Assembly: GCA_938017975.1 (NCBI GenBank)
Contig: CALIKQ010000032.1
Coordinates: forward strand, 1 to 64,000
DNA: 64,000 nucleotides
From: an uncultured Pseudomonadales bacterium
GTDB taxonomy: Bacteria; Pseudomonadota; Gammaproteobacteria; Pseudomonadales; Azotimanducaceae
Direction: 5' to 3'
The position numbers were made by a program, and so were the translations under genes. The first letter of the stretch is position 1. Each line of letters begins with the position of its first letter. Positions 1 through 64,000 of the stretch are shown here, in pieces. The notes beneath the pieces were generated by a model. The model had not been told where the DNA came from. It was given only the letters and a program-made list of their open reading frames with translations, and ran no database searches.

Positions 1-870
1 GACAATTCTTTCGGCGTTCTCGAGTTATGTCACATTACCACAACCCCACAATCGGGCATGAGCCACCACTTGAAGATTTTGACGGCCGCTGGGTTACTCG
101 AGACCAAGCGTGAGGGCACTTCTATTTTCTACCGCAGAGCCATCCTCGCCCCTGAGGACAGTCTCGATGAACTGACTCGGACGCTCCTTGAAACCCTTGA
201 TGCACTTCCTTTGTCCGAACAAATTGCGGCTAAACGTCGTGAGGTCTATGCCGAACGCAGTCATCAGTCGGCGGAGTTTTTCAAGCGATGCGCCGCTGAC
301 CTTCAAGAAAATCAAGAACTGATCACCTCCTATGCGCATTACGCCGGTTGCGTGAGCGACCTGATCGGCAACGAGAAAATGTCCGAAAGCACACGTGTTT
401 TAGAAATTGGCGCCGGTGAAAGTCCCTTGCTCACTCTTTTGGGCACGCGCTTTAAATCTGTCATGGTGGTCGACAATGCGGAACCCATGCTGAGCAAAAC
501 GCGAGCGCTCGCGCAGCAAGAAAAACTGACGAATGTCAGCTTTTTGCTTGAAGACTTTGAACGCCTGAGCCTAGATTTCCCAGCTGATCTACTGGTATGC
601 AATATGGTGTTACACCACTTGCCGTCCCCGTCGGCCTTTTTCCAAAAAGCTGCTGAGCTGCTTGGAGCCTCCGGTCGTTTGTTGCTCATTGATTTGTGTC
701 CCCATCAACAAGATTGGGCCAGAGATATTTGCGGCGATTTATGGCTCGGATTTGATCCGGTTGACCTCGACCAATGGGCCAAAACGAGCGGCTTTCTACG
801 TGGCCAGAGTGCTTTTCTCGGCCTCAAAAATGGCTTCCAAATTCAGCTTCGAATCTTTAACAAGCACTAA
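1..870 (+). CDS. ArsR-type regulator fused to a SAM-dependent methyltransferase domain (SahR-like), 5' end outside the window
   Basis: The reading frame is open from base 1, so the ATG at 58 is internal. Residues before and after it ([19 protein letters not shown]) are the recognition helix and wing of an ArsR winged-helix domain. The C-terminal part is a class I methyltransferase fold with motif [13 protein letters not shown] and the later motif [13 protein letters not shown]. ArsR proteins of this two-domain type upstream of ahcY are known as SahR-like repressors of the SAM/SAH cycle that sense S-adenosylhomocysteine. That assignment here is inference from architecture and from ahcY starting 40 bases downstream. 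The methyltransferase domain may be a ligand sensor rather than an enzyme. The operator and start codon lie upstream of the window. Confidence 0.8.
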
Positions 871-910
871 CACTAACCAAAACCCTAACAATCAACATAA
901 AGGAACCCTA

Positions 911-2272
911 ATGAACGATTACAAAGTTGCCGACATCAACCTTGCAGATTATGGCCGAGCTGAAATCTCCCTCGCTGAAGCCGAAATGCCAGCGTTGATG
1001 AAGCTCCGGGCAAAATACAAAGCTGAGCAGCCTCTGGCGGGTGCAAAGATTTTGGGTTGTATCCACATGACGATCCAGACTGCCGTCCTGATCGAAACTT
1101 TGGTTGAGCTGGGCGCGGATGTACGCTGGTCTTCTTGCAACATCTTTTCCACCCAAGACCACGCTGCGGCCGCCATTGCGGCCAGCGGCATTCCTGTATT
1201 TGCCTGGAAAGGTGAGACCGAGGAGGAGTTTTTCTGGTGCATCGAGCAGACGATTTTGTCAGACGGAAAACCCTGGGCGGCCAACATGATTTTAGATGAC
1301 GGCGGTGACTTGACCGAAATGGTGCACAGCAAATATCCCGAAATGCTGGATGCCATCCATGGCATTACTGAGGAAACCACAACCGGTGTTCACAGATTGC
1401 AAGAAATGCTCAGAGACGGCGAATTAAAAGTACCCGCCATCAACGTCAACGACTCCGTCACTAAGTCAAAGAATGACAATAAGTACGGCTGTCGACATAG
1501 TCTCAACGACGCAGTCAAACGCGCGACGGACATGTTAATGGCAGGGAAGAAAGCACTCGTCATCGGCTATGGCGATGTGGGTAAAGGTTCCGCGCAAAGC
1601 CTTCGGCAAGAGGGCATGATCGTTCGGGTCACAGAGGTCGATCCTATTTGTGCCATGCAAGCCTGTATGGATGGCTACGAAGTAGTCTCTCCCTATGTCA
1701 ACGGCATCAACACTGGAAAGATAGAAGACATCGACCATCGTCTGATGGCAGGCACCGACCTGATCGTCACTTGCACCGGCAACGTGCACGTTTGCGACGC
1801 CAACCTTCTTTCAACCGTCGCCAAAAATGCAATCGTTTGTAATATTGGACACTTCGATACTGAGATTGATACGCAATTCATGCGAGACAATTGGCGCTGG
1901 GAAGAGGTGAAGCCCCAAGTCGATAAGGTTTTCAGAAGCGATGATCCAACAGATTACATCCTGCTGCTCTCAGAGGGACGTCTCGTGAATCTTGGTAATG
2001 CCACAGGACACCCATCGCGAATCATGGATGGCTCTTTTGCAAATCAGGTGCTCGCGCAAATGTACTTATTTGAACGCGCTTGGGCGAGTCATGACATCAA
2101 GCAAAGACAGCCGGTGACCGTTGAGGTGCTGCCTAAAGCGCTGGATGAAGAGGTGGCTTTGTACATGGTAGAAGGCTTCGGCGGTACGATCACTCGACTG
2201 ACTCAAAGTCAGGCCGATTACATCAATGTTCCAACCGATGGCCCCTTTAAACTCGAGGAGTACAAGTACTAG
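911..2272 (+). CDS. ahcY: S-adenosylhomocysteine hydrolase
   Basis: 453-residue adenosylhomocysteinase, which splits S-adenosylhomocysteine into homocysteine and adenosine using bound NAD. The NAD-binding loop [10 protein letters not shown] and the C-terminal [11 protein letters not shown]-like segment ([16 protein letters not shown]) are intact, and the length is normal for bacterial AhcY. I chose ATG 911 because AAAGGAA lies just upstream and the protein then begins [16 protein letters not shown], the usual AhcY N-terminus. Much longer in-frame extensions would run into the preceding gene. It follows the SahR-like gene by 40 bases, too short for an SAH riboswitch, so control is probably by that repressor at an operator outside the window. 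Confidence 0.97.
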
Positions 2273-2300
2273 TTCAGCCCCTAGAAATAAAGTTGGACTT

Positions 2301-2338
2301 GCGCTCGAAGTCGAGGACAATAGCCTCGACTTCGGCGC
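2301..2338 (+). other. Strong hairpin between ahcY and the thioesterase gene
   Basis: A 10-bp perfect stem (2307-2316 with 2324-2333) closes a 7-base loop. It extends outward through a C-G pair, a G-T pair and, after one bulged base, three more G-C pairs. No T-run follows, so it is not a standard intrinsic terminator. It ends only 9 bases before the ATG at 2348, and no Shine-Dalgarno sequence is visible between them. It may stabilise the 3' end of ahcY mRNA or limit translation of the next gene. Confidence 0.6.
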
Positions 2339-2347
2339 AGCATCCCC

Positions 2348-3211
2348 ATGAAACAACCCCTCGCAGACCTCCTAGAATTACTCGATCTAGAACAAATTGA
2401 AATGAATCTGTTTCGCGGCGTTAGCCCCGATGAGGGTTGGCAGCGCGTCTATGGTGGCCAGGTCATCGGCCAAGCCCTAGTCGCCGCTTATCGGACGGTG
2501 GAAGACCCAGAGCGTATTGCTCATTCTTTACATGGTTATTTTCTCAGACCAGGAGATACACAATGTCCAATTCTCTATCAGGTGGATCGGATTCGGGATG
2601 GACGAAGCTTCACCACGCGACGGGTCAAGGCCATTCAAAAAGGTGAGGCCATTTTCAGCATGTCCGCTTCTTTCCATGTCAAAGAAAAAGGACTTGAACA
2701 TCAGGTTGCAGCTCCTAGCACCCCTGAGCCAGGTGATTGCAGAAGCGAAGCCTCACTGATTGAGGAATATTGCAGCGCCTACCCGGACGAAACAAACGAT
2801 CTGCTAAAGCGGGCGCGCCCCATCGAAATGCGCTACGTCAACCCAGTCAACGAAATCAATCCAGAGCCCCTCCCGCCCGAGCAAAGCGTTTGGATAAGAA
2901 CCATCGATACCATGCCAGATGACTTACGTTTGAATCAGTGTCTATTAGCGTACGCCTCTGACATGACGCTGATTGATACAAGCTATCGACCCCATGCCGT
3001 GAATTGGCGACAAGCCAATTTTCAAGTCGCGAGCCTAGACCATGCGATGTGGTTTCATCAGCCCTTTAAAACAGATCAATGGTTGCAGTACTATCAGGAT
3101 AGTCCGCACTCAGGCGGAGGGAGAGGTTTCAGTAGAGGCACTTTTTTCGATCAAAGCGGCACACTCGTTGCCTCCTGCGCACAAGAAGGGTTGATTCGAT
3201 TACATCCATGA
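2348..3211 (+). CDS. tesB: Acyl-CoA thioesterase II
   Basis: 287-residue TesB-type double hot-dog thioesterase, which hydrolyses acyl-CoA to free acid and CoA. Recognisable segments are the N-terminal VYGGQVIGQALVAA, the middle LHGYFLRPGD and DGRSFTTRRV, and the C-terminal hot dog with MWFHQPF and the SGGGRGFSRG loop. Length matches the family. The ATG has no clear ribosome binding site and sits just after a strong hairpin. The stop overlaps the next start by four bases (ATGA, 3208-3211), so the selenoprotein gene downstream is translationally coupled. Confidence 0.93.
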   Translation: MKQPLADLLELLDLEQIEMNLFRGVSPDEGWQRVYGGQVIGQALVAAYRTVEDPERIAHSLHGYFLRPGDTQCPILYQVDRIRDGRSFTTRRVKAIQKGEAIFSMSASFHVKEKGLEHQVAAPSTPEPGDCRSEASLIEEYCSAYPDETNDLLKRARPIEMRYVNPVNEINPEPLPPEQSVWIRTIDTMPDDLRLNQCLLAYASDMTLIDTSYRPHAVNWRQANFQVASLDHAMWFHQPFKTDQWLQYYQDSPHSGGGRGFSRGTFFDQSGTLVASCAQEGLIRLHP

Positions 3212-4062
3212 ACATTAAATACATACAGCGAACCAGAGATTATTATCGAGCCCAAGGGTTCAAGCACGACTACAGTTGGGCCGACAATCGCGTGATCCCT
3301 TTTTCAAGACCCAAAAAACCGCTAAATGAAGCAAGACTCACAATCATTACCACCGCGGTCGTTGAGCCAGACATCCCGAAACCGGTTCGATCGGCTCAGA
3401 GCTATTCACTCACGGCACTGCCCGACCATCTCGACACCGCAGAATTGTCCTGGGATAAAACAACAACCCACACCCATGATCGTGAAAGTTATTTCCCGAT
3501 TAGGGCGTTGACTTCGAAAGTTGAGGATGGAAGCCTCGGCAGTCTTGCGCCAAGGTTTCATTTCGTTCCTACCGAATACAGCCAGCGGCATACGCTCACC
3601 CAAGACGCACCATTGATTAAAACCCACTGCCAGGAAGATTCAGTTGACCTAGCAATCCTCATTCCGATCTGACCCGTCTGCCATCAAACCGTCAGTTTGA
3701 CGGCGCGCACACTTGAAGATGCGGGAATATCAACAGTTGTCCTCGGATCAGCCCTCGATATCCTAGAGAAAGCCGGTACCCCGAGAATCGTGTTTAACGA
3801 TCTACCTTTGGGCAATCCCGTTGGTAAACCTTTCGACAGAGCTATGCAGATGCGTTCAATTGAAGCGGCGCTCAGGCTCTTATACTCAGCGGAGGTCGGT
3901 GGCACGGTAGAAACGCTTCCCCATCGTTGGTCCCAGCAAGAAGATTGGCGTCGCAATTTCTTAGAAGTAAGGCCCGAGCATCAGGCCCAACTTCTGAGCC
4001 TTGGCGAAGAAAATCGCAAGCAGCGTTTAGAAAACAAACGTCTAGGACTGTTCAGACCTTAA
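3208..4062 (+). CDS. GrdB/PrdB-like selenoprotein read through an in-frame UGA (Sec155)
   Basis: The frame that starts at ATG 3208 meets TGA at 3670-3672 and then continues without interruption to TAA at 4060-4062. Reading TGA as selenocysteine gives one 284-residue protein with the redox motif U-P-V-C-H-Q at residues 155-160. The sequence on both sides belongs to one family, the glycine/sarcosine/betaine/D-proline reductase selenoprotein B type. Upstream is the segment GSLGSLAPRFHF. Downstream are TARTLEDAGISTVVLGSA and DLPLGNPVGKPFD. A SECIS-like hairpin follows the UGA. The known clostridial relatives reduce amino acid derivatives anaerobically, and the role of short stand-alone relatives in aerobic marine bacteria is not established. 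The gene is ATGA-coupled to tesB in the ahcY operon. No selA, selB, selD or tRNA-Sec lies in this window. The alternative is a nonsense-mutated pseudogene, which the hairpin and the UxxC motif argue against. Confidence 0.88.
3679..3705 (+). promoter_or_regulatory. Bacterial SECIS element for Sec155
   Basis: Just after the UGA (3670-3672) the RNA can form a stem of 4 pairs, one A-C mismatch and a perfect 6-pair apical stem (3684-3689 with 3695-3700). The loop is the five bases CGUCA at 3690-3694. The loop starts 17 bases after the UGA and has G as its second base, which fits the usual bacterial SECIS rules (apical loop about 16-37 bases after the UGA, a G in the first two loop positions). The hairpin lies wholly inside the coding sequence. 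Confidence 0.8.
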
Positions 4063-4118
4063 GTCACCGCATTGCATTTAAGACCCAGCCAAACCAGCCA
4101 TTCACCGTCGCATCCTAT

Positions 4119-4149
4119 CCCTTAAGCCAATCAAGACTTGAGGGTTTTT
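4119..4149 (+). terminator. Intrinsic terminator of the ahcY-tesB-selenoprotein operon
   Basis: An 8-pair stem (4119-4126 with 4137-4144, one G-T pair) with a 10-base loop is followed directly by five T residues. It lies 57 bases after the selenoprotein stop codon and overlaps the last codon of the convergent M20 gene by two bases. It ends the plus-strand operon, which supports co-transcription of everything upstream. Confidence 0.75.
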
Positions 4150-5491
4150 AACGCAAAGGCATCAGTGCCTGAAGCGCGGTCACGGTTCCGAGCACACCAG
4201 AGATCACCGACGACCTTGGCTCGATCTCAAATAGCGGGGAGTGATGCGAGGGTAGGCTTTCTCCTCGATCGGCAAAGGCTTTGAACCGTGCTTTGGTTGT
4301 TCCTCCGACTGCAAAATAAACACTTGGAATGTCCGGTTCCTGAGTGAAAAACGGGAAATCCTCACCGCCCATACCTTCTCGTTCGTAGGTGGTTATCATC
4401 GCCGTCCCTAGACGTTTCTCCCATGCCATGACGACCCGTGCAGCCACGTCTGGATCATTAGCGGTCACAGGAACGCCGCCCTTAAGTTCAATCCTCGGCA
4501 ATCGATCATCAGGCAAACCACCGGCACGTCCTATGTTGATTGCAATTCGCTCGATTGCTGACAATAACTTCGCCCGGGTCGCTCGCGAATCAGACCGCAC
4601 CGTCAACTCAAGCCTTGCCTCTTCACCAATCACGTTGCGCTTGTTACCGGCATTAAAGACACCAACAGTCACCACCCCTGGCTCTCTGGGCGACAACTCT
4701 CGAGATACAATCGTCTGCAAAGCAAGCACGATTTGGGAACCAATCACAACAGGATCCCGGCCTCGATGCGGGCTTGCACCATGCGCGCCAATGCCGGGCA
4801 CAATGATATCCAGCGAATCAACAGCGGAGTAGGCAGCCCCGGTTGAAGCAAAGAGAAGACCTGCCTCGAGATCGGCGGTGACATGAAATGCCATCGCGTA
4901 GTCTGGCGTACCAAAACGCTCCCATATTCGAGCGGCACGCATCGCTTCGGCACCGGAGAGTTTCCATTCCTCAGCAGGCTGAGCGATCAACATCAAGGTC
5001 CCAGCCCAAGTTTCGCGGTGGGCTGCCATATAACGCGCGGTCCCGATCAGGGAGGTCATGTGGACGTCGTGACCACAAGCATGCATCACGGGAAACATTT
5101 CCCCTTCGCTATTTTGCTGCATCACCGTTGAAGCATACGGCAACTGCGTTAACTCTTTGACAGGCAGCGCATCCATATCCGCTCGCATCATAACGAGTGG
5201 TCCATCACCATTGCGCAAAAGCGCGACAACACCCGTTTGCGCTATCCCGGTATGAACTTCGTAGCCTTCTTTCTTGAGGCGCTCGGCAATCAGCGCTGCG
5301 CTTTCGACCTCAACAAAGGAAAGTTCTGGATTCGCATGAAAATGCTCGAATAGCGCTTTGAGTTCACTGTCGTAATGCTGCTCAACCTCTCCTTGAAGAT
5401 CCTGAAAAGGCTCAGCCAACAATGATAAGGGCGTTAACATCAATCCCAGAGCAAACCCGCGCCATAACCAACTTTTTTTTATCCGTCTCAT
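4148..5491 (-). CDS. Exported M20 family metallopeptidase/amidohydrolase
   Basis: M20D-type zinc hydrolase of the hippurate/N-acyl amino acid hydrolase kind, 447 residues from the ATG at 5491. A TTG 14 codons further up is possible but leaves the signal peptide internal. Residues 1-27 are a signal peptide (basic start, hydrophobic core, cleavage near LLAEP). Metal and catalytic motifs are intact: HACGHDVHM, PAEEWKLSGA, and a C-terminal HHSPLFEIE. The dimerisation domain sits in the middle. It probably cleaves N-acylated amino acids or short peptides in the periplasm. It is the last gene after two exported amidohydrolases, about 50 bases from the previous stop. Confidence 0.88.
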   Translation of the reverse strand: MRRIKKSWLWRGFALGLMLTPLSLLAEPFQDLQGEVEQHYDSELKALFEHFHANPELSFVEVESAALIAERLKKEGYEVHTGIAQTGVVALLRNGDGPLVMMRADMDALPVKELTQLPYASTVMQQNSEGEMFPVMHACGHDVHMTSLIGTARYMAAHRETWAGTLMLIAQPAEEWKLSGAEAMRAARIWERFGTPDYAMAFHVTADLEAGLLFASTGAAYSAVDSLDIIVPGIGAHGASPHRGRDPVVIGSQIVLALQTIVSRELSPREPGVVTVGVFNAGNKRNVIGEEARLELTVRSDSRATRAKLLSAIERIAINIGRAGGLPDDRLPRIELKGGVPVTANDPDVAARVVMAWEKRLGTAMITTYEREGMGGEDFPFFTQEPDIPSVYFAVGGTTKARFKAFADRGESLPSHHSPLFEIEPRSSVISGVLGTVTALQALMPLR

Positions 5492-5544
5492 CACCTGATT
5501 GATGCCCTCCCTTCCAATGCTTTTCAAATACAACTCGCCTAAAA

Positions 5545-6804
5545 CTAATCCGTCGTTTCAAGATTGAGAACTTCCAAATATCGTTTTGCCAAAAGGTCTT
5601 GGCGTGTTTCTAGATTGACCCAATCACCGTCAACCATGACGACAACAGGCGCTGAACTGACTTCTAGTGGGTCGCCACTCCAAATGACCAAATCTGCCTT
5701 CGCGCCAAGTTCAATCTTGCCAAGCCCCTCCAAGCCCCAAATTTCTGCGGGGACTGACGTCATTGCCAAAAGCGCTTGCTCCCAGGCGAGTCCGTGCGCC
5801 ACTGCAACACCAGCTGCTTGAGTTAAGGATCTAAACTCGGAATAAGGAGAGCCCGACATCAAAGCAAAACGGACACCTGACACACTCAGCAAGCGCGCCT
5901 GGTCCAATCGTGCACCCAGCCGGTCAAAATTTTGCGGCAAATTATCGAGCGCATTGATCAAAACAGGGATGTCATGTGCGAGGAGTATCTCGGTCACCTT
6001 CCAAGCCTCCGCCACACCCGCTAGAACCAATCTCACATCAGCAAAAGCGGTAAACGCGTCAACAACATTGCGGATGTCGGCCGCACGATCGACATGGACA
6101 ACAAGCGGCATTTTTCCCGACAGAACCAGGACAAGCGCCTCTAAATCATCGTGCCCGATCTCAAAAGGACGAAGCCTGTTGCTGTCATAAGCCTCGCGCT
6201 GACGCTCAAATCGGGCAGCTTCCTTCAGCGCATCAACGGCCTGGCTGAGCGCCCGTGATCGGGACCCTCCTGCATGTCTACGGTCCCGCTCTCTAAGATA
6301 TAAGTGCAATGCGTTGTCTGCACGCTGCAAAAAATTGCTGCCCCGAACAAACCGCACCGCCGCACTTTGCCCGGCAAAGTTACTGTCCCCGGGCTCGGGC
6401 ACAACGATCCCACGAGTGATGCCATCGTTTGAGGCCAGCGGTATCAATGTCGAAGCCGAATTGAGCGCTAAAGCGACCTGAAAGCCAGCCGCCATTTCAT
6501 CCCCTGAGACTTCTCCGTCATAACTCACGCCCAATCCACTCACCTCTGCTAAGCCAATCGTCGTTGCCGAATCAATCAATCCCGCTGTAATTGGCCGCGC
6601 CATCGCGTCAAAAGTTCGTGTTTGGTTGGTTGCGATTAAATTCACACCAATTTCAACAATGCGTCCACCCTCGATGCGCAGATCGCGAATCTCCCCCGTT
6701 TCGCCATTATCCGTCACCAGCCGAGCGCCTTTAATCAAGACATCCGCCAAGCAAAAACCCGAGCCCGTCAATAACACCAGCATTAAGACAAAATTTTTCA
6801 TCAA
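5545..6804 (-). CDS. Exported amidohydrolase-fold protein without metal-binding residues
   Basis: 419 residues with a signal peptide ending near FCLA. The overall layout (N-terminal small beta domain, TIM-barrel core, C-terminal GKIELGAKADLVIWSGDPL segment) is that of imidazolonepropionase-like amidohydrolases. The usual HxH after PGxID is replaced: the segment reads AGLIDSATTIGLAEV, with Ala80 and Thr82 in the histidine places. The later histidine and aspartate positions also look lost (AGVAEAWKV and LMSGSP against FHHAVEAYKI and VHSDSA in the upstream paralogue). It overlaps that paralogue by 4 bases. Its ribosome binding site GGAGGAG is made by the paralogue's last codons. I infer a non-catalytic or altered partner subunit. 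Confidence 0.8.
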   Translation of the reverse strand: MMKNFVLMLVLLTGSGFCLADVLIKGARLVTDNGETGEIRDLRIEGGRIVEIGVNLIATNQTRTFDAMARPITAGLIDSATTIGLAEVSGLGVSYDGEVSGDEMAAGFQVALALNSASTLIPLASNDGITRGIVVPEPGDSNFAGQSAAVRFVRGSNFLQRADNALHLYLRERDRRHAGGSRSRALSQAVDALKEAARFERQREAYDSNRLRPFEIGHDDLEALVLVLSGKMPLVVHVDRAADIRNVVDAFTAFADVRLVLAGVAEAWKVTEILLAHDIPVLINALDNLPQNFDRLGARLDQARLLSVSGVRFALMSGSPYSEFRSLTQAAGVAVAHGLAWEQALLAMTSVPAEIWGLEGLGKIELGAKADLVIWSGDPLEVSSAPVVVMVDGDWVNLETRQDLLAKRYLEVLNLETTD

Positions 6805-8186
6805 AAAATCTCCTCCCTTTGCCCAATTTCAAAGTCTGTGACCGGCCCAATGCCTTGTTCGCGATCAAAGTGTTTTACACCGTCGATAAACACCACCTGC
6901 GCTCGAGCATAAACGCTCAAAGGAGGATGACTCCAGAGCACCAAGTCCGCCATCTTGCCGGATGCGAGCGTCCCTGTTTGCTCCAATATACCGAGCGCTT
7001 TGGCGGCATTGCGGGTCAGCCAAGTTAAAGCATCCGAATCCGTCAAGCTCAGACCTAGCCGCCGTCCGGCTGCTAAGGCTTTGGCGGCCTCTTGATTGAG
7101 TCTTTGTATACCGGTTGCTGAGTCCGAATGAACAATCGCACAGGCACCAGCTGCATGGACCATTGGCACATTTGATTTAACACCGTCATACGACTCGAGT
7201 TTAAACTGCCACCAATCCGCCCACATCGCAGCACAGACGTTATTGGCCGCGAGCAAATCGCCGATCTTGTAAGCTTCTACAGCGTGATGAAAAGCAGTGA
7301 CTTGGTAATTAAACTCCCGGCTTAAGTCAATAATCTGAGCCATCTCGTCGGCACGATAACAATGGTTATGGACCAGAATTTCGCCTTCGAGAACACCCAC
7401 AAGTGTTTCCATCTGAAGATTACGCTTGGGCGGTGACGGGCGCGCCTTGTAATCAGAGCCACGCTTAGTAGATTCCCATGCAATGTATTCGCTGAGTGCC
7501 TTTTCATAGCGCTGCCACTTCTTCTGGTACTCTTGCGCATCGATCCAAGCCTTACGATATCCAGCAAAATTTCCCATTCGGGTCGCCGGCGACTGAGACT
7601 TGCTCCCATAGACCCTTTTAGGGTTCTCGCCGCAGGCCATTTTCAGGCCATAGGGTGCGCCTGGGAATTTCATCCCTTGAACCGTTCTTGACCAAACGTT
7701 TTTCAACACGACGCTTCGACCACCAAAGAGATTGGCAGAGCCAGGCAAAATTTGGAGCACGGTTACACCACCTGCAAGCGCCAATGGAAATTGTGGGTCT
7801 TGGGGCCATACACTGTGTTCAGCCCAAACTTCTGCTGTAACCGGCGAAGTCGCCTCGTTACCATCGCTATGAGCGCGATAGCTCGGGGAGGGATAATCTC
7901 CTAGGTGACTATGAACATCGATAATCCCCGGCGTAAGCCATAGGCCGTTCGCGTCGAGTCGCTCTTCGACTTCGGGCTTCGGTTCATCAGCCGTGCCCAT
8001 CGCTTGGATCCGTCCCCCGGAAACTGCAACCCATCCCAAAAATTCACCTTGGCCCTCTCCAACATCTATGACCGCATTGTCTATCAAAAAGCTTTTGTGG
8101 GTCTTGGGCTGATAGGTTGATCCGTAGTCTGCTGAAAGTTCGCCTATCCAGGTCGCTACCATCAACAGCAGTAATATCGTTTTCAT
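6801..8186 (-). CDS. Exported imidazolonepropionase-like amidohydrolase
   Basis: 461 residues. Residues 1-19 are a signal peptide (cleavage near GELSA). The barrel carries the metal motif PGIIDVHSHLG (His92, His94), a histidine-rich VHNHCYRADE segment, FHHAVEAY and VHSDSA with the probable catalytic aspartate. The C-terminus has the typical GKMADLVLWSHPPL sequence. Members hydrolyse cyclic amides or dipeptides, and the exact substrate is unknown. It is first in a three-gene exported hydrolase operon. The start has a very strong ribosome binding site, GGGGAGGAG, just upstream. It is probably active, unlike the downstream paralogue. Confidence 0.88.
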   Translation of the reverse strand: MKTILLLLMVATWIGELSADYGSTYQPKTHKSFLIDNAVIDVGEGQGEFLGWVAVSGGRIQAMGTADEPKPEVEERLDANGLWLTPGIIDVHSHLGDYPSPSYRAHSDGNEATSPVTAEVWAEHSVWPQDPQFPLALAGGVTVLQILPGSANLFGGRSVVLKNVWSRTVQGMKFPGAPYGLKMACGENPKRVYGSKSQSPATRMGNFAGYRKAWIDAQEYQKKWQRYEKALSEYIAWESTKRGSDYKARPSPPKRNLQMETLVGVLEGEILVHNHCYRADEMAQIIDLSREFNYQVTAFHHAVEAYKIGDLLAANNVCAAMWADWWQFKLESYDGVKSNVPMVHAAGACAIVHSDSATGIQRLNQEAAKALAAGRRLGLSLTDSDALTWLTRNAAKALGILEQTGTLASGKMADLVLWSHPPLSVYARAQVVFIDGVKHFDREQGIGPVTDFEIGQREEIF

Positions 8187-8447
8187 AAAAATCTCCTCCC
8201 CTCCAAGACGCTAACAGTTTTTCAAGTTTCAGCCAAACGCATCCTTTCAGAGCCATTTAGAGGATAAGAGAGGGCTTGAACAATCTATCATTGAACATGA
8301 TCCACAAGGATCGGCTTCGATGATAATCAGGCGGCACCTGTACAAGTTATCGCGGTCTTTACATAATGCTTCACGCTCATGCATCGAGATCAGCGCATTA
8401 ACCCGCTCGTTTCTGATGATCTTTAGCTTTGACCTAGGGGAACCCCG
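8187..8447. promoter_or_regulatory. Divergent control region between the amidohydrolase and MoxR operons
   Basis: 261 bases separate two divergent operons, so both promoters should be here. A weak plus-strand candidate is TGTACA at 8339-8344 with CATAAT at 8362-8367 (17-base spacer). A short perfect dyad (8299-8303 with 8308-8312, loop of four) lies between and could be an operator. I see no convincing ORF here. Confidence 0.35.
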
Positions 8448-9398
8448 TTGACCATAGAACGTGACGAACAACTTGCATCCATTGATACCATCCAGTCGGG
8501 ACTGGCCGATCTGAACTATATTTCCAATCATCAGATCGCCACAGCGGTGTTCTTAGCCTACCACCTAGATAAGCCTGTACTCATAGAAGGCCCACCCGGT
8601 GTCGGTAAAACTGAGCTGGCCAAGTCGGTCGCCAATATGCTGGCGCTGAACTGTATCCGCCTCCAGTGCTACGAGGGACTGGACGAATCAAAAGCAATCT
8701 ATGAGTGGAAATACGGCAAACAGTTGTTGTACACCCAAGTTCTAAAAGAAACCTTGGGTGAAATTCTTGAGGGCGCGAAGGGACTGACCGAATCAGTCGC
8801 CAAACTGCATGAATTTGGTGACGTCTTCTTTTCCGAGGACTTTTTAGAGCCTCGACCGCTCCTCAAAGCGCTCAAAGAGGAAGCCGGCTGCGTCCTTCTG
8901 ATCGATGAAATTGATAAAAGTGATCACGAATTCGAGTCCCTGCTCCTAGAAATGCTATCGGACTACCAGCTGTCGATCCCAGAGATTGGTACGATTAAAG
9001 CGAATCCCGATCGAAAGCCTTTGGTATTCTTGACGAGCAACAACACTCGCGAAATCAGCGATGCCCTCAAGCGCCGCTGCTTACATTTGTATATTCCTTT
9101 TCCAGATGCAGACCTTGAAAGTCAAATCGTTAAAGCGCGGGTCCCGGAAGTTCCCGAGGAACTCAGAAGACAGCTTGTAACCTTTATTCAGGCGCTACGA
9201 GAACTGGACCTGAAAAAAGTGCCCGCCATCAGTGAGACCATTGACTGGGCGAAAACGTTGATTCTGCTTCATACAGAATCCCTAGATTCTGAGCTGGTGA
9301 AGCAAACCCTGAACGTTATTTTGAAGTTCCAAGAAGACATCGAGGCTGTAACCGGCGAAGTTCAGATGCTCACCAATAAAGCAACCAAGGCGCCCTAA
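8448..9398 (+). CDS. MoxR-family AAA+ ATPase
   Basis: 316-residue MoxR/CoxD-type ATPase. Walker A is GPPGVGKTEL, Walker B is LLIDEIDKSD, and sensor 1 is FLTSNNTREI. MoxR ATPases work as chaperones that remodel or activate a target together with a VWA-domain protein, here encoded next with a one-base overlap (TAATG). The start is a TTG at 8448 with TAGGGG upstream. There is no in-frame ATG until past the Walker A region, so a non-ATG start is required. The target of this pair is not evident, as no carbon monoxide dehydrogenase or methanol dehydrogenase gene is in the window. Confidence 0.92.
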   Translation: MTIERDEQLASIDTIQSGLADLNYISNHQIATAVFLAYHLDKPVLIEGPPGVGKTELAKSVANMLALNCIRLQCYEGLDESKAIYEWKYGKQLLYTQVLKETLGEILEGAKGLTESVAKLHEFGDVFFSEDFLEPRPLLKALKEEAGCVLLIDEIDKSDHEFESLLLEMLSDYQLSIPEIGTIKANPDRKPLVFLTSNNTREISDALKRRCLHLYIPFPDADLESQIVKARVPEVPEELRRQLVTFIQALRELDLKKVPAISETIDWAKTLILLHTESLDSELVKQTLNVILKFQEDIEAVTGEVQMLTNKATKAP

Positions 9399-10873
9399 TG
9401 GAAAGGACCCTCGTCGATTTCATCAAAGTGCTGCGTACCGCAGAGGTCAAGGTCTCTCCTGCAGAGACCTTAGATGCCATGGCGGCACTCGAGGTCGTTG
9501 GCTATGAGGATCGCGGGTTATTTAAAGACAGCTTGTCGATGTTGCTCTCAAAGAACCCTGAAGAAAAAGAAACCTTTGAAATCTGTTTTGAGAAATTCTT
9601 CACCTTTGACGATGTGATGAAAGCCGATGCGGCTGGCGGCGATGAGATCGATGACGCCACCAGCGATGCTTTTGACGACGAGGGCGATCATGGAAACACC
9701 CCGGGTCAGCCCGGCGGCAAAGGGTCTGGACAAGGCAGTGGTCAGGGCAATGGCGAAGATGATTCCGAGTCGGCTGAGGATCTTGAAGAAGGCGCTGAGG
9801 CGCTCGAACCCTCATCACCACTCGGTCAGTTACTCGTCAACGGCTCAAGAACAGACCTCATGGTGGCGATGGCAGAGGCGGGCCGGGCCGTTGAGGTCAA
9901 CCAAATCGTTGTCTTTACGCAGAAAGGGCTCTACACCCGAAAAATCATGGATGCCATGGGGTTAAAAGCACTCTCCGAGGAAATCACCGACCTCCAGGGC
10001 GAGGGCGGCATCGGCGAGCAGCGTCTGGCCGGAAAACTCAAGCGTGCTCGGGATCAGCTCAGAGATCAAGTGCGAGACTACGTTGAAAAACAGTTTTTCC
10101 TACATGCCGATGAGCACGGCAAACAGCTCAGAGAAGAGCTTTTAAAGAAAGTTAAACTCAGCAATCTTGAAAAACGCAATTTCAAGGACGTCCAAGAAAT
10201 TGTCTTTAAAATGGCCAAAAAATTGGTTTCGATTCATTCAAAGCGGCGTAAAACCTTCAAAAAAGGCCAGCTCGATATCCGAAAAACGCTGAGACACAAC
10301 ATGCAGTATGACGGTGTCTTTTTTGATTTAAAGTGGAAGTCCTCTAAAGTTGATCGACCCAAGGTGATGTGTATTTGCGATTGCAGTGGCTCAGTCAGCA
10401 ATTACTCCAGATTCTTACTGATGTTCCTATATAGTCTCGCCGAGGTCATTCCCAAAGTACGAAGCTTTGCTTTCTCATCGGATCTTGGCGAGGTCACCCG
10501 CCTCTTTCAAAATAGCAACCTCGAGGATGCTATGGCAAAGACCATGCGCGATTATGGAAACGGGTCTACTGACTACGGTCAAATGCTCATGGATTTCAAA
10601 CGCAACTGCATGGACGATGTCGATAATAAAACCACCATCATTATTTTAGGTGATGCGCGGAACAACTATGGCGACTCAAAATCTGAGATCCTTCGAGAAA
10701 TCTACGAAAAGTCAAAGCGTGTGATCTGGCTCAATCCTGAGCCACGCTCAAACTGGACTGTCGGAGATGCAGAGATGAAGAAATATGGCCCGAATTGCCA
10801 TCAAACCGAGGTTTGTAATTCACTGACGCATCTCGAGCGTGTTGTCTCTAACCTATTAAAATACGCCGCCTGA
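9398..10873 (+). CDS. VWA-domain protein of the CoxE type
   Basis: 491 residues. The N-terminal third is a helical region ending in an acidic, Gly/Ser/Gln-rich low-complexity linker (about residues 80-130). The C-terminal half is a von Willebrand A domain with the MIDAS sequence ICDCSGSVSNYS, which matches DxSxS with a cysteine between, and a conserved NGSTDYGQML threonine loop. CoxE-type proteins pair with MoxR ATPases, and the one-base overlap with the ATPase gene supports a complex. It probably acts in the cytoplasm, since no signal peptide is seen. No terminator is obvious after it. Confidence 0.88.
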   Translation: MERTLVDFIKVLRTAEVKVSPAETLDAMAALEVVGYEDRGLFKDSLSMLLSKNPEEKETFEICFEKFFTFDDVMKADAAGGDEIDDATSDAFDDEGDHGNTPGQPGGKGSGQGSGQGNGEDDSESAEDLEEGAEALEPSSPLGQLLVNGSRTDLMVAMAEAGRAVEVNQIVVFTQKGLYTRKIMDAMGLKALSEEITDLQGEGGIGEQRLAGKLKRARDQLRDQVRDYVEKQFFLHADEHGKQLREELLKKVKLSNLEKRNFKDVQEIVFKMAKKLVSIHSKRRKTFKKGQLDIRKTLRHNMQYDGVFFDLKWKSSKVDRPKVMCICDCSGSVSNYSRFLLMFLYSLAEVIPKVRSFAFSSDLGEVTRLFQNSNLEDAMAKTMRDYGNGSTDYGQMLMDFKRNCMDDVDNKTTIIILGDARNNYGDSKSEILREIYEKSKRVIWLNPEPRSNWTVGDAEMKKYGPNCHQTEVCNSLTHLERVVSNLLKYAA

Positions 10874-11019
10874 GAGCACCCACCCCTGCGTGCAGCATTT
10901 CTGATGACTTTGTGAGCAGCTGATTAACTGACAGATCGAAGCCTCATAATAGAGACAGTCTCAGACACCCGTTGTATCCCGTGATAGACTCCGCTCTTTA
11001 ACCACTCGATCGAGAAAGC

Positions 11020-12618
11020 ATGAATTTCTTTAAGTCTTTGGCCATCGCCCTCTTACTTTTTTCAGGAGCTATCGAAGCTCAATCAGTCGACGCCACTCGG
11101 CAAGTGGTCAAAATCGCGCTGGCGCAAGAACCACCTCAACTCAATAGCATGAAAGCCACTGACCAAGTTTCGATCTTTGTCCTGGGGCATGTCATGGAAG
11201 GCCTCACCCGCTACGACCGACGCGGCAATTTAGCCCCAGGGGTCGCTGAGCGCTGGACGCTGTCCTCAACGGCAGCAAAATTTTGGCTGCGTAAAGATGC
11301 AAAGTGGAGTAATGGTGATCCCGTGACCGCCCACGATTTTGTCTTTTCATGGCGTAATGCTGTTGATCCAAAAACAGCCTCCGAGTACGCCTTTATTTTA
11401 TATCCTGTTAAAAATGCCGAGGCGATCAATCAGGGCAACCTCCCTGTTACAGATCTTGGTATCCGCGCAGTCGATGACCATACGCTTGAGGTAACCCTCG
11501 AACGTCCAACCGGCTATTTTATGAAGCTCACGGCCTTCGTAACGACTTTCCCTGTTCAAGAGCGCTTCTATCGTTCGGTCGAAGCCTCTTACGCGGCTGA
11601 TGCGGGTCAAATGCTCTATAACGGTCCCTTTAAAATCACCGATTGGGTTCACAGCGCATCTCTAAAAATGCAAAAAAACCAAACTTATTGGAACCGCCAA
11701 ACGATCCAATTAAATGGTATCGACGCGGACTACATCACAGCAGACACACGCGCACGTTTGAACCTCTTCATCGATGATGAAATTGCTTACACCCAGCTCG
11801 ATGGAGAAACCTACAAAGACGCGCTCAAAAACCAGTTCCGCATTCGACCCTTTGCGACGGGTAGCGTTTATTTCCTTGAGTACAACTATCGGCCGGGCCG
11901 CATCACTGGCAATCTTAAGCTCAGACAAGCGATTCAGGCTGCCTTCGACCCAGATGAATTTGTCAACAAAGTACTGCAAACCCCTGGCAACCTACCAGGC
12001 GCAAGCTTGTTTCCCAGCTGGATCAAAGGCGTTAGCAAAACTTTTCGTGAGGAGTTTCCTGCCAAGGTTTTAAGACCTGACCTCGAACGTGCAAAACGCC
12101 TGCTCGCAGAGGCCAAGGCAGAACTTGGCGTAGAACAAATACCGCCCCTAGTGCTGCTTGTAAGCGACAGCCCTACGGCGACAAAACAGGCGGAATACAC
12201 CCAGGGCATGCTCAAGACCAAACTCAATCTAGATATCAAGATAGACGTCCAAACTTTCAAGCAGCGCCTCGCAAAGATGACTGAAGGAGATTTTGATATC
12301 GTTGGCGCAGGTTGGGGACCCGATTTTGATGACATCATGACCTTTGGTGATCTTTTTGCTTCCTGGAACCTCAATAATCGAGGACGCTATAACAATCCCG
12401 AGTACGACCGATTGGTCCGGGTCGCCATGAACAGTAGCGATCCCGCCACTAGGATGGAAGCCATGGCAGGCATCCAGACGCTGGTGCACGACGATGCGAT
12501 TATCTTGCCCATGTATGAGCAGGGCGTCATCTATATACAGCATCCCAAGATCAAGGGATTAAGAAGAACCGTGATTGGCTCTGATCCTGACTTTACACAT
12601 GCTCGCATAGTGCCCTAA
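11020..12618 (+). CDS. oppA: Oligopeptide ABC transporter, periplasmic substrate-binding protein
   Basis: 532-residue family 5 solute-binding protein. The signal peptide covers about residues 1-20 (ending SGAIEAQS). The mature protein starts with the family pattern VKIALAQEPPQLNSMKATD and has the WxLRKDAKWSNGDPVTAHDF block that defines peptide/nickel binding proteins. It delivers oligopeptides to the permease encoded directly downstream (2-base gap). GAGAAAG before the ATG is the ribosome binding site. A possible -10, CATAAT at 10945-10950, lies in the 146-base leader, but I see no good -35. Confidence 0.92.
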   Translation: MNFFKSLAIALLLFSGAIEAQSVDATRQVVKIALAQEPPQLNSMKATDQVSIFVLGHVMEGLTRYDRRGNLAPGVAERWTLSSTAAKFWLRKDAKWSNGDPVTAHDFVFSWRNAVDPKTASEYAFILYPVKNAEAINQGNLPVTDLGIRAVDDHTLEVTLERPTGYFMKLTAFVTTFPVQERFYRSVEASYAADAGQMLYNGPFKITDWVHSASLKMQKNQTYWNRQTIQLNGIDADYITADTRARLNLFIDDEIAYTQLDGETYKDALKNQFRIRPFATGSVYFLEYNYRPGRITGNLKLRQAIQAAFDPDEFVNKVLQTPGNLPGASLFPSWIKGVSKTFREEFPAKVLRPDLERAKRLLAEAKAELGVEQIPPLVLLVSDSPTATKQAEYTQGMLKTKLNLDIKIDVQTFKQRLAKMTEGDFDIVGAGWGPDFDDIMTFGDLFASWNLNNRGRYNNPEYDRLVRVAMNSSDPATRMEAMAGIQTLVHDDAIILPMYEQGVIYIQHPKIKGLRRTVIGSDPDFTHARIVP

Positions 12619-12620
12619 CA

Positions 12621-13553
12621 ATGTTGCGATACACCCTTGGACGACTCCTATCCGGGATTATAACGGTGTGGTTTATTGCCACGGCGACCTTTTTGGCGAT
12701 GCATGCGGTACCCGGTGATCCGCTGATGAACGAGAAGGCAACGACTGCCGAAATACGAGAGAACCTGGCACGCAAATATGGTCTTGATCGCCCGCTAGCG
12801 GAACAATATGTCATTTACCTCTCCAATATGATTCAAGGAGACTTTGGCATTTCGTTCACGCAGCAAAACCGCCGAGTCAACGACATCATCAAAGATCATT
12901 TTCCGGTATCGGCCGCCCTGGGTATCCTCGCCATTACGTTTGCTGCACTCGGCGGCATACTCTGGGGCGCGATCACTGCCCTCTATCGCAATCAGTTACC
13001 CGACATCATCATCATGTTTCTTGTGATCCTTGGGATTTCAGTCCCCAGTTTCGTCTTTGCGGCGCTCGGGCAGTTGCTCTTGGTCAATCTCAATCAATGG
13101 TTTGGTACATCGATCCTACCGGTCGCTGGCTGGGGCACGTTCTCGCATATGCTCATGCCATCTCTGGTCCTTGGCCTTGGAACCATGGCCTTGCTGACTC
13201 GTCTCATGCGCTCGTCAATGCTTGAGGTTGTTAACGAAGATTTTATTAAAACCGCTAAAGCGAAAGGACTGTCCCCTCAACGAATCTTTTTCAAGCATCA
13301 ATTACGAAACGCCATCTTGCCGGTCGTCACTGTGCTTGGACCCCAAATCGCAGCAATCACAACTGGCGGTTTTGTGGTTGAGCTGGTCTTCGCGATTCCT
13401 GGCCTGGGTCGCTATTTCGTCCAGGCCGTACAACAACTTGATTACACGGTGATTATGGGAACAACCGTCTTTTACGGCGCCTTTCTCGTCCTCATGGTGA
13501 TTCTGGTCGACATCATCTACGGTTTTATTGATCCACGGGTTCGACTCAAATGA
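12621..13553 (+). CDS. oppB: Oligopeptide ABC transporter permease OppB
   Basis: 310-residue inner membrane permease of the DppB/OppB type with about six membrane segments. The N-terminus MLRYTLGRLLSGIITVWFI and the EAA loop around KAKGLSPQRIFFKHQLRNA are characteristic. It pairs with OppC to form the channel. It starts 2 bases after oppA and overlaps oppC by four bases (ATGA). Confidence 0.93.
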   Translation: MLRYTLGRLLSGIITVWFIATATFLAMHAVPGDPLMNEKATTAEIRENLARKYGLDRPLAEQYVIYLSNMIQGDFGISFTQQNRRVNDIIKDHFPVSAALGILAITFAALGGILWGAITALYRNQLPDIIIMFLVILGISVPSFVFAALGQLLLVNLNQWFGTSILPVAGWGTFSHMLMPSLVLGLGTMALLTRLMRSSMLEVVNEDFIKTAKAKGLSPQRIFFKHQLRNAILPVVTVLGPQIAAITTGGFVVELVFAIPGLGRYFVQAVQQLDYTVIMGTTVFYGAFLVLMVILVDIIYGFIDPRVRLK

Positions 13554-14956
13554 ACACCACGCGAATCTTGACTGAAGCAGACTTTGCACCGGCCCCATCG
13601 AAAGAAAACCTCGAGCAAATTACGCGACCCTCCCTGTCCTATTGGGAAGATGCTTGGATTCGGCTCAAAAAGAACACCCGCGCATTAATTTCATTATATT
13701 TGATTATCGGTCTTGCCTTTTTTACGCTGGTTGGACCTTGGATCTGGACCAAGGACCCAGCGGCTCAGGACCTCGATCAAATATCTCAAGCGCCGGCGCT
13801 GCCCAAAACTGCACTCCTCGTTAAAGATTTTGAGCCTTCTCCTACGCCAATCGATATCAACCACCCATCTGAGCCCTCGGGCTATCCTGATGCCTTGGAC
13901 GCTGTTACAAACTTTACAGTCCAAGGAACCCCAACGACACAATCGGTTCGACTTTCTTGGGCGCCTGTCAACGAGGCTGGCGGCTACAGCGTTTATCGCA
14001 GCGAGTCAGCGCCAGATGGGATGCTGGGACTGGGATTACCGCTGGCCAGCCTAACTTCGGGCAACATCGTGGGATTTGAAGACCGGTTGAATTTGAAATC
14101 ACAGACCTACTACTACTCAATCATTCCTACCGATGGTTTCGACGAGTTTGACGCTGTCACGACCCTCGAAGTTTCACCCCAACAATCCATCACGGTTTCC
14201 CAAGCCCTTGAACGCCAACTCATCGATGGGGATGACCGTCCAGGGCAAACCGTACAATTGGCCTTTCACCCCCTAGGAACAGACTATCTCGGTCGCGATA
14301 TGCTGGCTCGCCTGATGCAAGGGGCGCGCGTGTCACTGTTCATCGGCGTTGTTGCACCTCTGATCTACGTGCTGTTTGGTGTTTTTTATGGCGGCTTTGC
14401 AGGATATCTCGGTGGCACCATCGATCAAATTTTGATGCGTTTTGCTGACTTTGTTGTCGCACTGCCGTTTTTACTATTTATGATTTTATTCAAGATCGCC
14501 TTCGGTATCGGTCCTGGTGAGAGCGGGGTGCTACCGATGCTCATTGCGCTGATCTTATTGCTTTGGCCCGCCACCGCAAGACTTGTGAGAGGTCAGGTCC
14601 TGCGCATTCGAGAGCAGGGATATATCGAGGCCGCAAGACTCCTGGGCGGTGGTCCGAGCTACCTTATTGCAAGGCATATTATTCCCAATACCATGGGGGT
14701 TATCCTGGTGACCCTAACGTTCGCCGTGCCCTCTGCAATATTTACTGAAGCCTTCTTATCCTTCATTGGAATGGGCGTTGCTCCGCCAACACCGTCCTGG
14801 GGCTCGATGTGCAACGAGGGCGTTAAAACCATGCTCAGTCATCCTCACGAGCTCTTCTTTCCCGCACTGTTCATCAGTATTACGGTGCTCGCTTTTAATT
14901 TGCTCGGCGACGGACTCACAGAGGCCCTGGACTCCAAAATGAGATCGAAAGAATAA
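13550..14956 (+). CDS. oppC: Oligopeptide ABC transporter permease OppC with an FN3-like periplasmic insertion
   Basis: 468 residues, about 150 longer than usual OppC (around 300). After the first membrane segment (about residues 43-65), residues about 75-235 form a long periplasmic stretch. It includes a fibronectin type III-like unit with the pattern TQSVRLSWAPVNEAGGYSVY ... TYYYSIIPTDGF. The normal permease domain then resumes with HPLGTDYLGRDMLARLMQGA and the EAA loop EAARLLGGGPSYLIARHIIP. The frame is continuous, so this is an insertion and not a misassembly of two genes. The extra domain may contact OppA or a peptidoglycan-proximal partner. It overlaps oppD by one base (TAATG). Confidence 0.92.
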   Translation: MNTTRILTEADFAPAPSKENLEQITRPSLSYWEDAWIRLKKNTRALISLYLIIGLAFFTLVGPWIWTKDPAAQDLDQISQAPALPKTALLVKDFEPSPTPIDINHPSEPSGYPDALDAVTNFTVQGTPTTQSVRLSWAPVNEAGGYSVYRSESAPDGMLGLGLPLASLTSGNIVGFEDRLNLKSQTYYYSIIPTDGFDEFDAVTTLEVSPQQSITVSQALERQLIDGDDRPGQTVQLAFHPLGTDYLGRDMLARLMQGARVSLFIGVVAPLIYVLFGVFYGGFAGYLGGTIDQILMRFADFVVALPFLLFMILFKIAFGIGPGESGVLPMLIALILLLWPATARLVRGQVLRIREQGYIEAARLLGGGPSYLIARHIIPNTMGVILVTLTFAVPSAIFTEAFLSFIGMGVAPPTPSWGSMCNEGVKTMLSHPHELFFPALFISITVLAFNLLGDGLTEALDSKMRSKE

Positions 14957-15996
14957 TGAACGGTCCCGCATTACTTGAAGTCGAAGGCCTTACGGTAGAG
15001 TTTGAAACCTACGGTGGCACCGTTAAAGCTGTCAGAGGCGTGGATTTCACGGTCGAGGCTGGTGAGGTGATGGCTATCGTCGGCGAATCAGGGTGTGGGA
15101 AAAGCGTTACGGTGCAGTCCCTGATGGGCATTATACCGATGCCTCCAGGAAAGATTACGGCAGGCTCAGCGAGGCTTAATGGCTCTGAACTGCTTGGGCT
15201 CGAGCCACGCGCGGCCAACGCATTCAGAGGTAAAGAAATTGGGATGATCTTTCAAGACCCCATGACCAGCTTGAACCCAACGATGACCATCGGCGATCAA
15301 ATCGCTGAGACACTCAAAGTGCATCGTGGAATTCCGGATCAGCAGGCCTTTGAGTCAGCAATTAAATTGCTAGAGATGACTCACATTCCTGAGGCCAAAA
15401 AACGTGCCAAGCAGTACCCTTTTGAATTTTCCGGCGGCATGCTACAGCGCGCCATGATCGCCCAAAGTCTCGCATGCTCACCTTCATTGCTGATCGCTGA
15501 TGAGCCAACGACAGCGCTCGATGTCACGATCCAGGCTCAAATTCTAGACCTACTGAAAACATTGCAGGCCCGGGACTCAATGGCAGTCATCTTGATCACC
15601 CACGATTTAGCGGTGGTGGCAAGAACGGCCCAAAAAGTCTGTGTGATGTACGCTGGGCAAATCATAGAGCACGGTAGTGTTGACGATATTTTTTATCAAA
15701 GCGCGCACCCCTACACGCTTGGCCTTAAATCCGCGATGCCCAGCAATGTGGGCGATCGAGACAAATCTCTCAATCCAATTCCTGGTAGCCCGCCGGATCT
15801 ATTTTCGCCGCCTTTGGGTTGCGGCTATGCGGCTCGCTGTCCTCACGCGATGCGTATTTGTCATGAGGAGAACCCACCTTTTTTCCAAGACAGCCTGAGC
15901 GACGGCCATGCTGCGCGATGTTGGCTACAAGCTCCAAACGCACCAGTGGTGCCTGAGCTTTACCAGAGCAACAAAATTGCGAGTGATGGGGCATGA
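14956..15996 (+). CDS. oppD: Oligopeptide ABC transporter ATPase OppD
   Basis: 346-residue ATPase. Walker A is GESGCGKSV, the signature is FSGGMLQRAMIA, Walker B is LLIADEPTTALD, and the H-loop is ILITHDLAVV. The C-terminal oligopeptide/dipeptide domain has the cysteine pattern GCGYAARCPHAMRIC, which in relatives can bind a metal cluster. It energises uptake with OppF. It overlaps oppF by four bases. Confidence 0.94.
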   Translation: MNGPALLEVEGLTVEFETYGGTVKAVRGVDFTVEAGEVMAIVGESGCGKSVTVQSLMGIIPMPPGKITAGSARLNGSELLGLEPRAANAFRGKEIGMIFQDPMTSLNPTMTIGDQIAETLKVHRGIPDQQAFESAIKLLEMTHIPEAKKRAKQYPFEFSGGMLQRAMIAQSLACSPSLLIADEPTTALDVTIQAQILDLLKTLQARDSMAVILITHDLAVVARTAQKVCVMYAGQIIEHGSVDDIFYQSAHPYTLGLKSAMPSNVGDRDKSLNPIPGSPPDLFSPPLGCGYAARCPHAMRICHEENPPFFQDSLSDGHAARCWLQAPNAPVVPELYQSNKIASDGA

Positions 15997-16937
15997 TCAA
16001 AACTCGTGCACTCAAAAAGCATTTTCAGTTGGCGCGGCATCAAACGCTACACGCAGTCGATGGGGTTTCCCTTGAAATCTCAGAAAATGAAATTCTTGGA
16101 TTGGTTGGCGAGAGCGGTTCAGGCAAATCAACGTTTGGCAAAACCTTGATCGGATTACATGAGCGAACCGGCGGCGAAGCTTTTTATCGAGAGGAAGCCC
16201 TACCCAAAAAATTTACCGCTGCTGACCATTTGCGCTATTCCAAAGATATACAAATGGTTTTTCAAGACCCCTACGCATCGCTCAATCCCAGAATGACCGT
16301 GCTGGATATTGTCGGTGAGGGCCTCGCGCTTCGAGGAATGGCCAGGGCAGATGTCCAAGAACAAGTCGCCTACTGGTTATCTCGAGTCGGTCTTCATCCC
16401 GACCACTTATCGCGATACCCGCACGAATTCTCAGGGGGCCAACGTCAGCGCATCGGCATTGCCAGAGCGATGATTATCGAGCCTAAATTCGTGGTCTGCG
16501 ATGAGCCCATCTCGGCATTGGATGTGTCCGTTCAAGCTCAAGTGGTCAACCTCCTAGAGGATTTACAGCGATCTATGGGCCTAACGCTGCTGTTTATTGC
16601 GCACGACCTCTCTATGGTTCGCTACATCTCGGATCGAATGGCCGTCATGTATTTGGGCACTCTGGTTGAAACAGGACCCTCCGATTCTGTTTTCTTTTCT
16701 CCCCAGCACCCATACACACAGCTTCTGATCGAATCTAACCCAGAGCCGGACCCCAAGCTTGAGCGAACCCGGAATGCACAGATTCTGACCGGCGAAATCA
16801 CCTCTCCCGTCAATGTGGGACCTGGATGCCGCTTTTCTGATCGCTGCCCGAAAGCAATGCCGCATTGCAGCAGTGAGACCCCCGAGCCGATCAAAATAGC
16901 AGAAGACCATATCGTGGCCTGCCATCTGTATTCTTAA
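15993..16937 (+). CDS. oppF: Oligopeptide ABC transporter ATPase OppF
   Basis: 314-residue partner ATPase of OppD. Walker A is GESGSGKSTFGK, the signature is FSGGQRQRIGIARA, and Walker B is VVCDEPISALD. The C-terminal cysteine motif is GCRFSDRCPKAMPHC. It is the last gene of the opp operon. The 132 bases to the convergent Nudix gene hold no clear terminator hairpin with a T-run. Confidence 0.94.
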   Translation: MIKTRALKKHFQLARHQTLHAVDGVSLEISENEILGLVGESGSGKSTFGKTLIGLHERTGGEAFYREEALPKKFTAADHLRYSKDIQMVFQDPYASLNPRMTVLDIVGEGLALRGMARADVQEQVAYWLSRVGLHPDHLSRYPHEFSGGQRQRIGIARAMIIEPKFVVCDEPISALDVSVQAQVVNLLEDLQRSMGLTLLFIAHDLSMVRYISDRMAVMYLGTLVETGPSDSVFFSPQHPYTQLLIESNPEPDPKLERTRNAQILTGEITSPVNVGPGCRFSDRCPKAMPHCSSETPEPIKIAEDHIVACHLYS

Positions 16938-17069
16938 GCCTCTGATACCGATCTTAGAGTGCTATCCAAGCTCAGCGAAAAACCTGCCTCTGCGCTAGCA
17001 ATTGTTAAGGCCTGCCGCTTAGAACTGCGTATTGCATAACTTTTTGGAGGTTTAAACGACCTTCGGCGA

Positions 17070-17603
17070 TCAACCTGTCTTTTGGACCATCCGTAACATT
17101 GAGTCCTCAGAGGTATAATCACGGATGTCCGCAAGCGACACCCAAGCCAAATCGAGTGATTCTGAGCTGACTGACAAAGTTTCGCTACGATCGCCTTCAA
17201 ACAAAAATCGCACATCAAAGTGATGATGCTCAGCTTCTGCGCCGCGGGCTGGGATCAGGTGGATATCCAGGTCAAAAATTTCCGTGCTGATGAGACGCAG
17301 ACTAGATAATCCAGACTCCTCCTGCGCTTCGCGCATCGACACCCGAACGATGTTTGAATCACCATCAGCGTGGCCACCCAGCTGCAACCATCGTTGCAGT
17401 TTTTGGTGGTGGGTCAGCAGACAATGCCCGTGAGCCTGATCTAGAATCCAGGCCGAACCCGTCACGTGTCCGTTCGAAAGGGTTCGTTCAAAGCATTGTT
17501 CATGGGTCCGAACAAAAGACTCAAAGGCCGTAATCACCTCAAGCTCTTCTGGGAAACGACTCCGATAACGATCAATTGCCTTTAAAAGCCAAACTCTAGA
17601 CAC
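17070..17603 (-). CDS. Nudix hydrolase
   Basis: 177 residues from a GTG start. The Nudix box reads GGHADGDSNIVRVSMREAQE followed by ESGL. It keeps the metal-binding REAQEE core, but the first glutamate of the classical GX5EX7REUXEEXGU pattern is serine, so the substrate cannot be read from it. Members hydrolyse nucleoside diphosphates linked to another group. The GTG lies three bases after the CobT-like stop codon, so it is probably translated with the CobS/CobT-like pair. Confidence 0.85.
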   Translation of the reverse strand: MSRVWLLKAIDRYRSRFPEELEVITAFESFVRTHEQCFERTLSNGHVTGSAWILDQAHGHCLLTHHQKLQRWLQLGGHADGDSNIVRVSMREAQEESGLSSLRLISTEIFDLDIHLIPARGAEAEHHHFDVRFLFEGDRSETLSVSSESLDLAWVSLADIRDYTSEDSMLRMVQKTG

Positions 17604-17606
17604 CCG

Positions 17607-19427
17607 CTACCGCTCTCCTGTCTTCGAGGGTTTCTTATCTTCGTCAAAAAGGCCCACCAATTGACCCGTCATCGCATCCCCGAGTTGCTCTGCATCGGTA
17701 ATCGTTACGGCATGCTGATAATGGTGGGTCACATCGTGACCAATACCAATCGCCACCAACTCAACGGGCGAGGCATTTTCAATTTGATCAATGGCGAATT
17801 TGAGATGCTGCTCAAGGTAATTACTGGGGTTAACCAAGAGCGTGCTGTTATCAACGGGTAATCCATCAGAAATCACCATCAAGATTTTGCGGTCCTCAGG
17901 CCGCCCATGAATTCTGTTGTGGGCCCAGAGAAGGGCCTCACCATCAATGTTCTCCTTGAGCAACTCTTCGCGCATCATCAATCCCAAATTACGCCGTGCC
18001 CGACGCCAAGGCATATCCGCTGCTTTATAAATGATATGCCTTAAATCATTCAGCCGGCCAGGCTGCTGAGGTTTACCTTGCTGTAACCAAAGCTCTCTTG
18101 ACTGACCGCCACGCCAAGCCTTCGTGGTAAAGCCAAGTATTTCGACTTTGACCGAGCACCGCTCCAACGTGCGCCCCAGGATATCCGCGCACATCGCTGC
18201 GATGGATATTGAGCGGCCTCGCATCGATCCTGAGCTATCAATCAGGATCGACACCACGGTGTCTTTAAACTGCGTTTCCTTCTCCTGTTTAAACGCCAGA
18301 GAGGTAAACGGATCCATAATAATGCTCGGCAATCGAGAGGTATCTAGCACCCCTTCCTCCAGATCGAATTCCCATGAACGGCTCTGCTGGGCCATGAGTT
18401 TTCGCTGTAAACGATTGGCAAGTTTACTGATGATAATCTGCGAATTTTGCAAATGCTGATCGAGAATGCCTCTAAGACGATCCAGCTCATCGCTGTCGCA
18501 CAGTTGATCTGCGAACACCACTTCGTCGAATTCCTGAGTGTAGGATTGATACTGAAACGTTTTAGGCCTCAACCAGTTTTTCTGCGCATCACTGTCTGGC
18601 GGGGAGCCGGCATCATCTTCAGAGCCATCAGCTTCAGCTAAATCAAGCGACTCCATATCGACCGGCACTTCACCTTCGATCGCGTCAGCAAGATCACTCT
18701 CTGAGCCACCTTCTTCTTCCAGGCCGTCTTCACCGGCGTCCGCCTCAGACTCTTGCTCTTCTTCCTCGTATTCGTCGCTGTCACCCTCCGGATCGTCTTG
18801 ACCGTAGTCTTCGGCCAACCCGAGATCAGCTATCATTGACTGCGCAAGCGCTCTAAAAGCGGCTTGGTCGAAAACTTTGGCATCGTAATCTTTAAATTCG
18901 GAGCCAACCCTATCCTCGATATAGTCACGCCAAGGATCCAGCACGCGACTTGCCGACTCGGGTAATTCTGCATCGATTAATTTCTCGCGAAGGTAAAGGC
19001 CGACAGCCTGCCCGAGCGGCGCATCTTCAGTTGAGGTAATGTCGAGCGTTCCGAGCTGCTGAAAGTCTTGGTCAAGCTGAGACACAAGGTTGTCCTGAAC
19101 GCCGCGCATCAGGTAAGACCCCACTGCAGCAATCCGCGTTTCCTCTACCGCATCAAAGAGTTCCTGCGCGACGCCAGCGGCTGGTCTCGCTTCAGCATGA
19201 GACTGCTCGTCATGATATCGCGTACGCAGGGCAAACCTGTCGGCAGTCCCGCGCAAAGCCGCAAGGCCTGCCTCCGAGACGCCCAGTTCGGGAATGGGTA
19301 TTCGTGCTTTGTTGCCATGCATGAATGGCTTACCACGACCGAAGGTGACCGAAAGCTCTTCATTGCCTGATATCGCCCGCATCGTCGAAGTAACAGCTTG
19401 ACGAAAGACTTCTGTGGTTTCATCCAT
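17607..19427 (-). CDS. CobT-like VWA-domain protein
   Basis: 606 residues, resembling the CobT subunit of aerobic cobaltochelatase. It has an N-terminal CobT-specific domain. A very acidic Asp/Glu/Ser-rich linker covers about residues 205-280. A C-terminal VWA domain has the perfect MIDAS sequence [13 protein letters not shown]. In cobalamin-producing bacteria CobS and CobT are the AAA+ chaperone for CobN. No cobN or other cobalamin gene is in the window, so the target here may be another enzyme. It follows the CobS-like gene by 20 bases. Confidence 0.9.
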
Positions 19428-19447
19428 CAGAGTATTCTCTTAAGGGG

Positions 19448-20434
19448 TCATGACCCAGCCAGCACCACATTGGCCGTGGATTCTGGTAAATCAGTACCAA
19501 GACACCGCTGATAGTACTCGGCCACAATAGGGCGCTCGGTTTCATCGCACTTATTTAAGAAGGTAAGCCGAAACGCAAATCCAAGATCGCCAAAAAGTTT
19601 GGCATTTTCCGCCCACATAATCACCGTTCTTGGCGACATCACAATTGAGATGTCGCCATTGACAAACCCTTGACGCGTTAACTCGGCAACCGACACCATA
19701 TGAGCGATGGTTTTTTCATCAAAATCTGGCTGTTTTGCAGAAACAATGCTGACTTCTTGCGCATGCGGCAGATAGTTCAGCGTGGTGACGATATTCCATC
19801 GATCCATTTGACCCTGGTTAATTTGTTGGGTGCCGTGATAGAGGCCGGTCGGATCCCCAAGGCCGATCGTGTTGGTGGTTGCAAACAGTCGAAAGCTTTG
19901 GTGCGGGCTTATAACTCGGCTTTGATCCAGTAGAGTCAGCTTGCCTTCAACTTCAAGCACCCGCTGAATCACAAACATCACGTCGGGGCGCCCTGCATCA
20001 TATTCGTCGAACACGATGGCGCAAGCCCGCTGAAGCGCCCAAGGCAACAACCCTTCACGAAACTCAGTGACCTGTTGTCCGTCCTTGAGCACGATCGCAT
20101 CCTTGCCCACCAAATCCATGCGACTGACATGGGAATCTAAATTAATTCGTATACAGGGCCAGTTTAACCGTGCAGCAACCTGCTCTATATGCGTTGATTT
20201 GCCCGTTCCATGAAATCCCTGAATCATGCAACGACGGTTGTGCGCGAAACTCGCCAGAATTGCGAGCGTGGTTTCCTCGTTAAACAAGTAAGTCTCATCA
20301 ATGACTGGGACATGTTCTGATGGTTCAGAAAATGCGGGAACCATCAAGTCTACATCGATTCCAAAAACTGCCCTTACCGAAACCTGCGTGTCTGGCACAC
20401 CATCACCAGTCAGCGCTCCTTTTTGCTTTGCCAT
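19448..20434 (-). CDS. CobS-like AAA+ ATPase
   Basis: 328-residue MoxR-clade ATPase of the CobS type. Walker A is [13 protein letters not shown], Walker B is [13 protein letters not shown], and sensor 1 is [19 protein letters not shown]. It starts [15 protein letters not shown] at an ATG with AAAGGTT upstream. It should form rings with the CobT-like VWA protein downstream. This is the second AAA+/VWA pair in 12 kb, after the MoxR/CoxE pair at 8448-10873. Confidence 0.92.
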
Positions 20435-20708
20435 AGATTTAACCTTTCAAAATCAGGGTCTCGTCCCTTCGTTGATTGAACTGCCCAGTCACCGACGGTA
20501 TGCCCGTCCCGTAAGGGCCATTTTGTACCGACCCGTCAAAGATCGAAGATGAGGCTGGCTTTCGACTTTGCTCAACGACCGCATTTGCATCGCTTTTCAA
20601 AGAATCGGTCGCTAAAACCTGAGCTTCGAGAGAGGCCCTAGAATAGCGATTTGTGCTTCAAATTGCCACGCTCGAGGCCAGCGAACTGCTAACATAAGGT
20701 CGCTACTG

Positions 20709-21272
20709 ATGACGAGACCGAATATGGCAAAAATCTACCTCATTCGACACGGCCAGGCCGCGGCGGGATTTACTTCTGACCCAGATCCTGGTCTTGACCA
20801 GATCGGCCAATCCCAAGCTGAAGCGGCGGCGGATCTGCTGATGGCACACACACCTCTCACCCTGCTATCGAGCCCCCTTAAACGCGCACAAGAGACCGCA
20901 CAGCCGCTCGCGAGTCGATTAGCTCAAAGTGTAGGAATCGAGCCACGGGTCGCTGAAGTTCCAAGCGCAGGACTTTCCTTGGAGGAACGCGGCCCTTGGC
21001 TCCAACAAGTCATGCAAGGACAATGGCCGGATCAATCCGAAGTGCTGCAACAATGGCAAAGGGACATGGCCACCTGCCTGCTAGAGTGCCAAGCATCGAC
21101 AGCTATTTTTACGCATTTCGTAGCGATCAATGCAATGGTTGCCTTTGCGACCAGTAATTCGAACGTCTTGGTTTGCAGACCGAACAACGGCAGCATCACC
21201 GTATTTGAGACCATCGATGACCAATTGCGCTTGATAGAGCGCGGTGAAGACGCGTCAACCCACGTCAATTAA
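20709..21272 (+). CDS. SixA-like histidine phosphatase
   Basis: 187-residue member of the histidine phosphatase (phosphoglycerate mutase-like) superfamily. The catalytic motif is YLIRHGQAAAGF near the N-terminus, followed by LLSSPLKRAQETAQ, with the second histidine in IFTHFVAINAM. SixA itself removes phosphate from histidine phosphotransfer proteins, but the substrate here is not certain. The start may instead be the ATG at 20724 (MAKIYLIRHGQ), as both have weak ribosome binding sites. It is divergent from the CobS-like operon and convergent with holA, 16 bases away. Confidence 0.85.
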   Translation: MTRPNMAKIYLIRHGQAAAGFTSDPDPGLDQIGQSQAEAAADLLMAHTPLTLLSSPLKRAQETAQPLASRLAQSVGIEPRVAEVPSAGLSLEERGPWLQQVMQGQWPDQSEVLQQWQRDMATCLLECQASTAIFTHFVAINAMVAFATSNSNVLVCRPNNGSITVFETIDDQLRLIERGEDASTHVN

Positions 21273-21288
21273 CCGATGGCAGGGCCGC

Positions 21289-22329
21289 TCAATGGGCGCC
21301 TTGATTTGGACTAGATAGGTTCAACCCCAGCGCCTGACCACACAGATGCATTGAGATCGCGGTCATTGCACCCCAAGGATCCCCCGATTCCGCACCCTTC
21401 ACCATCGCATCTACCCGCCGCGTAGCGGCATGAATCTGCTCAAGATCGGATCGCCCCAGACGACGGAGCGCCGCTCCAATGAGCGCTTTGCGCTTAGGCC
21501 AGACTCGGGCGCCTGCCAATGCTTGATCCACTGATGATCCCTGGGCCGTCTCCGCCAGCTCCATGAGTTGACGCAATTCCCGGATCAGCGCTCCAGTCAC
21601 CGCCAACGGCTCTACGCCTTCTGTTTTTAGGCCATTTAAAATCCGCAGCGCCCGAGCAGCCTTTCCCATCAAGGCCGCATCAAGCCATTGGTAAGCATCA
21701 TAGCGCGCATGGTCCGACACACTGCTTTCCACAAGATCCAAAGAAATTGACTTTTCAGGTGCGGACAATACAAGGCGATCCATCTCTTGAACCGCAGCCA
21801 ACAGATTACCTTCCACACGAGACGCCAGCGCCAAAACCGCGTCTCGATCAATTCGAATACCTTGCTGACGCACGCGCTGCTCAATCCATCGCGGCAAATC
21901 CTTCGGCGCAACAGGCCAAACCTGAATGACCGCGCCCACGTTTTCCAGCGCCTTGAACCATTTTGTCTTTTGAACGTTGCCATCCGCGCGAGGCATGCTC
22001 AGCAACACTAAAATATCAGGCCCTGCCTCGCTCAACGCTGCCAATGCAGCTCCCGCCTTTTCAGGCTGCTTCCCTTGACTGAGTCGCACCTCCACGATCT
22101 TTTTTTCTGCGAACAATGACAGGCTGTTCAGACTGTAATGAATTTCTTGCCAATCAAACCCTGTCTCAACGTGGAAAAGTTCACGTTCAATAAAACCCTC
22201 GAGTCGGGCCTGCTGACGAATCTGATCACACAGTTCCTGACGGATTAACGGCTCATCACCAGTGATGACGTATGACGGTAATAACCCCTTTGAAAAAGAG
22301 GCTGACAACTTCTCGGGATATAACTTCAC
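21289..22329 (-). CDS. holA: DNA polymerase III delta subunit
   Basis: 346-residue HolA, the clamp-loader subunit that opens the beta clamp. The N-terminus LPSYVITGDEPLIRQE (nucleotide-binding-like fold), the central VEGNLLAAVQEMDRL and the C-terminal helical domain are typical. The start is GTG at 22329, since no upstream ATG is in frame. The order leuS-lptE-holA is conserved in gammaproteobacteria, but here a 169-base spacer separates lptE and holA, which are often adjacent. Confidence 0.92.
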   Translation of the reverse strand: MKLYPEKLSASFSKGLLPSYVITGDEPLIRQELCDQIRQQARLEGFIERELFHVETGFDWQEIHYSLNSLSLFAEKKIVEVRLSQGKQPEKAGAALAALSEAGPDILVLLSMPRADGNVQKTKWFKALENVGAVIQVWPVAPKDLPRWIEQRVRQQGIRIDRDAVLALASRVEGNLLAAVQEMDRLVLSAPEKSISLDLVESSVSDHARYDAYQWLDAALMGKAARALRILNGLKTEGVEPLAVTGALIRELRQLMELAETAQGSSVDQALAGARVWPKRKALIGAALRRLGRSDLEQIHAATRRVDAMVKGAESGDPWGAMTAISMHLCGQALGLNLSSPNQGAH

Positions 22330-22460
22330 AGGTCTAGTCCTCGATCCAAGAGGCAGCAGATGCTGGTATGCAAGGCAATCTCCTGGATACTGTGAGGTCG
22401 TCTGGCATCAGTTTTTAAATCAAGATTTGCCACCCGCCAGCTCCCAATATTTTCCAAACA

Positions 22461-22475
22461 GGCATTATTGATGCC
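22461..22475 (-). other. Small perfect hairpin in the lptE-holA spacer
   Basis: A 5-pair stem closes a 5-base loop 24 bases after the lptE stop codon on the minus strand. No T-run follows, so termination is not implied. The remaining spacer up to the holA GTG shows no ORF and only a weak ribosome binding site. It could contain an internal promoter for holA. Confidence 0.3.
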
Positions 22476-22498
22476 ATCAGTCTAGGTGCGCTCTAAAC

Positions 22499-23005
22499 TC
22501 ATTTAAGGCCGAGATTCTCAGCCCTAGCCAGAGCCGCTTCCAATCGGAATCTGAGCTGCACCGAAGCTTGCGCCCGTAACTGCGCTCGCAACGCCAGTTC
22601 TCCCTCATGCGCCGTCAAAAGGGACTGATTCTCACGTGCAAAATAGCCCACAACCGCAATACGCTCTCGATCGATCAGCGAGTCGCCGCCCGCATCTTTG
22701 ACAGAGAAGAACCACTCTAGCTTGACCTCAAATTGTACTCGCTGGTCAAAGGCAGCGGCTGCGATCGGCCATTTTTGATAGCTTTCCTCATGCACAGTCA
22801 ACGCGGCCCTAGGCGACGCACCGGCTTCGAGCCCATACTCCCCCACTGAGTCTTGCAATACACGGAGCACCTCTATATCAACACCAGGCGCGTCGATATT
22901 GACCGAGATCCCTCGAAGTATCCCAGGATCTGCCACTTGATAACCGCAACCGGTAAGGAAAAAACCGATCAGGCCGCTGAGCAGCAGGCGACGAATAGTC
23001 ATCAA
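22499..23005 (-). CDS. lptE: LPS-assembly lipoprotein LptE
   Basis: 168-residue outer membrane lipoprotein that plugs LptD during lipopolysaccharide export. The N-terminus is a lipoprotein signal with lipobox FLTGC. The family's CGYQVADPG sequence starts at the lipidated cysteine. It overlaps leuS by four bases, the usual arrangement. Confidence 0.9.
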   Translation of the reverse strand: MMTIRRLLLSGLIGFFLTGCGYQVADPGILRGISVNIDAPGVDIEVLRVLQDSVGEYGLEAGASPRAALTVHEESYQKWPIAAAAFDQRVQFEVKLEWFFSVKDAGGDSLIDRERIAVVGYFARENQSLLTAHEGELALRAQLRAQASVQLRFRLEAALARAENLGLK

Positions 23006-25464
23006 TTCACCACGTAATTGATCAACTTACCGGGGACAAATATCACCTTTCTAATTGTTTTGCCCTCGAAAAAGTGATCTAAATTCGATAGACCGGCTAC
23101 CGCTTCACGCACTGCATCTTCCTTGGCATCTGCCGCAACTGTCAGCTTCCCTCGCAACTTGCCATTGATCTGCACGACCAACTCAATGGAAGTCTTGACC
23201 AACGCTGCCGCGTCAGTCTCCATCCAGGTGGCCTGGCTCAAATCCTCTCCCGTGAGCCTTCTCCAGAGTGCGCTGCAAATATGCGGCGTAATCGGAGCCA
23301 GCACTTGTATCAAAGCCAGCAGTGCTTCACGTTGTACGGCTGCTCCCTGGCTAGAACGACCTCCATGCTTGTTGATGGTGTTCATCAGGGTCATTGCTGC
23401 GGCAACAACCGTGTTAAACGCCAGCCGACGATTGTAGTCGTCAAAAGCTTTACTCAGAGTTTCATGAGTGATCCGCCTGAGCGCACGGTCGTCATCATCG
23501 AGCTCACGCACATCGAGTAGCCCAGGTGTTGGAGACGCGGCATGCTCAACGACCGTACTCCAGAGCCGACTTCGGAGCCATTTAAACGCTGACTCGACAC
23601 CATTTTCTGACCACTCAAAGCTTTGCTCAGGAGGAGCTGCAAACATCATGGCCATGCGTACTGCATCGGCGCCGAACTGATTCAGTAGATGCTGAGGGTC
23701 TCCGGCATCACCCGCTGACTTGGACATTTTGCTGCCGTCTTTGAGCACCATACCGAGCGCAAGTAAATTCCGAAACGGTTCATCGCAGTGAACCAACCCT
23801 TGATCCCGCATGACTTTGTGAAAAAAACGGGCATACAGAAGATGTAAAATAGCGTGCTCTTCGCCACCGACATAATGGTCCACTTGCGACCAATACTTCG
23901 CCCTGTCGTCCAACATCGAATCTTGCGCATCGCTCGACATGAAGCGCGCGTAGTACCAGGATGATTCCATAAACGTATCAAAAGTGTCTGTCTCCCGTTC
24001 GGCCGGGGCACCACAATTTGGGCAAGGCACTTCATACCATTCAGGCATTTGTTTAATCGGCGACGACACGCCCTGAAAACGTATATCAGTTGGCAGTACC
24101 ACCGGTAAGTCTGATTCTGGAACCGGAACAGCACCGCAGGATTGACAATGGATAATCGGAATCGGACAGCCCCAATAGCGCTGTCGCGAGACACCCCAGT
24201 CCCGCAATCGATAATTGACTTGGCGTTTTCCTAGACCTTTACCCTCAAGTTCTGCAGTAATCGCTTCAAAAGCCTCCTCGAAGGCTAGCCCATCGAATAC
24301 GCCTGAGTGAATCAGATTGTTTTTCGCTGTGATCGCTGCCAGTTCAACCGATTCTGCGTCATCGCTTGCTGCGATTACCTGCTTGATCGGCAGATCGTAT
24401 TTCTGAGCAAACTCCCAATCTCGCTGATCGTGTCCGGGCACAGACATGACGGCTCCGGAACCGTATTCCATCAACACAAAATTCGCAATCCAGATGGGGA
24501 CCGGCTCTCCAGTCAAAGGATGTTCCGCGACAAAACCTGAAGCGACCCCCAGCTTCTCCATTTTCGCCATCTCGGCTTCAGCAACTTTGACGTTTTGGCA
24601 CTGATCGACAAAATCTTTGATGTTCGTATTTTCAGCAGCCGCCGCGGCCGCAATAGGATGCTGAGGCGCAACTGCAAGATAGGTCACGCCCATCAGTGTA
24701 TCTGGACGGGTGGTATATACCGTGACGCCCCCGAACTGAGGCATCGGAAAGGTCAATTCGACCCCCTCTGACCGACCAATCCAATTGCGTTGCATGGTTT
24801 TTATTTTTTCAGGCCATCCGGGTAGTTCATCGAGAGCCGAAAGCAGCTCCTCGGCATAGTCGGTGATTTTTACAAACCATTGGGAAAGTTGCTGTCGCTC
24901 AACCACCGCCCCTGATCGCCAACCTCGACCATCAACGACCTGCTCATTGGCGAGTACCGTCTGATCAACCGGGTCCCAATTAACCCAAGCAGCTTTTTTA
25001 TACACCAACCCCTGAGCAAACATTTGAGTGAAAAACCACTGCTCCCACCGATAATATTCAGGGTCGCAGGTCGCAAACTCGCGCGACCAATCGTAGGCCA
25101 AGCCCAAACGCTGCATCTGTCCTTTCATGTGCGTTATGTTTTTGAGGGTCCAATCGGCAGGGGCGACCTCGTTCTTGATCGCTGCGTTCTCGGCCGGCAG
25201 ACCGAAAGCATCCCATCCCATCGGCTGGAGAACCTCTTTGCCATTGAGGCGCTGAAACCGAGCGATCACATCTCCTAAGGTATAGGTTCGGACATGCCCC
25301 ATATGAAGCTGCCCACTCGGGTAGGGAAACATCGCCAAACAATAAAATTTTTCTTGGTCGGCTCGTTCAGTCACCTTGTAGGTATCGTTGGATGACCATC
25401 TCGCCTGTTCGTTTTCTTCTACAACCTGCGGGTCATACCGTTCAAAAAGCTCTTCCGAAGCCAT
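23002..25464 (-). CDS. leuS: Leucyl-tRNA synthetase
   Basis: 820-residue class Ia synthetase. The HIGH motif is seen as PSGQLHMGHVRTY and the KMSKS motif as DGSKMSKSAGDAGD. The CP1 editing domain is present with TTRPDTLMGVTYLAVAP. A zinc-like cysteine pair, CPNCG, is in the insertion. Length is slightly below the E. coli enzyme. It lies 35 bases after lnt and is coupled to lptE. Confidence 0.98.
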   Translation of the reverse strand: MASEELFERYDPQVVEENEQARWSSNDTYKVTERADQEKFYCLAMFPYPSGQLHMGHVRTYTLGDVIARFQRLNGKEVLQPMGWDAFGLPAENAAIKNEVAPADWTLKNITHMKGQMQRLGLAYDWSREFATCDPEYYRWEQWFFTQMFAQGLVYKKAAWVNWDPVDQTVLANEQVVDGRGWRSGAVVERQQLSQWFVKITDYAEELLSALDELPGWPEKIKTMQRNWIGRSEGVELTFPMPQFGGVTVYTTRPDTLMGVTYLAVAPQHPIAAAAAAENTNIKDFVDQCQNVKVAEAEMAKMEKLGVASGFVAEHPLTGEPVPIWIANFVLMEYGSGAVMSVPGHDQRDWEFAQKYDLPIKQVIAASDDAESVELAAITAKNNLIHSGVFDGLAFEEAFEAITAELEGKGLGKRQVNYRLRDWGVSRQRYWGCPIPIIHCQSCGAVPVPESDLPVVLPTDIRFQGVSSPIKQMPEWYEVPCPNCGAPAERETDTFDTFMESSWYYARFMSSDAQDSMLDDRAKYWSQVDHYVGGEEHAILHLLYARFFHKVMRDQGLVHCDEPFRNLLALGMVLKDGSKMSKSAGDAGDPQHLLNQFGADAVRMAMMFAAPPEQSFEWSENGVESAFKWLRSRLWSTVVEHAASPTPGLLDVRELDDDDRALRRITHETLSKAFDDYNRRLAFNTVVAAAMTLMNTINKHGGRSSQGAAVQREALLALIQVLAPITPHICSALWRRLTGEDLSQATWMETDAAALVKTSIELVVQINGKLRGKLTVAADAKEDAVREAVAGLSNLDHFFEGKTIRKVIFVPGKLINYVVN

Positions 25465-25499
25465 GCTTTAATTCCTACCCAGAAAGGCCCCATTCTACC

Positions 25500-26999
25500 T
25501 TACGGCCGTCTCCCTCGGCTAACCCGAGACCAGATTTGCGGTCGTTTTATTAACCCAAAGCCAACCAACAAAAGACAAGCGGTGATCAAAGGCCAATGAC
25601 CCCATCGCGCGAACGGGGTCTTACCCTCGTAGAGTTTGACGGTTTCCATCAAGACTCCCGGCGCATCGCTGGGTAGTCGCGCAAGCACCTCGCCGCGATT
25701 TGAAATCAGGGCTGTAACACCATTATTGGTCACTCTAAACATGGATCGACCCATTTCTAGCGCGCGCATTTGGGCGATTTCAAGGTGCTGCTCAGGCCCC
25801 ATGGAGCGGCCAAACCAAGTATCGTTGCTCAGCGTCAACAAAAGTGCTGGATCGGCAACCGTACGCCGAATCAGCTCCGCATTGACAACCTCATAACAAA
25901 TAGACACAGACAGCGCGTGATCTAAAAAAGTGATTGGGATTTGATCCATGGGACCTGACTGATTTCTCGACATCGGCAGGTCAAAAAAAGCAATAACGCC
26001 CCGAAGCAAAGGCGCAAAGGGTACAAACTCTCCAAATGGAACCAAGTGCCTTTTAAAGTACTCTCCCTCAGCGAGACCAAGACCCCGGACACCGTTGTAA
26101 TAACCACCACTGTCCCGGCTTGGTACCCCAATTATCAGTCCTTGGTTACGCGAACCTGCCCATCGGTCTAACGCTGAGAGCTCTCCTTTGGCTTGGTCCG
26201 CAAAGCGCGTTAATGATGCTTCAGACCAGACAATCAGATCCGCTTGGTCCAAACCATTCATCAGTTGTGTATGCGCGTCTAAATTTGATTGGAATTGTGT
26301 AGGAAGCCATTTCGTGTGTTGATCGAGGTTAGCCTGAATGCCTGCAATCCGAAGCGCGCCGTTCTCCCGAACATAATCTTGCTCTGATACCAGCGCACCT
26401 GACACGAGGATACCAACAATCAGGACCAGCACCTTTCGGTCCCTGCTGCGCCAGCCCCGAACCGAAAGCTCAACAAGCAGCACCGCAACAAAACTCACCA
26501 ATAGGACACCCCCAATAGGCGCCCAACCCTTCAGCAAACCCTCACTGTGGGCATACCCAGCATACAACCAAGGAAAACCCGTTAGGAACCAACCGCGGAA
26601 CCATTCGCCCAGTACCCAAACAATCGAAAACCAGGGCAACCCTTTGAGGCCTGTTCCCTGTGACAAAACGCTTAACAATAACGCCTGGGGAACAAACGTG
26701 AGCGACCAAAGCAACACAAACAGGCCGGTTAAAGCGCCCGCCAGCAACATCGACGCGCCGCCATAGGTATTGATACTGATAAAAATCCAAGAAATACCAA
26801 CACCAAAGAGCCCCAGCGCGAAGGCGTAGTGCAACACCATTGGATTGGGTTTGGAATCAGCGCTAAGGGCGACCAAAAAAATCAATAAACTGATGTAAGT
26901 TAGCGCTGCGAAGTCCCACGGCGCAAAGCTGAACACCATGCCCCCGCCTGCGAGAAATGCCGCCAAAATCGGAGCCTTCCTCAGAAGTCGAGCCTTCAT
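25500..26999 (-). CDS. lnt: Apolipoprotein N-acyltransferase
   Basis: 499-residue inner membrane enzyme that adds the third acyl chain to lipoproteins. About seven N-terminal and one C-terminal membrane segments flank a nitrilase-like periplasmic domain. The glutamate is in VPFGEFVPFAP and the nucleophile in VSICYEVVNAE. It begins one base after the corC stop codon (ATG at 26999, corC ends at 27000). This is the standard gamma-proteobacterial order. Confidence 0.95.
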   Translation of the reverse strand: MKARLLRKAPILAAFLAGGGMVFSFAPWDFAALTYISLLIFLVALSADSKPNPMVLHYAFALGLFGVGISWIFISINTYGGASMLLAGALTGLFVLLWSLTFVPQALLLSVLSQGTGLKGLPWFSIVWVLGEWFRGWFLTGFPWLYAGYAHSEGLLKGWAPIGGVLLVSFVAVLLVELSVRGWRSRDRKVLVLIVGILVSGALVSEQDYVRENGALRIAGIQANLDQHTKWLPTQFQSNLDAHTQLMNGLDQADLIVWSEASLTRFADQAKGELSALDRWAGSRNQGLIIGVPSRDSGGYYNGVRGLGLAEGEYFKRHLVPFGEFVPFAPLLRGVIAFFDLPMSRNQSGPMDQIPITFLDHALSVSICYEVVNAELIRRTVADPALLLTLSNDTWFGRSMGPEQHLEIAQMRALEMGRSMFRVTNNGVTALISNRGEVLARLPSDAPGVLMETVKLYEGKTPFARWGHWPLITACLLLVGFGLIKRPQIWSRVSRGRRP

Positions 27000-27845
27000 T
27001 TAGTCTTCGCGACGACGAGCAACCTGCAGCAAGTGAATCCGCCGATTATCTGCATTGAGCACTCGAAACTCGAAACCTTCAATCACCACCTGATCATCAC
27101 GATTGGGCAGCCGTCCGATCCGCTTCATCATCATGCCGCCAATGGTGTCGAATTCTTCTTCTTTGAAGGCGCTGCCGAAAACCTGATTAAAATCTTCGAT
27201 GGTGGTGAGTGCCTTTACGGTGTAGGTGCCATCTTGGTGTTGCTTGATGAAATCATCCTCATCGAAATCGAATTCATCTTCGATATCTCCAACAATTTGC
27301 TCGAGCACATCTTCAATTGTAATGATGCCGCTCATACTGCCGTATTCATCGTAGACGACAGCCAAGTGATTTCTGTTGGCTCTGAATTCTTGGAGCAAAA
27401 CATTCAGCCGCTTGCTTTCAGGAATCCCCGGCGAGGGCCGCAAAAGATCTCGCAAATTGAACCGTTCTGAACGATCGGGGTGTGCGAGAAACAAAAGGTC
27501 TTTTGCTAACAAAACGCCTAAAACATCATCATTGCCATCTCCTAGTATCGGAAACCTCGAATGCCCGCTCTCGATGACGCCGGTTAAGATTTCACCCGCG
27601 GATTGATCGATTCTAAAAAATACCACCTGAGAGCGAGGCACCATGATCTCGCGGGCTTTAAGATCAGAAACCGTAAGCGCCCCCTCAATAATCGACAATG
27701 CCTCGGCATCGAGAAGCTCCCGTTGTTCTGAGGCTCTTAAGACTTCGAGCAATTCAGCTCGACTACTGGGTTCTCCAGTCAGTGCCATTGAAAGTCGCTC
27801 AAGCCAAGTCGGCCCTTGCTCCGCTTTCGTTTCGCTCTCACTCAT
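27000..27845 (-). CDS. corC: CorC/HlyC-family CBS-domain protein
   Basis: 281 residues from the ATG at 27845 (MSESETKAEQGPTWLERL). A start 13 codons up is possible but lies deeper in ybeY. A pair of CBS domains (starting IMVPRSQVVFF, ending YDEYGSMSGIITIEDVLEQI) is followed by the CorC_HlyC domain. The family is linked to magnesium/cobalt efflux and, in this operon, to envelope function next to lnt. It overlaps ybeY by eight bases. Confidence 0.92.
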   Translation of the reverse strand: MSESETKAEQGPTWLERLSMALTGEPSSRAELLEVLRASEQRELLDAEALSIIEGALTVSDLKAREIMVPRSQVVFFRIDQSAGEILTGVIESGHSRFPILGDGNDDVLGVLLAKDLLFLAHPDRSERFNLRDLLRPSPGIPESKRLNVLLQEFRANRNHLAVVYDEYGSMSGIITIEDVLEQIVGDIEDEFDFDEDDFIKQHQDGTYTVKALTTIEDFNQVFGSAFKEEEFDTIGGMMMKRIGRLPNRDDQVVIEGFEFRVLNADNRRIHLLQVARRRED

Positions 27846-28365
27846 TGCCGGTAACCTCGTAGGGGTTGGCAATTCCAACCTCATTAAGCAATTTAATTTC
27901 CAATGCCTCCATCACCCGCCGGCTACTTGCCGTCTGATGATCATACCCAATCAAATGCAGAATGCCATGAAGCACAAGATGGACATAGTGGGCCTTGAGG
28001 GGTTTCTCCTGCTGCTCGGCCTCGACCTCTAAAACAGGAACACAGAGCACAAGATCACCAACATGCTGGCACTCGGCTTCATCGACAAATGCTGTCTCGA
28101 AGGACAAAACATTCGTCGGCCCATCCCGGCCACGAAACTGTTCGTTCAAACTTTGCCCCTCAGCCCGATCTACAAACCGAATACAGCAACTCAGAGCCTT
28201 CGGTTTGTCAATGAACTCAGCGCTTCGCGTACCTTCCTGCCAAGCCCGCTGAAACATTTTCGTCAATGCAGCTGTCGTTTGATCATCACTCACTTGCGCG
28301 TCAAACAAATGATCCTGCTGAAAGTCGAGTGTAATGGGAATTTGAATGCTCATCTCAGTGGTCAT
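27838..28365 (-). CDS. ybeY: Endoribonuclease / rRNA maturation factor YbeY
   Basis: 175 residues. The zinc-binding signature HGILHLIGYDH near the C-terminus is exact, and the SFETAF-type segment precedes it. YbeY acts in 16S rRNA 3' maturation and ribosome quality control. The start is uncertain. ATG 28365 is used here. ATG 28353 (MSIQIPITLDF) is four codons later and is closer to typical lengths. A perfect 16-base tandem duplication covers this start region. Confidence 0.93.
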   Translation of the reverse strand: MTTEMSIQIPITLDFQQDHLFDAQVSDDQTTAALTKMFQRAWQEGTRSAEFIDKPKALSCCIRFVDRAEGQSLNEQFRGRDGPTNVLSFETAFVDEAECQHVGDLVLCVPVLEVEAEQQEKPLKAHYVHLVLHGILHLIGYDHQTASSRRVMEALEIKLLNEVGIANPYEVTGNE

Positions 28366-28386
28366 TCGAGTCAGTGGTCATTCGAG
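28355..28386 (-). repeat. Perfect 16-bp tandem duplication over the ybeY start
   Basis: Bases 28355-28370 and 28371-28386 are identical and adjacent. Each copy contains an ATG on the minus strand (28363-28365 and 28379-28381). The upstream copy opens a frame of eight codons that ends in TGA at 28357-28355, two bases before the ATG at 28353. The duplication therefore creates a tiny upstream ORF that ends right at the likely internal ybeY start. Confidence 0.8.
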
Positions 28387-28543
28387 GAAGATTTAAAGCT
28401 TGGTTGGCATTTGGTCTCAACAAACCTCAAAAGACCGAAGCCAAACGGCGCCTCGTGGCTCGACTGATTTGCTAATTGGCGACACGCGCTCACCATCGAA
28501 GCCAGCCCCGGCATTCTTGCATGCTCCCTCGGCACTCCAGCGA

Positions 28544-29548
28544 CTAACCTCGCTCATCCGGGTCTTCGAAGGCTTGATAAGCCTCAACAATCCGCTGCAC
28601 CAATGGATGTCGGACCACGTCTCTGGATGAAAAATGTGTAAAAGAAAGACCTTTCACCGAGGAGAGCACATTCATCACGTGTTTTAAGCCGGACCGAGTC
28701 CTGGGCGGCAAATCAACCTGAGTCACATCGCCAGTCACCACCACAGTTGAACCAAATCCAATCCGCGTTAAAAACATTTTCATTTGCTCAACAGTCGTAT
28801 TTTGGCTTTCATCAAGAATAATGAACGAGTCATTAAGGGTTCGACCCCGCATGTAGGCCAAAGGCGCAACTTCAATAAACCCCTTTTCAATTAATTTCTC
28901 AACCCGCTCAAAACCAAACAACTCATACAGAGCATCGTACAGCGGCCGCAAATATGGATCGATCTTTTGGCTAAGGTCTCCCGGTAAAAAACCCAATTTC
29001 TCGCCGGCTTCTACAGCGGGTCGAACGAGCAGAATTCGGCTCACGCGCTCTTGCTCGAAGGCTTCTACCGCACAAGCGACTGCCAAGAATGTCTTGCCGG
29101 TCCCCGCCGGACCAATACCAAAGTTAATATCGTGGTTACGAATCGCCTCAACATAGACGTTCTGATTCTCGCCTCTCGGCTTGATTGATTTTTTTCGTGT
29201 TTTGATCAGTTGCATGACCGAGTCTTTATGACCGGTCAAAGCTTCGATGCCAGATTCCTGGAGGAACAAATGGAGTGTGTCCGACTGCAGTTTCGTGCCA
29301 TTACCCACTTCACGGTAGAGATGCCGTAACAGTTCGAGTGCGGCGTTCACGCGAGCCACCAATCCGGAAAATTCGAACTCATGACCCCGATTTTTTATTT
29401 TTACCCCGAGTCGACCTTCGATTTGTTTGAGATTTCGGTCGAAAGGACCACACAGTTCCGCCAAATTCTCAGAGTTGTTCGGTTCGAGCTTGATCGTCTT
29501 GTTCACCAGCGCTTCTGGTTGATCGCCGGGTACTAATTCAACACTCAA
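28544..29548 (-). CDS. ybeZ: PhoH-like ATPase (YbeZ)
   Basis: 334-residue PhoH-family P-loop ATPase. The N-terminal KH-like region is followed by Walker A in [13 protein letters not shown] and the helicase-like motif [15 protein letters not shown]. It works with YbeY in RNA metabolism. The 178-base gap between its end and ybeY is unusual for a normally tight pair and holds the tandem duplication. It overlaps miaB by four bases. Confidence 0.94.
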
Positions 29549-30960
29549 GGTAACGCTCCTTCATCCGTGCAGCTGAGCCACTGTCCTCGAAGCGAATTTG
29601 GGAGCGCTTCGACAATCTTTATTCGACTAAATCGCCCAATAAGCTCAGTCCGGTCCGATTGAAAATTCACCACCCGATTGTTTTCCGTTCGACCCTGAAG
29701 CTGTCCAGGGTCGCGCTTTGAGACCCCGGTTACCAAAACAATCTCCTCGGTACCAACCATTCTGCGACTGATTCCCATCGCATGTTGCAGGATACGACTT
29801 TGTAAAATCGACAATCGCTCCTTTTTCACCCTCATGTCGATCTCATCGTCCAATTCCGCCGCAGGTGTACCGGGTCTTGCACTGTAGATGAAACTAAAAG
29901 AATGATCGAAACCAATTTCCTCTATCAGCGCCATGGTCGCGGCAAAGTCATCATCCGTCTCGCCGGGGAAGCCAATAATAAAATCTGATGACAAGCTGAT
30001 CTCTGGTCGGATACGCCGCAACCGGCGTATCTTCGATTTGTACTCAAGCACCGTGTGTCCTCGCTTCATTTTCGCGAGAATTCGATCTGACCCGCTCTGC
30101 ACCGGTAAATGAAGATGACTAACCAATTCCGGAACTTCCCCATAAAGATCGATTAGGCTATCGGTAAATTCAACAGGATGAGACGTGGTATATCGAATGC
30201 GGTCAATGCCTGGGACTGCAGCAACGGTTGCTATCAAATAAGCTAAATCAGCGAACTGTCCGTCCTGAAGATCGCCGCGGTAGGCATTCACATTTTGTCC
30301 GAGTAGATTCACTTCTCTGACGCCCTTGTCTGCGAGCTGAACCACTTCTCGGACCACATCTACCAAAGGACGACTCACCTCCTCGCCTCGGGTGTAAGGG
30401 ACCACGCAAAACGTGCAGTACTTACTGCATCCTTCCATGATTGAGACAAACGCCGAGGGCCCATCCACGCTTGGCTCCGGCAAACGGTCAAATTTTTCGA
30501 TTTCGGGAAAACTGATATCAATTACTGGACTGGCCGCTTCCGAATGAGATTTGAGCAAATCAGGAAGCCTGTGCAACGTTTGTGGCCCAAAAATAAGGTC
30601 AACATAAGGCGCTCTCGCAGAGATTGCACTGCCCTCTTGACTGGCGACGCAACCCCCGACCCCAATTTTGAGGTGCGGATTTTTATCTTTTAGCTTTTTC
30701 CAGCGACCCAACTGATGAAACACTTTTTCTTGTGCTTTTTCTCGAATCGAACACGTATTCAACAGCAGCAAATCCGCATCTTCTTCGGTATCTGTCAGGG
30801 TGTAGCCTGCTGAGGCACCCAATAAATCTGCCATTTTAGTCGAGTCATACTCGTTCATTTGGCAGCCGTGGGTTTTAATAAATAGTTTTGGTGATTGACT
30901 CAAAAGGGACCAGCGTTCATTTGACGGGTACCTATTATATTCCGGTCTGCCCAGAACCAC
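29545..30960 (-). CDS. miaB: tRNA-2-methylthio-N6-dimethylallyladenosine synthase
   Basis: Radical SAM methylthiotransferase acting on i6A37 of tRNAs. The first cluster is bound by cysteines in the N-terminal domain ([26 protein letters not shown]). The radical SAM motif is [22 protein letters not shown] domain closes the protein. The longest frame starts with GTG at 30960 (471 residues). By comparison with MiaB N-termini the real start is more likely TTG at 30903 ([18 protein letters not shown], 452 residues). It is the first gene of the miaB-phoH-ybeY-corC-lnt block. Confidence 0.96.
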
Positions 30961-30989
30961 TAGCGGCTTAAATTCGTTCAGGGGTGACC

Positions 30990-31018
30990 CTGATATTCGC
31001 GATTATTCGCGGTATACT
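30990..31018 (+). promoter_or_regulatory. Probable promoter of the DUF1820 gene with a direct repeat in the spacer
   Basis: CTGATA (30990-30995), a 17-base spacer and TATACT (31013-31018) match the sigma-70 pattern (4 of 6 and 5 of 6). The heptamer ATTCGCG occurs twice at 30995-31001 and 31005-31011, ten bases apart and on one face of the helix. That arrangement suits a repressor or activator site. The region also carries the miaB control sequences on the other strand. Confidence 0.45.
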
Positions 31019-31081
31019 TGGCCGTAGAAATCTGCACCAATGTGAGCTTGCAGATCGCAACGTAACCCTGAGTTTTTAATT

Positions 31082-31414
31082 ATGTCTAACCAACCGACCT
31101 ACAAAGTTATTTTCTACAACCAGGGCCAAATCTTCGAGATCTTTGCGCGGCAAATCTACCAATCCGATCTCTATGGTTTCATTGAAATCGAAGAATTGGT
31201 CTTTGGAGAACGATCGGCCATGCTCGTTGATCCAAGCGAGGAAAAGCTAAAAGCTGAATTCGAAGGTGTCAAGCGCAGCTATCTCCCAATGCACGCGATT
31301 GTTCGAATAGATGAAGTCACCAAGGAAGGCGTTGGCAAAATCACCGAGGCGAAGGGCAATGTCGCACCCTTCCCAATGCCAGCCTTCACGCCCAAAGGCA
31401 GCAGCAAAGACTAA
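31082..31414 (+). CDS. DUF1820 family protein
   Basis: 110-residue small soluble protein of the DUF1820 family, common next to or near miaB in gammaproteobacteria and of unknown function. Recognisable parts are YKVIFYNQGQIFEIFAR, GFIEIEELVFGE and SYLPMHAIVRIDEV. There are no membrane segments. It is divergent from miaB, and the synthetase gene starts 10 bases after its stop. Confidence 0.88.
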   Translation: MSNQPTYKVIFYNQGQIFEIFARQIYQSDLYGFIEIEELVFGERSAMLVDPSEEKLKAEFEGVKRSYLPMHAIVRIDEVTKEGVGKITEAKGNVAPFPMPAFTPKGSSKD

Positions 31415-31424
31415 TTCCGTCGGT

Positions 31425-32957
31425 ATGCATCCGGGAGTTCACAGCCAAATTCGACCAGACGCCATCGCCTTTTGCACCAGCGATGGGCAATCAAAGACGA
31501 CTTACCGCACGCTCGATCAGGAATCCAATCAAACCGCGCACTTTCTAAGATCAGAGGGGCTGAAGCCCCGGGATGGCATTGCCATTCTATTAGATAATGA
31601 TTTGCGTTTTCTGACCATCGCCTGGGCGGCCCAGCGGTCCGGTCTGTACTACACACCCATCAGCACGCTCTTTAAAGCCGCTGAAGTCTGCTACATTTTA
31701 GAAAACTCTGGCGCAAAAGTACTCTTTACCAAACAGACGATTCTTGACAAGCAGTCACTGGATTTACCAGAACATTTAAAAATTATTGTTCTAGACCAAG
31801 GCCGCTTCCCCAATTGGCAGCAGGTCATTGCCGAACATCCGCCGACCGAGTGCCAAGATGCTTGTGAAGGCGCAGAAATGATTTACTCGTCCGGGACCAC
31901 TGGCCAACCCAAAGGGGTCCGATTTGATCTCGCTTTAAGTCCGGTAGGCACCGTCGCGCCGCTCATTGAAAAACGCATTCAGCTACATTGCATCGACCCT
32001 ACAACGCGGTACCTCTCGACCGCGCCGCTCTACCATTCGGCACCCCTACGCTACAACTTGATGGTATCAAGGCTTGGAGGCACGGCAGTGATCATGCCCA
32101 AATTTGACGCGTTGAATGCCTTGGAATTGATCCAAGAACATCGCATCACCCACAGCCAGTGGGTTCCTACAATGTTCAATCGATTACTCGCGCTTCCCGA
32201 GCACATCAAGGATCAGTTTGACCTCAGCAGTCTTCGGTATGCGATTCATGCCGCCGCGCCTTGTCCTGTGAACATTAAAAAAGCGATGATCGACTGGTGG
32301 GGAGAGATTCTTTATGAATACTATTCCGGGACTGAATCCAACGGATCGACTGCAATCACCAGCGCAGAATGGTTAGAACACCCCGGCAGCGTTGGTAAAG
32401 CATTTCACGGCGAGCTTCATATTCTTGACGATGATTATCGACCCTTAGCTCCAGGCTCGGTTGGCGGCGTATACTTTGCCAAGGGCACACCGTTCGCTTA
32501 TTTCAAAGATCCGGAAAAAACTGCCGCCGCACAATCACCCCAAGGCTATACGACCCTCGGAGACATGGGCTACTTAGACGAAGACGGATATCTTTACCTC
32601 AAGGACCGCCGCTCTTTTATGATTATTTCAGGCGGCGTCAATATTTACCCTCAGGAAATTGAGGACCTGTTGGTGACCCACGAGGCCGTGATCGATGCCG
32701 CCGTTTTTGGCATTCCTGATGCTGAATTTGGAGAATCCGTCAAAGCAGTTGTCGAGCTTCATGCAAATTATCCAGAACACCTGAGGCCGAATATAGGCGA
32801 GGCGCTAATGGCCTACTGCCGAGAGAATCTGTCTCACGTTAAGTGTCCCCGCAGTATAGATGTCTCAGAAAGACTACCGCGCCACCCTACCGGCAAACTC
32901 TATAAAGGACAGCTCAGAGCGCCATACTGGGCAGACCACGACTCGATGATCATCTAG
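31425..32957 (+). CDS. AMP-forming acyl-CoA synthetase
   Basis: 510 residues from the ATG at 31425. Longer starts would overlap the DUF1820 gene by about 100 bases. ANL-superfamily motifs are intact: IYSSGTTGQPKGV (P-loop), YYSGTES, GDMGYLDEDGYLYL, DRRSFMIISGGVNIYPQEIE, and the C-terminal lysine in HPTGKLYKG. It activates a carboxylic acid to its CoA thioester through an acyl-adenylate. The chain length or type of acid cannot be read from the sequence. It converges with folK, sharing four bases. Confidence 0.9.
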   Translation: MHPGVHSQIRPDAIAFCTSDGQSKTTYRTLDQESNQTAHFLRSEGLKPRDGIAILLDNDLRFLTIAWAAQRSGLYYTPISTLFKAAEVCYILENSGAKVLFTKQTILDKQSLDLPEHLKIIVLDQGRFPNWQQVIAEHPPTECQDACEGAEMIYSSGTTGQPKGVRFDLALSPVGTVAPLIEKRIQLHCIDPTTRYLSTAPLYHSAPLRYNLMVSRLGGTAVIMPKFDALNALELIQEHRITHSQWVPTMFNRLLALPEHIKDQFDLSSLRYAIHAAAPCPVNIKKAMIDWWGEILYEYYSGTESNGSTAITSAEWLEHPGSVGKAFHGELHILDDDYRPLAPGSVGGVYFAKGTPFAYFKDPEKTAAAQSPQGYTTLGDMGYLDEDGYLYLKDRRSFMIISGGVNIYPQEIEDLLVTHEAVIDAAVFGIPDAEFGESVKAVVELHANYPEHLRPNIGEALMAYCRENLSHVKCPRSIDVSERLPRHPTGKLYKGQLRAPYWADHDSMII

Positions 32958-33463
32958 TCCCACAAACACATATCGATGACGGGCGCACGGTGAATCAACG
33001 CTTCAACGCTCAGCGTCTCCCCTGGAAAACGATAACCGGGAACAACCTCCGACAAAGGAATCAACACGAACCGCCGCTTGGTTGCCCGAGGATGCGGCAA
33101 CGTCAGTTCGGCGCTAAACATTTCAACATTCCCTAGCGCAATTAAATCGAGATCAAGGGTTCTCGAGCTGTTCTTGAGATGCGCCCTAGGCCGTCCGCCG
33201 GCTTGTTCAAGGCTTTGCAGCAATGCCATCAAGTCCTCGGGCGCCAAAGCCGTTTCAAAGGTCACAACCGCATTCGCAAAATCTCCGGCGTCAGCTGACA
33301 TCCCCACCGGTGCTGTACGATAAATTTGAGACGCACTAAAACCCCGATCAAAACGTTCTCTGAGCGCAGCTACGGCCACGCCGAGCTGCTGCTTTGGATC
33401 ACCCAGGTTTGCGCCGAGCGCCACGATCGCGCGGCGGTGATTGGGGCCTTGCTGGTTATCCAT
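32954..33463 (-). CDS. folK: 2-amino-4-hydroxy-6-hydroxymethyldihydropteridine pyrophosphokinase
   Basis: 169-residue HPPK, which transfers pyrophosphate from ATP in folate synthesis. The N-terminus IVALGANLGDP, the segment YRTAPVGM and the signature RTLDLDLIALG followed by LTLPHPRATKRRFVLIPL are typical. It is a single gene here, not in the usual pcnB-folK-panB order. Confidence 0.92.
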   Translation of the reverse strand: MDNQQGPNHRRAIVALGANLGDPKQQLGVAVAALRERFDRGFSASQIYRTAPVGMSADAGDFANAVVTFETALAPEDLMALLQSLEQAGGRPRAHLKNSSRTLDLDLIALGNVEMFSAELTLPHPRATKRRFVLIPLSEVVPGYRFPGETLSVEALIHRAPVIDMCLWD

Positions 33464-33552
33464 TGCGTGTCCAAACTTTCATGAGTCACAGCCCAGTTTT
33501 TATGATATTTTCAGTCTTTGGAATTTAACCACAACATGCATCGAGGTCCGTC

Positions 33553-34638
33553 ATGAAAGCAGCCGTCTTAAGAGAACAAAATAAGCCAATGGAAATCGAA
33601 GAGGTCCAGATCTCTAAACCTGGCCCGAGAGAGGTCCTTGTTCGACCGATTGCTGCTGGCGTTTGCCATAGCGACCTACACTTTTTGGATGGCTCTTATC
33701 CCTATATGCTGCCTACCATTTTAGGGCACGAAAGCGCTGGTGTCGTCGAGCAAGTCGGCAGCGATGTCACTTACGTCAAAAAGGGTGATCACGTCATTAC
33801 CTGTCTGTCCGCTTTTTGCGGCCACTGCAATAAATGTCTCACAGGACATCTCTCCTTGTGCCAAAGCCCAGAAGTTTCTCGAGATGCCGAAGAAGCGCCA
33901 CGCTTAAGCTCTGGGGGCGAGACGGTTCATCAATTTCTTAACTTGTCGTCCTTCGCAGAATTGATGCTCATTCATGAACATGCATTGGTTAAGATCAGAG
34001 AGGATATGCCCATGGATCGTGCAGCGCTGATAGGCTGCTCTACCACAACTGGCGTCGGCGCTGTTTTCCATACCGCTGGCGTAGAGCCGGGCTCCATCGT
34101 TGCAGTGATCGGATGCGGCGGCGTCGGACTTGCGGCCATCAACGGTGCCGCCATTGCTGGGGCAAGTATGGTCATCGCTGTCGACATGATCGATAGCAAA
34201 CTCGAACTGGCAAAGGCCGTGGGCGCCACACATACCATTAATGCGAGCTCAGGCAATGCCGTCGGCGAAGTCATCGAACTCACAAAAGGCGGGTGTGACT
34301 ATACTTTCGAAGCGATAGGCCTTAAAGCAACCGCGGAACAAGCTTTTCAGATGCTTGCCAGCGGTGGAACAGCAACGGTCATTGGCATGATTCCTGTTGG
34401 CACCATGGTGGAATTGCACGGTGTTGATTTCTTGATGGAGAAAAAGATTCAAGGGTCAAATATGGGCTCCAATCGGTTTCGTATCGATATGCCTCGCTTC
34501 ATAGATTTCTATCTGGGTGGCAAGCTTCATCTTGACCAAATGATCTCAAAGCACATTAAGCTTCAGGATGTAAATTCGGCTCTTGATGCCCTAAAGACCG
34601 GTGAGGAAGCACGCCACGTCATCATGTTTGATCAGTAG
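33553..34638 (+). CDS. Zinc-dependent alcohol dehydrogenase (class III-like MDR)
   Basis: 361 residues. The catalytic zinc ligands lie in GVCHSDLHF and GHESAGVVEQVG. The structural zinc lobe has four cysteines in CGHCNKCLTGHLSLC. The NAD-binding motif is IGCGGVGLAAI with an acidic residue (VDM) for NAD selection. It oxidises alcohols, or the reverse. The substrate is unknown, and a link with the P450 at 58 kb is only a possibility. GAGGTC lies before the ATG. A 36-base gap leads to the small carrier protein, so the two are probably one operon. Confidence 0.9.
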   Translation: MKAAVLREQNKPMEIEEVQISKPGPREVLVRPIAAGVCHSDLHFLDGSYPYMLPTILGHESAGVVEQVGSDVTYVKKGDHVITCLSAFCGHCNKCLTGHLSLCQSPEVSRDAEEAPRLSSGGETVHQFLNLSSFAELMLIHEHALVKIREDMPMDRAALIGCSTTTGVGAVFHTAGVEPGSIVAVIGCGGVGLAAINGAAIAGASMVIAVDMIDSKLELAKAVGATHTINASSGNAVGEVIELTKGGCDYTFEAIGLKATAEQAFQMLASGGTATVIGMIPVGTMVELHGVDFLMEKKIQGSNMGSNRFRIDMPRFIDFYLGGKLHLDQMISKHIKLQDVNSALDALKTGEEARHVIMFDQ

Positions 34639-34674
34639 CAAGCAACCGCACTGACACACCTAAGGAAGCGCATC

Positions 34675-34899
34675 ATGGCTATTGAAACCCTGAAATCTGA
34701 AATCACAGGGACCGTGTGGAAGATCCTTTATGAGGAGGGAGCTGTTATCGAAGCTGAGGCCGAGCTAATGATTCTTGAATCGATGAAGATGGAAATTCCA
34801 GTCGAGGTTGAGCATCAAGGCCGAATTCAAAAAATTCTGGTAGCAGAAGGTGACCCCGTCGAAGAAGACCAAGACCTTGCATTGATCGAGGTCGATTAA
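34675..34899 (+). CDS. Stand-alone biotinyl/lipoyl carrier-domain protein
   Basis: 74 residues, nearly nothing but one biotinyl domain. The swinging-arm site is the classical ESMKMEIPV, where the lysine is biotinylated in acyl-CoA carboxylases. AAGGAAG precedes the ATG. No carboxylase or biotin carboxylase gene is in the window. Small proteins like this are often annotated as acetyl-CoA carboxylase carrier subunits. Their partner here is unknown. It converges with the enoyl-CoA hydratase gene with a four-base overlap. Confidence 0.85.
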   Translation: MAIETLKSEITGTVWKILYEEGAVIEAEAELMILESMKMEIPVEVEHQGRIQKILVAEGDPVEEDQDLALIEVD

Positions 34900-35681
34900 T
34901 CGCCCCGATAATCTACGACTTCACCCGATTGAAAGGCGGCTATCGCACGCTGCCTGTCTTGACTGCCAGCGGTAAGAAGATTCTGATCAGCATCCATATG
35001 CAAAATGGCTCGATCTAACGCTCCGCTCACCTGATTGATGGTTTCTTTAATCATCTGGACCGCGATCGGAGGTTGCGCCGCGTAGGATTTCGCCAACGCC
35101 AGACTTCGGCGTTCGAGATCAGCACGCGGGACCACCTCATCCCACAGTCCCCAATCTTTGAGGGTCTCGGCATCGAATCGCTCGCCAAGCATGATCATTC
35201 GCTTTGCTTTTGCCGGACCAACCAATCGCAGGCAATAACCTACGGAGTGCCACATCAAATTCATTCCCAAATTGACCTCTGGATAACCGCCCAAGGCGTC
35301 TTCCGCCGCGACTCGAAAATCACACGCCGTTGGAATACACAACCCGCCACCCAAAGCAGCCCCGTGAACGGCAGCAATGGTCACCTGGGGAATATCAGCC
35401 AAGGCCCGCAACATTCGTCCACCTAACTGGGCATCACGTCGAGCTTGCACCAAAGCGGGTTTGGGTCGAGCCGAGGGCTTCAAATCTGCACCAGCACAAA
35501 AGTGTTTTCCTGCACCGCGAATAATCACGACCCTTGCCGGATCATCGATTAACGAGCGGGCCCAAGCTTCAATGGCGGACATCAATTCAGAGTTTAAGGC
35601 ATTCATCGCCTTCGGCCGGTTGAGCACCATCGTCAACACATCACCATCACGCTCGGTCACCAGCAAGGACTCTGAAGTCAT
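34896..35681 (-). CDS. Enoyl-CoA hydratase/isomerase family protein
   Basis: 261-residue crotonase-fold protein. Oxyanion-hole segments are FCAGADLKP and AAVHGAALGGGLCI. The usual acidic residue position reads GGYPEVNLGMNL, so a hydratase is plausible. It probably acts in fatty or amino acid catabolism. It is the last gene of the Gld-type ABC operon, overlapping the DUF4340 gene by four bases. That is an odd neighbour and may only mean co-transcription. Confidence 0.87.
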   Translation of the reverse strand: MTSESLLVTERDGDVLTMVLNRPKAMNALNSELMSAIEAWARSLIDDPARVVIIRGAGKHFCAGADLKPSARPKPALVQARRDAQLGGRMLRALADIPQVTIAAVHGAALGGGLCIPTACDFRVAAEDALGGYPEVNLGMNLMWHSVGYCLRLVGPAKAKRMIMLGERFDAETLKDWGLWDEVVPRADLERRSLALAKSYAAQPPIAVQMIKETINQVSGALDRAILHMDADQNLLTAGSQDRQRAIAAFQSGEVVDYRGD

Positions 35682-36685
35682 GAGATCGGCTCCTCCAAGG
35701 GTTTTAAAAACTGCTCAAGACCAGCGGTCAAATCCCCATAAGTTCTTTGGGAAATCTTAAAATCAAAAGCCCGTCTCTGAGCTTCGGTAATTTTCATAAA
35801 AGCGTCCATCCTATCAACCGAGTCTGCCAGAACGCCATCTTCACTGAGTTGCACCTTCATCCAAAAATCTTTTTCAACAGCAACGGTCTTCAGCGTTAAG
35901 GTGTGCCCTGCCCGTAAGCGGTAAACTCGACTTGCAGCGCCTTCCCATCGCTCTGGAAGATGCGGCGCCACGTCCACCAGTTGTAGCTCGCCAATCGCTG
36001 TGAAATTCGGCCCCAATACGGTCGAATAGCGAAGCGCGCGACCCTCAGGTAGGTTGCCCAGGGATAAATCCCCTGACGTCGCATTCCGATTAATTTCAAA
36101 AAGCGCTTCGCCCTGATCATCGAAGGCAGTCATGCTCACGATTTCAGGCTCCGGCACCGACAAAATTTGGGTGTCCAACCAAAGGGCGGGATCGGCAGTG
36201 ATCTCGATATTTTGATCTGCCAACCAAACTTGAGCTTCCGCACCAAGGCGTACAAAGGTGCCGGATCTAAGCGTTGCTGTCTTACCGACAATCAGCGGCT
36301 CAAGGCCCAACTCAGGAAAAAAGATTCGATGGCCCGCACTTCCAGGGCCAACCGCGACCGCAAGGACATCATGCTGCTCAACGCGCGCCGTCTTTCGCTC
36401 TGTCAGCACGGCCTGACTCAGCTTATCAAGAAGGCTCGATAGTCGCTTAAAATCGACCGGATAGTCATAACGCTCGACCACCCGCCAAACCTCATCTCGC
36501 CGAATCAACTCAACCGAGTGATCCCGGCCGCTCATCTGCACGCGGTCGAGACGAGCCAAATGCTCCACCAATTTAGGAAAGAGACGTTGATGACCATCGT
36601 GGTCGAAAGCCGAACGCTCCTCCATGAAAAGCGCGATCACCATGAGTCCAATGGCAGTTAACCCGGCAAGCTTCAGAAGATTCAT
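35678..36685 (-). CDS. DUF4340 domain protein, membrane-anchored
   Basis: 335 residues with an N-terminal membrane segment (MNLLKLAGLTAIGLMVIALF) and a large periplasmic part with the pattern VELIRRDEVWRVVERYDYPV typical of DUF4340. Proteins of this family go with GldG-like ABC auxiliary components and have no defined activity. It overlaps the GldG-like gene by four bases. Confidence 0.85.
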   Translation of the reverse strand: MNLLKLAGLTAIGLMVIALFMEERSAFDHDGHQRLFPKLVEHLARLDRVQMSGRDHSVELIRRDEVWRVVERYDYPVDFKRLSSLLDKLSQAVLTERKTARVEQHDVLAVAVGPGSAGHRIFFPELGLEPLIVGKTATLRSGTFVRLGAEAQVWLADQNIEITADPALWLDTQILSVPEPEIVSMTAFDDQGEALFEINRNATSGDLSLGNLPEGRALRYSTVLGPNFTAIGELQLVDVAPHLPERWEGAASRVYRLRAGHTLTLKTVAVEKDFWMKVQLSEDGVLADSVDRMDAFMKITEAQRRAFDFKISQRTYGDLTAGLEQFLKPLEEPIS

Positions 36686-38517
36686 GACGGTCGTGCCCCC
36701 CTCAAACGACGCAGACCTACCATCAGCCCCAGCAACAAAGTTATCAACAGCGGAAGTACCGCGATGTTCAGCAATTTCAGCGTTGCACCTAAGTCTTCGA
36801 TATCTTGGTCAAGCTGATGTCTCACTTCGCGCAGTTGCTTTCGAATCGTCAGCTTCCGATCCTGAAATTCAAGCAAAGCTGCTTCTTGGTCCGCACTGAG
36901 AGTCAACAGCCCGTCGGCGACTTTCTGCGACTCCAATTCACTCAAACGCTGTTCGGTCTCCGCCAATTCCAATTGCAACTGATCTGCACTCTCCAAATAC
37001 CGCGCTTCGGCGTCTCGTCGGAGAGTCTGGACGACTTCGAACGGCCGTGTATATTGGCCACGACTTCGTATGCTGATCAGGTCAGCACTCCCGGCCTGAA
37101 AATCCACTGCATTGATCAAAAAGCTTCCGTTGTCAGCCCAAGCAGTGGCGATCGACTGACCGAAAAAATTTTGAACCTGCACCCAGAGTCGGTCCGATAG
37201 CACATCTGTATCAGACACCAACGTCAGGCTGATTCTGCGCGCTTCACTGCTTGCGCTCGGGTCACCCAAAATGTCAGAAAGCGGCAGCGGACCTTGCAAC
37301 GAAACAGCGATTGGCAAAGCCACATCACCCGGCTTGAAGGTTTTCTGTAACGATTCAGGGTCTTGTAAAAATTGAAATTGACCCGCGTCCATTCCGGCTG
37401 CAAAAACAGAAGACGTCAATAATCTCGTGACTTCAACCTTGGGTTCCTCGATATCGATAATCCCGACGGTTGAGACATTGATACTCTCAAGTTGACTCGT
37501 AACCACTTCATCAGAATTCAGCTGGTCAGGACCCAGCCCTATAATACCTAGGTGCCGAACGGGTGCCCCCCCGCTCCCTGTTACGCTGAGGGCCAATTGC
37601 GCATCACCCAAAATCTGGCCGGGGCGAATCGAGATGCCCCAAGGCTCTGTCAACCAGTTCAAGTCAGAGTTCTGACCGCCAGGAAGGGTGGGCATCATCG
37701 GCGAAGATTGCGTGACATCCATCTCCGAGAGCGGGTCAACGAATGCCAAGATCGCTCCGCCACGGGCAAGAAATTGCCGAATTTGGCCCTGCAGCGCCGA
37801 ACTGATCGCCTTAGGATGAATCAAGAGCAGCATGGTCAGGTTCTCGTCAATCGTTTCCGCATCGGCCGCGATCTCAACCACTTCGAAATTCTGTTCAAGT
37901 TCAGCAATTGACCGCCAACCCGGCTCAGAGCTAAAGGTCTGAGGATTGACTCGGTCACGCACGGAGAGCCCCGCAAGCAGACCAATTCGAGGTTTGCTGG
38001 GCTGACTGAGTCGATATATCAATTGACTGATATCGTACTCTAAGAACACTTCTTTATCTGGCTGGAAAAACGCAATGACCTCAACATCATCCAACGCATT
38101 ACTGCCAACCAAACCAAAATAGAGCGTATCTCCCGCACCGTTGACGGGAATGCTCTGAAGACCATAACGATCAGCATCATCCTCAGCCGCTGAGAAAGGT
38201 TCTGGATCAATGCGATTCAAGATCAATTTCCCCTGACTCAACGATACATATTCTTCAAGTAAGGCCGCCACCCGGTCAGCATAGGTACGAAGTTGGGTGA
38301 GGTCCCGGGTCGTCGACTCAGAAAAATACAAGTAGAGGTGGATCGGCTCCTCGATACCCGCAACGATATTCCGACTACCTTGGGTCAAGGTAAACAGTTG
38401 ATGTTCGGTTAGATCAATTCGAGCGCCCTTCAAAAAGGAGTTGCTAAAAAGGATCACCACAGAGAAGGTCACCAGGGCTAAAACGATGACACCGGCACGT
38501 TTGAAGAGACTATTCAT
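36682..38517 (-). CDS. GldG-like ABC transporter auxiliary protein
   Basis: 611 residues. A membrane segment near the N-terminus and one near the C-terminus enclose a large periplasmic domain that starts with the family pattern DLTEHQLFTLTQGSRNIV. A coiled-coil stretch (about residues 505-580) precedes the last membrane segment. The family, first named in Bacteroidetes gliding motility, is widespread in non-gliding proteobacteria with unknown cargo. It lies 10 bases after the permease gene. Confidence 0.87.
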   Translation of the reverse strand: MNSLFKRAGVIVLALVTFSVVILFSNSFLKGARIDLTEHQLFTLTQGSRNIVAGIEEPIHLYLYFSESTTRDLTQLRTYADRVAALLEEYVSLSQGKLILNRIDPEPFSAAEDDADRYGLQSIPVNGAGDTLYFGLVGSNALDDVEVIAFFQPDKEVFLEYDISQLIYRLSQPSKPRIGLLAGLSVRDRVNPQTFSSEPGWRSIAELEQNFEVVEIAADAETIDENLTMLLLIHPKAISSALQGQIRQFLARGGAILAFVDPLSEMDVTQSSPMMPTLPGGQNSDLNWLTEPWGISIRPGQILGDAQLALSVTGSGGAPVRHLGIIGLGPDQLNSDEVVTSQLESINVSTVGIIDIEEPKVEVTRLLTSSVFAAGMDAGQFQFLQDPESLQKTFKPGDVALPIAVSLQGPLPLSDILGDPSASSEARRISLTLVSDTDVLSDRLWVQVQNFFGQSIATAWADNGSFLINAVDFQAGSADLISIRSRGQYTRPFEVVQTLRRDAEARYLESADQLQLELAETEQRLSELESQKVADGLLTLSADQEAALLEFQDRKLTIRKQLREVRHQLDQDIEDLGATLKLLNIAVLPLLITLLLGLMVGLRRLRGARPS

Positions 38518-38527
38518 AAGATCCTCC

Positions 38528-39262
38528 TCAATCCGCTGACTTCATGATCAGCATCAGCCGAGTAAAAAACAGCCAGAGCAGTATCATCGATACAAAATAG
38601 ATCAGATCCGTTAAAGCAACCACTCCTTTCGAAATCGACGTAAAGTGCGTAATCACACTCAAACCCGCAATGAGATCAAGGATCATGACGGGCACCCAGC
38701 CCTCAAAGAAATTCAATACCAATGGGAACCCAGCGAGGACGAACATAAGACACGCTGTACCCGATAAAATGAAAGCAATAATTTGGCTCTTTGTTAACGC
38801 AGACATACAACACCCAATGGCCAAAAATGCCCCCGCCATCAACCAGCTGCCAACATAACTACCCATGATCGCTCCATGATCTGGCTCGCCCAGAAAAGCA
38901 ACGGTCATCCAGATCGGAAAGGTTCCGATCAGCGCCAGGCCTGCGAAGGCCCACGCCGCAAGAAACTTGCCCAAGATCGCTTCCCAAAGCGTAATAGGCA
39001 AAGTCAGCAGGAGCTCTATGGAGCCCGATTTTCGTTCCTCCGACCAGAGCCTCATGGATACCGCAGGCACCAAAAACAAATAAAGCCAGGGATGAAAGTT
39101 AAAAAATGGTTGAAGGTCAGCTTGACCTCGCTCGTAGAATTGCCCCAGATAAAACGTGAACGCGCTCGAGAGGACCAAGAAGACCAAAATAAAAACATAG
39201 GCAACGGGCGTCACAAAGTAACTCGCAAATTCCCGTCTAAAAATAACCGCTAAATGACTCAT
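38528..39262 (-). CDS. ABC-2 type permease (GldF-like)
   Basis: 244 residues with about six membrane segments. The N-terminus LAVIFRREFASYFVTPVAYV and the segment LWSEERKSGSIELLLTLPIT are characteristic of GldF/NosY-type ABC-2 permeases. It forms the channel with the ATPase encoded upstream, with a four-base overlap. Confidence 0.9.
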   Translation of the reverse strand: MSHLAVIFRREFASYFVTPVAYVFILVFLVLSSAFTFYLGQFYERGQADLQPFFNFHPWLYLFLVPAVSMRLWSEERKSGSIELLLTLPITLWEAILGKFLAAWAFAGLALIGTFPIWMTVAFLGEPDHGAIMGSYVGSWLMAGAFLAIGCCMSALTKSQIIAFILSGTACLMFVLAGFPLVLNFFEGWVPVMILDLIAGLSVITHFTSISKGVVALTDLIYFVSMILLWLFFTRLMLIMKSAD

Positions 39263-40191
39263 CGAGCGCCTCCTTCGGTTGCTGCTCTAAAGACCGCATC
39301 TAACTGACCCCGATGCTGGATCATCGAATCGACCCGCCAATGCTTCGCTGCAAGCAGCGCCTGCACCGCACCAAGCAGTGGACTTCCGATGATTTTAGGG
39401 AACACAGTGACGCCGCCACCTTGATCTAGCGTCACACGATCGGTTTCCGGTAACTGACTCAAGGCGTCGGCCAATTCTTGCGGCCCCAGATCTGCCACCT
39501 TTAAGCTGATCGACTCATGCTCAGGCGCCAGCTCAGCCAATGCCTCGGGTGAGTTGTCCATCACAATTTCACCTTTATTGATGATCATCGCTCTGCTGCA
39601 CACCGCCGAGACCTCCTCGAGAATGTGGGTCGAGATGATCACAATTTTTTCATCGGAAAGACTCCGAATCATTTCCCGCACTTGGTGCTTCTGATTGGGG
39701 TCAAGGCCATCGGTGGGCTCATCAAGAATCAGTACACGAGGGTCATGAATCAATGCTTGGGCCAGCCCAACGCGGCGCTTAAATCCTTTTGACAGCGTCT
39801 CGATTCGCTGATTCAGAACCGAGTGCAAAGAGACCCGCTCAAGCACTCGGTCAATCGAACGTGCAATCTCGCGACCTCTAAAGCCTCTGATTTCTGAAAT
39901 AAACCGCAGGAAGTCATAAACCGTCATTTCTTCATAACAGGGCGCGCCTTCAGGCAAATAACCGATCTCTGCCTGGGCGGCTTGGCGTTCTGACTGAATA
40001 TCGTGGCCGTTAATCTTCGCAGTGCCCGAAGACGGCAATAAAAAGCCTGTTAGCATTTTCATCGTCGTTGATTTACCGGCCCCGTTGGGACCCAAAAACC
40101 CGAGCACAGCTCCCGCGCCCACGTCGAAAGACAGACCATTGACCACAACCGACGAACCAAACTGTTTCGTTAACTGATTGACCTGAATCAA
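39259..40191 (-). CDS. ABC transporter ATPase (GldA-like)
   Basis: 310 residues. Walker A is GPNGAGKSTTMKML, the signature is LSKGFKRRVGLAQAL, and Walker B is LILDEPTDGLDP. The start is TTG at 40191, supported by a full AAGGAGGT ribosome binding site five bases before it and a promoter upstream. It is the first gene of a five-gene minus-strand operon with permease, GldG-like, DUF4340 and enoyl-CoA hydratase. Confidence 0.92.
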   Translation of the reverse strand: MIQVNQLTKQFGSSVVVNGLSFDVGAGAVLGFLGPNGAGKSTTMKMLTGFLLPSSGTAKINGHDIQSERQAAQAEIGYLPEGAPCYEEMTVYDFLRFISEIRGFRGREIARSIDRVLERVSLHSVLNQRIETLSKGFKRRVGLAQALIHDPRVLILDEPTDGLDPNQKHQVREMIRSLSDEKIVIISTHILEEVSAVCSRAMIINKGEIVMDNSPEALAELAPEHESISLKVADLGPQELADALSQLPETDRVTLDQGGGVTVFPKIIGSPLLGAVQALLAAKHWRVDSMIQHRGQLDAVFRAATEGGAR

Positions 40192-40506
40192 CCCAACCTC
40201 CTTTTACACTTCCTACCGCAACTCGCTGCGTATCATAGTGTAGATTTACTCACCTGCAAATCTGCCCATTTGAACCGCTCTATAGACCATGATTTCAGCA
40301 AAAATATCCCCAGGTTTACTGGTTTTTTACTCGTTTTTTTTACAAGAAAGTGGGTCCACTCAATTCGGCTGCTATCACCGTTCAATTCGTTTTCTCAAAT
40401 TTGCTGCACCCTGTAGAATCCCTCCGACGCGTGCCGCATTTAAAAGATGATAAGAGCGATTGCATGCGAGCATTCATGATGCGCAACATCCACCTTGGAG
40501 ACACCC
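40192..40506. other. 315-base intergenic region between the ABC operon and the HAD gene
   Basis: It contains the minus-strand ABC promoter at its left end. On the plus strand a weak 4-pair hairpin (40310-40313 with 40319-40322) is followed by six T, then by a second T-run of eight bases at 40334-40341. This looks like a weak terminator or attenuator with no plus-strand gene before it. No convincing ORF is seen. Confidence 0.4.
40232..40259 (-). promoter_or_regulatory. Sigma-70 promoter of the Gld-type ABC operon
   Basis: On the minus strand TTGCAG (40259-40254), a 16-base spacer and TATGAT (40237-40232) match both consensus boxes in four and five of six positions. The near-perfect ribosome binding site of the ATPase gene lies about 30 bases downstream. 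This is the clearest promoter I found in the window. Confidence 0.55.
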
Positions 40507-41199
40507 ATGTCGATAGCCTCCCTAACGCCCAAGGGCTTTATTTTTGATCTTGATGGAACCCTTTTAGATACCGAGCCGCTCTATACCGAAGCAACTCAAA
40601 AAGTTATGGACCCGACTGGACAGCGCTTTACCTTAGATTTTAAGCGAACCATCGTCGGCCGAGAGGCCATGGAATCGGCGACCATGACGGTCTCAGAATA
40701 CGCGTTACCCATGGATGCAAAGACATTTCTTGATCGGCGCAGCGTCTTCCTCAAAGTAATGTTCCCACTGGCGCTGCCGATTCTGGGAGCCGAGGCGTTT
40801 GTTGAAAGTCTGATTCATCAAGCTATCCCAATTGCCATCGCGACCAGCTCTTCAAGAGAGATGTTCGAGCTCAAGCGTTCGAGAAAACCCTGGCTTCAAA
40901 AAATAACAACAACCTTATGCGGCGATGAGGTAGAAGCCAGTAAACCTAATCCAGAAATCTTCATTAAAGCCGCCAAGGCACTGGGGGTTTCAACGTCGGA
41001 GTGTCTTGTTTTTGAGGACTCGATTACGGGATTTAATGCGGCCAAAGCAGCAGGCATGAACGTCATTGGCATCGATAGTCCCTACTTGCTCGATGCCGAT
41101 CGCACTGAAGCAAACCTCATTATCGCCGATTACCAAGGACTTGCGCTGCAAAAGGGTCAACTCTTGTTTGACAGCGGTTCTAATCCTGGTCCGGATTGA
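40507..41199 (+). CDS. HAD-family phosphatase (beta-phosphoglucomutase-like)
   Basis: 230 residues from the ATG at 40507, chosen because GGAG lies seven bases upstream. Motif I is FIFDLDGTLLDTEPLY, motif II is IATSSSREM, and motifs III/IV are ASKPNPEIF and VFEDSITGFNAAKAAG. The cap is of the subclass I type. It should dephosphorylate a small phosphate ester or sugar phosphate. Its last 43 bases overlap the convergent MFS gene. Confidence 0.88.
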   Translation: MSIASLTPKGFIFDLDGTLLDTEPLYTEATQKVMDPTGQRFTLDFKRTIVGREAMESATMTVSEYALPMDAKTFLDRRSVFLKVMFPLALPILGAEAFVESLIHQAIPIAIATSSSREMFELKRSRKPWLQKITTTLCGDEVEASKPNPEIFIKAAKALGVSTSECLVFEDSITGFNAAKAAGMNVIGIDSPYLLDADRTEANLIIADYQGLALQKGQLLFDSGSNPGPD

Positions 41200-42689
41200 A
41201 TTTCTTTTTGAACTTCAGCCAATCGAGCCTCGGTCAAAGGGTAGTTCCAGAGCAGTGGCATTGCTACAAATTTAAACATCGCGGGAATGACCGAGTACAG
41301 GCATGCGAGCCACAGTAAAGACGCAGATGAATTCGGATTGTTGACAGGATCAGCCAGAGAATCAAAACCGAAAAGCACGGCCGCACCGGTCCCGATCGTG
41401 ATGCCGAGTGCATAAGATGCTTTGCGGGTCATGCTCCAGATTGAGAAATAAGCACCGGCTCGTCGTTCTCCTGTTTTAACCGTATCAAGATCAATAACGT
41501 CTGCAGCCATTGCAGCAGGCAGAGCAGCCAAAGCCCCAATCGCAGAGCCCTTCAAACACATGATAAAAATGAAAAATAAGAACTTACCGGTTTCCATGGA
41601 TTCGAATCGAAGGACCACGCTGGCATGCCAGTCTGCGGGTAAGAATCCTAGCACCACAGGGATCTGAAAAGCCTGAAACCAAGATTCTGGCGCGAGCGCA
41701 ATCAGCGGAATGAAACAAGACCACAGGGCATACCAGCCAATAGCGGCCATTGTTGCCCGATGTTTTCCAATCCGACGAGAAAGCGCAAACCAAATGGGTA
41801 TTGCCAGAATTTGAGACACAAAATAGGGTGCTAAATAGAGCCCATACAGATCGCCCGCCAACAGCACATGTTTGACAAAGAAAAAACTCAAACTGTTGGT
41901 CATCGCGGAACCAACCGTCGAAAACACAAAAATAATTATGAGCAGGACATAAGGCCGATTGGCCATGACCACCTTTAAACTTTCTTTCAAAGGAATTTTT
42001 TTTGCGCTCACTTGCACCGGGTATTCAGGCACAAACAATAGCGCGTTGATCACGAAAATCGGCATCACAATGCACATGGCCACCGACAAAAAGTACACAG
42101 CATCGGTGGGTTTGACGTAACCCGCGAACAACAGCAATGCCGGGGTAAATGCTGAAAGTAATGACCCTGTAACAGCAAACCCCTCACGCCAAGAGGTAAT
42201 CAGCGTACGTTCGTTGTAATTGCTGGAGAGCTCAGCGCCCCAGGCCACATAAGGCAGGTCTTTGATAGTCGAACCAAGATAAACCAACGTCACCATCACA
42301 AACAAATACGGGTATCCAGAGCTAAATTCAAAACCCCACCAGTTGAGGGTCGTAAATTCGATGGGCGGCACGAACAATAGCCAAATCCCCAGCGCATAAA
42401 TTGGGGTTCCTACAAGGACAAAAGGCTTGCGCCGGCCCCAGCGGGTCTTCAGTCGGTCGGAAAAAAATCCAATTAACGGATCAGTAATCACATCGGTCAA
42501 CCGACTCAGGGTTAAGATCAACCCGACAGCGCCAAGGGCTAGGCCGAACCCATCAGTATCGGCGTACACTGCAGGCAGGTATACCGCCATGGGCAGCCCG
42601 ACCAAAGCCAGTGGCAATGCAGGCGCGCCATAAGACGCCAAGACGCGCTTTGACAGAGGTCGATGTGGTTCTGATGCAATGTCTGACAA
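41157..42689 (-). CDS. MFS transporter of the GPH (glycoside-pentoside-hexuronide:cation) type
   Basis: 510 residues with about twelve membrane segments. The N-terminal half has TDVITDPLIGFFSDRLKTRW followed by GRRKPFVLVG, the characteristic GPH loop. It would import a sugar or similar solute with a cation. The substrate is not evident, and no sugar catabolic operon is adjacent. The 3' end overlaps the HAD gene. Confidence 0.87.
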   Translation of the reverse strand: MSDIASEPHRPLSKRVLASYGAPALPLALVGLPMAVYLPAVYADTDGFGLALGAVGLILTLSRLTDVITDPLIGFFSDRLKTRWGRRKPFVLVGTPIYALGIWLLFVPPIEFTTLNWWGFEFSSGYPYLFVMVTLVYLGSTIKDLPYVAWGAELSSNYNERTLITSWREGFAVTGSLLSAFTPALLLFAGYVKPTDAVYFLSVAMCIVMPIFVINALLFVPEYPVQVSAKKIPLKESLKVVMANRPYVLLIIIFVFSTVGSAMTNSLSFFFVKHVLLAGDLYGLYLAPYFVSQILAIPIWFALSRRIGKHRATMAAIGWYALWSCFIPLIALAPESWFQAFQIPVVLGFLPADWHASVVLRFESMETGKFLFFIFIMCLKGSAIGALAALPAAMAADVIDLDTVKTGERRAGAYFSIWSMTRKASYALGITIGTGAAVLFGFDSLADPVNNPNSSASLLWLACLYSVIPAMFKFVAMPLLWNYPLTEARLAEVQKEIQSGPGLEPLSNKS

Positions 42690-42928
42690 CGTCAGAGCCC
42701 CCTAGTTGATGAAACCTCTCTACCCTAGCACAGCTCGATCCTGGGCCGCCTAACTCAAACGATCCGCAAAGCGCCCTTGTGACCGATCAGGCCGGCTCTC
42801 TACCATCTTTCCGCTTGACCCTCTGAACAAATTCTCCATCTATCAGCAGCACCAAGTTCGATTTCAAGACGACAATATTCCTTCAAAACTAACCAATTCA
42901 GCGATCCCACGGAAGCGCTACCAATTGG

Positions 42929-43816
42929 CTATCCTATGGCCATCGGCCACTCGGGCCGCTGCGCCCACTCGGATAAGCTGTTGTCGTAGAGTCTTACTCG
43001 GCTTTCCTTGCCCAAAAGCGCCAACGCAAATATCGGGATAGCTGCCGCAATCCCTCCCCCACAATACGTCGCAATCTCAGTATCTTCAGCAAGCTGGTCT
43101 TCTGAAAAAAGTGCGCTGAGCGTCTCCAACGGTAGAAATTTCATTTCTTCATCTAAAAATTGGCTATAAGGCAGATTCATAGAACCTTCGATATGCCCCG
43201 GTCGCCCATAGTGCGGGCCCTCTCCTACAAACTGGCGCGCGGACAACGCATTGATCAGACAAAAATCAGGCGCGCTACCGCGATCGATGATCTCATCAGC
43301 CTCAATTAAAAGTTCAGGCGTGAACCTCCCTTCATAGACACTGACCTGCTGATCCGGAACGACTGTCGAGACCTCAAAGCCCATTGCCTCCCAAGCCATC
43401 AACCCGCCATCCAACACCGCCACATTACGATGTCCAAAGAGTCGAAATAACCACCAAACCCTGCAAGCCCACATCGGATGGTTCGCTGCATACAGCACCA
43501 CCTGATCTTGGGGCACAAGTCCAATCTTAGAGACCGCCGCCTCAAATTGTGCGACCTCGGGACGGGTAAATCGAAATTCAGAGCCGTTGTCCGAGAGTTC
43601 ACCCTGCAGGTCCAAATACTGTGCGCTGGGTATATGCTTCTGATCGTAATCGTCTCGACCTGGCACAGAAGTAAAGCCCGAATCTCCAGGCCTTAAATGT
43701 GTGGTGACATCAACGACCTTGGCGCGGCCAGCATCAATCCACGCCTTAACCTGCGCTGCATTGACTAAGTATCCCGAAGATACCGAAGTTGGGTGAACAT
43801 TGTCTTGATCCTTCAT
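42929..43816 (-). CDS. Thiosulfate/3-mercaptopyruvate sulfurtransferase (rhodanese)
   Basis: 295 residues from the ATG at 43816, chosen because AGAGGTC lies just upstream. The longer frame to 43963 gives a basic, atypical leader. There are two rhodanese domains. The C-terminal one has the catalytic cysteine in TYCGGGIAAAIP, and the N-terminal one lacks it, as usual. It moves a sulfane sulfur from a donor such as thiosulfate or mercaptopyruvate to an acceptor. It has no signal peptide. Confidence 0.87.
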   Translation of the reverse strand: MKDQDNVHPTSVSSGYLVNAAQVKAWIDAGRAKVVDVTTHLRPGDSGFTSVPGRDDYDQKHIPSAQYLDLQGELSDNGSEFRFTRPEVAQFEAAVSKIGLVPQDQVVLYAANHPMWACRVWWLFRLFGHRNVAVLDGGLMAWEAMGFEVSTVVPDQQVSVYEGRFTPELLIEADEIIDRGSAPDFCLINALSARQFVGEGPHYGRPGHIEGSMNLPYSQFLDEEMKFLPLETLSALFSEDQLAEDTEIATYCGGGIAAAIPIFALALLGKESRVRLYDNSLSEWAQRPEWPMAIG

Positions 43817-44202
43817 TGATGACCTCTTTTTATTGCCGATTCTGCTTGTCTCATGGAGATAACAACGCTTCTCCCCCGTTGCACCCTGCGCTCTCGCAGG
43901 GCGAGATTGAGTGCGACCCTTGAGACGCCTTACAGGCGACGCCCGTTTTATCATCAGGCCCAATCCGAGCGCTCAGGGGGTAGGCGTCATATCCTGGGCC
44001 TGCCGCGATCGCCCCCGCTCTAAACTACCTTTAACACTCAGGTAGATCACCGGCTTTTTCACAGGCTTTCAATCAGATCCACCACCTCCGCCTGCCCATT
44101 CATTTGCCGCCGATTAAAGGTAGCACGGCCCGATCCCAACATCATCATCGATGAATCAACGATCCCAATGACTTTCTTTTCGATCAAATTAACGATACCT
44201 TC
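43817..44202. other. 386-base divergent intergenic region
   Basis: It separates the minus-strand sulfurtransferase from the plus-strand MFS gene and should hold both promoters. Apart from the hairpin at 43884-43901 I see no clear sigma-70 boxes and no ORF with a ribosome binding site. Confidence 0.4.
43884..43901. other. Perfect 7-bp hairpin with tetraloop upstream of the sulfurtransferase gene
   Basis: CCCTGCG pairs with CGCAGGG around a 4-base loop, 68 bases before the sulfurtransferase ATG on the minus strand. A second, weaker stem of four pairs lies at 43926-43938. The two could form a structured mRNA leader, or the first could be a dyad operator. Confidence 0.4.
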
Positions 44203-45525
44203 ATGGCACCTTTAAACAAAAGTCGACCCCAAAAAAAGCGAGCCTCCATGCAACAGGATATATCAGACCAGCAGCGACGCTACACGCTTTTCATGCTCGT
44301 GCTCGTTTTTACATCAAGCCACATCGATCGCCAGATTATGGGCATCTTGGGCCAACCCATTAAAGAATCTTTGCTGATTTCCGACACCCAATTGGGGCTG
44401 CTCACGGGCATCATGTTTGCGCTTTTTTATGCGACGCTTGGGATGCCCATGGCCATGTGGGCGGATCGACACAACCGGCGTAATCTGATTTCGTTTTCGG
44501 TATTTCTTTGGAGCCTCATGACCGCCTTGTGCGGCGCAGCGTCTAACTTTATGCAACTGCTACTCTTCAGAATTGGTGTCGGGGTCGGTGAGGCCGGCTC
44601 CAACCCGCCCTCGCATTCAATGATTGCCGACCTTTATCCTCCGGAGCGACGTGCCACTGCAATGGCGATTTTTGGCACTGGGATTAATTGGGGGATACTG
44701 CTCGGTTTTTTAATCGGCGGTTGGATTAACGAATGGTTTGGATGGCGAACCGCTTTTGTGGTTGTCGGTCTGCCCGGTATTCTCCTTGCGATTTTGGTTC
44801 GTTTAACGGTCAAAGAGCCGCCTCGGGGCTATTCAGAAGCGCACAAAAGTATTAAACCACCCCCGCCATTTTGGGCAGTGGCCAAATTCATTTGGCACAA
44901 TCGCGTGCTGCGGCACGTCGTGATTGCCGGGGCTTTAATCTCTTTCACCGGCTACGCCTCAGTGATTTGGATACCGATTTATCTGGTACGCATACACGAC
45001 ATGGGGACCGGGGAGGTTGGAACTTATCTGGCACTCCTGATTGGCGTTGGGGGTGCGATCGGCATTTACTGCGGCGGACGGCTCGCGGATCATCTCTCAG
45101 GACGCTTTGGGCAGCACTGGCTACCTTGGATCATTGCTTTGGCAAACCTCATCGTGCTGCCCCTACTCTATCTCGCTTTTCTCGCAGAGACGCCAATGGG
45201 GGCGATCGTTGCCTACATCATTCCAGCGGCGCTCGGAACCCTGTACGTCGCGCCGGGTTTTGCACTCATTCAGAATCAAGCCCCGATCGAAATGCGTTCC
45301 GTCGCTGCTGCCATTAACCTTTTTATCACTAACATTATTGGTCTAGGAATTGGCCCCTTCAGTGTTGGTTTTTTTAGCGACTATTTTTCGGCGACCTTCG
45401 GTGAGGACGGTTTGCGATACGGTCTAATGACGACCTTGGTCATCATTGTTTGGGGGATTTTTCACTACTATCGCTGTGGGGTTGCAATACGCGCATCGGA
45501 ACCCGCCCAAGTCCATGCAACCTGA
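44203..45525 (+). CDS. MFS transporter (spinster-like)
   Basis: 440 residues with about twelve membrane segments. The motif between the second and third segments is MAMWADRHNRRNLISFS, and SSHIDRQIMGILGQPIKESL at the N-terminus is typical of spinster-like MFS proteins in marine proteobacteria. The start may be the ATG at 44248 (MQQDISDQQRRY), which is nearer the first membrane segment. Neither start has a strong ribosome binding site. The substrate is unknown. It overlaps the GST gene by 11 bases. Confidence 0.88.
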   Translation: MAPLNKSRPQKKRASMQQDISDQQRRYTLFMLVLVFTSSHIDRQIMGILGQPIKESLLISDTQLGLLTGIMFALFYATLGMPMAMWADRHNRRNLISFSVFLWSLMTALCGAASNFMQLLLFRIGVGVGEAGSNPPSHSMIADLYPPERRATAMAIFGTGINWGILLGFLIGGWINEWFGWRTAFVVVGLPGILLAILVRLTVKEPPRGYSEAHKSIKPPPPFWAVAKFIWHNRVLRHVVIAGALISFTGYASVIWIPIYLVRIHDMGTGEVGTYLALLIGVGGAIGIYCGGRLADHLSGRFGQHWLPWIIALANLIVLPLLYLAFLAETPMGAIVAYIIPAALGTLYVAPGFALIQNQAPIEMRSVAAAINLFITNIIGLGIGPFSVGFFSDYFSATFGEDGLRYGLMTTLVIIVWGIFHYYRCGVAIRASEPAQVHAT

Positions 45526-46147
45526 ACTCATCCTCTGGGGCGCCGGGACGAGTCGAACGCTGAGAGTTCATTGGATGATCGCCGAGATCGGACTCGATGC
45601 AGCGATTCATCCAATCGGCCCCAGAACAGGAGAAACCCAGACGGCTGAGTTTAAGCGCGTCAATCCCAAAGCAAAAATTCCTGCATTGAGCCACGGGGAC
45701 CACCACTTCTCCGAGAGCTTTGCGATTCTCAGATATCTCCGCAGAACCTTTCCTGTACTTCCCTACGGTCAGGAGCAAAAGACCTCGGAGGCTCAGACGC
45801 ACTATGATGAACTAGCGTCTCTTATGCTGATGGAACTTGATGCAACCAGCTTGTACGTCATACGCCGGCACGCTGACCTTGCGGCCATTTATGGTGATGC
45901 GCCGCATGCCGTCAGCAGTGCAAAAGAATATTTCTCTGCTCAATTATCGAGCGGCCTACCTGGCGATGCATTAGACGAGTTTGTTTGGGGCGCACATTTT
46001 TCAGAGCTCGATATTATTTTTACCACAACCTTGGACTGGGCACGCGCTGTCAACATCTCCCTGTCTCGCCCTTACCAAAGCTACCTCTCGCGCATGCATG
46101 CGCGCGCAGGATACAAGCGAGCCCTCATCACGAATCGGCTCTCATGA
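45515..46147 (+). CDS. Glutathione S-transferase family protein
   Basis: 210 residues from the ATG at 45515, inside the end of the MFS gene. A further upstream frame start would give a hydrophobic leader foreign to the family. The N-terminal thioredoxin-like domain has ELILWGAGTSRTLRVHWMIA, and the glutathione-binding segment is KIPALSHGDHHFSESFAIL. The C-terminal helical domain is present. It may detoxify or isomerise a metabolite handled by the neighbouring transporter and hydrolase. Confidence 0.85.
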   Translation: MQPELILWGAGTSRTLRVHWMIAEIGLDAAIHPIGPRTGETQTAEFKRVNPKAKIPALSHGDHHFSESFAILRYLRRTFPVLPYGQEQKTSEAQTHYDELASLMLMELDATSLYVIRRHADLAAIYGDAPHAVSSAKEYFSAQLSSGLPGDALDEFVWGAHFSELDIIFTTTLDWARAVNISLSRPYQSYLSRMHARAGYKRALITNRLS

Positions 46148-46241
46148 CTGGTATTATTGAGGCTTTCGGCCGCTCGAGCGAGCGAGACAAGGGAGGGTGA
46201 ACTCTGCACCACAAACCCTGTGACTTTTACTGGAGAATTGC

Positions 46242-47540
46242 ATGTCCGAACTGCTTGAACTTTCTACCGGCATCCTCGACGGACGATTAAGTCCAGATGA
46301 GACAGGTCCGGTAAACCGCATTAATTTCCAACTCTCCTCCATCAGCGAGCGAATCGCTGTGGTTGAAGCATTCTCCCACTGCATTGTCTTCGAAACGGAC
46401 GATGGCCTGTTGGGTTTTGATACCTCCAGCGTTCAGGGCGGGGATCGGGTCGTCTCTGCGATCAGAAAATGGCGCGAGACGCCCTTTCACACCTTGATCT
46501 ACACACACGGGCACATCGACCACGTTGGAGGCTGTGGCGCTTTTATGGCGAGTGCTGAAGCGCACGGACATCAACATCCTCGTTTAGTCGGTCATGAAAA
46601 CATTAAAGCGCGATTCGATCGCTATCAAAGCACCGATGGCTACAACGCGGTTATCAATCGTCGTCAGTTCGGACAATTTTCAAGGCGGGGCTACGAGGTC
46701 GGAGGAGACAATCAATTTTTACCAAGCACCACTCAGGCGCCAGATCTTACTTACAGTAGTCAAATGACATTAGATATCGGGGGCCTTTCGGTTGAACTTA
46801 ATCATGCAAAAGGCGAAACCGATGATCACACCTGGGGATGGATTCCGGCGCACCGGGCGATCTGCGCTGGCGATTTTTTCATTTGGTGCTTCCCGAACGC
46901 AGGCAATCCTCAAAAGGTTCAACGTTATCCTGCCGAGTGGGCAAGGGCCATGCGTGCTATGGCAAAAAAGGACGTCGAACTTTTGCTACCCGCTCATGGA
47001 CTGCCCATTGTAGGGGAAAAACGCATAAAGACAGCGCTTACAGATGTTGCTGATGCACTCGAATATTTAGTCAGCGAAACGCTCACGAGGATGAATGAGG
47101 GTGCCAAACTCGATGAAATTGTCCAAGAAGTTCGAATAGACCCGGCTGAACTTGAAAAGCCCTATCTCAGGCCCACCTATGACGAGCCAGAATTTGTTAT
47201 TCGTAATATTTGGAGAATGTATGGTGGCTGGTACGATGGCAATCCTGCGCACCTCAAACCCGCGCCAGAGAAAACCCTCGCCTTAGAGCTTGCTCAACTC
47301 GCTGGCGGCGCTCGCAATTTAGCCGATCGCGCCTTGGCGCTTTCGTCAGAAGACCCGAGGCTTGCTTGCCATCTTGCTGAACTTGCAGTGCAAGCTGCAC
47401 CCACCGATGTAACCGCTCACGAGATTAGAGCCGCGGTTTATCAGGGCCGTCGAGCTATAGAAACTTCTTTGATGGCCAAGGGTATCTATGGCGCCGCGGC
47501 GAATGAATCGCTCGCCATTATCGATAACAACACCGATTAA
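46242..47540 (+). CDS. Metallo-beta-lactamase-fold hydrolase with alkylsulfatase-type dimerisation domain
   Basis: 432 residues. The metal motif is THGHIDHVGG, and further ligands are in NHAKGETDDHTWG, CAGDFF and LLPAHGLP. The C-terminal part has YGGWYDGNPAHL, the hallmark of the dimerisation domain of SdsA1-type alkylsulfatases. It lacks a signal peptide and the SCP2-like third domain, so a cytoplasmic hydrolase of unknown ester is more likely than a secreted SDS hydrolase. It stands 94 bases after the GST gene, possibly the same operon. Confidence 0.86.
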   Translation: MSELLELSTGILDGRLSPDETGPVNRINFQLSSISERIAVVEAFSHCIVFETDDGLLGFDTSSVQGGDRVVSAIRKWRETPFHTLIYTHGHIDHVGGCGAFMASAEAHGHQHPRLVGHENIKARFDRYQSTDGYNAVINRRQFGQFSRRGYEVGGDNQFLPSTTQAPDLTYSSQMTLDIGGLSVELNHAKGETDDHTWGWIPAHRAICAGDFFIWCFPNAGNPQKVQRYPAEWARAMRAMAKKDVELLLPAHGLPIVGEKRIKTALTDVADALEYLVSETLTRMNEGAKLDEIVQEVRIDPAELEKPYLRPTYDEPEFVIRNIWRMYGGWYDGNPAHLKPAPEKTLALELAQLAGGARNLADRALALSSEDPRLACHLAELAVQAAPTDVTAHEIRAAVYQGRRAIETSLMAKGIYGAAANESLAIIDNNTD

Positions 47541-47709
47541 TCAGGACGATGGTTTTAAAGCCGCTTTCAATTTAACCAATCGCGTCCGGGGACATTGAGC
47601 CAGTGGGCCTGGTAGTCGATTGCTCAAGACCAAAGGCCAGAACGCCTAAGCAGAGGGATAAGCGGAACAAGACCGTTTCTGATGACCGCCCTTGCGTTTT
47701 TACTGTTTA

Positions 47710-48279
47710 TCAGGAAACACTCTGCCGGCCTTGAACCCATCGATAGGCCCGGCCGCCCGCAGCAAGCAGTGCAAAGAACACGAAAGCACCTAAAGTATCA
47801 CCAATAACATAAAGTAAGATAAGCGGCGTAACCTCACCTTCTGAGAAACCGCCCATCACCAAAATCAAAGGAATCGACAAACCATTGATGACAGCCGCAA
47901 CCAGCGCGATCAGCATTAAGCTACGCCACTGAGAAACCAACTGAGATCGAGGTTCAATCCGATACCCTGCAAGCTGAAAGATCTTAAAGGCGAGGTAGGC
48001 GCAAAGTGCGCCTGAAGTCCCTGTGAAGTAAGCACCTGGGTATTCAAAAAGAAGAACCAGGATAGTACTGGCGATCAGAAGCATGGGGATTGCCCGCGCG
48101 CCTAACAGAAAGATACTTAACACCCTGACGCCATGCGGTAAAAAAACTAAGCTTGCCAGCTCAGTGTAAGCCCCGCCAATGACCAAGTTTTGTATCGGCA
48201 TCACGAGATAGAAAGTAAGAAGATAGGCAACCAAATAGGCCACAGCAATTAGGGCTCCCTCCTGCGCGTACTCCTTCAT
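47710..48279 (-). CDS. Unknown polytopic membrane protein
   Basis: 189 residues with about five to six membrane segments and a conserved-looking VFLPHGVRVLSIFLLG segment, vaguely like MASE1-type sensory membrane domains but without any output domain. It begins inside the stop codon of the 86-codon frame upstream (ATGA, 48276-48279). I do not recognise the function. Confidence 0.7.
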   Translation of the reverse strand: MKEYAQEGALIAVAYLVAYLLTFYLVMPIQNLVIGGAYTELASLVFLPHGVRVLSIFLLGARAIPMLLIASTILVLLFEYPGAYFTGTSGALCAYLAFKIFQLAGYRIEPRSQLVSQWRSLMLIALVAAVINGLSIPLILVMGGFSEGEVTPLILLYVIGDTLGAFVFFALLAAGGRAYRWVQGRQSVS

Positions 48280-48536
48280 CGGAGCTTACACCCACGCATA
48301 AGATTGCCGCAGAGAGGTTTGAAAATCACCGTTCCAGCTTCTTTAAAAAGTTCGTTTGGCAGGGCTATTCTCGATAACGCTTTTTTTAGCAATGCTTTGT
48401 ATGGCAATGCTTTATATGGCAGGGTTTTAATTGACAAAGCTGTGACCAGGGTGGTGCTCTGATTTGGACATACAAAAAGTCCTACCAGAAAAATGAGCGC
48501 GTCCACGTTGTCAGAAAATTCAAATCGATCCATCAT
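48276..48536 (-). CDS. Small unknown protein with a five-residue repeat
   Basis: 86 residues. The middle part repeats with a period of five residues (IKTLP, YKALP, YKALL, KKALS, RIALP), encoded by 15-base units. The pattern has AL together every five residues, not the AxL of pentapeptide-repeat proteins. It is ATGA-coupled on both sides, to the 63-residue gene upstream and to the membrane protein downstream, which is the best argument that it is translated. There is no strong ribosome binding site of its own. Confidence 0.45.
   Translation of the reverse strand: MMDRFEFSDNVDALIFLVGLFVCPNQSTTLVTALSIKTLPYKALPYKALLKKALSRIALPNELFKEAGTVIFKPLCGNLMRGCKLR
48361..48450. repeat. Degenerate 15-bp tandem repeat, about six units
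   Basis: Units at 48361, 48376, 48391, 48406, 48421 and 48436 are each 15 bases long. The copies at 48391 and 48406 differ at one base and the others are more diverged. The repeat lies inside the 86-codon frame and keeps it open, giving a five-residue peptide repeat. Confidence 0.75.
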
Positions 48537-48724
48537 TTTTTCTTTGATGACCGACCCCCTTTAGAGGGTTTTTTTCCACGAGGCGTTTTAGCGCCACCCG
48601 AAGCTTTTTTTCGGGCGGCTATAAATGCTGCCTTGATCGCTCTTAACTTTTTGTCCTTCCGGGCTTCAAGATGCGGATCCTTTGCCTTTTCAAACGGAAT
48701 AACTTTTTGTTCCAATCTAATCAT
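48533..48724 (-). CDS. Small lysine-rich basic protein
   Basis: 63 residues, about a third lysine or arginine. The C-terminal half is like a histone H1 tail (KKASGGAKTPRGKKPSKGG) and the N-terminal half is a probable amphipathic helix. Such proteins usually bind nucleic acid or ribosomes. That is inference only. AGAGGA lies directly before the ATG, closer than ideal. Its TGA overlaps the next ATG. The skewed composition alone could produce a false ORF, so confidence is moderate. Confidence 0.55.
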   Translation of the reverse strand: MIRLEQKVIPFEKAKDPHLEARKDKKLRAIKAAFIAARKKASGGAKTPRGKKPSKGGRSSKKK

Positions 48725-48861
48725 TCCTCTGCTCGAGGCGACCCCCGAGTCTCAGCCGCGCATCATGTTGTCTAAACCCGTCTATAATCCACCACCTTGA
48801 CACGATTCACAATGATTTCACGACTAAATCTGCCTGGTCGTCAATTCCTCCAAACACCCTC

Positions 48862-48867
48862 TATAAT
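48862..48867 (+). promoter_or_regulatory. Possible -10 box (TATAAT) for the NTF2-like gene
   Basis: A perfect TATAAT lies 48 bases before the ATG at 48916. No good -35 is seen at 16-18 bases upstream. The same nonamer TCTATAATC also occurs at 48781-48789. Confidence 0.3.
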
Positions 48868-48915
48868 CATTCTCATAGGCTTTATATTCCGCAACCTAAT
48901 TCAGAGGCCCGTCCA

Positions 48916-49368
48916 ATGACTTTCAACACGCTTAACTATCAGATGATCTTGATGCTCCTGCTTACTGGGATTCCAATATGGGCGAGTGGCGACGAGCCAG
49001 AAACCGCAGCTATTAAGGTGCTTGATCAATTTATGACAGCCTTTAATGCCCGAGACACGGAAGCTTGGAGCGATACGCTACACTACCCCCACGTCCGTTT
49101 CGCAAGCCAGACCGTCAAAGTCTACCCAGATCCAGCGTCGTTTAAGCGTACTTTGCGTTTCCCCAGCCTAATCGAATCGGGTTGGCATCATTCGGCCTGG
49201 ACACAACGATCTGTAACGATGGCATCACCCGAAAAAGTTCATATCGAAACTGAGTTCGAGCGTTTCAACGATCAGAATGAATCGATCGGACGTTTTCAAT
49301 CTCTGTATATCGTGACAAAAATGAATGGGAACTGGGGGATACAGGCCCGGTCAAGTCTCGCCCCATAG
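48916..49368 (+). CDS. Exported NTF2-like (SnoaL-type) protein
   Basis: 150 residues with a signal peptide (hydrophobic MILMLLLTGIPIWA, cleavage near ASG). The mature part has the NTF2/SnoaL start pattern AAIKVLDQFMTAFNARDTEA followed by WSDTLHYPHVRF and ends in a strand-rich region with GNWGIQARS. The fold can bind a small ligand or be an enzyme, and no function is shown by the context. AGAGG is before the ATG. Confidence 0.72.
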   Translation: MTFNTLNYQMILMLLLTGIPIWASGDEPETAAIKVLDQFMTAFNARDTEAWSDTLHYPHVRFASQTVKVYPDPASFKRTLRFPSLIESGWHHSAWTQRSVTMASPEKVHIETEFERFNDQNESIGRFQSLYIVTKMNGNWGIQARSSLAP

Positions 49369-49597
49369 CCTTTTTGCGCAGATTGCTGAGGGAATCACAA
49401 CTCCTAAGTCGAGATTCATCAGTGCCGCAGTCAAGCCCGTTGACGCTAACATTGCCACCGCCAACCGGCGTCGGGCTGTAAAGCCCTGTCAACCTCTGCG
49501 GCTATGTGCGACACCCACCCTGTCTCCGCAGGTGCGCGGTTGTATTGCTGAGAGAGCTTGCGGCGTCACTGTAAGATGCAACCGCGGTGATCTCCCG

Positions 49598-49804
49598 TTA
49601 TCGACGCTCAAGGTCGGAAATCACCATGTCATCCGTCATATTCGCCATCTTAACTGCTGCTTCGATCGCTTGCTGCATCAGAGCACCATGGTCAGTTCGC
49701 TCGGTGGTCTTTACGGTGAGGAGGTACGATGCATAAATTCTTGAAGCAGCATGGAAAATTGCTGTTTCGCTGTCCTCAAGGTGGACATAGATTTTCTTAT
49801 TCAT
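49598..49804 (-). CDS. Small unknown protein
   Basis: 68 residues from the ATG at 49804 (MNKKIYVHLEDSETAIFHAA). The frame extends further up but with poor coding character. It looks like a compact helical protein with EAAVKMANMTDDM near the end. I do not recognise it. The absence of a strong ribosome binding site keeps this tentative. It has no operon partner within 180 bases on this strand. Confidence 0.4.
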   Translation of the reverse strand: MNKKIYVHLEDSETAIFHAASRIYASYLLTVKTTERTDHGALMQQAIEAAVKMANMTDDMVISDLERR

Positions 49805-49985
49805 TGATCGGACAACTCCATTAAAACTGAGCAACGATACGCGCACCCACTGAACCACCTCACACCTAGGCGGCGATAACCCCTTTTGCCTTCGCAAATG
49901 ACTTTATTGACAGGCCAAAAGGGCGAGGCCTACTTTAATCCCTTGGGACTCAATCAACAAGCCGCCAGACAAATCGGCTCAGATT

Positions 49986-50867
49986 CTACTGATCAATGGT
50001 CATTTGATCGAGCTGACCCTGGGTAATCTGCTCAGTATCAATCTCGTTAATACTCTCAGGCGCGATGACCATAAAAACAAAAAACAAAAACGTCTCAACC
50101 AAATGCCAATGGCGTATATTCAGTTGGCCAAAGTGGTGATGACAAAGAGAAGCAAACACCACGATAAAATAAATGGTGAACGCAAAGACAAGCGTCAAAA
50201 CATTTTGGGCCGTTAAGATCGCAGTCCATTCAGCAAACTCGAGGCGTTCTAGTCCAACAAAGTACTCATAAACAAGAAACCCTGTGAGCAGCAAAACTGC
50301 GTTTAAGCTAGCGGATTGCGAACGTTCAAAAATCGAGGTTGATGCATCTAAGACGCAAAAAATCGCGGCAAAAGCGCAGAGCGCAATGGCAAGATTGAGC
50401 GGCTCCCAAAACTGATGGAGCTGCGCGCTCTCAAGAGACCCCAAGACAATTCCGAGGGGTAATGACAATGCGATGAACAAAACCAAGAGCAACGCCCAAA
50501 GACTAGGCCGTGCAAATACATGGGTGAATTCCAGTTTGGCGTTGATTCCGAGCGCCGCAAGGCAGCCCCCGGCAAGCGCCGCAATTAACCCACCAAGAAC
50601 GAAAGGATGCTCATAACGCAAACCGACAGAGATAAAAAACGCCGATAGTAATAAACCAAAGGGCAGCGGAACATACCGACAAAACAAACCAAAGCTCATA
50701 CCCAAACCGATACGGCAGTAAAGAGCCATGACCAGTGTCGGCAGTGCAAACGCTAAAAATACAACGCCGTTGTGTGCAGTTACGTAGATGCCACCGTTTT
50801 TAATAAAGCCGAGAACGACAACCGCAAAAAAAACCGCCGCTAATGTTTTACGTTTCCAGTGCGTCAT
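49986..50867 (-). CDS. Unknown polytopic membrane protein
   Basis: 293 residues with about eight membrane segments and a short acidic C-terminal tail. A histidine-rich SLCHHHFGQLNIRHWH loop precedes the last segment and might bind a metal. No family recognised. It is divergent from the caspase-like gene, with a 219-base spacer that shows no clear promoter boxes. Confidence 0.72.
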   Translation of the reverse strand: MTHWKRKTLAAVFFAVVVLGFIKNGGIYVTAHNGVVFLAFALPTLVMALYCRIGLGMSFGLFCRYVPLPFGLLLSAFFISVGLRYEHPFVLGGLIAALAGGCLAALGINAKLEFTHVFARPSLWALLLVLFIALSLPLGIVLGSLESAQLHQFWEPLNLAIALCAFAAIFCVLDASTSIFERSQSASLNAVLLLTGFLVYEYFVGLERLEFAEWTAILTAQNVLTLVFAFTIYFIVVFASLCHHHFGQLNIRHWHLVETFLFFVFMVIAPESINEIDTEQITQGQLDQMTIDQ

Positions 50868-51086
50868 GATCCCTAATCGGATTGTGGTACTTAGATTTTT
50901 TCACTTTATGATGTTAGCCACAAGAATCCAAATGGCCCAGAGGCGCTGATGCTGCCACCGTACCCATCGATCCAAAGCTCCCGAAAACAATCACCCGTTC
51001 AAGGTCAAGCAAAGGAATTCGGACCTTCTTCAACAAGGCTCTAGTAACTTGCGGTAATTTTGCGCAGAATTCTCAAAGGGGGCACC

Positions 51087-53711
51087 GTGACTTCGAAATC
51101 TATATCCATCCTGTTTATCATCGTGACGATCATCGGAATCGCCACAACTGCTGTGGCCAATACCCGAGGAATCAGCGTTCAGGTTAGAGCCTCGGAAGCC
51201 ATCAACGCCCCCGTCCTTGAAAACGTTGATCTTTACCAACAAAGTTATGCGCTTGTTATCGGTATTGATGAATACACCAACGGATGGCCACGGCTCAGCA
51301 ACGCCGTTAAGGACGCAAGATTAGTCGCCAAAGCGCTCGAAGAAAAAAACTTCAGCGTCGATCTTCATGAAAACCTGACGTCCGCAGAACTGGCACAAGT
51401 TTTCAAACGGTTTTTTATCCTCAAAGGAGAGCAGCCTGAAGCTCGACTTTTTGTCTGGTACGCGGGGCACGGCGCTACCGTGGACGGAGAAGGCTACCTT
51501 GTTCCAGCAGATGCCCCAGTCATTCAGGCTGGGTCCGCTTTTAAATTTTCATCGGTGGCGCTGCGGGATTTTGGCACTTTCATGCGCCAGTCAGTCTCAA
51601 AACACGTCTACGCGGTATTCGATTCTTGTTTCGCAGGCACAGTATTTACCGCCCAGCGCGCAATGCCTCCGGCGGCGATAACGCGAGCGACCACGCTACC
51701 AGTGCGTCAATTCCTCACTTCTGGGGATGCCGATCAAACCGTCTCCGATGACGGACAGTTTCGGGACCTGTTCATCAGGGCCATTACGGGTGCTGAAAAT
51801 TCCGATGCAAATGGCGATGGCTACCTCACAGCCAGCGAAATTGGCATGTATCTCGGCGATCGAATTACCAACCTTACTGAGGCAGCGCAGACGCCGCGCT
51901 ATGGAAAACTCAGAGATCGGGATTTTGACAGAGGCGATTTTGTGTTTGTGCTCCCTGAAACTGCAGGATCACAAAACCCGTCCTCCAGCCCAGCAGAGGT
52001 TGTTTTTTGGGAATCTCTTCAAGGCGATCCATCACCTGAAGAATTACTCGCATATATCAGCGCCTACCCCAATGGCTTGTTTACCAATCTCGCAAAAATC
52101 AAACTGGGTTTGCTGGAGGGTGATCTTGCGCCGACCGATCGGCTCAGGCCAGAAATTGTCCTTACCCCCGAGCGTCAACAATACAGAGTTAAAGCACCCA
52201 CCGAGGTCAGAGAAGGCCCTAGCAACCAGACTCAGGGTATCGTGCGGTTGAACGCCGGAGAAGTTGTTCTAGGGATTGGCTCTGCGTCGATGCCGGAACC
52301 CTGGTTATCCATCGCAAGAGACGGCGTAATCTTGGGTTACGTTGCCAGACCTCTTCTAACGCCAACAAACCCACAGCCTGAGGTTACGTTTTTTTCAAGT
52401 CCAAAATCAGCACCTCGGGCTTCGTCAAGAGCGCCGGGTTCACCAGACACTTTGGCGCCAAGCTTCAACGATCGTTTTAGCCAAACCTTAGACGCGCTTC
52501 TAGAAAACTCGGATAAGATAGAATCCAAAACGGTCAAGGCGCTGCCCGACGCGCCAACTTTTCGGGATCTACCAAACCTCGACGATGCGCGCCCAACCTC
52601 GCAGTCCGAGGACCGTTCAAAAGGCAATCAAGTTTCCAGATCTGAGACCAGCAGTCCTCAAAGTGACGACTTGGATGTGGTTCCATCGCCGACAGTGTCT
52701 GCGCCTAAGCCCACTGAAGCCGTCCTGACGGCGAAAAACGAAACCTCGGCGGCAACCCGAGAACCTCCCCCGCAATCGACGAGCGAACCCCAAAAAATAT
52801 CCAATATCGGCACCGCTGAGCACTCGCCGCCTGCTCTTGAGCGAGCAGCATCTGAATCAGCCGCCAAGGATCAACACACTGACCCTATTGGGCTGTCTGA
52901 TTCATCAAACACCGCGCTAAAACCTAAAAAAGAGAAAACCTTGGAAAACTCGCGAGGCGATACTCCCCCCGCGGAATCAGCTGGCCAGAACAAACCTGAC
53001 CAAGCAGGCCAACAGCTTGCATCTGAACTGGCAAGCCAAGAGCAGGAGAATCATCTCGTAGCCGAAGAAGCATCCAGTGACGCTGTTGCCGACGAATATC
53101 TAGAACCCCAAGCAGGGTCAATCAACGAGAATTGGAATCTTTCCACCCTTGATATTAACGATCCGCCGCAACAGTCGGAAAAGCCTGACCGTAAGATCAC
53201 TGAATTTCTTAGGCGGTATCTGATATCAGCCGCTAAGGGTAACCAGGATGCACAGCTTTCTTTGGGTTACATGTACGAAACCGGCCAAAGGGTTGACCAG
53301 GACATCATAGAGGCGGAGCGGTGGTACACAAAAGCTGCACAACAAAATAACCATCGAGCGATGCTGAGCCTGGCCAATCTTTTGATCAGCAGCGAAGACC
53401 CCATTCGGCAAAAAACAGCGATCAAATGGTACGAAAAAGTTGGCGCGCTCGGGAATGCAGACGCTCAGGAGATCTTGGGCTATCAGTATCAGACCGGCTC
53501 AGTCGTAGAAGCCGATCTAACAGCGGCTACGGCTTGGTACTTGAAGGCGGCGGACCAAGATAGACCAGCAGCGCAAAACAACCTTGCACGCCTATATCAG
53601 CTCGGCCAGGGTGTCGAAAAAGATTTAGATCAAGCCATTTACTGGTACGAGCGAGCGGCAGCGCTTGGGAGCGAGGCAGCTAAAAACAACCTCGAGAAAC
53701 TCCTGCCGTGA
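51087..53711 (+). CDS. Exported caspase-like protein with SH3 and Sel1 repeats
   Basis: 874 residues from a GTG with AAAGGGGG ahead of it. A TTG nine codons earlier is possible. Residues 1-23 are a signal peptide. Residues about 50-290 form a caspase-like (C14) domain with the dyad His128 in YAGHGA and Cys181 in FDSCFAG. A calcium-binding-like loop, DANGDGYLTASE, follows. A bacterial SH3 domain covers about residues 370-425, then a long Ser/Pro/Glu-rich linker to about 700. Four Sel1-type repeats end the protein (SLGYMYETGQ, ILGYQYQTGS, NLARLYQLGQ and a diverged copy). Both catalytic residues are present, so it may be an active periplasmic protease. It faces a Sel1 protein gene one base away. 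Confidence 0.88.
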   Translation: MTSKSISILFIIVTIIGIATTAVANTRGISVQVRASEAINAPVLENVDLYQQSYALVIGIDEYTNGWPRLSNAVKDARLVAKALEEKNFSVDLHENLTSAELAQVFKRFFILKGEQPEARLFVWYAGHGATVDGEGYLVPADAPVIQAGSAFKFSSVALRDFGTFMRQSVSKHVYAVFDSCFAGTVFTAQRAMPPAAITRATTLPVRQFLTSGDADQTVSDDGQFRDLFIRAITGAENSDANGDGYLTASEIGMYLGDRITNLTEAAQTPRYGKLRDRDFDRGDFVFVLPETAGSQNPSSSPAEVVFWESLQGDPSPEELLAYISAYPNGLFTNLAKIKLGLLEGDLAPTDRLRPEIVLTPERQQYRVKAPTEVREGPSNQTQGIVRLNAGEVVLGIGSASMPEPWLSIARDGVILGYVARPLLTPTNPQPEVTFFSSPKSAPRASSRAPGSPDTLAPSFNDRFSQTLDALLENSDKIESKTVKALPDAPTFRDLPNLDDARPTSQSEDRSKGNQVSRSETSSPQSDDLDVVPSPTVSAPKPTEAVLTAKNETSAATREPPPQSTSEPQKISNIGTAEHSPPALERAASESAAKDQHTDPIGLSDSSNTALKPKKEKTLENSRGDTPPAESAGQNKPDQAGQQLASELASQEQENHLVAEEASSDAVADEYLEPQAGSINENWNLSTLDINDPPQQSEKPDRKITEFLRRYLISAAKGNQDAQLSLGYMYETGQRVDQDIIEAERWYTKAAQQNNHRAMLSLANLLISSEDPIRQKTAIKWYEKVGALGNADAQEILGYQYQTGSVVEADLTAATAWYLKAADQDRPAAQNNLARLYQLGQGVEKDLDQAIYWYERAAALGSEAAKNNLEKLLP

Positions 53712-53712
53712 G

Positions 53713-55047
53713 TCAGCGTTTGAGCCGATCGACTCGCGCTTGAGCCGCCTCGACATCGAGCCCAGCCGCTTTCTCAAACAATTCTAAGGCGCGTTTCCGA
53801 TCCTTCTCGACGCCTCGACCTCGATAGTACAACTCTGCCAGTTCAAACGTCGCCAACGGGTGGGCTTGATCAGATGCTTTTTGATACCACTGCGCAGCGA
53901 CCTCGTAGTCTCTGTTCAAACCGCGGCCCGAGCGATAGCGGTCTCCCAACTCTTTTTGCGCAGGAGGGTGCTCCTGTTCCGCAGCCGCTTTGATCCAGCG
54001 AATCGCTTCACTCACGTTTCTTCGATTATCACCCAACCCATCCTCTAAATACCGGGCCAACAATAACTGGGCTTCGAAGTGATTTTCTTCGGCTGCTTTG
54101 ATCAACCACCGCTGGGCTGATTCATAATCTGGCTTCCCCTTCTCGGTTAATCCACCCGACTCATGGACAAGGGCAAGTGCCAAGAACGCGGCACCATATC
54201 CAGCCTCAAGGGCAACCGATAGTTCGGCAACTGCATCGGAGTGGCGTCCAGAGGCGAATAAAGCTCTGGCATATTGAATCTGAAAGCGAATAACCCGGGG
54301 AAAGTCTCGAATGGCGTTGTTACAAACAGGCACCGCCTTAAGGTAATCAATTTGACTGATTCCAATACTCTGAGCGCTCGGAGACTCTGCTATGCCAGCA
54401 AGTTCATCGCATTCATGCGCGTCGGGCACAGAGGCTCTGAGAGCGCTGCGTGTTGCCTGGTTCACCCGCGAGGTAACCTCAAGTCCGTCTCGAACTTGAA
54501 AGACTGCAATCGCTTCACGGGTTGCTATATCAAGCTCCCCAGACTGTGGCGTCTTTGGAAAGCCTACTTGGAACAGCAGCGACTGCACTTCGCGTACTTT
54601 CAAAGTTTCAGCCCGATCGATGGCCGCAGCGCGCTCACGTTGCGCCTGTTGCTGTTGGAATTCTAATGCTTCGGCTTCGGCTTCGGCTTTACTTCTCAGC
54701 GTTAACAGCAAATCGGTTGCTTCTTGATAGTACCTCCCCTCACGGCCGGCCTCACTCAGATAACGCAATAAGCTGTTTTGAGCTCTGAGCGCATTCCCTG
54801 TTTCATTCAGCGATCTGGCCTCTAGGAAGTACAAAGCGGAGGGAATCTCAATGCCCAGAGCACGAATCTGAGGGATCAGTTCAATGATCCCTACATGATC
54901 GTTAACCTCTATGAGGCGGGTCAACTCCGCCAGCAAAAGATCAGACTGAACTTCAACCGGTAGTTCATTTGCAGGGGTGCTTTGTTGCGCCAACGCCCCA
55001 GTCATGACCAAAACCTGCAACAAGATGGTTAATAAAACTCGCACCAA
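53713..55047 (-). CDS. Exported peptidoglycan-binding and Sel1-repeat protein
   Basis: 444 residues. The signal peptide is about residues 1-20. A coiled-coil segment (about 120-150, rich in Glu/Ala/Gln) is followed by a peptidoglycan-binding type 1 domain (EVQSLLFQVGFPKTPQSGEL, then IAVFQVRDGL). After a tetratricopeptide-like stretch come four Sel1 repeats near the C-terminus (LLARYLEDGLGDNRR, ELGDRYRSGRGLNRD, ELAELYYRGRGVEKD). This is a scaffold type, probably in the periplasm. It converges on the caspase-like gene with one base between stop codons. Confidence 0.85.
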   Translation of the reverse strand: MVRVLLTILLQVLVMTGALAQQSTPANELPVEVQSDLLLAELTRLIEVNDHVGIIELIPQIRALGIEIPSALYFLEARSLNETGNALRAQNSLLRYLSEAGREGRYYQEATDLLLTLRSKAEAEAEALEFQQQQAQRERAAAIDRAETLKVREVQSLLFQVGFPKTPQSGELDIATREAIAVFQVRDGLEVTSRVNQATRSALRASVPDAHECDELAGIAESPSAQSIGISQIDYLKAVPVCNNAIRDFPRVIRFQIQYARALFASGRHSDAVAELSVALEAGYGAAFLALALVHESGGLTEKGKPDYESAQRWLIKAAEENHFEAQLLLARYLEDGLGDNRRNVSEAIRWIKAAAEQEHPPAQKELGDRYRSGRGLNRDYEVAAQWYQKASDQAHPLATFELAELYYRGRGVEKDRKRALELFEKAAGLDVEAAQARVDRLKR

Positions 55048-55142
55048 CAGAATATCCCCCTATCTTTTTCCCGAACCCATCTTAACAGACTGCCTTAACA
55101 GATTGACGTCGGAATGCACCTATCGGAACGTTTAACGCAGGC

Positions 55143-56216
55143 TTACTGCTGCACACATTGATCTTGTCGCGATATCAACTCCTGAGCCAACGCTTCGAGC
55201 TTGGCAGCATGCTCACCCGCAGCCGAAAGCGCCCATTGATTACTCAGGTGCGTTCCCTGATCAACCCATGGTTCCTTGAGCGATATCGATAGCATCACGG
55301 GGCCGTTGGGGAGCGTAACGACCGCAATCTCATCCACCGGACGCGTAGTCAAGTTGAGCGCAACGCGGCTATACCTACGAACATCACCACTTTGCACCGG
55401 GCATTGCGGCTCAAAACGCGTGACTGCCTCCAATTCGATCAAACACGGCCCTGAGGATCCAGCGCTATAATCAACACGGAGGTTTTGCTCGCAGTTTGAG
55501 GGTGCGGGTTTGAACTGCCTGAGCGCTGGCCCAATCATGCTGCGCGTGCCCAAATCGCCACTCGCCTCAACCCGTTGAGTCGCCTCTTGCTCGCCAGCGG
55601 TATCCCGGCCTTTACCCAAAACAGAGTCGATCGATTCTTCGAGCATGGCCTCGATATCAATTCCGCCCGCGCTCGACGCTGGTTTCGAGCTCTTAGCAAT
55701 CACCGGCGGGGCATCCTTTTGAACAACGACACGCTCTATATTAAATCCTGAGATTCTACCTGCTTGGGACAGTAGCGCCTTCGCTTGCGTTTCGGAGAAG
55801 CAACGCCGGGAGGGCGAAACCATCCAGCACACCACCTGATCCCACCTCGGAGAAACCGCACTGGTTGCAATTTGACCATCTCCAGCACCCACGTCGAGCG
55901 TCAAGGGTATAATATATCGCTCACCTCCTTGCTCCTCAAAATTTAGTCTTGCCTCGATTTGAGAGCCCAAACAGCTCACGTTCTGGGGGTCTGATGCCAA
56001 CCAAGCGAAATCAACACTGATCAAAAGCTCATCAAAAGCTTCTGCTAAATCGACGTCAAGGGTCGCTTGCTTGAAACCACAGCTTTGGATTACGGAGGGT
56101 CCCAGCGTAAGCTCAGCCTGAAGATTGACCGCGAGCACTTGACCTGGGCTCCAAGAAAGAAACGCTGAAGCCAACCATGGCCAGACCGAACTCACTTTGT
56201 CGGCAATTTTCTTCAT
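55143..56216 (-). CDS. Exported protein of unknown function
   Basis: 357 residues with a signal peptide (cleavage near QVLAVN). Two beta-rich parts with scattered cysteines (VIQSCGFKQ, VSCLGSQ, VCWMVSPSRRC and later PSNCEQN, GPCLIEL, QCPVQSGD) are joined by a Lys/Ser/Ala-rich linker. The cysteines are probably disulfide bonded in the periplasm. I recognise no family. It lies 95 bases before the Sel1 protein gene on the same strand, and the two may be one operon. Confidence 0.7.
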   Translation of the reverse strand: MKKIADKVSSVWPWLASAFLSWSPGQVLAVNLQAELTLGPSVIQSCGFKQATLDVDLAEAFDELLISVDFAWLASDPQNVSCLGSQIEARLNFEEQGGERYIIPLTLDVGAGDGQIATSAVSPRWDQVVCWMVSPSRRCFSETQAKALLSQAGRISGFNIERVVVQKDAPPVIAKSSKPASSAGGIDIEAMLEESIDSVLGKGRDTAGEQEATQRVEASGDLGTRSMIGPALRQFKPAPSNCEQNLRVDYSAGSSGPCLIELEAVTRFEPQCPVQSGDVRRYSRVALNLTTRPVDEIAVVTLPNGPVMLSISLKEPWVDQGTHLSNQWALSAAGEHAAKLEALAQELISRQDQCVQQ

Positions 56217-56314
56217 CTCGCAATCTCGCTTTTAAGACCGATAGACATGCCGGCTTAGGCCGACCCTCTCACGGCCAACGTCTGATCGGGCGCATCGCGG
56301 GTTATCATCGCAAC

Positions 56315-56339
56315 GCCCCTCACATCAACTGAGTGGGGC
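56315..56339. other. Hairpin in the spacer after the SDR gene
   Basis: Five G-C pairs (56315-56319 with 56335-56339), a two-base bulge and three more pairs close a 7-base loop, 74 bases after the SDR stop codon on the minus strand. No T-run follows. It could be a factor-dependent end or a processing barrier. Confidence 0.35.
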
Positions 56340-56412
56340 TCCCAAATCTAGCGCTCAAGACCGCTTAAGCTACCCGGGTTGCGTCAGATCCCGCCTTCCT
56401 TTGCTAGCCGCA

Positions 56413-57297
56413 TTAAGGTCCGCTGGTCTTTGGCCTGGCAGCGCTCATATCCAACAGCGCCTCGCTATGATCCATTAAGTCTTCGAAAGCTGCATCCACA
56501 CCTAAATCGACCGAATCGTTAACAAACACTTGGGCTCGATAAAAACGTCCACCGCCTGCGTTAATCACAACTCCATTGGGCGCTTGCTCGCTGGTCATAA
56601 ACAAAACAGCCGGGCTGACCAACTTGGGGGCCGATGTTTCTGGCGGATTTTCAGGGTCAATTTCTCGCCCTGGAATCGTCGCAATCATTCGGGTCGCTGC
56701 CGCAGGCGCGAGCGTGTTGACCCGCACATTATTCTTAGCGCCTTCCAGCGCCAGAACATTCATTAAGCCGAGCATGCCCATCTTTGCGGCACCATAGTTG
56801 GCTTGACCAAAATTGCCATAAATCCCCGAGCTAGAACTTGTCAGAACGACTCGCCCATATCCCTGAGCATTCATATGGGGCCAAGCAGCGCGAGTCACGT
56901 AAGCAGTGCCTGAGAGGTGCACCTGCAAAACCAGATCCCAATCAGCGAGCGTCATTTTTTTAAATGAGCGATCTCTCAGAATCCCCGCGTTGTTGACAAG
57001 GATATCAATCCGTCCAAAGGCATCGATTGCAGTTTGTATGATGCTCTCTGCGCCTTCAGGATCAGAAACTGAAGCCTTATTCGCCACCGCTTCGCACCCC
57101 ATTTCGGCGAGCTCAGCCACGACCGCATCGGCAGCGTCGCCAGCACCACCGCCGTCGACATTGCCGCCTAAATCATTAATCACCACTTTTGCACCGCGCT
57201 TTGCGTACTCAATGGCATGGGCTCGACCCAGGCCATTGCCCGCACCAGTAATCACGACGACTTTATTTTCAAATTCGCTGTTCTCAATCATTGGCAT
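56413..57297 (-). CDS. SDR-family 3-hydroxyacyl-CoA dehydrogenase-like oxidoreductase
   Basis: 294 residues. The cofactor motif is ITGAGNGLGRAHAIEYAKRG with an acidic INDLGG that favours NAD. The catalytic residues are in SSSGIYGNFGQANYGAAKMG (Ser, Tyr, Lys). The sequence type is that of the SDR part of peroxisomal multifunctional enzyme type 2. A hydroxyacyl-CoA dehydrogenase acting with the neighbouring MaoC-type hydratase is plausible but not proven. It is divergent from that hydratase gene. Confidence 0.87.
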   Translation of the reverse strand: MPMIENSEFENKVVVITGAGNGLGRAHAIEYAKRGAKVVINDLGGNVDGGGAGDAADAVVAELAEMGCEAVANKASVSDPEGAESIIQTAIDAFGRIDILVNNAGILRDRSFKKMTLADWDLVLQVHLSGTAYVTRAAWPHMNAQGYGRVVLTSSSSGIYGNFGQANYGAAKMGMLGLMNVLALEGAKNNVRVNTLAPAAATRMIATIPGREIDPENPPETSAPKLVSPAVLFMTSEQAPNGVVINAGGGRFYRAQVFVNDSVDLGVDAAFEDLMDHSEALLDMSAARPKTSGP

Positions 57298-57414
57298 TAC
57301 TGCTCTCCTGAACTAAAACTCTTTTGCTAAAGATTAACACGAACCAGCACGGGGATTGCGACCTTTACGACTCGCGGGTTATGTTCTGGAGTATCTCAAG
57401 ATGGAATCTCAGTC

Positions 57415-57900
57415 ATGAAAGAGAACATCCCTTTCAAACTCTCTACAGCGGAACAATGGATAGGGCAGCCCTTGGGCGCTAGCGAATGGGTCTTTATTGA
57501 TCAAACTCAAGTCAATATTTTTGGGGAAATCAGTCGTTGGAGAACCCCAGGCCATTGTGATCCCGAATATGCCAAAACAACTGCCTATGGCGGGACCCTG
57601 ATCCACGGTTTTCACGTGATCAGTCTGCTTTCGCACTTTTTCCAAGCCTCCGGCTGCTGGCCCGAGGATGGTCAAAATCCTTTGAATTATGGTCTGGATA
57701 AAGTGCGAATTTTGAAACCAATCATCATTGGGGACGGCATCAGACTGCGCTCGAACATGCGTCTTCTGAAAGCGGTCCCAAAGGCTCGGGGCGAGCACTT
57801 ACTAAAAGTCGCTCACGATATAGAAGTTGAAGGCATCGAGGGTATCGCGGTGTATGCCGAGTATTTGACCTACTGGCATCCAAAAGAAACAGCACATTAG
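57415..57900 (+). CDS. MaoC-like (R)-specific enoyl-CoA hydratase
   Basis: 161-residue single hot-dog protein. The hydratase-2 motif is seen as YGGTLIHGFHVISLLSHFF, with the catalytic His in place and an aspartate-containing DQTQVNIFGE at the start, as in NodN-type MaoC proteins. It would add water to an enoyl-CoA. It is divergent from the SDR gene, 117 bases apart, and both may serve one pathway. Confidence 0.85.
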   Translation: MKENIPFKLSTAEQWIGQPLGASEWVFIDQTQVNIFGEISRWRTPGHCDPEYAKTTAYGGTLIHGFHVISLLSHFFQASGCWPEDGQNPLNYGLDKVRILKPIIIGDGIRLRSNMRLLKAVPKARGEHLLKVAHDIEVEGIEGIAVYAEYLTYWHPKETAH

Positions 57901-58052
57901 GCCAGCGATGATAGATGCCCATTAAAGGATCCACTGACCCTCAACAACCTGCGCTTGATTCCCCGAAGCGGTCTGGCTGGTTGAACGCTGAGATGCCTTA
58001 ATCGATTCTTTTTTTGCAGTCTAAAGACAGGCCACCGGAAAAATGAGCCCTT

Positions 58053-58081
58053 CCTAAAACAGCCTGATCAAAGTTTTTAGG
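58053..58081. promoter_or_regulatory. Inverted repeat upstream of the P450 gene
   Basis: Seven-base arms (58053-58059 and 58075-58081) are perfect inverted copies separated by 15 bases, about 105 bases before the P450 start. The spacing suits a dimeric regulator, but the arms are A/T-rich and chance is possible. The rest of 57901-58185 shows no ORF. Confidence 0.35.
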
Positions 58082-58185
58082 CAACATCCCATCCTTTTTA
58101 AACTCAGAACCACTTGCACTGAGGTCTAGGTTCCGCGTATTTTTGTCTGCCTCGGCGAGCCAACAACTTTGATCCGGAGTTTTTC

Positions 58186-59490
58186 ATGAGCGAATCAACA
58201 GCAACCACAAATCCACCTTTGATGCCCTCAGCCGCTGGCGCTGAAAATAAAGCCCCCATCCCTCCCGCTGCCGAGGTCCCAATTGACGAGATTTTACCGG
58301 TCAATCCAAGGCTATTTAGCGAAAACCGTTGGGAGGAGTACTTTGAACGACTCAGAGCCGAGGATCCGGTCCATTTCAACGAGACCGAAATGGCGGGGCG
58401 TTTTTGGTCGCTCACAAGATACGAAGACATTAAACACGTCGATACGACCTGGACAGACTTTTCCTCAGCGCACGGCATCACTCTTGGCTTTCCGATCGGT
58501 ACCGAATTGCCAGAGGGAGCCCTGAAAGTGTCCACTTTCATTGCCATGGATCCCCCAACCCACGATGTTCAGCGCAAGACCGTTACAGGCGTCGTAGCGC
58601 CCAGTAATCTCACCAACCTAGAACCCCTGATTCGTCAGCGAACGCAGCAAGTGTTGGACAGCCTGCCCATTGATGAGCCGTTCGACTGGGTCGACACCGT
58701 ATCCATCGAGCTGACCACAATGATGCTAGCGACCCTGTTTGATTTTCCCTTTGAAGACCGCCGAAAACTGACGCGCTGGTCAGATATTACCTTCGCAATC
58801 CCACAACCTGGTGGAATCATCGAATCGATGGAACAGCGACGCGATGAATTAATGGAGTGTCTCGAGTATTTTATGCGACTCAAAGCTGAGCGATTAGAAA
58901 ATCCTGGTGATGACCTCGTATCGATGCTGGCTCATGGCGCTGAAACCAAAGACATGCCACCGATGGAATATTTAGGTAACTTATTACTGCTGATCGTTGG
59001 CGGCAACGATACTACCCGAAACACCATGTCCGGTAGCATCTATGCGCTCAATCAGTTTCCAGAACAGTATGCAAAACTCAAGGTGCAGCCAGAGTTAATC
59101 CCCAATATGGTCGCAGAGGTAATTCGTTGGCAAACACCTTTGGCTTATATGCGAAGAACGGCTAACCGTGACTGTACGATCGGCGGAAAATCAATTCTTG
59201 CCGGCGACCAGCTACTGATGTGGTATGCGTCAGGCAATCGTGACACCTCAGTTTTCGAAAATGCAGATGCTTTCGACATTTTGAGACGCAATGCCCGTCA
59301 GCACCTATCCTTCGGGTTCGGTATTCATCGCTGCATGGGGAATCGACTGGCTGAGCTGCAACTGCGAGTCCTTTGGGAGGAAATCTTAGCTCGTTTTGAA
59401 AACATTGAAGTGCTTGAGGAACCGACAAGAACACTCTCGTCGTTCGTCAAAGGCTACACTTCCATGCCGGTGCGCGTCACTCGCAAATAA
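58186..59490 (+). CDS. Cytochrome P450 of the CYP153 type (probable alkane/fatty acid terminal hydroxylase)
   Basis: 434 residues. I-helix motif is GGNDTTRNTMSGS, the ExxR is EVIRWQTPLAYMRRTA, and the heme-binding loop is LSFGFGIHRCMGNRLAE with the axial cysteine. The run from RWQTPLAYMRRTA through MWYASGNRDTSVF is what I know from CYP153 enzymes, which hydroxylate terminal methyl groups of medium-chain alkanes. The substrate is inference. CGGAGT lies before the ATG. The ferredoxin and ferredoxin reductase that often accompany CYP153 genes are not next to it. Confidence 0.88.
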   Translation: MSESTATTNPPLMPSAAGAENKAPIPPAAEVPIDEILPVNPRLFSENRWEEYFERLRAEDPVHFNETEMAGRFWSLTRYEDIKHVDTTWTDFSSAHGITLGFPIGTELPEGALKVSTFIAMDPPTHDVQRKTVTGVVAPSNLTNLEPLIRQRTQQVLDSLPIDEPFDWVDTVSIELTTMMLATLFDFPFEDRRKLTRWSDITFAIPQPGGIIESMEQRRDELMECLEYFMRLKAERLENPGDDLVSMLAHGAETKDMPPMEYLGNLLLLIVGGNDTTRNTMSGSIYALNQFPEQYAKLKVQPELIPNMVAEVIRWQTPLAYMRRTANRDCTIGGKSILAGDQLLMWYASGNRDTSVFENADAFDILRRNARQHLSFGFGIHRCMGNRLAELQLRVLWEEILARFENIEVLEEPTRTLSSFVKGYTSMPVRVTRK

Positions 59491-59527
59491 GCGTTGCCGC
59501 CACTGGCCGCGCCTCACATTCAACAGT

Positions 59528-59549
59528 CCCGTTGAAAGCCATCAACGGG
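59528..59549. terminator. Hairpin between the convergent P450 and GH17 genes
   Basis: A perfect 8-pair stem (59528-59535 with 59542-59549) with a 6-base loop stands 37 bases after the P450 stop codon. It has no T-run on either strand, so if it ends transcription it does so weakly or with a factor. Confidence 0.45.
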
Positions 59550-59631
59550 CATCGACCTGCCTTACCATCAGAGATGGGTCTCTACTGGCTTCGGCACAGA
59601 CCCGCAAATACATCGAGCCGAATGAGGACAT

Positions 59632-60540
59632 CTATGATAGCGCAAGCTTCGGAGTGCGATCTGCCCTATAGAGGCCCCAATGCTTTTCGGGCTCCAGAGG
59701 GTGAGCAGAGCCTTTCCAGTTCTCATCGAAGGCCTCAAAGTAATAGATCAGTACCTGAGCTCGCTCGCTCCACTGCATCAAGGCCTCAAAATATTGGCGC
59801 TGGGCAGGCTCGCTGACTTGCTGTGGTTCGATGCCCCGTCCATTAGAAGCCGTTGCCCAGCCAGCCTCAGTGATGATGACTTGATGATCAGGATAGGCCC
59901 TGGCAACGGACTGATAATTTTCGACGGTAAACTCAAGACCCTCCTCAATACTTTTGTACTCCCAAACGGGATAGCTATGAATCGAAATGATGTCGAGGAC
60001 TGCGGCCAGTGGCGCCAATTCGTTCTGCCAGGGCACGTAATTCTCACAAAATGTGACCGGCTGGGTTACCTGATTCCTGACCCGATTGGCAAATTCTATC
60101 AGCCGTGGAATTGGGACTCGATGATCCGTCCAACTGACTGCAGCTTCGTTACCGATTGAGACGCAGACGACACTGTCAGAGAAGGCATTACTCAGCCTAA
60201 TGAGTTCAGCAATCTCTGTATCATTATGCCGTTGGTTTTCTCTTAACTGCTGCTGGGAATAGACCCCGCCCCAAGGACATTCTGGATTATCAACCTCCGC
60301 CGTCACATAAGCGCCAAGCATGACCGTAAAGTTGAGCGCTTCATCGCGAATCACCTCAAGCACCGTTTGGGAGTGCGCGTCGCTCGCATAAAGCCGAAGA
60401 GACCGCCAATCATCCCTGAGCAACAGCAAATCTTCTTTAACCTCATCGTAGGACGGAAGGATACCGAGCTCGGGAGACTGCCCATTGCGGTAACCGGAAT
60501 AGCAAAGCCCTCGAACGACCTCAAGTTTAGGGCGCGTCAC
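59632..60540 (-). CDS. GH17-family beta-1,3-glucanase-like protein (second copy)
   Basis: 302 residues from a GTG at 60540. The GTG overlaps the stop of the upstream copy (GTGA, 60537-60540). A further upstream ATG would overlap 55 bases. GH17 signatures: RGLCYSGYRNGQSP at the start, the acid/base glutamate in VSIGNEAAVSW and the nucleophile in IITEAGWATASNG. No signal peptide is seen, so it would be cytoplasmic. Likely action is on beta-1,3-glucan fragments or as a transglycosylase, which is inference. Confidence 0.82.
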   Translation of the reverse strand: MTRPKLEVVRGLCYSGYRNGQSPELGILPSYDEVKEDLLLLRDDWRSLRLYASDAHSQTVLEVIRDEALNFTVMLGAYVTAEVDNPECPWGGVYSQQQLRENQRHNDTEIAELIRLSNAFSDSVVCVSIGNEAAVSWTDHRVPIPRLIEFANRVRNQVTQPVTFCENYVPWQNELAPLAAVLDIISIHSYPVWEYKSIEEGLEFTVENYQSVARAYPDHQVIITEAGWATASNGRGIEPQQVSEPAQRQYFEALMQWSERAQVLIYYFEAFDENWKGSAHPLEPEKHWGLYRADRTPKLALS

Positions 60541-61436
60541 GAAGCACTCGCGGCAAGCTTGGAACGTTCCGCTGAATCCCAGAGTCCCCAATGAGCACCC
60601 ACATCACCCTCGTCACCGACTTTCCAAGATTCATCGAAGGAGGAAAAATAAAAGATCTCGATGTTTTCGGCCTGCGACCAATGCTGCGTATTCACAAAAT
60701 AACGCAAAGCATTTGCTTTTGAGGGCACGGCGCCATAGAGCGACTTGCCTTGCGTCGGCCAACCGGTTTCTGCAATCACCACGCGCTTACCTTGAGCAGC
60801 ATCTTGGGCTCGTCGATACATATCCTTCATATAAAGTAGGGCGTAATCGATCGAACACCCCTCCCAAAAGGGATAGCAGTTAGCCAGAATCAAGTCACAA
60901 GCTGCTACAATCGCGGGCCTGTCCTCAAACTGGTAGTAAGCATCGACATATCCTACCGGCGTCTCTGGCACCGCTGCCTTGAACCGCTCGATATAGGAAA
61001 GCAACTGCCCCTCTTCGAGCTCTTCACGGTACATCACCTCATTACCCACTGCAGCGATGTCTACGAGTCCAGATTTTGCTAAGTCAATTAGACTCGCAAT
61101 TTCTAATTCGTTTTGTTCAAGGTCGTCACTGATCCACGCGCCCACCATCGTCTTTAGGCCACGCGCTTTTGCCAACCGAGCAATCTGATCATGGCCTTTT
61201 AAACTTGAAAAGGACCTTACCCAACTCACATAGGGTGCAAGGATCGATAAACGGCGATGCACTTGCGGGCTGACCAGGTCATCTTCAGGGGTCTGACCGT
61301 CTTCGTAGCCGCTGAAACTCACGCCATGCATTCCGTTTAACAAATAGTGTTCAGCGAAGTCCGTCAATTGCGCTTCACCGAGATCCGCTAAATCCAATCC
61401 AGCCAAGGACAATGGTTTTCTAAGGCGACCCGACAT
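60537..61436 (-). CDS. GH17-family beta-1,3-glucanase-like protein (first copy)
   Basis: 299 residues. Signatures: GVSFSGYEDGQTPEDD at the start, acid/base glutamate in AVGNEVMYREE, nucleophile in VIAETGWPTQGK. It starts MSGRLRKPLSLAGLDLADLG without a signal peptide. It is a diverged tandem paralogue of the next gene and translationally coupled to it. Members in marine bacteria degrade laminarin-like glucans, but most are exported, unlike this one. Confidence 0.83.
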   Translation of the reverse strand: MSGRLRKPLSLAGLDLADLGEAQLTDFAEHYLLNGMHGVSFSGYEDGQTPEDDLVSPQVHRRLSILAPYVSWVRSFSSLKGHDQIARLAKARGLKTMVGAWISDDLEQNELEIASLIDLAKSGLVDIAAVGNEVMYREELEEGQLLSYIERFKAAVPETPVGYVDAYYQFEDRPAIVAACDLILANCYPFWEGCSIDYALLYMKDMYRRAQDAAQGKRVVIAETGWPTQGKSLYGAVPSKANALRYFVNTQHWSQAENIEIFYFSSFDESWKVGDEGDVGAHWGLWDSAERSKLAASAS

Positions 61437-61842
61437 GACATCTCCGAATTCAGTTCAAACGATTTAAAAAGACACCATTTGACCTCAAGCAGCGGTGAAG
61501 CGCTGAGCTCGAACAGCCCAAAATTGAGCGGGAAAATGCTAACGAAGATAAATTATTGAAACAACGGAGACCGCCCCTTCCATCTCATAGACGAACCGTC
61601 TTGACGCAAAGTTCGCAGCCTAATCTAAATCGTGCGACGCAGGAGAAAACGCTCAGGTAAGCATGGAGGCTGTCGATCCTTCTGCTCAAAAAATGAGGTC
61701 AGGGTCTATCCGGTGCTGGCGCCTCGCTTCGCTCACGATCATCAACATCGACTCAAGCCTCATCAAAATCGAGGCAATCGCAGGGGATGGAAACCCTATA
61801 ATCGGTTTGAACGAGGGGTGAATGCTTTGATCAACATCCCCC
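61437..61842. other. 406-base intergenic region between the GH17 pair and the dehydratase gene
   Basis: It should hold the GH17 promoter (minus strand). I see no convincing sigma-70 boxes. The plus-strand frame running through it (61632-62051) has coding quality like a shadow and overlaps the dehydratase gene. The right edge is the hairpin 61801-61852. Confidence 0.4.
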
Positions 61843-61852
61843 TTAAACCGAT
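61801..61852. other. Long hairpin over the 3' end of the dehydratase gene
   Basis: Outer arms of eight bases (61801-61808 with 61845-61852) pair perfectly. After a four-base bulge, six inner pairs (61813-61818 with 61839-61844, one G-T) continue. The loop is 20 bases. The right arm includes the stop codon (61843-61845) of the minus-strand gene. No T-run follows on the minus strand. Confidence 0.45.
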
Positions 61853-62697
61853 GTATAAAGCGCGGATGAAGCTTTCATTACACGAGACTGCATCAACATC
61901 ATCGCCACGCGGCGATCCTCTTGATCAAACGCTTCGGTCTCATACCATACGAACTCGGTCTGGGGACTCTGACCCACGCAGATCACCCGAGATTCGAGTC
62001 GATAGTGTTGATTCATCATCAGCGGACCCTGATCAAACCCAATTTCAATAGCCCCGAAGAGCCCTACCCCCTCGCCGATCATCGGCTTTAGACCGATCAT
62101 GGCATACCCCCATAGAAACTCGATCACCGTGCAAGGTGCCGCAATGGGCCCACCCCAGGGAGAGTCACCGCGAAACCACGGCAGCGGATCGCTGATCAAA
62201 CCTGCATCGTATCGCTGAAACTGTTTTTTAGGATCGGTTACTACCTCGTAGCTACCAAGGCTCACGCCCGGTTCGACTCGGTTGAGGATACGTAACTCTG
62301 AAGGTTCGCAGCTGCGGTAATCCTTTTTCCGAAGCTCGGACTCGCAATGATCTCCAACAGATGCACTACCTGTTGCAACCAACAGTCCATCATCGCGCGT
62401 CATCCAAACACGTGCGGTGGTCTCATCCTCTGCGCTGACCTCGGCAAAGGCTTGCACCCGCTCAAGATCAACGGTGGCATTTTTGAAACTCAGCGACAAA
62501 TTTCCGCGCTCAAACCATGGCTCGCCAAAAGCTCGCAACAAGACCGGCGGAAACTGATTCATATGCACATCACCAGCCACCGTGCCACCTCGAAAGCCGA
62601 GCTCACTGGCGGTCTCGTCATCATGAATACTGCCTGCACCGTCGCCGGCTGACCAATTTCTGGCAGCCCAAATAGGCCCAGCAATCACTTCACCCAT
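61843..62697 (-). CDS. FAS1-like/MaoC double hot-dog dehydratase family protein
   Basis: 284 residues from the ATG at 62697, preceded by AAGGAGAGAG. A longer frame to 62751 would overlap the next gene. The first half has FRGGTVAGDVHMNQFPPVLL, a hot-dog N-terminal pattern, and the second WGGPIAAPCTVIEFLWG. It is a hydratase-type fold of unknown substrate, probably acting on acyl-CoA, since the upstream gene is an acyl-CoA dehydrogenase 50 bases away. Confidence 0.7.
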   Translation of the reverse strand: MGEVIAGPIWAARNWSAGDGAGSIHDDETASELGFRGGTVAGDVHMNQFPPVLLRAFGEPWFERGNLSLSFKNATVDLERVQAFAEVSAEDETTARVWMTRDDGLLVATGSASVGDHCESELRKKDYRSCEPSELRILNRVEPGVSLGSYEVVTDPKKQFQRYDAGLISDPLPWFRGDSPWGGPIAAPCTVIEFLWGYAMIGLKPMIGEGVGLFGAIEIGFDQGPLMMNQHYRLESRVICVGQSPQTEFVWYETEAFDQEDRRVAMMLMQSRVMKASSALYTSV

Positions 62698-62747
62698 ACT
62701 CCTCTCCTTAACCTTCTCTGATGCAGGTCCCAATCGACCTCCCCGGT

Positions 62748-63995
62748 TCAATCCGGCAATCCAAGAACCCGTTTGGCGATAATATTGAATTGGATCTCAT
62801 TGGAGCCGCCAGCAATTGAGATTGATTTTGCTTCGAGCCAAAGTCGACACATCGTAAGCTCTTCCTCGGTAAATGCATCACCCTCCCACCCCAGACCTTG
62901 CGACCCACGAATGAGCAACTGTAATTCTAACTGCGCCTTCACATAGTTGGCCTCGACGACCTTAAAAATCGAGGTTGCTGCACCGGGGGTTTCTGATTCA
63001 GATTCTTCAAGCGCGCGTTTTTGCGTCAATAAAAAGGCTCGTTTTTCCATTTCGCTGCGGACAATCAGATTTCTGAGGCTTGGATCGCTGCGCATCGAAC
63101 CCGTGTAGGAAAGCGCCATTTTGTCCAATCGCTGAGAGGGAAGGATCCGCTCCAAGGGACCTGCGCGGTCGCCGTTTGCAAGCACGGCTAACCCAGAGCG
63201 CTCATGCTGAAGCAATCGCTTCCCGATCGACCACCCCTGATTTAAAGAACCCAATAAATGAGATTTAGGGACCTGTACATTGTCAAAAAACGTTTCGCAG
63301 AACGGCGACCCTCCATTGATCAGGGTAATTGGCCGAGTCGTTACGCCCGGGCTTTCCATATCAAACATTAAAAAGCTGATGCCCTCGTGCTTCGGTCGAC
63401 TTGTGTCCGTACGAACAAGGCAAAACATCCAATCGGCATGCTGCGCACCAGAGGTCCAAATTTTACTTCCATTGATGAGGAAGTGATCGCCTCGGTCATC
63501 GGCGCGAGTTTGTAGGCTCGCCAAATCTGATCCTGCCCCGGGCTCACTGTAGCCCTGACACCAAGCAACCTCTCCTCTGGCGATCGCTGGTAAATGCTGT
63601 AGTTTCTGCGCGTGAGTGCCATATTCGAGCAGCGTTGGCCCAAACATACTCACGCCCATACCACCGAGCGGTGGCCTGGCATTGATGCGCTGGAGCTCTT
63701 CTAGCAAGACCGTAAATTGCTCAGCATTGAGACCCGCCCCGCCAAATTCAACGGGCCAAGTTGGGACGGTCCAGCCCTTGTGAGCCATCAATGCTAACCA
63801 CTCATAAGCTTCAGGATTACGGCCCAATCGCTTACGGCCACCGTTAATCTCCTCCCCGGGGACCATCCGCGTGCGCATAGAGTCGGGACAGTGGGTTTCA
63901 AGCCAGTTTCGTGTCTCTCGTCGGAAAGTTTGTAGCGTCATGGGTTTGCCGCGCGGAATATCGAACTCGCAGTCAGTATCCGTTCTTGCACCCAA
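62748..63995 (-). CDS. Acyl-CoA dehydrogenase (may extend beyond the window)
   Basis: FAD-dependent acyl-CoA dehydrogenase, 415 residues as far as visible. Motifs: AWCQGYSEPGAGSDLASLQT (FAD/substrate region), the NGSKIWTSGAQHADWMF strand, and the C-terminal SIAGGSNEIQFNIIAKRVLG. The likely start is the ATG at 63941 (MTLQTFRRETRNWLE), but the frame stays open to base 64000 with a TTG at 63995, so the true start may lie outside. The acyl chain is unknown. It probably forms an operon with the dehydratase. Confidence 0.9.
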   Translation of the reverse strand: MGARTDTDCEFDIPRGKPMTLQTFRRETRNWLETHCPDSMRTRMVPGEEINGGRKRLGRNPEAYEWLALMAHKGWTVPTWPVEFGGAGLNAEQFTVLLEELQRINARPPLGGMGVSMFGPTLLEYGTHAQKLQHLPAIARGEVAWCQGYSEPGAGSDLASLQTRADDRGDHFLINGSKIWTSGAQHADWMFCLVRTDTSRPKHEGISFLMFDMESPGVTTRPITLINGGSPFCETFFDNVQVPKSHLLGSLNQGWSIGKRLLQHERSGLAVLANGDRAGPLERILPSQRLDKMALSYTGSMRSDPSLRNLIVRSEMEKRAFLLTQKRALEESESETPGAATSIFKVVEANYVKAQLELQLLIRGSQGLGWEGDAFTEEELTMCRLWLEAKSISIAGGSNEIQFNIIAKRVLGLPD

Positions 63996-64000
63996 TAGAT

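Follow-up and report, generated by a model that had tools for sequence, protein, structure and literature searches.

The window, that is, the whole 64 kb stretch of DNA that was analyzed, carries on its plus strand a PrdB-like selenoprotein gene (3208-4062; 284 codons and a TAA stop), which was recognized by reading of the frame, family searches and comparison with homologues. The only interruption of this frame is a TGA at 3670-3672 (+), codon 155 of 284, which is most likely read as selenocysteine (Sec) and in the alignment opens the motif U-P-V-C-H-Q. Behind it lies a SECIS-like hairpin (3680-3704, +) identified by folding and covariation. Family searches placed two further genes upstream, ahcY for adenosylhomocysteinase (662-2272, +) and tesB for acyl-CoA thioesterase II (2348-3211, +), and the stop codon of the latter overlaps the start codon of the selenoprotein gene as ATGA. 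The family match of AhcY begins at residue 86-87, and the listed ahcY frame probably starts too early. An initial annotation of this DNA had placed the gene in an ahcY neighborhood, as the family searches bear out, and had read two apparent genes as one frame with a single TGA at the redox position of a U-P-V-C-H motif. Both of these readings were confirmed, the UGA being conserved at that position in the homologues.

Homologues were identified in 55 of 97 genomes, the window's own included, with 145 matches in total. Exactly one in-frame TGA was present in 143 of these matches, the two exceptions being a Cys copy (in G040) and a terminal fragment whose 44 matched residues stop short of the UGA site. 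With identical sequences counted once, as in the counts of the hairpin core below, the alignment had U at site 155 in 64 of 81 rows, four of which come from two annotated clostridial PrdBs, and C in the other 17. The initial annotation had proposed that homologues be aligned for U or C at this position, and since all 81 rows have one or the other in a single column, an unrelated residue at the UGA, which it had held would speak against Sec, was not found.

Selection on the two sides of the UGA was also compared. Against its nearest relative (83% identical), a pair in which synonymous sites are near saturation, the window gene had a dN/dS of 0.060 upstream and 0.058 downstream of the UGA; synonymous sites were saturated in most of the other pairs that include the window gene. 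Four other close pairs, L076 and L011 being counted as one because they give identical numbers, had values of 0.103, 0.116, 0.119 and 0.035 upstream and somewhat higher values of 0.141, 0.190, 0.137 and 0.094 downstream. Constraint behind the UGA, as estimated from these sequences, is strong, though slightly weaker than before the UGA in the four other close pairs.

In a survey of 398 genomes across the phylum, 16 (that of the window, G000, included) had matches at E <= 1e-10. The matches were stop-free in 14 of the 16, and TGA copies were present in G000 and G230; the stop-free copies that were read carry Cys. A tree with PrdB as outgroup had Sec at its base and three label changes, two of them forced by well-supported branches, although this was a tree of the quick kind, without bootstrap and with long-branch warnings, and drawn mostly from a single bacterial family. 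It held 79 of the 81 rows (L110 and L127 were dropped); the Cys copy L104 was absent from it and one clostridial PrdB was in it twice. Most simply, Sec would be the older state, with Cys having replaced it in a few lineages.

The hairpin, GCC-A-UCAAAC-CGUCA-GUUUGA-C-GGC, has a five-pair core (3685-3689 with 3695-3699) closed by the loop CGUCA (3690-3694). A hairpin with this loop behind the TGA had been described in the initial annotation, and this part of the description stood; the 17 bases that it gave as the distance from the TGA to the start of the hairpin, however, separate the TGA from the loop and not from the stem. Folding of the single sequence gave no signal (z = -0.67, with folds as good or better in 48 of 200 shuffles). 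The fold alignment comprised 14 of the 16 rows, L089 and L090 being left out for unreadable letters. Across 36 distinct sequences, an eight-pair structure was paired in 95.8% of 288 cells, and four of the eight pairs had changed on both sides, in 22 such cells. The covariation score was matched by none of 500 shuffles, slid versions of the structure paired in 21-39%, and RNAalifold recovered the same hairpin unaided. Much of the variation is synonymous, in that the Gln codons CAA/CAG pair with the Leu codons TTG/CTG; a single mismatch, CAA with CTG, occurs among the 36 sequences.

The core was also scored in copies outside those used to define the hairpin. Of 20 further Sec copies, 17 had all five pairs and three had four; the 22 further Sec rows had included two clostridial PrdBs, with one and two of the five core pairs, which were set aside. 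The complete core was found in none of 16 Cys copies, which kept four pairs in three cases, three in 11 and two in two. These Cys rows are mostly close kin, and since they come from few lineages they represent two or three independent losses of the hairpin, not sixteen. A model of the hairpin, trained with the window sequence itself, had one match at E <= 1 in the window (3670-3714). The search of positions 2000-6000 against Rfam gave no match at E <= 10, a result that says little on a SECIS of such a kind. The evidence for the hairpin is comparative, and points to a SECIS kept by compensatory changes.

The genome to which the window belongs contains part of the machinery for Sec decoding. ARAGORN identified a tRNA-Sec with the anticodon tca on contig C24, the Rfam tRNA-Sec score of which (45.8 bits) is just under the cut-off of 47, with other places in the genome at 30-44. 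A selD gene is found near it (TIGR00476, 269 bits; cut-off 125). This selD (L009:8814-11051) is fused behind a pyridine-nucleotide oxidoreductase domain and has a CRGC motif; the fusion scored 352 bits with TIGR03169 (cut-off 310) and 439 bits with the "SelD-related fusion" model, under the cut-off of 700. Ndh-SelD fusions are common in marine data, according to the available text of PMC2398784. The initial annotation had proposed that this machinery be sought in the rest of the genome, and while tRNA-Sec and selD were present, neither selA nor selB was found in the window's own assembly, which is 96.5% complete. On the face of it, this is the absence that the annotation had said would count against Sec decoding.

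Among the 97 genomes, an over-cut-off selB was identified in 52; 45 had both a homologue and selB, 10 a homologue only, seven selB only and 35 neither (Fisher 1.3e-10, a value confounded by kinship, p being 0.04 within family f1 alone). The 10 of 55 homologue-bearing genomes that were without an over-cut-off selB have listed completeness of 62 to 96.5%. Several of them are fairly complete (G000, 96.5%; G055, 95%; G003, 93% in 8 contigs; and G054, 93%), and their lack of selB therefore stands as a result against the Sec reading.

The absence of selA and selB from the window's assembly would be expected if the species had lost both genes, in which case the window gene would be cut at its UGA and be becoming a pseudogene. 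We consider such a loss very unlikely, based on the surroundings of selAB in congeners. There selA-selB (as in G001) has a pyridoxal-enzyme gene on one side and a transport-type cluster on the other. For the pyridoxal-enzyme flank, only relatives of 28-34% identity were found in G000, G003 and G004 and none in G006; the transport-type flank was absent from all four of these genomes, and the relatives of an outer flanking gene in G000, G003 and G004 were all distant. Since the neighbors that selAB has in congeners are also missing, we took the absence of selAB as assembly dropout, and an assembly gap in G000 is likely, although not proven. In the congener G014, the two selAB flanks are at the ends of two contigs, and selAB is expected to fall in the gap between them. 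In addition, G003 clusters with congeners that have selB and away from G000 and G004, so that two losses of selAB would be needed. The tRNA-Sec and selD have been kept, and the comparison of G000 with G004 showed no relaxed selection. A sequencing error, or an ordinary stop codon separating two genes, has next to no probability as an explanation of the TGA, as nothing beyond the mechanical list of open reading frames speaks for it, whereas the single in-frame TGA recurs in nearly all matches from many assemblies and the hairpin covaries. Together, the conservation of the UGA, the covariation of the hairpin, its broken core in Cys homologues, the purifying selection behind the UGA and the presence of tRNA-Sec and selD support the Sec decoding in a GrdB/PrdB-like protein that the initial annotation had proposed. 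Judged by these sequence comparisons, the window gene is most likely one gene in which UGA 155 is read as Sec.

In G081, which belongs to another family, a paralogue of the window gene (L073:4933-9331) is the immediate neighbor of selA-selB, an arrangement that perhaps represents a transferable Sec module.

The window protein matched the PrdB model TIGR04483 over almost its whole length (positions 23-235 of 238; 1.1e-22), with 80.7 bits versus an equivalog cut-off of 300. The score with the GrdB type model TIGR01918 was 21.7 bits versus a cut-off of 65.45, and the Pfam search gave no match to PF07355 (GRDB) at E <= 1. Plasmid-borne PrdBs annotated in clostridia and enterococci were 25-28% identical to the window protein. 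One of these, on a Terrisporobacter plasmid where prdB stands with prdA, has a Sec that aligns with Sec155. The homology with the clostridial D-proline reductase PrdB (TIGR04483) extends over most of the length, and the two share the Sec column and the xxCH behind it, but the window protein has a longer N-terminal stretch and a C-terminal tail, and HFVPTEYS where clostridial PrdB has HIGFMGGGG. PF09338 (PrdA/GrdE) was found in none of five genomes searched (G000, itself incomplete at 96.5%, G001, G003, G307 and G230), while the positive control, the plasmid with prdA, scored over the cut-off. The comparison supports placing the window protein in a branch of the PrdB superfamily which, in the genomes tested, is not accompanied by the pyruvoyl subunit PrdA/GrdE. 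Nearer homologues, at 40% identity over 89-95% of the query, are encoded on Roseomonas and Haematobacter plasmids as "Glycine/sarcosine/betaine reductase selenoprotein B family protein"; these have Cys for Sec and an incomplete hairpin core, and their records give no further function.

The predicted structure of the window protein was confident (pLDDT 87). Foldseek gave no match at E <= 0.001 among 1024, and the best VIA-align score (Z 7.7) was to LacI-type folds, a value of the size that common arrangements give. The best 50 VIA-align matches listed contained no thioredoxin fold, which excludes nothing. A single PDB sequence match, at E 1.7, was taken as chance.

Proteins of this kind have been reported from the ocean before. 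The initial annotation was right that such Sec proteins have been seen in marine metagenomes, and according to the available text of those reports they are listed there as proline reductase PrdB. The Sargasso Sea study of 2005 counted 42 Sec and one Cys prdB proteins and assigned them the function of D-proline reductase (PMC1088965, available text), and the GOS study of 2008 counted 235 Sec and 110 Cys PrdB proteins with the motif UxxC (PMC2398784, available text). Proline reductase is given as 6.4% of marine selenoprotein genes in the portion of PMC9402790 at hand. By these partial descriptions, the marine proteins resemble the window protein in the UxxC motif, the PrdB label and Sec being commoner than Cys; the difference is that D-proline reductase function was given to the 2005 proteins, whereas PrdA was not found in the window genome. 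The term "PrdA" is absent from the main text of PMC2398784, and no remark on a missing partner subunit was seen in the available parts of the marine selenoproteome papers. Our literature search, within the text accessible to it, found no paper that addresses what a lone PrdB-like protein does. As the marine counts are already published, the kind is known and it is the function label that is doubtful.

As no fold was clearly matched, we infer the reaction of the window protein from its UxxC motif and from the chemistry of GrdB and PrdB as described in the available text of PMC13188914. The comparisons support decoding of UGA 155 as Sec by Sec-tRNA and SelB, guided by the hairpin just behind it. 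As nucleophile, the selenolate of Sec155 would then attack a small carboxylate or the CoA ester of one, with departure of the leaving group; Cys158 would resolve the Se-bound intermediate, and thioredoxin or another cellular thiol would reduce that intermediate. We favor a thiol-dependent reductive enzyme that would act on a carboxylate or acyl-CoA. The overlap of the tesB stop with the start of the gene, seen within the genus, fits a role in the breakdown of acyl-CoA or unusual acids better than one in amino-acid fermentation. For the type of chemistry, though for nothing more, a lead comes from FarB of a fluoroacetate-reducing Cloacibacillus, a GrdB relative proposed to cleave the carbon-fluorine bond, which works with FarE in an organism treated as a dehalorespiring anaerobe (PMC10838667, available text).

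Two other functions were weighed against this chemistry. As a true subunit of D-proline reductase, the function under which the marine selenoproteome papers list such proteins, the window protein would be expected to match TIGR04483 over its length and to share the Sec column of annotated clostridial PrdB, as it does, and the score with that model is higher for a paralogue from its own genome, yet also under the cut-off. However, the score of the window protein is far below the equivalog cut-off, identity to annotated PrdB is low, PF09338 was found in none of the five genomes with a working control, and many genomes hold several paralogues. We therefore regard this function as highly improbable. 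A general selenoprotein that reduces thiol-disulfides or peroxides through a UxxC of the thioredoxin type, with no specific carbon substrate, is a more serious alternative but still an unlikely one. Pro156, Cys158 and His159 of the UxxC motif were invariant in the 16 rows of an alignment and the gene contexts are varied, both of which such a function would accommodate. Against it, the characterized relatives cleave small carboxylic substrates (PMC13188914, available text), and invariant residues were also numerous far from the motif in the same alignment, which suggests a specific substrate site. On balance, it is probable that the window gene encodes a selenoprotein with Sec155 from a PrdA-less branch of PrdB, whose Sec would act as a nucleophile on a carboxylate or CoA ester.

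The contexts of the gene were compared at 60 loci, which are mutually dependent. Upstream ahcY was present in seven and tesB in six, all of them near relatives; other contexts, assigned partly by eye, had glycolate-oxidase-like genes, acyl-CoA synthetases, CoA-transferases, MATE/MFS transporters and dioxygenases. No constant partner gene was found across the loci and no neighbor was convincingly enriched. With 63 of 67 distant stretches used as the control, CoA-transferase III accounted for 5 of 85 nearest genes versus 2 of 63 distant ones, AMP-binding for 4 versus 1 and MFS for 6 versus at most 1, the last figure being an upper bound from the first 25 of 50 families listed. CoA-transferase family III is very abundant in three genomes of the same bacterial family (84 matches in G034, 65 in G030 and 50 in G045).

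The initial annotation had considered the organism probably aerobic, and this is supported for the window's own genome by one gene for haem-copper (cytochrome) oxidase subunit I (541 bits). We take the host lineage to be marine. According to the available text of PMC13188914, selenoproteins are seldom retained in aerobes; a bacterium that combines a catalytic selenolate with a cytochrome oxidase is at odds with this view. We speculate, with somewhat less than even confidence, that the ocean "proline reductase" selenoproteins are a separate family of single-subunit, PrdA-independent, Sec-based reductive enzymes in bacteria that respire oxygen, each genome having several paralogues that serve different acyl-CoA or carboxylate substrates. 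If the family works without PrdA, the ocean label would be a misnomer and a common reaction would be undescribed. Cys versions in which the hairpin is broken occur in nature, so that the benefit of Sec over Cys can be tested in one fold.

Two paralogues were observed in the window's own genome. A second PrdB-like selenoprotein (contig C41, L071:5654-6640), about 32% identical to the window gene product, has FMGGIYS, nearer to the clostridial loop, and at 152 bits with TIGR04483 is nearer to true PrdB, although under the cut-off; by eye, it adjoins sodium:solute symporter-type and dioxygenase-like genes. The third is a longer, GrdB-like frame on contig C1 (L072:5331-6530), open over 401 residues with one TGA, which has a different stem, CGCGC/GCGCG, and adjoins TauD-like and hydrolase-like genes.
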